Of a stretch of DNA of 20,403 nt, positions 1-20,403 are shown one piece after another (the stretch's first letter is position 1; each line of letters opens with the position of its first letter). A program made the position numbers and the translations under genes. The notes beneath the pieces were generated by a model, which was given only the letters and a program-made list of their open reading frames with translations, ran no database searches and was not told the DNA's origin. This stretch comes from Betaproteobacteria bacterium (GTDB lineage Bacteria; Pseudomonadota; Gammaproteobacteria; Burkholderiales; SG8-41): assembly GCA_025356695.1 (NCBI GenBank), contig JANXSE010000363.1:1-20403 (forward strand), read 5' to 3'.

Positions 1-221
1 CCGATGTTGCCGGCCGCACCGGTGCGGTTATCGACAATCACCTGCTGCCCGAGCAGATTGCCCATGCCGCCGGTAACAATGCGCGCGAGTGTGTCGGCGC
101 CGCTGCCCGGCGACATCGGCACGATGTAACGCACCACCTTCACCGGATACTGCTGCGCCTGTACCGCATACGGCGCCGCGCCGGCAATTACTGCAAAAAA
201 TATTCCTGTAATGCGCTTCAT
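1..221 (-). CDS. Bug/TctC-family periplasmic solute receptor, N-terminal part (runs off the window)
   Basis: The first 73 codons of a Bug-family (tripartite tricarboxylate transporter TctC-like) extracytoplasmic receptor are present, and the rest lies beyond base 1. It begins MKRITGIFFAVIAG, a short Sec signal peptide probably cut after VQA, before QQYP. The family signature follows: a YPVK opening, then an IVPMSPGSGADTLAR segment ending in the Asp and Arg of the ligand site, then QQVIVDNRTGAAG. A strong GGAGG ribosome site lies 5 bases before the ATG. It starts 28 bases after the CMD-fold gene stop, so it is probably the last known member of the operon that begins with the thioesterase. These receptors bind carboxylates or other small organic ligands in the periplasm. 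The ligand cannot be read from sequence, and no TctA or TctB membrane gene is visible here. Confidence 0.9.
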   Translation of the reverse strand, partial: MKRITGIFFAVIAGAAPYAVQAQQYPVKVVRYIVPMSPGSGADTLARIVTGGMGNLLGQQVIVDNRTGAAGNI

Positions 222-249
222 AAACCCCTCCGTACCGCGTCACCGATTA

Positions 250-840
250 CTAACGATGTTTGCCGACGCTCCAGCCATGCCGTTTCAGATGGTGCTCGCC
301 GAATTCGACCGGTTCGGTTTCGAGCGCGGGCGCGATCGTATCGTTCCAGCGATTAAGGAAACCATTCAGCGACACCGCGCCGGCCAACTCGACAATCTGT
401 TCGTCGCTCCAGTGCTGTTTCAGGCGCGCCATCAGTTCATCGGTCACCGCATTCGGCTGTGATGCCGCTGCCACCGCAAAGTCGAGCGCCGCATGCTCGG
501 CTTCGTTATATAGCGGACTGGTTTTGTAATCAATGACGGCGTCGAGCTTGGCGTCGTCGATGCCGGCGCGATGCGCCGCCTCGGCCGCATGCGCCATGCT
601 GTAGTTGCAGCCGTGCTGACGGCTCGCCATATACGCGGCCAGTCGCTTGAAGCCTAAAGGCACCGTACTTGCCGGATCCCACACCGATTGCGCCAGCTGC
701 GCCAGCGCTTTCACCATCTTCGGCTTGTGCTGCATGATCAACACGCTGTTCGGCACATAGCCGAGAAGTTTTGCGTACTGCTGAAAACTCTCCTGCAAGT
801 CGGGATTGGCGTCGGCCGCCAACGGAGTAACACGGGCCAT
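250..840 (-). CDS. Carboxymuconolactone decarboxylase-fold (AhpD-like) protein, CxxS variant
   Basis: A 196-residue protein of the CMD/AhpD superfamily. The recognisable core is ASRQHGCNYSMAHAAEAAHRAG (residues 73-94), which matches the helix that in AhpD-type peroxidases reads C-x-x-C-x-x-x-H. Here Cys78 and His84 are kept but the second Cys is Ser81. A family-typical LDAVIDYKTSPLYNEAEHAALDFAVA stretch follows. With only one active-site Cys, classical disulfide-based alkylhydroperoxidase chemistry looks unlikely, so the real reaction is open (decarboxylase, hydrolase or one-Cys peroxidase are possible). An AAGGAAGG ribosome site precedes the ATG by about 3 bases. It lies 10 bases after the thioesterase stop and 28 bases before the Bug receptor, which indicates one operon, probably for breakdown of an organic acid or ring-cleavage product. 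It is probably cytoplasmic, since no signal peptide is seen. Confidence 0.85.
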   Translation of the reverse strand: MARVTPLAADANPDLQESFQQYAKLLGYVPNSVLIMQHKPKMVKALAQLAQSVWDPASTVPLGFKRLAAYMASRQHGCNYSMAHAAEAAHRAGIDDAKLDAVIDYKTSPLYNEAEHAALDFAVAAASQPNAVTDELMARLKQHWSDEQIVELAGAVSLNGFLNRWNDTIAPALETEPVEFGEHHLKRHGWSVGKHR

Positions 841-850
841 GAACCTTCCT

Positions 851-1345
851 TTACTTTATGTGTATCTTCTTCGCGGGATTTTGCTTGACGCTGGTGTCAA
901 AGCTGCGGATTTTCGGAATCGCGATCTGCGTCTGCGTCACGATAGCGACCCGGGTGCCGTCGGCATTGCGGATGGTCGTCTGCCAGACCGAGGTGGTGCG
1001 CCCGATGTGCAGCGGGATCGACACTGCCTTCAGCACCGGGCCCAGCCCGGCCGAAAAGAAATTGGTTTTCGATTCGATAGTGCCGCCACTGTACCCGGGC
1101 GGCCGGTTTGCCACAGCGCCGCAGGCGCCCATTGCATCGGCAAAGGCCATCAACGCGCCGCCATTGACGTTGCCGCGGTAGTTCTGATGCATGGGCTTCA
1201 CTTTCATCTCACCGACGACTTTCTTCGGCGTTACTGAAATCAGCTTATAGCCAAGGGTGCGCGGCATGCCGCCTTTCATCACCGAACTCATGACCGCCTT
1301 GCGGACGGCGACGGCTTGCGCCGGCGGTTTGCTGCCTTTATTCAT
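851..1345 (-). CDS. PaaI-like hotdog-fold thioesterase
   Basis: A 164-residue single-domain hotdog protein. The signature block HQNYRGNVNGGALMAFADAMG (residues 53-73) matches the PaaI/YiiD-type pattern H-x-N-x-x-G-x-x-H-G-G-x-x-x-x-x-x-D, with Asn61 where His is usual before the Gly-Gly pair. Asp70 on the central helix is the likely catalytic acid. A TIESKTNFFSAG strand and an IGRTTSVWQTTI strand complete the fold. Such enzymes hydrolyse acyl- or aroyl-CoA thioesters in the cytoplasm; the actual substrate is unknown. The ATG at 1345 has GAGGAG 3 bases upstream. It is the first gene of a leftward operon (thioesterase, CMD-fold protein, Bug receptor). The operon is driven from a shared divergent region with a well-formed promoter 40-68 bases upstream. 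Confidence 0.87.
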   Translation of the reverse strand: MNKGSKPPAQAVAVRKAVMSSVMKGGMPRTLGYKLISVTPKKVVGEMKVKPMHQNYRGNVNGGALMAFADAMGACGAVANRPPGYSGGTIESKTNFFSAGLGPVLKAVSIPLHIGRTTSVWQTTIRNADGTRVAIVTQTQIAIPKIRSFDTSVKQNPAKKIHIK

Positions 1346-1384
1346 TGACTCCTCGCGTTTTTGAATAATTTGATCGGGACGCCT

Positions 1385-1413
1385 AGTTTAGGCAGCACTG
1401 CGGAATTTGTCGA
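1385..1413 (-). promoter_or_regulatory. Predicted sigma70 promoter for the thioesterase operon
   Basis: Read on the - strand, -35 TCGACA (1413-1408; 5 of 6 to TTGACA) is followed by a 17-base spacer and -10 TAAACT (1390-1385; 4 of 6). The start would fall near 1378, leaving a leader of about 33 bases. A perfect 5-bp inverted repeat, GCCTA-GTT-TAGGC (1381-1393), overlaps the -10 and could be a small operator. Prediction by eye only. Confidence 0.5.
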
Positions 1414-1429
1414 TGCGCTCGAATGGCGC

Positions 1430-1438
1430 TGCTAATAT
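1430..1438 (+). promoter_or_regulatory. Possible extended -10 promoter for the rightward CMD-fold gene
   Basis: TGC-TAATAT at 1430-1438 reads as an extended -10 element about 35 bases upstream of the start at 1473. No good -35 lies at the right distance; TTGTCG at 1407-1412 is 20 bases away. It would be back-to-back with the leftward promoter, so the two divergent units may be co-regulated. Weak prediction. Confidence 0.3.
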
Positions 1439-1472
1439 GCGGCCTCTTACAAAAATCATTCGGAGAATGCAA

Positions 1473-2099
1473 ATGAGCAACGAACAGCACGCGATCAAAC
1501 AAATGACCTATGCAGTCGTGCCGGACCGCATGCCGGCAATGGCGCCGGAACAAATGACTGAAGCGCAAAAGCAGGCTGCTGCATTGCTGGCTTCAGGTCC
1601 GCGCGGCTCGATGAAAGGTCCGTTCTGGCCGATGCTGCGCAGCCCCGAATTCATGAATGTGGCGCAAAAGGTCGGCGAGTACATCCGCTGGAAATGCCCG
1701 CTCGACAAACGCATTAACGAAATGGCGGCGCTGATCGGCGCGCGGGCGTGGACCCAGCAATACGAATGGTGGGCGCATTATCCGCAGGCGCTTGCCGCCG
1801 GACTGAAAAAAGACATCGCCGATGCCATCGCCGCGGGCCGCCGTCCCGCCGGCATGGCCGCTGACGAGGAAATTCTCTATGACTTCGTGACTGAATTGCT
1901 CACCAACAAAAGCGTCAGCGACCCGACCTACGCGCGCGCCGTCGGCCAGTTCGGTGAAGGTGGCATCATCGATCTGCTCGGCATCCTCGGCTACTACACG
2001 ATGCTGGCGATGATCATGAACGTGTCGCGCACCTCGATTCCAAAAGGCGGGCCGTTGCCGCTGGACCCGGTACCGGAACAACTGCGCTCACCGACCTGA
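1473..2099 (+). CDS. Carboxymuconolactone decarboxylase-family protein
   Basis: A 208-residue CMD-family protein of the longer 4-carboxymuconolactone-decarboxylase-like type. Typical landmarks are SGPRGSMKGPFWPMLRSPEF (41-60), a helix with LDKRINEMAALIGARAWTQQYEWWAHYPQALAAGL (78-111) and GEGGIIDLLGILGYYTMLAMIMN (161-183). The active helix carries Glu83, Tyr97, Glu98 and His102 but no CxxC pair, so it is not an AhpD-type peroxidase. Roles in this family include decarboxylation of ring-cleavage lactones, and many members are uncharacterised. Several upstream in-frame starts exist. I chose ATG 1473 because CGGAG (1461-1465) sits 7 bases before it, whereas ATG 1467 would touch that site. It is divergent from another, only distantly related CMD-fold gene and is followed after 83 bases by the FMN dehydrogenase gene. 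Confidence 0.85.
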   Translation: MSNEQHAIKQMTYAVVPDRMPAMAPEQMTEAQKQAAALLASGPRGSMKGPFWPMLRSPEFMNVAQKVGEYIRWKCPLDKRINEMAALIGARAWTQQYEWWAHYPQALAAGLKKDIADAIAAGRRPAGMAADEEILYDFVTELLTNKSVSDPTYARAVGQFGEGGIIDLLGILGYYTMLAMIMNVSRTSIPKGGPLPLDPVPEQLRSPT

Positions 2100-2124
2100 T
2101 TTACCCGCTGTGCCGTTATTTGAT

Positions 2125-2153
2125 TTGCGCCGGTGAAAACGCGGGCGTAGGAT
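2125..2153 (+). promoter_or_regulatory. Predicted sigma70 promoter for the FMN dehydrogenase gene
   Basis: -35 TTGCGC (2125-2130), a 17-base spacer and -10 TAGGAT (2148-2153) lie 30 bases upstream of the ATG at 2183. The same spacing and the same -10 hexamer occur before the GMC dehydrogenase operon at 12122-12150. The gene may also be read from the CMD-fold gene in front. Prediction by eye. Confidence 0.45.
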
Positions 2154-2182
2154 GGCACTTCTGATTTTTCAGAGAGGCCGCT

Positions 2183-3448
2183 ATGACAAATGACTTTTCC
2201 AGCACCGCCCGCCGCCGCTTTCTCCAGTTTCTTGCGGCAAGTCCTTATGTGGCATCGGTCGGCGGGGTCGCGACCTTTCTGCAGCAGGATAGCTACGCCC
2301 AGGATATCAAGCAAAGCGGTTTCGCCAGCATCGTGCGCGACCGCATGAGCTATGTCGAAGATCCCAAAGACGCGCTGACGGTGTTTGATTTCGAGGAAAC
2401 GGCGCGCCGCAAAGTGCAGGCCGGCCACTGGTCTTATATGGCGAGCGGCACCGACGACGACGCGACGCTATTCGCCAATCGCGAAGCATTCCGGCACATA
2501 CAGCTGCGCCCGCGCCGGCTGCGCGATGCCACCAAGGTCGATATGCGCGTCGATCTGTTCGGCACCACTTACAACAGCCCGATTTTCACCTGCCCGACGG
2601 GCGGCGAAATGTCTTTCCATAACGAAGGTGAATTGGCCGTCGCACGCGCCGCCAGGGCGCGCGGCACGATGCAGATGTTGTCGACCTCGACTTCGGTCGG
2701 TGTCGAGGATGTGAACAAGGCATTGGGCCGCCCGGTATGGCAGCAACTCTACGCGCCCTCCAACTGGGAAGCCTGCGCGCAATTGTTGAAGCGCATCGAG
2801 GCCTCCGGCGTGTCGGTGATCGCGCTAACCGTCGATAACACTACCGGCCGTTTTAGCGAAACCTATTTCCGCACCCGGCCGCGCGATTTGAAACAGTGCG
2901 AGGCCTGCCATAAAGGCGGGCCGGACGAGGGTCGGCACCGCCCCATGCTTGAGGGCATCGATATGCGCGGCGGACGCCGAACCGACCCGGCGATGGACTG
3001 GAAATTCGTCGCGCGTGTACGCGATTACTGGAAAGGAAAATTCATCATCAAGGGCATCGACTCGGGCGAGGACGCCAAACTCTGTCTCACGCATGGCCTC
3101 GATGGAATACTGGTCTCGAACCACGGCGGGCGCTCGACGGAAACCGGGCGCGGCACCATTGAAGCGCTGCCGGAAGTCGTCGCTGCGGTCGGCGGCAGGA
3201 TACCGGTGTTTCTCGATGGCGGCGTACGCCGCGGCACCGACGTATTCAAGGCGCTGGCGCTCGGCGCGACTGCGGTTGGCATCGGGCGCCCGATGCTGTG
3301 GGGCCTCGGTGCATTCGGACAGGCCGGCGTCGATCGCGTGCTGCAAATCATGCAAGCGGAATTGAAACTGGTGATGGGCAATTGCGGCACGCAAAAAGTT
3401 GCCGACATCAACCGCGATTATGTGACTGCGCGGCACTGGCCGTCATAG
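2183..3448 (+). CDS. Tat-exported FMN-dependent alpha-hydroxy-acid dehydrogenase with an internal CxxCH motif
   Basis: A 421-residue member of the glycolate oxidase / L-lactate dehydrogenase family, which oxidises 2-hydroxy acids with FMN. It opens with a twin-arginine signal (A-R-R-R-F-L-Q at 9-15, probable cleavage SYA|QD near 39), so the enzyme should act in the periplasm. The family active-site residues are all visible: Tyr85 (YMASGTDDD), Tyr190 (QQLYAPSN), Asp218 (LTVDN), Lys290 (IIKGI), and His314 and Arg317 in SNHGGR. The usual Q-L-D after GGR is replaced by S-T-E. The barrel closes with DGGVRRGTDVFKALALGA and GIGRP. In the variable loop before RHRPMLEGID lies C239-E-A-C242-H243, a c-type heme attachment pattern that is not a general feature of this family. 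AGAGAGG at 2171 is the ribosome site. Because it is exported, electrons more likely go to a periplasmic carrier than to O2. The substrate is unknown. Confidence 0.92.
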   Translation: MTNDFSSTARRRFLQFLAASPYVASVGGVATFLQQDSYAQDIKQSGFASIVRDRMSYVEDPKDALTVFDFEETARRKVQAGHWSYMASGTDDDATLFANREAFRHIQLRPRRLRDATKVDMRVDLFGTTYNSPIFTCPTGGEMSFHNEGELAVARAARARGTMQMLSTSTSVGVEDVNKALGRPVWQQLYAPSNWEACAQLLKRIEASGVSVIALTVDNTTGRFSETYFRTRPRDLKQCEACHKGGPDEGRHRPMLEGIDMRGGRRTDPAMDWKFVARVRDYWKGKFIIKGIDSGEDAKLCLTHGLDGILVSNHGGRSTETGRGTIEALPEVVAAVGGRIPVFLDGGVRRGTDVFKALALGATAVGIGRPMLWGLGAFGQAGVDRVLQIMQAELKLVMGNCGTQKVADINRDYVTARHWPS

Positions 3449-3479
3449 CGGCAACCGCTGCCGTACATTTTCTCCGGCA

Positions 3480-4448
3480 CTATTGCCGCGGAATATTCGC
3501 TTCGCGCGCAATGCGCGCGTACTTGTCCATCTCGCGGCGGATAAATTCGGCGAAGGCCTCGGGCGTGCTGCCGACCGCCGACAGCCCCCAGGCGTCGAGT
3601 TGATCGCGCGCCTGGGGCGCACTGACCACCGCGGCCACATTGCTCTGCAGAATATTGACGATGCGCCGCTGCGTGCCGGTCGGCGCAAACAAACCGTACC
3701 AGCCGGTGACATCAAAACCCTTGAGCCCTGATTCGTCGATCGTCGGCACGTCGGGCAACACTTTGGAGCGTGTCAGCCCGGTGAAACCAAGCGCGCGCAG
3801 GCGCCCTGATTTCACATGCGGCGTGGCAATCACGGTGCTCGGAAACATCAACGCAATGTGACCGCCCAGCACATCGGTCAGCGCCGGTGCTGACCCCTTG
3901 TACGGCACATGGCTCAGTTTTGACTGCGCCATGATGTTGAAAAGTTCACCCGCCATGTGCAGCGTGTTGCCGACGCCGCCCGAGCCGTAGGTCAGCTGGC
4001 CCGGTTTCGCGCGATCGAATTCAATAAGCTCCTTCACAGTCTTCGGCGCCACCGATGGATGCGCAACCAGCACCAGCCCGCCGGAGGTCGCCGCCAGACT
4101 CACCGGCAGAAAATCGCGCAACGTGTCGTACGGCAGTTTTTTGTAGATGGCGGGATTGATCACGAACGATCCGGTCGTCATCAGCAGGGTATAACCATCG
4201 GGATTGGCTTTGGCGACGATATCGGTGCCGATGATGCCGTTTGCCCCCGAGCGGCCATCGGAAATCACCTGCTGCCTGAAACGTTCGGTCAGGCCATTGG
4301 CAAGAAAACGCCCGACGCCATCAACCGGGCCGCCGACGGCAGACGCCACAAAACGGATCGGCTTAACCGGAAAATCCTGCGCATGGACAAGCGGCAAGAT
4401 CATGATCGCAAGCGCCGCCGACGCGACAATGCGGAAAAGCATATTCAT
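3480..4448 (-). CDS. Bug/TctC-family periplasmic solute receptor
   Basis: A full-length 322-residue Bug-family receptor. The signal peptide MNMLFRIVASAALAIMILPLVHA is followed by QDFPVKPIRFVASAVGG and PVDGVGR, where the Asp and Arg correspond to the carboxylate-clamping region. Then come GANGIIGTDIVAKANPDGYTLL, the LSHVPYKGSAPALTDVLGGHI block and GWYGLFAPTG, all standard for the family. The stop of the upstream Bug gene overlaps this start (TAATG), and GGAG just before serves as ribosome site, so the two are probably translationally coupled. The Gly-rich first binding loop (AVGGPVDG) differs from that of its neighbour (APGSSNDT), which suggests a different ligand. No TctA/TctB genes are nearby, as is common for orphan Bug receptors in Burkholderiales. 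It converges on the FMN dehydrogenase gene with 31 bases between stops. Confidence 0.93.
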   Translation of the reverse strand: MNMLFRIVASAALAIMILPLVHAQDFPVKPIRFVASAVGGPVDGVGRFLANGLTERFRQQVISDGRSGANGIIGTDIVAKANPDGYTLLMTTGSFVINPAIYKKLPYDTLRDFLPVSLAATSGGLVLVAHPSVAPKTVKELIEFDRAKPGQLTYGSGGVGNTLHMAGELFNIMAQSKLSHVPYKGSAPALTDVLGGHIALMFPSTVIATPHVKSGRLRALGFTGLTRSKVLPDVPTIDESGLKGFDVTGWYGLFAPTGTQRRIVNILQSNVAAVVSAPQARDQLDAWGLSAVGSTPEAFAEFIRREMDKYARIAREANIPRQ

Positions 4449-5407
4449 TACTCCACTTTCAACCCTGCGGCCCTGACCACCAGCGCGGTGTCGGCAATTT
4501 CCTTCGCCAGCAGCCGTTTCATCTCGGCGCCGTCGCCGATGAAGACCTCCGACCCCTGCAATGCAAACTGCTCTTTGGCGTCACGCGTGCTCATCACGCG
4601 CACCATCGCCGCATGCAGCTTCTCGATGGCCTGGCGCGGCGTGCCGCGCGGCGCCAGCAAACCCTTCCAGCCGCTGCGCGTAAACCCCGGCAGCGTTTCG
4701 GCGAGCGCCGGCAACTCGCCCATCAACGGCGAACGCCGGGCTAGCGTATGCGCAAGCCCGCGCAGGCGGCCCGAACGCACTAGAGTCATCACGCCGGCCG
4801 CCGGCGGGATCGACCATTGAGATTCATTCGAAATCAGCGCCGCAATCGACGCCGCACCGCCTTTATAGGGCACGTGCAGCGAACTGAAGCCTGCCGCCAG
4901 CATCAAGGCATAGCCGGTGAGATGGCTTTGCGAACCGGCGCCGGCAGAAGCCAGATTGAGCTGACCCTGTTTCGCTTTGGCGTAATCGATGAATTCGCGC
5001 GTCGTTTTAACCGGCAGCAGCGGATTAGCAACCAGTATGTTCGGCGTATCGACAAACAGGCCGATGAATTCGAAGTCGCGCAGCGGATTGTATGACAGCT
5101 TGCTGTAGATATGCGGCGCCAGCGACAACGCGCCTTCCGACGAAACGATAATGGTGTAACCGTCGGCGATCGCGTTCCGGCCGATTTCCGTGCCGAGCAC
5201 ACCGCCGGCGCCGGCTCGATTATCAACGACGATCTGCTGGCCGAGTTCTTCACCAAGGCGCGTGGCGAGCAGGCGGCCCAGCGTGTCGTTTGAACTGCCC
5301 GGCGCATTCGGCATGATCATGCGGATCGGCCGCAGCGGATAATCTGCCGGCGCCGCAGTCGCAGCAAAAGCCGTGAGGAGCGCGAAAAGGCCGGCGCAGA
5401 AACGCAT
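4448..5407 (-). CDS. Bug/TctC-family periplasmic solute receptor
   Basis: A 319-residue Bug-family receptor. It starts MRFCAGLFALLTAFAATAAPA (Sec signal peptide, cut near TAA|PADYP). DYPLRPIRMIMPNAPGSSNDTLGR is the family opening, then QQIVVDNRAGAGGVLGTEIGRNAIADGYT, LHVPYKGGAASIAALI and GWKGLLAPRGTPRQAIEKL. I chose ATG 5407; the possible GTG at 5425 lies at the edge of a perfect 12-bp hairpin stem and would only lengthen the signal peptide. No strong ribosome site is visible at either. It is first of a two-gene receptor pair and lies downstream of the cytochrome c gene of the GMC dehydrogenase array. It may be partly transcribed from that array unless the hairpin at 5425-5452 stops transcription. 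The link hints that a ligand handled by these receptors could be related to the dehydrogenase substrates (inference). Confidence 0.9.
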   Translation of the reverse strand: MRFCAGLFALLTAFAATAAPADYPLRPIRMIMPNAPGSSNDTLGRLLATRLGEELGQQIVVDNRAGAGGVLGTEIGRNAIADGYTIIVSSEGALSLAPHIYSKLSYNPLRDFEFIGLFVDTPNILVANPLLPVKTTREFIDYAKAKQGQLNLASAGAGSQSHLTGYALMLAAGFSSLHVPYKGGAASIAALISNESQWSIPPAAGVMTLVRSGRLRGLAHTLARRSPLMGELPALAETLPGFTRSGWKGLLAPRGTPRQAIEKLHAAMVRVMSTRDAKEQFALQGSEVFIGDGAEMKRLLAKEIADTALVVRAAGLKVE

Positions 5408-5424
5408 GCTGAAGGTCAATTGCA

Positions 5425-5452
5425 CGCGCCGGCGATAGCGATCGCCGGCGCG
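5425..5452 (-). terminator. Perfect 12-bp hairpin between the cytochrome c and Bug genes
   Basis: Arms CGCGCCGGCGAT (5425-5436) and ATCGCCGGCGCG (5441-5452) are perfect complements around a 4-base loop. It begins 6 bases after the cytochrome stop. There is no T-run after it on the - strand, so it is not a classical intrinsic terminator. It could be an mRNA 3'-end stabiliser, a processing boundary or a partial terminator that lowers expression of the receptors. Confidence 0.45.
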
Positions 5453-5458
5453 ATTGCC

Positions 5459-5830
5459 TTACTTGAACGTTGCGATCAGGTAGGCAATCAGGTCAGCACG
5501 GTCGCGCGCTTCCGGCATTCCCGAATACGGCATGCGGTTGGCGGGAATTTTTTTCTGCGGATCGGCGATATAGGCGTCGAGTTCGCGCTCGTTCCAGACA
5601 ACTCCGCTGCGCTTCATCGCCGGCGAATAACGGAAGTCAGCGGTATCGCCGGCCTTGCGTCCGATCACGCCGAACAGGCTGGGCCCGACGCCCGCGGCCG
5701 CGCCGCGCTCCGGCGCGTGGCAGGCGACGCACTCTTCGTATAACTTCTTGCCGCGTTGCGCGTCGCCGTCGGCGCAAACGATTCCGCTTGCAACGCACAG
5801 CGCAGCAGCGATGATGACTTTTCCTTGCAT
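5459..5830 (-). CDS. Class I mono-heme cytochrome c, electron acceptor of the GMC dehydrogenases
   Basis: A 123-residue exported cytochrome c. The signal peptide MQGKVIIAAALCVASGIVCA is probably cut before DGDAQRGKKLY. The heme site is C34-V-A-C37-H38. The axial Met is most likely Met100 in IPANRMPYSGM, close to the family pattern GxxMxFxG; Met105 is the alternative. The C-terminal helix ADLIAYLIATF is standard. An AGGAGAGG ribosome site precedes the ATG, 19 bases after the stop of the adjacent GMC flavoprotein, so the two are co-transcribed. In the related gluconate/sorbitol dehydrogenase complexes the cytochrome subunit is usually a larger multi-heme protein. Here it is a short, apparently soluble mono-heme carrier, which would move electrons from the flavoproteins to the respiratory chain. 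Confidence 0.93.
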   Translation of the reverse strand: MQGKVIIAAALCVASGIVCADGDAQRGKKLYEECVACHAPERGAAAGVGPSLFGVIGRKAGDTADFRYSPAMKRSGVVWNERELDAYIADPQKKIPANRMPYSGMPEARDRADLIAYLIATFK

Positions 5831-5849
5831 GTGGCCTCTCCTCTTGGTT

Positions 5850-7619
5850 CTATACCAGCATTCCGGGATTTTTGACGTAGCGGTTCTTGATTGCATCCGC
5901 GGTCCAGTACGTGAGCGCGCCGACCAGCCCGGTCGGCTGGTACGCGCTGTTATGCGCGAACGCGCTGGCGCCGACCACGAACAGGTTGTGGCAGTCCCAG
6001 CTTTGCAGGTACTTGTTGACCACGCTGGTTCCGGGATTCGGCCCCATGATCGCGCCGCCGGTGTTGTGCGTGCTCTGGTACGGCACCACCGTCCACGGCT
6101 CGGTGCGCGCAACCGCCGGATTGAGTATGGTCGGGTTCATCGACTTGGCGAGATTGTTGACCATCTGCGCGGCATGCCGGCCCATCTTGTGCTCATTGTC
6201 CTTGTAGTCGAAGGTCATGCGCATCAGCGGCTGGCCGAATACGTTGCGATAAGTCGGGTCGAGATCGAGATAATTGTTGCGGTTCGCCATTACGCTGCCG
6301 CTGGTGCCGATGTTCATGCCTTCCTGGTAGTACTTGGCGGTGGCCGCCTTCCATGCCGTGCCCCACTGCGGTGTGCCGTTGGGGGTCGGCCGGTTGCCGA
6401 TCGGCAGCGAGGTATTGAATCCTGCCGACATGTTGTAGCCGCCGACAAATCCGTGCGGCCCGCGGTCGAACGCCCAGTTGGTGTTGAAATCATCGTTCAG
6501 CGAGCTCGAGCCGCCGGCCGCCATGAACGGATTGAAGTTGCGGTTTTCGAAAAACAGCCGCGCGCTGGCACCGGTCTGATAACAATAGTTCTTGCCGACG
6601 ACGCCGGTCTGGCTGACCGGATCATAAGGCTTGCCGATGCCGGACAGCAGCAGCATATGCACGTTGTTGAGCCCGTACGCGCACAGCAGCACCATGTTCG
6701 CCGGCTGCTCGAACTCCTCGCCGTTGAGTATGTTGGTGTAAGTCACGCCGGTGGCGCGCTTGCCGTCGGACGATTTATTGATCCTGGTTACCCACGAGTG
6801 CGTGCGCAATTCGAAATTCGGATTGCGCATCGCAATCGGAATCACCGTCATGTGCGGACTGCCCTTGGCGTTGGCTTCGCAGCCGAAGCGCTGACAGTAG
6901 CCGCAGTACTGGCAGGCGCCGAACTGCGAGCCGTCGGGATTGGTGTAGGCCCGCGACGCATTTGCGTTCGGTCGCGGAAACGGATGGTAACCGCTGTTCT
7001 TGCATGCTTCGATATAAAGCTCGGCCGACAGTATGTCTTTCAGCGGCGGCAGCGGATATTCATTCTGGCGCGGCGCTTCAAAGGGATTGCCGCCGGGCTG
7101 GATTTGGCCGCGCAGATTGCCGGCCTTGCCCGAGACACCCGCGGTGCGCTCGAACCGGTCGTAATATTTTTCGAGTTCGGCGTAGCTGATGCCCCAGTCC
7201 TGTATCGTCATGTCGTCGGGCACGAATTTCTTGCCGTAGCGTTCTTCATACATCGAACGCACCTTGAACTCCATGTCGGTCCAGCGCCAGGTGCCGCCGC
7301 TCCAGTGCACACCCGAGCCGCCGACGCCATTGCCCGGCAGGAAGGAGCCTAGCTTGCGCATCGGCAAGGCTTCCTGCGACGGGTTGTTACGTATCGTCAA
7401 CGTGTCGCGCGCGGTGTTCATCATCAGGTCGTGGCGGTGCACGAAACGCAGTTCATCGCGTATGCCCGGCAGCGCAAACTCTTTTTTCGTATCGCGCATG
7501 GCGCCGCGCTCGAGCGCGACCACCTTGAGCCCTGCTTCGGTCAGTTCCTTGGCGAGGATGCCGCCGGTCCAGCCAAGGCCGATGATAACGGCATCGACTT
7601 CCTGCATGACTTTTGCCAT
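5850..7619 (-). CDS. GMC-family flavoprotein dehydrogenase large subunit, copy 1 (catalytic Asn replaced by Gln)
   Basis: A 589-residue FAD-dependent GMC oxidoreductase of the gluconate/sorbitol dehydrogenase large-subunit type. The FAD dinucleotide site is VIIGLGWTGG (11-20) with ALERG at 35-39. A Cys cluster C236-x2-C239-x2-C242-x4-C247 may bind an Fe-S cluster. Near the C-terminus H518 (THNTGG, matching the GMC H-x-x-G-T/G motif) is the expected catalytic His. The second active-site residue 43 positions later, Asn in copies 2 and 3, is Gln561 here (codon 5939-5937). There is no signal peptide, so export should depend on the Tat small subunit encoded just upstream (13-base gap). GGAGG precedes the ATG. 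It is followed by the cytochrome c gene. The substrate is probably a sugar, polyol or other alcohol. Gln561 could mean altered or lost catalysis. Confidence 0.92.
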   Translation of the reverse strand: MAKVMQEVDAVIIGLGWTGGILAKELTEAGLKVVALERGAMRDTKKEFALPGIRDELRFVHRHDLMMNTARDTLTIRNNPSQEALPMRKLGSFLPGNGVGGSGVHWSGGTWRWTDMEFKVRSMYEERYGKKFVPDDMTIQDWGISYAELEKYYDRFERTAGVSGKAGNLRGQIQPGGNPFEAPRQNEYPLPPLKDILSAELYIEACKNSGYHPFPRPNANASRAYTNPDGSQFGACQYCGYCQRFGCEANAKGSPHMTVIPIAMRNPNFELRTHSWVTRINKSSDGKRATGVTYTNILNGEEFEQPANMVLLCAYGLNNVHMLLLSGIGKPYDPVSQTGVVGKNYCYQTGASARLFFENRNFNPFMAAGGSSSLNDDFNTNWAFDRGPHGFVGGYNMSAGFNTSLPIGNRPTPNGTPQWGTAWKAATAKYYQEGMNIGTSGSVMANRNNYLDLDPTYRNVFGQPLMRMTFDYKDNEHKMGRHAAQMVNNLAKSMNPTILNPAVARTEPWTVVPYQSTHNTGGAIMGPNPGTSVVNKYLQSWDCHNLFVVGASAFAHNSAYQPTGLVGALTYWTADAIKNRYVKNPGMLV

Positions 7620-7632
7620 TTCGTCCTCCGCC

Positions 7633-8355
7633 TCAGCTCATGTCTGCGATGCTGGTGTAATCGGCCGGGAATTTTTTGTCGCGGTATTTGATGATGTTCT
7701 GCGCGTGCGTTGCAATCACGCCCGGGAAACCGATCATTTTCCAGCCCGCCTTGTCGCGATTACCGCCGTAGATCGGATCGGAGAACATGCCTTCGATCAC
7801 GGTCTGATAAACAGTGCTCCAGAACACGCGCACCGGCAGGCCGTCGCTAAAGGTAATTTTTGCCGACGACAGGCCGACCAGCACTTCCTGACGCTGCTTT
7901 TCATCGATGCGGTCGAAAGTCTTGCCGTAGGTCTTGACGCAATGCGCGTTGGTCGCGGCAATGCCGGCCCGATACAACTCGGCCGGCGTCAGCGGCAATT
8001 GATAGCCCTGGCTCGGTACGCCCGGCTTCCATGGCCCCTGCATATACAAACGGTCGCCCTTGCCCCAACCGCCGGCGAGCGCGCGGTCGATGAAGATGTT
8101 CAGGCCCATATCGGTGCCTTTGGGCGAGTACTCGTCTTTCGGCACCATATGGTCGACCAGTGCTTCAACGAAAGCGGCTTCATCGAGATTGAGATAGGCA
8201 TACCCGGGTGCAACGGTGGCAGCGCCCTGCGCCTGTGCCGTTTGCGACACCGTCACTGCGGCGGTCGCAGCGGCGGCAACCGCACCACCGGCAACTGCGC
8301 TCTTCAAAAAATCGCGGCGGCCGAATCCTTCGTCTTTTTTGTCTTCATGTTTCAT
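7633..8355 (-). CDS. Tat-exported small subunit of a GMC dehydrogenase (gluconate 2-dehydrogenase subunit 3 family)
   Basis: A 240-residue protein with a clear twin-arginine signal: G-R-R-D-F-L-K-S at 12-19, an Ala-rich hydrophobic core, and probable cleavage AQA|QG at 42. The mature part (LDEAAFVEALVDHMVPKDEYSPKGTDMG, FIDRALAGGWGKGDRLYMQGPW and the LYRAGIAATNAHC stretch) matches the small subunit of gluconate 2-dehydrogenase-like complexes. In these complexes this subunit helps fold the flavoprotein and carries it through Tat. I chose ATG 8355 because GGAGG sits 5 bases before it; ATG 8367 would include that ribosome site in its coding sequence. It is the only intact small-subunit gene for three flavoproteins, and a broken copy remains at 10196-10270. 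It lies 57 bases after copy 2 and 13 bases before copy 1. Confidence 0.92.
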   Translation of the reverse strand: MKHEDKKDEGFGRRDFLKSAVAGGAVAAAATAAVTVSQTAQAQGAATVAPGYAYLNLDEAAFVEALVDHMVPKDEYSPKGTDMGLNIFIDRALAGGWGKGDRLYMQGPWKPGVPSQGYQLPLTPAELYRAGIAATNAHCVKTYGKTFDRIDEKQRQEVLVGLSSAKITFSDGLPVRVFWSTVYQTVIEGMFSDPIYGGNRDKAGWKMIGFPGVIATHAQNIIKYRDKKFPADYTSIADMS

Positions 8356-8412
8356 GGCGTCCTCCATGCATGCAGTGGTTTAATTTCAAATGCGAAACAA
8401 TATTGTACGACT

Positions 8413-10182
8413 CTACACCAGTGAGCCGGGGTTTTTCAGATAGCGGTTCTTGATTGCATCGGCCGACCAGTAGGCAAGCGCGCCGACAGGCCCGGTCGGG
8501 TTGTAGGCCGAGTTGTGCGGAAACAGGCTCGCGCCCATCACGAACAAATTGTGGCAGTCCCAGCTCTGGCCGTATTTATTGACTACGCTGTTGCCCGGGT
8601 TCGTCCCCATGATGGTGCCGCCGGTGTTGTGCGTGCTTTGATACGGCACCACCGACCACGGTTCGGTGCGCGCAACCGCCGGGTTCATCATCGTCGGGCT
8701 CAACGACTTGGCAAGATTGTTGATCACATTCGCCGTATGCTGACCCATCTTGTGCTCGTTCGCCTTGTAATCGAAAGTCATGCGCATAAGCGGCAGACCA
8801 AAGGCGTTGCGGTAATTCGGATCGAGCTCGTAATAGTTATAGCGGTTCGCCATCACGCTGCCGCTCGAACTGATGGTCATCGCGCTGTTGTACCACTTGG
8901 CGCTGGCCGCCTTCCATGCACTACCCCACTGCGGCGTGCCAGCGGGCATCGGGCGATAACTCATCGGCCGGCCGTGCGTCATGCCGCCGCCGACACTGAA
9001 ACCGCCGACGAAGCCGTGTGGTCCGCGATCGAAGTTCCAGTCGTAATGAAAATCGTCTGCACCAACATTGAGGCCGCCGGTGCCCATGAACGGATTGAAA
9101 TACTTGCCATCGAAGAACAGCTGCGCCGCCGCACCCGTCTGGTAGCAGTAGTTTTTTCCGACAACACCGGTCTGGCTGACCGGATCATACGGCTTGCCAA
9201 TGCCCGACAACAACATGATGTGCACGTTGTTGATCGCATAAGCAGAGAGCACGACCATACCGGCCGGTTGTTCGAACTCTTCGCCGTTGAGCACATTGGT
9301 GTAGGTCACGCCGGTGACGCGTTTGCCGCTCGGGTCTTTCAATATCTTGGTCACCCATGCGTGCGTGCGCAATTCAAAATTCGGATTGCGCATCGCGATC
9401 GGAATGACCGTGATCAGCGGACTGCCCTTGGCGTTGGTTTCGCAGCCGAAGCGTTCGCAGAAGCCGCAATACGTACAGGCGCCGAATTTTGAACCGTCAG
9501 GATTGGTGTAAGCGCGCGAGGCGTTAGCCACCGGCCGCGGAAACGGGTGATAGCCGGCATTCTTCGCCGCGGTCGTAAACATGTCGCAGGCGAGACTTTG
9601 ATTGAGCGGCGGCAGTGGATACTCTTTTGCGCGCGGTCCTTCGAACGGATTGCCGCCTTCCTGAATCTGGCCCTTGAGGTTGCCGGCCTTGCCCGAGACC
9701 CCCGCGGTATATTCGAATTTCTCATAATACGGCTCGAGCTCGGCGTAGCTGATGCCCCAGTCCTGGATCGTCATGTCGTCCGGGATGAATTTTTTGCCGT
9801 AACGCTCTTCGTAGCGCGAACGGATTTTGAATTCGGTGTCGTTCCAGCGCCAGGTGACGCCGTTCCAGTGCGCGCCGGCACCGCCAACCCCTTCGCCCGG
9901 CAGGAACGAACCCATACGGCGCATCGGCAACGCGTCCTGCGACGGATTGTTGCGGATGGTCAGCGTATCGCGCTGGGTGTTCATCATCAGATCGTTGCGC
10001 GATGAATATCGCAGTTCGTCGCGGATGCGCGGCAACGAAAAATCCTGCTCGGGCGTGCGCATCGCGCCGCGCTCGAGCGCCACAACTTTCATTCCGGCTT
10101 CGCTCAGTTCCTTGGCAAGAATGCCGCCGGTCCAGCCAAGCCCGATGATGACGACATCTACTTCTTTGAGAACTTTTGCCAT
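8413..10182 (-). CDS. GMC-family flavoprotein dehydrogenase large subunit, copy 2
   Basis: A 589-residue paralogue, colinear with copies 1 and 3 through the conserved landmarks. The FAD site is VIIGLGWTGG (11-20), the Cys cluster C236/C239/C242/C247 is intact (CTYCGFCERFGC), and the active-site pair His518 and Asn561 (YNPTG) is complete. Many segments are closer to copy 3 than to copy 1, for example NQSLACDMF, CGFCERFGCE and WYNSAMTISSSGSVMANRYNY, so copies 2 and 3 probably split more recently. There is no signal peptide, so co-export with the Tat small subunit encoded next downstream is expected. GGAG lies 7 bases before the ATG. The 13 bases between this start and the stop of the broken small-subunit remnant equal the gap before copy 1, which marks a duplicated small-large unit. 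A periplasmic sugar/alcohol dehydrogenase role is inferred. Confidence 0.93.
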   Translation of the reverse strand: MAKVLKEVDVVIIGLGWTGGILAKELSEAGMKVVALERGAMRTPEQDFSLPRIRDELRYSSRNDLMMNTQRDTLTIRNNPSQDALPMRRMGSFLPGEGVGGAGAHWNGVTWRWNDTEFKIRSRYEERYGKKFIPDDMTIQDWGISYAELEPYYEKFEYTAGVSGKAGNLKGQIQEGGNPFEGPRAKEYPLPPLNQSLACDMFTTAAKNAGYHPFPRPVANASRAYTNPDGSKFGACTYCGFCERFGCETNAKGSPLITVIPIAMRNPNFELRTHAWVTKILKDPSGKRVTGVTYTNVLNGEEFEQPAGMVVLSAYAINNVHIMLLSGIGKPYDPVSQTGVVGKNYCYQTGAAAQLFFDGKYFNPFMGTGGLNVGADDFHYDWNFDRGPHGFVGGFSVGGGMTHGRPMSYRPMPAGTPQWGSAWKAASAKWYNSAMTISSSGSVMANRYNYYELDPNYRNAFGLPLMRMTFDYKANEHKMGQHTANVINNLAKSLSPTMMNPAVARTEPWSVVPYQSTHNTGGTIMGTNPGNSVVNKYGQSWDCHNLFVMGASLFPHNSAYNPTGPVGALAYWSADAIKNRYLKNPGSLV

Positions 10183-10195
10183 GATGATCTCCGTC

Positions 10196-10270
10196 TTAGC
10201 TCATGTAAGTGATGCTGAAGTAATTAACCGGAAATTTCTGTCTCGATATTTGACGATGTGTTGCGCGGCA
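10196..10270 (-). pseudogene. Decayed 3' end of a second small-subunit gene (gluconate 2-dehydrogenase subunit 3 family)
   Basis: Reading leftward from 10266, one frame gives AQHIVKYRDR. After a single-base deletion near 10232 the next frame gives KFPVNYFSITYMS and a stop. The intact small subunit ends AQNIIKYRDK then KFPADYTSIADMS and a stop. By hand alignment about three quarters of 72 bases match, with one gap. The stop lies 13 bases before flavoprotein copy 2, exactly as the intact gene's stop lies 13 bases before copy 1. Everything upstream of this tail is deleted; homology begins within about 4 bases of the copy 3 stop codon. It makes no protein. It shows that the array once had a small subunit between copies 3 and 2. 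Confidence 0.85.
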
Positions 10271-12040
10271 CTACACCAGCAAGCCGGAATTTTTCAGATA
10301 CTTGTTTTTGATCGCGTCGGCCGCCCAGTAGGTCAGCGCACCGACCGGTCCGGTCGGGTTGTAGGCCGAGTTATGTGAAAACAGGCTCGCGCCCATTACG
10401 AACAGATTCTCGCAGTCCCAGCTCTGGCAATATTTGTTGACAGCGCTGTTGCCCGGGTTGGTGCCCATGATCGTGCCGCCGGTGTTGTGCGTGCTTTGAT
10501 ACGGCACTACCGACCACGGTTCGGTGCGCGCGACGGCCGGATTCATCGTTGTCGGGTTCATCGATTTGGCAAGGTCGTTGACGATTTGCGCCGCATGCTG
10601 CCCGACCTTGTGCTCATTCGCCTTGTAATCGAAGGTCATGCGCATCAGCGGTTGCCCGAAGGGATTGCGATAGGTCGGGTCGAGATCAAAATAGTTATAG
10701 CGGTTCGCCATCACGCTGCCGCTTGAACTGATGGTCATCGCACTGTTGTACCACTTGGCAGATGCCGCCTTCCATTGCGTGCCCCACTGCGGCGTGCCCG
10801 CGGGCATCGGCCGATAGGCGATCGGCCGGCCATGAAACATGCCGCCGAAGAAATGGGTTCCGCCGACGTAACCGAGCGGGCCGCGGTCGTAATCCCAGTT
10901 GGTGTAAAAATCGTCGCAGGTTACGTTGAGCCCGCCGGTCGCCATGAACGGGTTGAAGTTTCTGCCCTCGAAGAACAAGGTGGCGCCGGCCGCCGTCTGA
11001 TAGCAATAGTTCTTGCCGATGACGCCGGTCTGGTTGACCGGATCATAGGGCTTACCGATGCCTGACAGCAGCATCAGATGCACGTTGTTGAACGTATAGG
11101 CGCACAGCATTACCATGCGGGCCGGTTGCTCGAACTCTTCGCCGTTCAACACGTTCGTATAAGTAACACCAGTAACACGCTTGCCACTCGAATCCTTGAT
11201 GACCCTGGTCACCCACGCATGCGTGCGCAGCTCGAAATTCGGATTGCGCAACGCAATCGGAATCACCGTCGTCAGCGGACTGCCCTTGGCATTAGCCTCG
11301 CAACCGAAGCGCTCGCAGAAGCCGCAGTACTCGCAGGCGCCGAGCTGCGAACCGTCCGGGTTGACGTACGCGCGCGATGCATTTGCCGTCGGCCGCGGAA
11401 ACGGGTGATAGCCGGCGTTTTTCGCCGCCGTCGAAAACATGTCGCAGGCAAGACTCTGGTTGAGCGGCGGCAGTGGATAGTCGCGCGCGCGCGGCGCCTC
11501 GAACGGATTGCCGCCCGCCTGAATCTGGCCTTTGATATTGCCTGCCTTGCCTGAGACACCCGCGGTGTATTCGAATTTGTCGTAATACGGTTCGAGTTCG
11601 GCGTAGCTGATGCCCCAGTCCTGGATCGTCATGTCGTCCGGGATATATTTTTTGCCGTAGCGCTCTTCATACATGGAGCGGATGCGCAATTCCATGTCGG
11701 TCCAGCGCCAGGTCTGACCGTTCCAGTGCAATCCCGCACCGCCAACGCCTTCGCCGGGAATAAAGGAGCCTAAACGCCGCATCGGCAACGCCTCCTGCGA
11801 CGGATTGTTGCGAATGGTGAGCGTATCGCGCGCGACGTTCTGCGCCATTGCGTTGTGCGAGGTAAAGCGCAATTCGTCGCGGATCAGCGGCACCGTGAAA
11901 TCTTTTTCCGCCGCGCGCATCGCGCCGCGCTCAAGTGCGACGACTTTGAGGCCCGCAGCCGACAATTCTTTCGCCAGAATGCCGCCGGTCCAACCCAGAC
12001 CAACGATCAATACGTCGACTTCCGGCAACTTCCTGGCCAT
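10271..12040 (-). CDS. GMC-family flavoprotein dehydrogenase large subunit, copy 3 (first gene of the array)
   Basis: A 589-residue paralogue when started at ATG 12040, where GGAGGAACA gives a strong ribosome site and the length matches copies 1 and 2 exactly; an upstream in-frame start would add 15 unconserved residues. The FAD site LIVGLGWTGG (11-20), Cys cluster C236/C239/C242/C247 (CEYCGFCERFGC), His518 and Asn561 are all present. Its 345-420 region differs strongly from the others (extra Cys in LNVTCDDFY, and GGTHFFGGMFHG). This part of GMC proteins helps shape the substrate pocket, so a different substrate is likely. It has no signal peptide and its own adjacent small subunit is lost, so it presumably depends on the intact one encoded 1.9 kb downstream. 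It is first behind the predicted promoter at 12122-12150. Function inferred: periplasmic alcohol/sugar oxidation. Confidence 0.93.
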   Translation of the reverse strand: MARKLPEVDVLIVGLGWTGGILAKELSAAGLKVVALERGAMRAAEKDFTVPLIRDELRFTSHNAMAQNVARDTLTIRNNPSQEALPMRRLGSFIPGEGVGGAGLHWNGQTWRWTDMELRIRSMYEERYGKKYIPDDMTIQDWGISYAELEPYYDKFEYTAGVSGKAGNIKGQIQAGGNPFEAPRARDYPLPPLNQSLACDMFSTAAKNAGYHPFPRPTANASRAYVNPDGSQLGACEYCGFCERFGCEANAKGSPLTTVIPIALRNPNFELRTHAWVTRVIKDSSGKRVTGVTYTNVLNGEEFEQPARMVMLCAYTFNNVHLMLLSGIGKPYDPVNQTGVIGKNYCYQTAAGATLFFEGRNFNPFMATGGLNVTCDDFYTNWDYDRGPLGYVGGTHFFGGMFHGRPIAYRPMPAGTPQWGTQWKAASAKWYNSAMTISSSGSVMANRYNYFDLDPTYRNPFGQPLMRMTFDYKANEHKVGQHAAQIVNDLAKSMNPTTMNPAVARTEPWSVVPYQSTHNTGGTIMGTNPGNSAVNKYCQSWDCENLFVMGASLFSHNSAYNPTGPVGALTYWAADAIKNKYLKNSGLLV

Positions 12041-12086
12041 TGTTCCTCCGCTGGCGTCCGTTTGCTGATTTTTTATTGGACTCACC

Positions 12087-12110
12087 GGATCCGCTTGCGG
12101 GATCCTTTTT
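12087..12110 (+). terminator. Hairpin with T-run on the + strand, inside the leader of the GMC operon
   Basis: GGATCCGC (12087-12094), a TT loop and GCGGGATCC (12097-12105, one bulged G) are followed by TTTTT and more T-rich sequence. It would act as an intrinsic terminator only for rightward transcription, where no + strand gene is seen. On the - strand it lies in the roughly 75-base untranslated leader of the GMC operon, without a following T-run. It may stop antisense transcription or structure the leader. Confidence 0.4.
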
Positions 12111-12121
12111 GTTATTTCCGT

Positions 12122-12150
12122 ATCCTAACGAGGGTACAGCGTTCGGGCAA
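12122..12150 (-). promoter_or_regulatory. Predicted sigma70 promoter of the GMC dehydrogenase array
   Basis: On the - strand, -35 TTGCCC (12150-12145), a 17-base spacer and -10 TAGGAT (12127-12122). Transcription would start near 12115, about 75 bases before copy 3. It directly follows the dnaE2 stop, with no intrinsic terminator between, so SOS-induced read-through from dnaE2 into the array is possible. Prediction by eye. Confidence 0.5.
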
Positions 12151-12163
12151 TCAAAATCATTTT

Positions 12164-15100
12164 TTAGTGAAAATCCCGACTCAATATCGAAAGTTGCCCC
12201 AGCAACGGGCTGTGATCAGTGAGCCGTCCGGCAATCAGATGCACCACCTCGCCGTCGCGCTCGAGGATGCCGTGCACGCCGAGCAAACGGGCGCCCAGCA
12301 GTTCACGGCGCTGGCGCTCGCCGACATCGCGCCACACCACCACACTCACGTTGCCGGTTTCGTCTTCGAGCGTGACGAAGACGACCCCCGAAGCGGTGTC
12401 GGGGCGCTGGCGCCCGGTAACGATGCCGGCGGCATGCACCGGCCGGCCGTGCGGCATATTGCGCAATTCGGCGGCGGTGACAAAACGCAGGCGTTTGAGG
12501 CGCTCGCGCAACAACGCCAGCGGATGACGGCCGAGCGTCAAACCGGTACTGGCGTAATCGGCGACCAGTTCCTCGCCTTCCGACGCTGGCGCGAACGCCG
12601 GCGCGGTTTCGCGCAGCGGCGCTTGCGCCAGCAAGGGTGTGGCACGTTCAACGCCGACGACCTGCCAGTGCGCGTCGCGGCGGTGCGCCGCAAGCTGACG
12701 CAAGGCGCCGGCCGCCGCCAGCAATTTCAACTCATACCGGTTGAGCGAGGCGCGGCGCGCCAGATCGACCGTCGACTCGAACGCGCGCTGCGCACGCGCG
12801 TCGACTATACGCTCTGCCGCCGCAGCGATAAAACCATGCACCACGCGCAACCCGAGCCGTACTGCCGGCGGCTCGCCTTCGAGTGTGCAATCCCAGTCAC
12901 TGACAACAATATCGACCGCGCGCACCTCAACACCGTGGCGGCGTGCGTCCTGCACGAGCTGCGACGGCGCGTAAAAACCCATCGGCTGGCTGTTGAGCAG
13001 TGCAGCGAGAAACGCCGCCGGCTCGTGATGCTTGATCCACGCCGAGATGTAGACGAGCAGGGCGAAACTCGCCGCGTGCGATTCCGGAAAACCATATTCG
13101 CCAAAACCGAGAATCTGGCGATATATCTGTTCGGCAAATTCGCGCGTGTAGTGGCGTGCCAGCATGCCGGAGACCAGGCGCTCTTCAAGATGTTCAAGCC
13201 CGCCTTTGCGTTTCCATGCCGCCATCGAGCGGCGCAGATGATCGGACTCACCGGGCGTGAAACCGGCCGCCACCACCGCGAGCTGCATGACCTGTTCCTG
13301 AAAAATCGGCACGCCGAGCGTGCGCTTCAACACACTACTCACTGCTTCGCTTGGATAAGACACCGGCTCTATGCCCTGGCGCCGGCGCAGATAGGGATGC
13401 ACCATACCGCCCTGGATCGGCCCCGGCCGCACGATCGCAACCTCGATGACGAGGTCGTAAAATTCCGCGGGCCGCAAGCGCGGCAGCATACTCATCTGCG
13501 CGCGCGATTCGATCTGGAATACGCCAATCGTATCGGCACGCTGTATCATTTTATAAACTGCAGCATCTTCGGCCGGCACGTCAGCCATGGCGAACGGCAC
13601 ACCGCGGCGCTGACTGATCATATCGAAAGCGCGCCGGATCGCCGACAGCATGCCGAGGGCCAGCACATCAACCTTGAGGAGCCCCAGCGCATCGAGATCG
13701 TCCTTGTCCCACTGAATCACGGAACGATCGGGCATCGCCGCGTTTTCGATCGGCACCAGCCGCGACAACAGGCCGCGCGCAAACACGAAGCCGCCAGTGT
13801 GCTGCGACAGATGGCGCGGAAAGCCGATCAATATGCGCGCCAGTTCGACCAGCTGCTGCACACGCATGCTCTCCGGATCGAAACCCGCTTCGCTTAATCG
13901 CTGCGTCAACACCTCTCTGCTATCCCACCAGGCAAACGATTTACCGATATGTTCGACCTGTGCAAGATCGAAACCCAGTGCCTTGCCCACATCGCGGATG
14001 GCACTGCGCGTGCGATAGCTGATGACGGTAGCGGTTAGCGCAGCGCGATCGCGGCCGTATTTCCTGTAGAGATACTGGATTACCTCTTCGCGCCGCTGAT
14101 GTTCAAAATCGACGTCAATATCCGGCGGCTCGTTGCGCTCGCGCGAAATGAAACGCTCGAACAGCACGCTCATGCGCGACGGATCGACCTCGGTGATGCC
14201 GAGCGCGTAACAAACCGTCGAATTGGCGGCCGAGCCGCGGCCCTGGCAGAGAATATTGTTGGCACGTGCAAACGCAACGATGTCGTAGACGGTCAGAAAG
14301 TACGGCTCGTAGCCAAGCTCAGCGATCAGCCTGAGTTCGCTCTCGACTTGCGCGCGCACATCGTGTAGTGCGCCGCGCGGATAACGCCGGCGCAACCCCT
14401 CTTCGGTCAGTGCGCGCAGATACGATGCCGGCGTGTGCCCTGCCGGCACCACCTCCTCCGGATATTCGTAACGCAGGGAATCGAGCGAAAAATCGCAACG
14501 CGCGGCAATGTGCACGGTTTCGGCCAGCAATTCCGGCGGGTAAATCTGCGCCAGCCGCATGCGCATACGCAAATGGCGCTCGGCGTTCGCATGCAAAGCA
14601 TATTGCGCCCCGGCTACCGGTGTGCCGATGCGGATTGCCGTCAATGTATCCTGCAGCGGGCGGCGCGAACGCACGTGCATGTGCACGTCCCCCGCCGCCA
14701 CCAGCGGCAGATGCGCGGCAGCGCCGAGCTCGCGCAATTGCGTCAGCCGCGCGCGGTCGTCGGGCCCGCACAACAGTTCTACTGCCAGCCAGACGCGGCC
14801 GGAAAAATATTCGCGCAGACGTTGCGCGTGCGTGAGCTCTGTTATGGCGTCGATCCGTACCACCGGCGGAATTAATATACTCAAACACCCGCCTGCCAGA
14901 CCAAGATCGTCCCACTCGAGGCAATACTCGCCTTTCGCGCTGCGGCGGCGCGCCGTGGTAATCAGTTGCGAGAGATTACCGTAGGCGTCGCGATCGGTCG
15001 CCAGCAGAACGATCTTCGGCCCGCGTTCAAGCTGAAACTCCGAGCCGATAATCAGTTTCAGCTTGTGCTGTTTGGCCGCGACGTGGGCGCGCACTACACC

Positions 15101-15250
15101 GGCGAACGAACATTCATCGGTAATCGCCAGCGCCGCGTAACCGAGCGCGGCCGCACGTTCAACGAGTTCTTCCGGATGCGAAGCGCCGCGCAAAAAACTG
15201 AAATTGCTCACGCAATGCAGTTCGGCATAGTCGGGTAATGCGGCAAACAC
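12164..15250 (-). CDS. dnaE2: Error-prone DNA polymerase III alpha subunit DnaE2 (ImuC)
   Basis: A 1028-residue C-family DNA polymerase of the DnaE2/ImuC type, which performs damage-induced mutagenic synthesis with ImuA and ImuB. An N-terminal PHP domain begins [23 protein letters not shown]. The polymerase acids are seen as PDIDVDF (Asp379 and Asp381) and [10 protein letters not shown] (Asp528). Helix-hairpin-helix and OB regions follow ([32 protein letters not shown] near 960). It ends SRDFH, a hallmark of DnaE2. The start is GTG 15250; no clear ribosome site is seen. It lies 118 bases after imuB, separated by a REP-like hairpin, and is probably the last gene of lexA-imuA-imuB-dnaE2. LexA control is expected from the lexA promoter. 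A pair of GTGTT half-sites 10 bases apart lies just before the start (15252-15266), but they are direct repeats, not a dyad. Confidence 0.95.
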
Positions 15251-15298
15251 CGGAAAACACTTTGCAAAGGCGGCGCGGGAAAATCAAAACAGCTCAGC

Positions 15299-15357
15299 AG
15301 CCCGGTCGGAATGAAACGTAATTAGCTCCCTGAATTACGCTACGCTCCTTCCGGGCT
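15299..15357 (-). repeat. REP-like hairpin element in the imuB-dnaE2 gap
   Basis: Outer arms AGCCCGG (15299-15305) and CCGGGCT (15351-15357) and inner arms CGTAATT (15317-15323) and AATTACG (15333-15339) form a long interrupted stem with a 9-base loop. Read on the - strand it starts CGTAGCCCGGAAGGAGCGTAGCG, a close match to the GTAGCCCGGATG-GAGCGCAGCG repeats scattered between genes in many proteobacteria and linked to REP-associated tyrosine transposases (recalled, not searched). No transposase is nearby. It may stabilise or cut the mRNA between imuB and dnaE2. Confidence 0.65.
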
Positions 15358-15368
15358 ACGTCTGCCAA

Positions 15369-16796
15369 CTAACCAAAGATACCGTGTAAATACCAGCCGC
15401 CGGGCCGGCGCCGCTCGCGGTACACCCACACGGTTGAACGCTCGGCGGTCTGCGCGACGAAGTAATCGCGTTTGACGTCGCCGCCGTCCCACCAGCCGGA
15501 CTCGATGCGCTCAGGCCCGGCGACAATCGCCAGCGGGCCGTTCTCGCTATAAGGTTTTTCCGCCACCTGTTTGAGCGGGCGCGGTTCGCGCAGCAGCCAC
15601 AACGGGCGCGGACGCGGCGTCACCTGCAGTGGACGCGCACCGGGTGCGGCGCGCTGCCAGGCGTGCTCGGGACGATGTTCTGCGCGCGGTGAAAGCGACT
15701 GCACCGCTTCGCTACCAAGCCGCGCGCTCAAGCGTTCGATCAGCTTCGCCCAATCGGCGGAACGATCGGCAATCTCGGCGAACAGCGTTTTGTTTTCGCC
15801 GGCAAGCACGAGTATTTCATCGGCTTCAAGCGCCAACTGCACAACCGGCGCGGCAAGCTTGAGCGCCGCAAGTTGTTCGCGCACCACGGCGATGAAGCGG
15901 CCCGGGTCGCGTGTCGGCGTCGCCAGTCCGGTTTCAAGCACGGTCGGCGCACGATCCTCATGCGTCAGCAGCAGCTTGAAATGTTGCACGCTGCCGCAGC
16001 GACCGCCGAGATAACCTGCTAACTGTGTGAGCATGCGCTGCACCGAGAACAGCAGGGCTTCGGCATGTTCCACTTTGGTGCCGAGATCAAGTTTCGAGGA
16101 AAATTTTTCCGCCGGCGTGAAAAAACACCGCGCCTCGGGCCGCGTGCCGAGTGCGCGATCGAGCTGTTCGAGAAATTGCGGACCGAAACGGCGCGTCGCA
16201 CCGTCACGCGGCAGTTTCAATGCGGCACCGACAGTTTTGACGCCGATCGCAGCCAGCGTCTCCAGCGTTTTGGTATCGCAGTCGAGCGCCTTCACCGGCA
16301 GCGGCGCAATTTCGGATTCGATCATGCGTTTGCAACTGACAATTTTTTCGCTGCCGGCGCGCGCCAGCAGCCATGCCGCCGCCACCGTCGGCGCACAGGC
16401 AAGCGACAACGTGTAGCCCATGTCGGCAGCGCCGCGCCGGATCATCGCCAATATGGGTTTGATGCCGCCGAAGAGTTTGAGGCTGCCTTCGATTTCGAGC
16501 AGCAGCCCGGACGGCGACTGCAATGAGACACCGGACGTGAACTGCAGCGCCCACGCTGCAAGTTGATCGAGTGCAATACGCTCTGCTGTCGCATCGCGCT
16601 GACGATAAACAAGATCTGGCACCAGCGCACAGGCCGCGGCAATACTCATGCCGATGCGCGCGCCACGCACCGCCGCGCGCTCGTTGCTCACCAGCACGCG
16701 CCCGCCCTCGGCGACCGCATGCGCTTCAGTTGACGCTGACGCCTGCGCGAATGCTTCGAGCGGCAAGTGCGGGAAATGCAATGCGATCCATAACAT
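15369..16796 (-). CDS. imuB: Mutasome protein ImuB (inactive Y-family polymerase-like hub)
   Basis: A 475-residue ImuB. It starts MLWIALHFPHLPLEAF, the usual ImuB opening, with GGAG 6 bases upstream; longer in-frame starts would include that site. It has the Y-family polymerase layout but lacks the catalytic acids. The first motif (normally with Asp) reads LWIALHFP, and the S-x-D-E-A motif is replaced by LLLEIEGSLKLFGG. The C-terminal part has RPRPLWLLREPRPL and the conserved ending RDYFVAQT, VWVYRERRRPGGWYLHGIFG. In this system ImuB does not polymerise. It links the beta clamp, ImuA and DnaE2 at stalled forks. I could not identify a clear beta-clamp pentapeptide. Its start lies inside the imuA 3' end (71-base overlap), so the two are coupled. 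Confidence 0.94.
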   Translation of the reverse strand: MLWIALHFPHLPLEAFAQASASTEAHAVAEGGRVLVSNERAAVRGARIGMSIAAACALVPDLVYRQRDATAERIALDQLAAWALQFTSGVSLQSPSGLLLEIEGSLKLFGGIKPILAMIRRGAADMGYTLSLACAPTVAAAWLLARAGSEKIVSCKRMIESEIAPLPVKALDCDTKTLETLAAIGVKTVGAALKLPRDGATRRFGPQFLEQLDRALGTRPEARCFFTPAEKFSSKLDLGTKVEHAEALLFSVQRMLTQLAGYLGGRCGSVQHFKLLLTHEDRAPTVLETGLATPTRDPGRFIAVVREQLAALKLAAPVVQLALEADEILVLAGENKTLFAEIADRSADWAKLIERLSARLGSEAVQSLSPRAEHRPEHAWQRAAPGARPLQVTPRPRPLWLLREPRPLKQVAEKPYSENGPLAIVAGPERIESGWWDGGDVKRDYFVAQTAERSTVWVYRERRRPGGWYLHGIFG

Positions 16797-17454
16797 GGCT
16801 TGCTCCATTTGGTTCAATAAAAGTTTTTTGTTCAACCGGCACCTGCGGCGTCAGCATGATCGGGCTGCTCAACACGCCGCCGCGCCGTTTTAAAATACGC
16901 GCCGCCAGCCCGCCGTTTTGCGTGTAGAGATTCAGGCGCAACGCCGCCGGCGTCGATTCCGCCGCACAGCGCGGCGGACGAAACAACACAGCAATGGTTG
17001 AACTACCCTCAGCGGCAAGTTGCAGGCGACGCAGTTCGGTGTAGTCAATACGTTCGGGCCACGCCAGCACCGCACCGCAGGTCTGTGAGCGCAGCGCCTG
17101 CTCGAACGCCCATAGCGTTTCACGCGGCGAACGCGTGCGTATCATCAGGAGATGCGAGAGATCGATGCCGGCCGCAGCCAGCGCCGGTGCGTACGGCAGA
17201 TAGGGCGGCGCGATCCACGCCAGCCAGCGCCCCTGCGCTGCGAGATTGGCGAGCGCATGACCCAGCACACGCAACTCACCGATGCCTTCGTACTGCGCAA
17301 GAATTTCCGTCAGCGCCGCGGTCGGCCAGCCGCCCCCCGGCAACTCGGCATCAAGCCCGGCGTAACCGCTCGGCACGCTCGGCGTCGTCACACGGCCCAA
17401 CTGATGGCCGCGCCAGATCGCCGGATGCGACAACAATGCAGACAATGCATTCAT
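16726..17454 (-). CDS. imuA: Translesion synthesis accessory protein ImuA
   Basis: A 242-residue ImuA, a RecA-like accessory factor of the ImuA-ImuB-DnaE2 mutasome. It has the family landmarks HPAIWRGHQLGR (10-21), GYAGLDAELPGGGWPTAALTEIL (a degenerate Walker A-like region), WLAWIAPPYLPYAPALAAAGIDLSHLL and LLMIRTRSPRETLWAFEQALRS. I chose ATG 17454, which shares one base with the lexA stop (TGATG); an upstream start would overlap lexA by 11 codons without conserved sequence. The tight overlap with lexA in front and imuB behind shows a coupled operon in which LexA represses its own operon partners. The last 23 codons overlap imuB. Confidence 0.92.
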   Translation of the reverse strand: MNALSALLSHPAIWRGHQLGRVTTPSVPSGYAGLDAELPGGGWPTAALTEILAQYEGIGELRVLGHALANLAAQGRWLAWIAPPYLPYAPALAAAGIDLSHLLMIRTRSPRETLWAFEQALRSQTCGAVLAWPERIDYTELRRLQLAAEGSSTIAVLFRPPRCAAESTPAALRLNLYTQNGGLAARILKRRGGVLSSPIMLTPQVPVEQKTFIEPNGASHVMDRIAFPALAARSIRAGVSVN

Positions 17455-18077
17455 CAGGTATGACCGGCGCGGATTACACCGACGCAAATGCCTTCGATCG
17501 TGAGTTCATCACGACGCAGGTCCACCACGATCGGTTTGAACGCAGGGTTCTCGGCGATGAGTTCAACCTGATGACCGTGCCGCTGAAAACGCTTGACCGT
17601 GACTTCGTCGTACAGCCGCGCCACCACAATCTGGCCGGCGCGCGCTTCTTGCGTTTTATGCACTGCAATGTAATCGCCGTCGAGTATGGCAGCGTCGCGC
17701 ATGCTCATGCCGCGCACCTTCAACAGATAATCGGCATGCGGCTTGAACATCGCCGGATCGACGCGCACCTGCCGTTCGATATTTTCTTCGCTCATGATCG
17801 GGCTGCCGGCGGCGACACGCCCGATCAGCGGCAGCTCAGCCTGATAACCGGCGGCATGCGGATCAGCCTGTTTGACGCGAATGCCGCGCGAAGCGCTGTC
17901 GATGCGTTCGATCGCACCTTTGCGCGCGAGGGCCAGCAGATGATTGCGTGCCGCCGTGGCCGAACGAAAACCGAAGTTCGCCGCAATCTCGGCCTGCGTC
18001 GGCGGATAACCGTTGGCGCGTATGCGTTCCTGAATGAAACGCAGCAGCTGGTTCTGGCGGGAGGTCAGTTCTTCCAT
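17454..18077 (-). CDS. lexA: LexA repressor, mutasome-linked type with an altered recognition helix
   Basis: A 207-residue LexA when started at ATG 18077 ([12 protein letters not shown]), the normal length. An upstream start would run through the promoter and operator. The winged-helix domain (1-65) has [34 protein letters not shown]. coli LexA has SPNAAEEHL at the operator-reading helix, while this protein has SATAARNHL, so residues 41, 44 and 45, important for CTGT contacts, differ. The autocleavage parts are intact: the Ala90-Gly91 bond (GRVAAGSPI), Ser125 (GMSMRD) and Lys141 (AVHKTQ). RecA-stimulated self-cleavage should thus be normal while DNA specificity differs. It is first of lexA-imuA-imuB-dnaE2. 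This organism may carry a second, general lexA elsewhere, as some pseudomonads do (inference). Confidence 0.95.
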
Positions 18078-18098
18078 GGAGCACCGGGTGATTAATCG

Positions 18099-18122
18099 AC
18101 TAGTGTTTTTATTAACACCAGT
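18099..18122. promoter_or_regulatory. Candidate LexA operator of non-E. coli type
   Basis: A 24-base dyad of form ACTnGTGTT-N6-AACACnAGT, with 9-base arms and one mismatched pair. It overlaps the expected transcription start of lexA and lies 21 bases before the ATG. No CTGT-N8-ACAG box is present. The position is ideal for autorepression. The assignment to LexA rests on position, symmetry and the changed LexA recognition helix. Confidence 0.6.
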
Positions 18123-18125
18123 GTG

Positions 18126-18153
18126 ATTATACACACCAAACAGCGCCCGGCAA
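18126..18153 (-). promoter_or_regulatory. Predicted sigma70 promoter of the lexA-imuA-imuB-dnaE2 operon
   Basis: On the - strand, -35 TTGCCG (18153-18148), a 16-base spacer and a perfect -10 TATAAT (18131-18126). The -10 is itself framed by GTGTG and CACAC (18121-18136), a second small dyad touching the larger operator. The start would be near 18118, inside the operator. The promoter lies in the 84 bases after the SRAP gene stop. Confidence 0.65.
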
Positions 18154-18161
18154 CTATTACG

Positions 18162-18836
18162 CTAAGCCCCTGATTCGATAGGCTCGATCAACTCAGCGTC
18201 GTCATTCTTTGGCGCATTCACGCGCGTGCTTACCGCATAGGCGGCCATCGTCGTGTCGGCGCAGGGCTGGATCAATTGCTTGAGCGCCGGCACTGACTGA
18301 TTCGCAGGATCGAGCCACGCGTCGTGATCGCACGCATCGAGTATCACCGGCATGCGGTCGTGAATGTTGCACATCACGCCGTTCGGTCCGGTGGTAATGA
18401 TGGCGCAGGTCTCTATCACGCCATCGGGGCCCTGCCAGCGTTCGGTGATGCCGGCAATTGCAAACAGCGGCGCATTGAGCGGATGCATGTAATAAGGCTG
18501 CCTGCGGCCGGCGACGCTTTTCCATTCGTAGAAACCACTCGCCGGAATCAGGCAGCGCGAACGCTTGAACGCGTTGCGGAACGACGGTTTTTCATCGACC
18601 GTTTCGCCGCGCGCGTTGGCGAGTTTGTTACCGATCGCCGCGTCCTTTGCCCAACCCGGTATCAAACCCCATTTGAACAGTTCGGCGACGCGCCCCTGCG
18701 CCGGGTCTTCGCGCACGATCAATATATTGCTCGACGGCGTGATGTTATAGCGCGCGCTCCACTCGTTTTTTTTACCGAGCTTGAACGTGATGGCAATGAC
18801 TTCGGGAGTCGCGTGTAATGAAAAACGTCCGCACAT
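18162..18836 (-). CDS. SRAP-domain abasic-site crosslinking protein (YedK/HMCES family)
   Basis: A 224-residue SRAP protein. After Met removal the catalytic Cys2 (MCGRFS) becomes N-terminal and bonds covalently to abasic sites in single-stranded DNA, shielding them. The other family active-site residues are present: Asn74 and Arg76 (NARGET), Glu104 (GFYEWK) and His159 (HDRMPVIL), at almost the same positions as in E. coli YedK. WGLIPGWA (56-63) is also typical. The start is fixed by the Cys2 requirement; its ribosome site is weak. It lies 84 bases upstream of lexA on the same strand, so its transcripts would run into the SOS operon. The pairing suggests a common role in tolerating abasic and replication-blocking lesions. 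I see no convincing SOS box before it. Confidence 0.95.
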   Translation of the reverse strand: MCGRFSLHATPEVIAITFKLGKKNEWSARYNITPSSNILIVREDPAQGRVAELFKWGLIPGWAKDAAIGNKLANARGETVDEKPSFRNAFKRSRCLIPASGFYEWKSVAGRRQPYYMHPLNAPLFAIAGITERWQGPDGVIETCAIITTGPNGVMCNIHDRMPVILDACDHDAWLDPANQSVPALKQLIQPCADTTMAAYAVSTRVNAPKNDDAELIEPIESGA

Positions 18837-18906
18837 AGGCCGATGATGTCACGACCGGCAGCGAGTGTGCGCGCACAGCGCAATAAATTTCAGGGCATCA
18901 GTGCAA

Positions 18907-18927
18907 GATCCGGCGCGGCACCGGATC
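18907..18927 (-). terminator. Hairpin overlapping the cysA stop codon
   Basis: GATCCGG (18907-18913) and CCGGATC (18921-18927) form a perfect 7-bp stem around a 7-base loop, overlapping the cysA stop. On the - strand only TT follows, so termination would be weak. It may mark the 3' end of the cys transcript, with SRAP starting 70 bases further on. Confidence 0.35.
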
Positions 18928-19981
18928 AACCGAATACGTGGTGTCTGCGCGGACGAAACGCCACGCGGTCGCCGTTGCCGATGCCGAGTTCGAGAAAACG
19001 CTCTTTGTTGATCTCCGCCTGTATCGTTTCGCCGCCATCGACACGCTGCAGATGAACGCGCACGCGCGGACCGATCGCCGAACACTGCCGGACCACCGCC
19101 TTCAAGGTATCTTCCGCATCATTGGCGGCCAGTATCTCGATATCGTGCGGCCTGACGTAAAAGGTCGCAGCATCATCCGTGAGAATCGCGCCCTCCGGCA
19201 CGGCAACCGTGCGGTCGCCGATGCGCGCATGGCCGTTGTGCACGCGGCCGTGAAACAGATTGACGTCACCGAGAAACTGATAGACGAACGGCGTGGCCGG
19301 ATGATCGTAAACCTCGGCCGGCGTGCCAACTTGTTCGACGCGCCCTTCGTTCATCACGATCACGCGATCGGCCACTTCAAGCGCTTCTTCCTGATCGTGG
19401 GTAACGAACAAACTGGTGACGTGAAGATCATCGTGCAGGCGTCGCAGCCAGGCGCGCAGCTCCTTGCGCACTTTGGCGTCGAGCGCCCCGAACGGTTCGT
19501 CGAGCAGCAACACCTTCGGCTCGACGGCCAGTGCGCGCGCCAAAGCGATGCGCTGGCGCTGCCCGCCCGACAGTTGGCTAGGATAATGCCCTGCCAGCCA
19601 GTCGAGTTGCACAAGTTTCAGCAGCGACATCACCTTGTCGCGGATTGCCGCATCCGACGGACGGCTACGCCGCGGCCTGACGCGCAGGCCGAAGGCGACG
19701 TTTTCATACACCGTCATATGGCGGAACAACGCGTAATGCTGAAACACGAAACCGACCTGCCGCTCGCCGACGTCGCTGTCAGTCGCATCTTCACCCTGGA
19801 AAAATATGCGGCCCTGGTCGGCGGTTTCGAACCCTGCAATAATGCGCAGCAGCGTCGTCTTGCCCGAGCCCGACGGCCCGAGCAAGGCAACCAGTTCGCC
19901 GCTGGCGACTTCGATGCTCACATCGTTCACGGCAACAAAGCTGCCGAATGCGCGCGTGATGTTGCGTGCTTCAATACTCAT
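18926..19981 (-). CDS. cysA: Sulfate/thiosulfate import ATP-binding protein CysA
   Basis: A 351-residue ABC ATPase. Walker A GPSGSGKT (35-42), Q-loop Gln81 (VFQHYALF), signature LSGGQ (137-141), Walker B LLLDEP (158-163) and switch His195 (THDQEEA) are all intact. The sequence [40 protein letters not shown] and the N-x-F-x-G stretch ([10 protein letters not shown]) with a C-terminal TOBE-like regulatory domain fit CysA rather than other importers. It powers uptake of sulfate or thiosulfate at the cytoplasmic face of the inner membrane, working with CysT/CysU and CysW. Its start overlaps the cysW stop by 4 bases (ATGA), so translation is coupled. Confidence 0.93.
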
Positions 19982-20403
19982 GATGCCTTCCTCTTTGTGT
20001 AATCACCGGCCTGCCATTCGATCAGCGACTTCGCCGCCAGCGTCACCAGTGCCAGCAGCGCCAGCAATGACGCCACCGCAAACGCTGCGGTGAAGTTATA
20101 TTCGTTATAGAGAATTTCGACATGCAACGGCATCGTGTTGGTGAGACCGCGCACATGACCGGACACCACCGACACCGCGCCGAATTCGCCCATCGCGCGC
20201 GCATTGCACAGAATCACGCCGTAGAGCAGACCCCATTTGATATTCGGCAGCGTCACCCGCCAGAACGTCTGCCAGCCGCTGGCGCCGAGCACAATGGCGG
20301 CCTCCTCCTCTTCCCTGCCCTGCGCTTCCATCAGCGGAATCAATTCGCGCGCGACAAACGGAAAAGTGACAAAGATGGTCGCCAGCACAATGCCCGGCAC
20401 GGC
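19978..20403 (-). CDS. cysW: Sulfate/thiosulfate ABC transporter permease CysW, C-terminal part (5' end outside window)
   Basis: The last 141 codons of an inner-membrane permease; the reading frame is open to the window edge. The cytoplasmic EAA loop that docks on the ATPase reads [25 protein letters not shown], with the expected Gly and Leu-Pro. [56 protein letters not shown] is typical for CysW, with a final membrane segment before the tail [13 protein letters not shown]. The 4-base overlap with cysA shows an operon. CysT/CysU and a sulfate-binding protein would be expected upstream, outside the window. Confidence 0.93.

What the first reader, a model, noticed from the sequence alone, without database searches (positions are those of the whole stretch)
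5459..12040. Three GMC dehydrogenases share one Tat small subunit and one mono-heme cytochrome
Three 589-residue flavoproteins without signal peptides lie in one array with only one intact small subunit and one short cytochrome c. Known relatives form fixed large-small-cytochrome sets. Here the layout suggests a mix-and-match periplasmic oxidation hub: several substrate-specific large subunits compete for one export/folding partner and feed one electron carrier. This is the best candidate for an undescribed system in the window.
Basis: inference. Interest (0 to 1): 0.7.

Follow-up and report, generated by a model that had tools for sequence, protein, structure and literature searches.

The report
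Three dehydrogenases sharing one export partner
A bacterial gene cluster encodes three related oxidising enzymes but only one of the helper proteins thought to carry such enzymes out of the cell's interior; a leftover scrap of a second helper gene and similar clusters in relatives suggest that helpers were lost and one now serves several enzymes.

Summary
The array is real. In transcription order: A (12040-10271), B (10182-8413), Tat small subunit S (8355-7633), C (7619-5850), mono-heme cytochrome c (5830-5459). A, B and C are GMC flavoproteins of the fructose-dehydrogenase/FAD-GDH fold, 75-82% identical. Of 20 near loci with visible flanks, 12 are S-L-c, 6 carry 2-3 open L per single S, one has a frame-broken second L, and one keeps B and S while C has decayed. 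In 16 relatives' genomes 49 of 50 S hits sit directly before an L, so no spare S is seen for the extra copies; the window's own genome is not held. A, B, C and S show purifying selection. Sharing of S is the best explanation (about 0.7); co-export, competition, substrates and the shared cytochrome are untested. A published co-expression experiment shows one small subunit helping large subunits of other species. A new variant of a known kind.

The parts
10271..12040 (-). A: GMC flavoprotein large subunit, 589 aa, ATG at 12040
   Evidence: nearest relative in the tree L005_L2, 83%
10189..10267 (-). psi-S': fossil of the 3' end of a second small-subunit gene plus its spacer to B, about 80 bp, with a one-base gap that breaks the frame
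   Evidence: local score 68 to the array's own S; maximum 28 (own S) and 34 (best of five S genes) in 2000 shuffles each
8413..10182 (-). B: GMC flavoprotein large subunit, 589 aa; directly upstream of S in all four loci of the syntenic group (WIN, L001, L005, L019; frame-broken in L019)
   Evidence: fold
7633..8355 (-). S: Tat hitchhiker small subunit, PF13618, 240 aa (alternative start 8367, 244 aa)
5850..7619 (-). C: GMC flavoprotein large subunit, 589 aa, 13 nt after S; Gln561 where most relatives and fructose dehydrogenase have Asn
5459..5830 (-). c: mono-heme cytochrome c, 123 aa, N-terminal hydrophobic leader, one CxxCH

Best explanation
A, B and C are three catalytic (alpha) subunits of periplasmic GMC dehydrogenases of the FAD-GDH/fructose-dehydrogenase type. 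Each folds with FAD and a Cys-bound Fe-S cluster in the cytoplasm, binds the single Tat-tagged small subunit S, is carried through Tat as an S-L pair, oxidises its substrate outside and passes electrons FAD -> Fe-S -> mono-heme cytochrome c. The array arose by tandem accumulation of S-L units; surplus S copies were deleted because one S could serve all copies, and a fragment of one remains between A and B. Shown: gene content, the fossil, recurrence in relatives, absence of spare S in 16 relatives' genomes, purifying selection, fold of B. Inferred: binding of S to A and B, export, electron transfer to c, separate substrates, the reason for the loss.
For: Families and fold: (top nine PDB hits are fructose dehydrogenase and BcGDH gamma-alpha entries, TM 0.72-0.82). 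S fossil; weaker fossil between A and C in L005, score 35, 0 of 2000 shuffles reach it, shuffle maximum 33. Intact S beside relatives of A/B in L111 and L112, i.e. the state before loss. Recurrence: 6 of 20 near loci with 2-3 open L per S, plus L019 (frame-broken) and L001. No spare S: 49 of 50 S hits in 16 genomes have an L within 900 bp downstream, one of these being L001's decayed C. L001: B, S and c open, C matched only over residues 441-520 (with a TGA) and 556-589. B-S adjacency in 4 of 4 syntenic loci while the gene after S differs. dN/dS 0.14 (A), 0.07-0.11 (B), 0.12-0.18 (C), 0.06-0.12 (S). Precedent: co-expression of the Rhizobium GIN611 small subunit raised soluble expression of large subunits from other genera (PMC4650693, sections 9 and 16 read).
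Against: The window's own genome is not held, so a second S elsewhere cannot be excluded. The eight loci with extra or decayed L are drafts (7 of 8 titled MAG). In the wider family some L genes (48-53% identical) stand without an S in the fetched stretch, so an L may not always need an adjacent S. No interface test could be made: the disulfide known from BcGDH has no covarying counterpart here. The L005 fossil is short and only just beats its shuffles, and the other L-L gaps tested (L002, L008) show no S remnant. S-L pairing in the 60 further relatives was not tallied; three of those genomes have more L than S or no S (G020, G022, G028).
Confidence: 0.68

Rival explanations
1. S serves one or two of the flavoproteins; the other(s) work without S, in the cytoplasm or with another carrier, or are on the way to decay.
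For: L genes without a nearby S occur in the wider family; C has decayed in L001 and B is frame-broken in L019, so copies can be lost; C of the window has Gln561.
Against: A, B and C are all open, and the compared pairs show dN/dS 0.07-0.18. Among distinct L sequences with the CxxCxxCx4C motif, as A, B and C have, 89 of 93 had an S in the locus and the other 4 lie at contig edges; the 10 without S all lack the second Cys. This count is biased by how the loci were fetched.
Confidence: 0.18
2. Each extra flavoprotein pairs with its own small subunit encoded elsewhere in the genome.
For: L111 and L112 show relatives of A/B with their own S on separate contigs; the window's genome is not held.
Against: In 16 relatives' genomes no well-scoring S lacks its own adjacent L; G004, with a 3 L: 1 S array, has only one other S, and it sits next to its own L. 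Draft incompleteness weakens this.
Confidence: 0.1
3. Plain gene dosage: the three copies do the same reaction, and the array is an amplification without functional meaning.
For: High identity (75-82%), same length, same strand with short gaps.
Against: A and B each have their own closest relative in L005 (support 100/98 and 100/99), so the copies predate these genomes; 37 positions are fixed within but differ between the A, B and C groups of 2, 3 and 3 sequences; A/B and C fall in two separate clades (100/100).
Confidence: 0.15

Closest known systems
FAD-dependent glucose dehydrogenase of Burkholderia cepacia (BcGDH gamma-alpha-beta; PDB 6a2u, 8grj)
   Same: GMC catalytic subunit, Cys-rich Fe-S loop, small subunit described as a Tat hitchhiker (passages of PMC6719666 and PMC9727119 read; fold)
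   Different: One small subunit per catalytic subunit and a three-heme cytochrome; here one S for three L and a mono-heme cytochrome. The four-Cys spacing differs (CxxCxxCx4C), and no disulfide partner could be supported.
Fructose dehydrogenase of Gluconobacter japonicus (PDB 7w2j, 8jej and variants)
   Same: Best PDB match by sequence (for C) and by fold (for B); its active-site His and Asn map to 518 and 561 (alignments)
   Different: Window C has Gln561. Fructose dehydrogenase has a hitchhiker small subunit and a three-heme subunit (passage of PMC9727119); here a mono-heme one and an unequal L:S ratio.
FAD glycoside oxidoreductases (Rhizobium sp. GIN611, Agrobacterium C58, Stenotrophomonas, Sphingobacterium)
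   Same: GMC enzyme with a Tat-type partner; one small subunit co-expressed with large subunits of other genera raised their soluble expression (sections 9 and 16 of PMC4650693 read)
   Different: There the sharing is artificial (co-expression in E. coli) and the natural order is L then S, one each. Whether A, B and C belong to that subfamily, and 3-OH activity, were not tested.
Gluconobacter gluconate and 2-ketogluconate dehydrogenase clusters
   Same: S-L-c gene order, Tat signal on S and none on L (passages of PMC9692623 read)
   Different: Several complete clusters, each with its own S, and larger cytochromes (435-476 aa).

Membership tests
Hitchhiker-type FAD-dependent dehydrogenase complexes (BcGDH / FDH type) | GMC-fold catalytic subunit | tested here: met
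   Domains in A, B and C; fold modelled for B only
Hitchhiker-type FAD-dependent dehydrogenase complexes (BcGDH / FDH type) | Catalytic subunit without its own signal peptide | tested here: met
   By eye: N-termini such as MAKVLKEVDVVIIG run straight into the FAD motif; no signal-peptide program at hand
Hitchhiker-type FAD-dependent dehydrogenase complexes (BcGDH / FDH type) | Tat-tagged PF13618 small subunit | tested here: met
   twin Arg in 120 of 120 listed sequences, the window's own included
Hitchhiker-type FAD-dependent dehydrogenase complexes (BcGDH / FDH type) | Cys ligands of the Fe-S cluster | tested here: met
   C236, C239, C242 and C247 invariant in the 29 rows of A2, A, B and C among them. 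The cluster itself cannot be tested
Hitchhiker-type FAD-dependent dehydrogenase complexes (BcGDH / FDH type) | His/Asn catalytic pair | tested here: inconclusive
   A and B keep H518 and N561; C keeps H518 but has Gln561, shared with L006, L127 and L128
Hitchhiker-type FAD-dependent dehydrogenase complexes (BcGDH / FDH type) | Three-heme cytochrome c subunit | tested here: not met
   One CxxCH in a 123-aa protein; frames with three CxxCH follow most of the ~50% identical relatives
Hitchhiker-type FAD-dependent dehydrogenase complexes (BcGDH / FDH type) | One small subunit per catalytic subunit | tested here: not met
   3 L: 1 S plus one S fossil
Glycoside 3-oxidoreductases (FAD-GO / glucoside 3-dehydrogenase) | Oxidation of the 3-OH of a glycoside | not testable with these tools
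   No substrate evidence in the window

The most novel reading that the evidence does not exclude
S is a swappable export ticket: in this lineage the one-to-one bond of small and large subunit has dissolved, S copies are discarded repeatedly, S can pass from its downstream client (C) to an upstream one (B, as in L001), and the set of exported oxidases depends on how several flavoproteins divide one S.
Probability: 0.3. Interest if true: 0.62.

Novelty: new variant of a known kind. Interest (0 to 1): 0.42.

Why it matters
If one Tat hitchhiker serves several catalytic subunits in nature, hitchhiker complexes can gain new periplasmic oxidations by adding only a catalytic gene. It could also explain stray GMC large subunits in genomes and give a way to export enzyme variants, for example for biosensors. 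The fossils and the decayed C of L001 make the order of events directly testable.

Tried and rejected

Disulfide idea: I supposed that C239 of L pairs with the conserved Cys of S, after BcGDH C213-C152. Rejected: that S Cys is present in 51 of 77 S beside CCCC-type L and in 13 of 13 beside CGCC-type L, so it does not covary.

L genes without S as proof that L needs no S: not conclusive. All 10 (8 inside contigs, 2 at edges) lack the second Cys; the same CGCC type also occurs with an adjacent S (14 cases).

Partner swap at C: the window's C groups with L006, L127 and L128 (98/92), not with the C of L005/L019, but a tree holding it with those two is not rejected (p-AU 0.117). Left as a hint. It also means that the C rows of the dN/dS test may not be strict orthologs.

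Region conservation: invariant share 0.51-0.61 in four stretches that I took to face S, 0.42 in 374-447. The mapping from BcGDH was approximate; too weak to use.

Other gaps: the L-L gaps of L002 and L008 and the c-L gaps of L002, L003, L006, L008 and L009 show no S remnant (scores 14-28, within the range of shuffles), so a fossil is seen in 2 of 4 L-L gaps tested.

Survey of 60 relatives of G004: 26 of 60 have an L at E <= 1e-150 and 26 of 60 a PF13618 hit. The L limit hides distant L, so I did not count pairs there; I looked only at G020, G022, G028, G037, G055 and the pairs fetched.

Substrate from neighbours: Bug receptors, CMD proteins and a thioesterase give no clear substrate. Promoter- and terminator-like sites were fewer than in shuffles (1 against 2.6; 5 against 8.7).

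Literature: seven searches (three of them empty, in the others only the top 13-20 titles and abstract starts were seen) showed no report of one natural small subunit serving several large subunits. The library holds open-licence papers only. Passages of PMC8630023 were seen and not used.

Rows dropped: trees used L sequences over 430 aa only (42 rows, 43 rows, there also without L025 and L113-L117). The lists leave out rows weaker than about 1e-14.

Full report
ANATOMY. On the - strand, in transcription order, lie A (12040-10271), B (10182-8413), S (8355-7633), C (7619-5850) and a mono-heme cytochrome c (5830-5459). Gaps are 88, 57, 13 and 19 bases. A, B and C have 589 residues each, are 75-82% identical, and carry GMC_oxred_N and GMC_oxred_C domains. 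S is PF13618 with an RRDFLK Tat motif; the twin Arg is present in the 120 listed sequences, the window's own included. The cytochrome has one CxxCH. A model of B built on 29 sequences (mean pLDDT 86.8) is closest to fructose dehydrogenase and the BcGDH gamma-alpha complex. The window appears to be a whole 20,403-base contig, and no genome is held for it. In the outputs, WIN_L1, WIN_L2 and WIN_L3 stand for A, B and C.

A FOSSIL SMALL SUBUNIT. The 88 bases between A and B match the 3' end of S plus the S-C spacer over about 80 bp, score 68, with a one-base gap. The best of 2000 shuffles reached 28 against this S and 34 against five S genes. Hence, by inference, B once followed its own S. In locus L005 (order B-S-A-C-c) the A-C gap holds a shorter match to the end of S (30 bp, score 35; none of 2000 shuffles reached it, maximum 33). 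The L-L gaps of L002 and L008 and the c-L gaps of five loci show none.

RELATIVES. One scan of genome contigs gave 106 relatives, the best 80 kept. Among those of at least 70% identity, 20 loci have an S with at least 2 kb of contig on either side of it (L001, L002, L003, L005, L006, L008-L012, L014, L016-L019, L021-L024, L028; chosen by eye). Of these 20, 12 are S-L-c. Six have more open L than S: L002 and L008 S-L-L-c-L; L003, L006 and L009 S-L-c-L; L005 L-S-L-L-c. L019 has a second L broken in frame, and L001 an open L, S and a decayed L. All eight are drafts, seven of them titled MAG; the titles of L001 and L002 (Bordetella parapertussis) and L019 (Chitinophaga pinensis) look doubtful and I do not rely on them. 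The more distant relatives (about 50%) are mostly S-L followed by a frame with three CxxCH.

ONE LOCUS IN FOUR STATES. WIN, L001, L005 and L019 share the neighbourhood DnaE2-array-Bug; WIN, L001 and L005 also have PaaI-CMD1 beyond it. Their arrays: A-(psiS')-B-S-C-c; B-S-psiC-c; B-S-A-(psiS')-C-c; B(broken)-S-C-c. B stands directly before S in 4 of 4, whereas what follows S changes. In L001, C is matched only over residues 441-520 (with a TGA) and 556-589, while B, S and c are open: S has outlived its downstream partner beside B. This is the best single piece of evidence that B uses S; a misassembly of that draft is possible.

NO SPARE SMALL SUBUNITS. In the genomes of 16 near loci PF13618 gave 50 hits, and B gave 67 L places of at least 1200 bases. 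49 of 50 S hits have an L within 900 bases downstream; one of these is L001's decayed C, and some L are cut by contig ends. The exception is a weak partial hit (G013:C45, 23 bits). 21 of 67 L lack an S directly upstream: 11 in the arrays named above and 10 elsewhere, some of these at contig ends. G004 (L005) has 3 L in the array, one S there, and one other S with its own L. A wider set of 60 relatives was searched (26 of 60 with L, 26 of 60 with PF13618), but pairs were not counted there.

DESCENT AND SELECTION. In the careful tree A and B fall in a 16-row clade and C in a 27-row clade (both 100/100); A pairs with L005's second L (100/98) and B with L001, L005 and L019 (100/99). L111 and L112, in the A/B clade, still have their own S, and L112 its own cytochrome. 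The S genes of WIN, L001, L005 and L019 form one group (SH-aLRT 99). Pairwise dN/dS (NG86, dS 0.7-1.3) is 0.14 for A, 0.07-0.11 for B, 0.12-0.18 for C, 0.06-0.12 for S, and 0.04-0.08 for the L after c in L002, L006, L008 and L009. 37 positions are fixed within and differ between the A, B and C groups (2, 3 and 3 sequences). C of the window has Gln at the position of an active-site Asn (N1190 of FDH, by the 8xcn title and its alignment), shared with L006, L127 and L128; the effect is unknown.

MECHANISM. For BcGDH (passages of PMC6719666 and PMC9727119 read) the small subunit is described as a hitchhiker for Tat that is essential for functional expression, and electrons pass from FAD over a 3Fe-4S cluster to heme c. 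For glycoside oxidoreductases (PMC4650693, sections 9 and 16 read), co-expression of one small subunit with large subunits of other genera raised their soluble expression; the text says three enzymes but names two strains. By inference A, B and C are each exported with S and reduce the one cytochrome. Competition, stoichiometry and substrates are open.

AGAINST. Relatives at 48-53% include L genes with no S in the fetched stretch and no visible signal (8 inside contigs, 2 near edges), so S-free L may exist; all have G or S for C239. G022 has three such L and one S that shows no Tat motif and no L in the 8.2 kb fetched around it. G028 has one L and no PF13618 hit. The disulfide test failed. The drafts are incomplete.

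VERDICT. The reading as an undescribed hub is too strong: this looks like a condensed tandem array of a known kind of complex in which small-subunit copies were lost and the remaining one is probably shared.

Noticed in passing
window 2183-3448 (+): FMN-dependent dehydrogenase family protein (PF01070) with a Tat-like N-terminus (ARRRFLQF, by eye), unusual for this family as far as I recall.
   Followed up: no
window 12164-18134 (-): DnaE2-, ImuB-, ImuA- and LexA-like genes directly upstream of the array, like the usual SOS mutagenesis cassette (names recalled, not scanned); the order recurs in L001 and L005.
   Followed up: partly
L114, L116-L120, L122-L125: GMC large subunits (48-53% identical) without a small subunit in the fetched stretch (in L125 none near it) and without a visible signal peptide; all have G or S in place of the second Cys of the Fe-S loop.
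   Followed up: partly
L121:4562-5248: PF13618 small subunit without visible Tat motif and without an L in the 8.2 kb fetched, in a genome (G022) with three solitary L genes.
   Followed up: partly
window 5850-7619 (-), residue 561: Gln in place of an active-site Asn in copy C, shared with L006, L127 and L128; a possible subgroup with altered chemistry.
   Followed up: partly
window 12087-12105: GGATCC...GGATCC hairpin in the leader of A, 46 bases before its ATG; role unknown.
   Followed up: no
L011:11783-13280: Three successive frames with one CxxCH each after a single L; only the first was matched by the window's cytochrome.
   Followed up: no
L001, L019: Draft genomes titled Bordetella parapertussis and Chitinophaga pinensis hold the same locus as the window, most genes 71-91% identical; at least one title must be wrong.
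   Followed up: no
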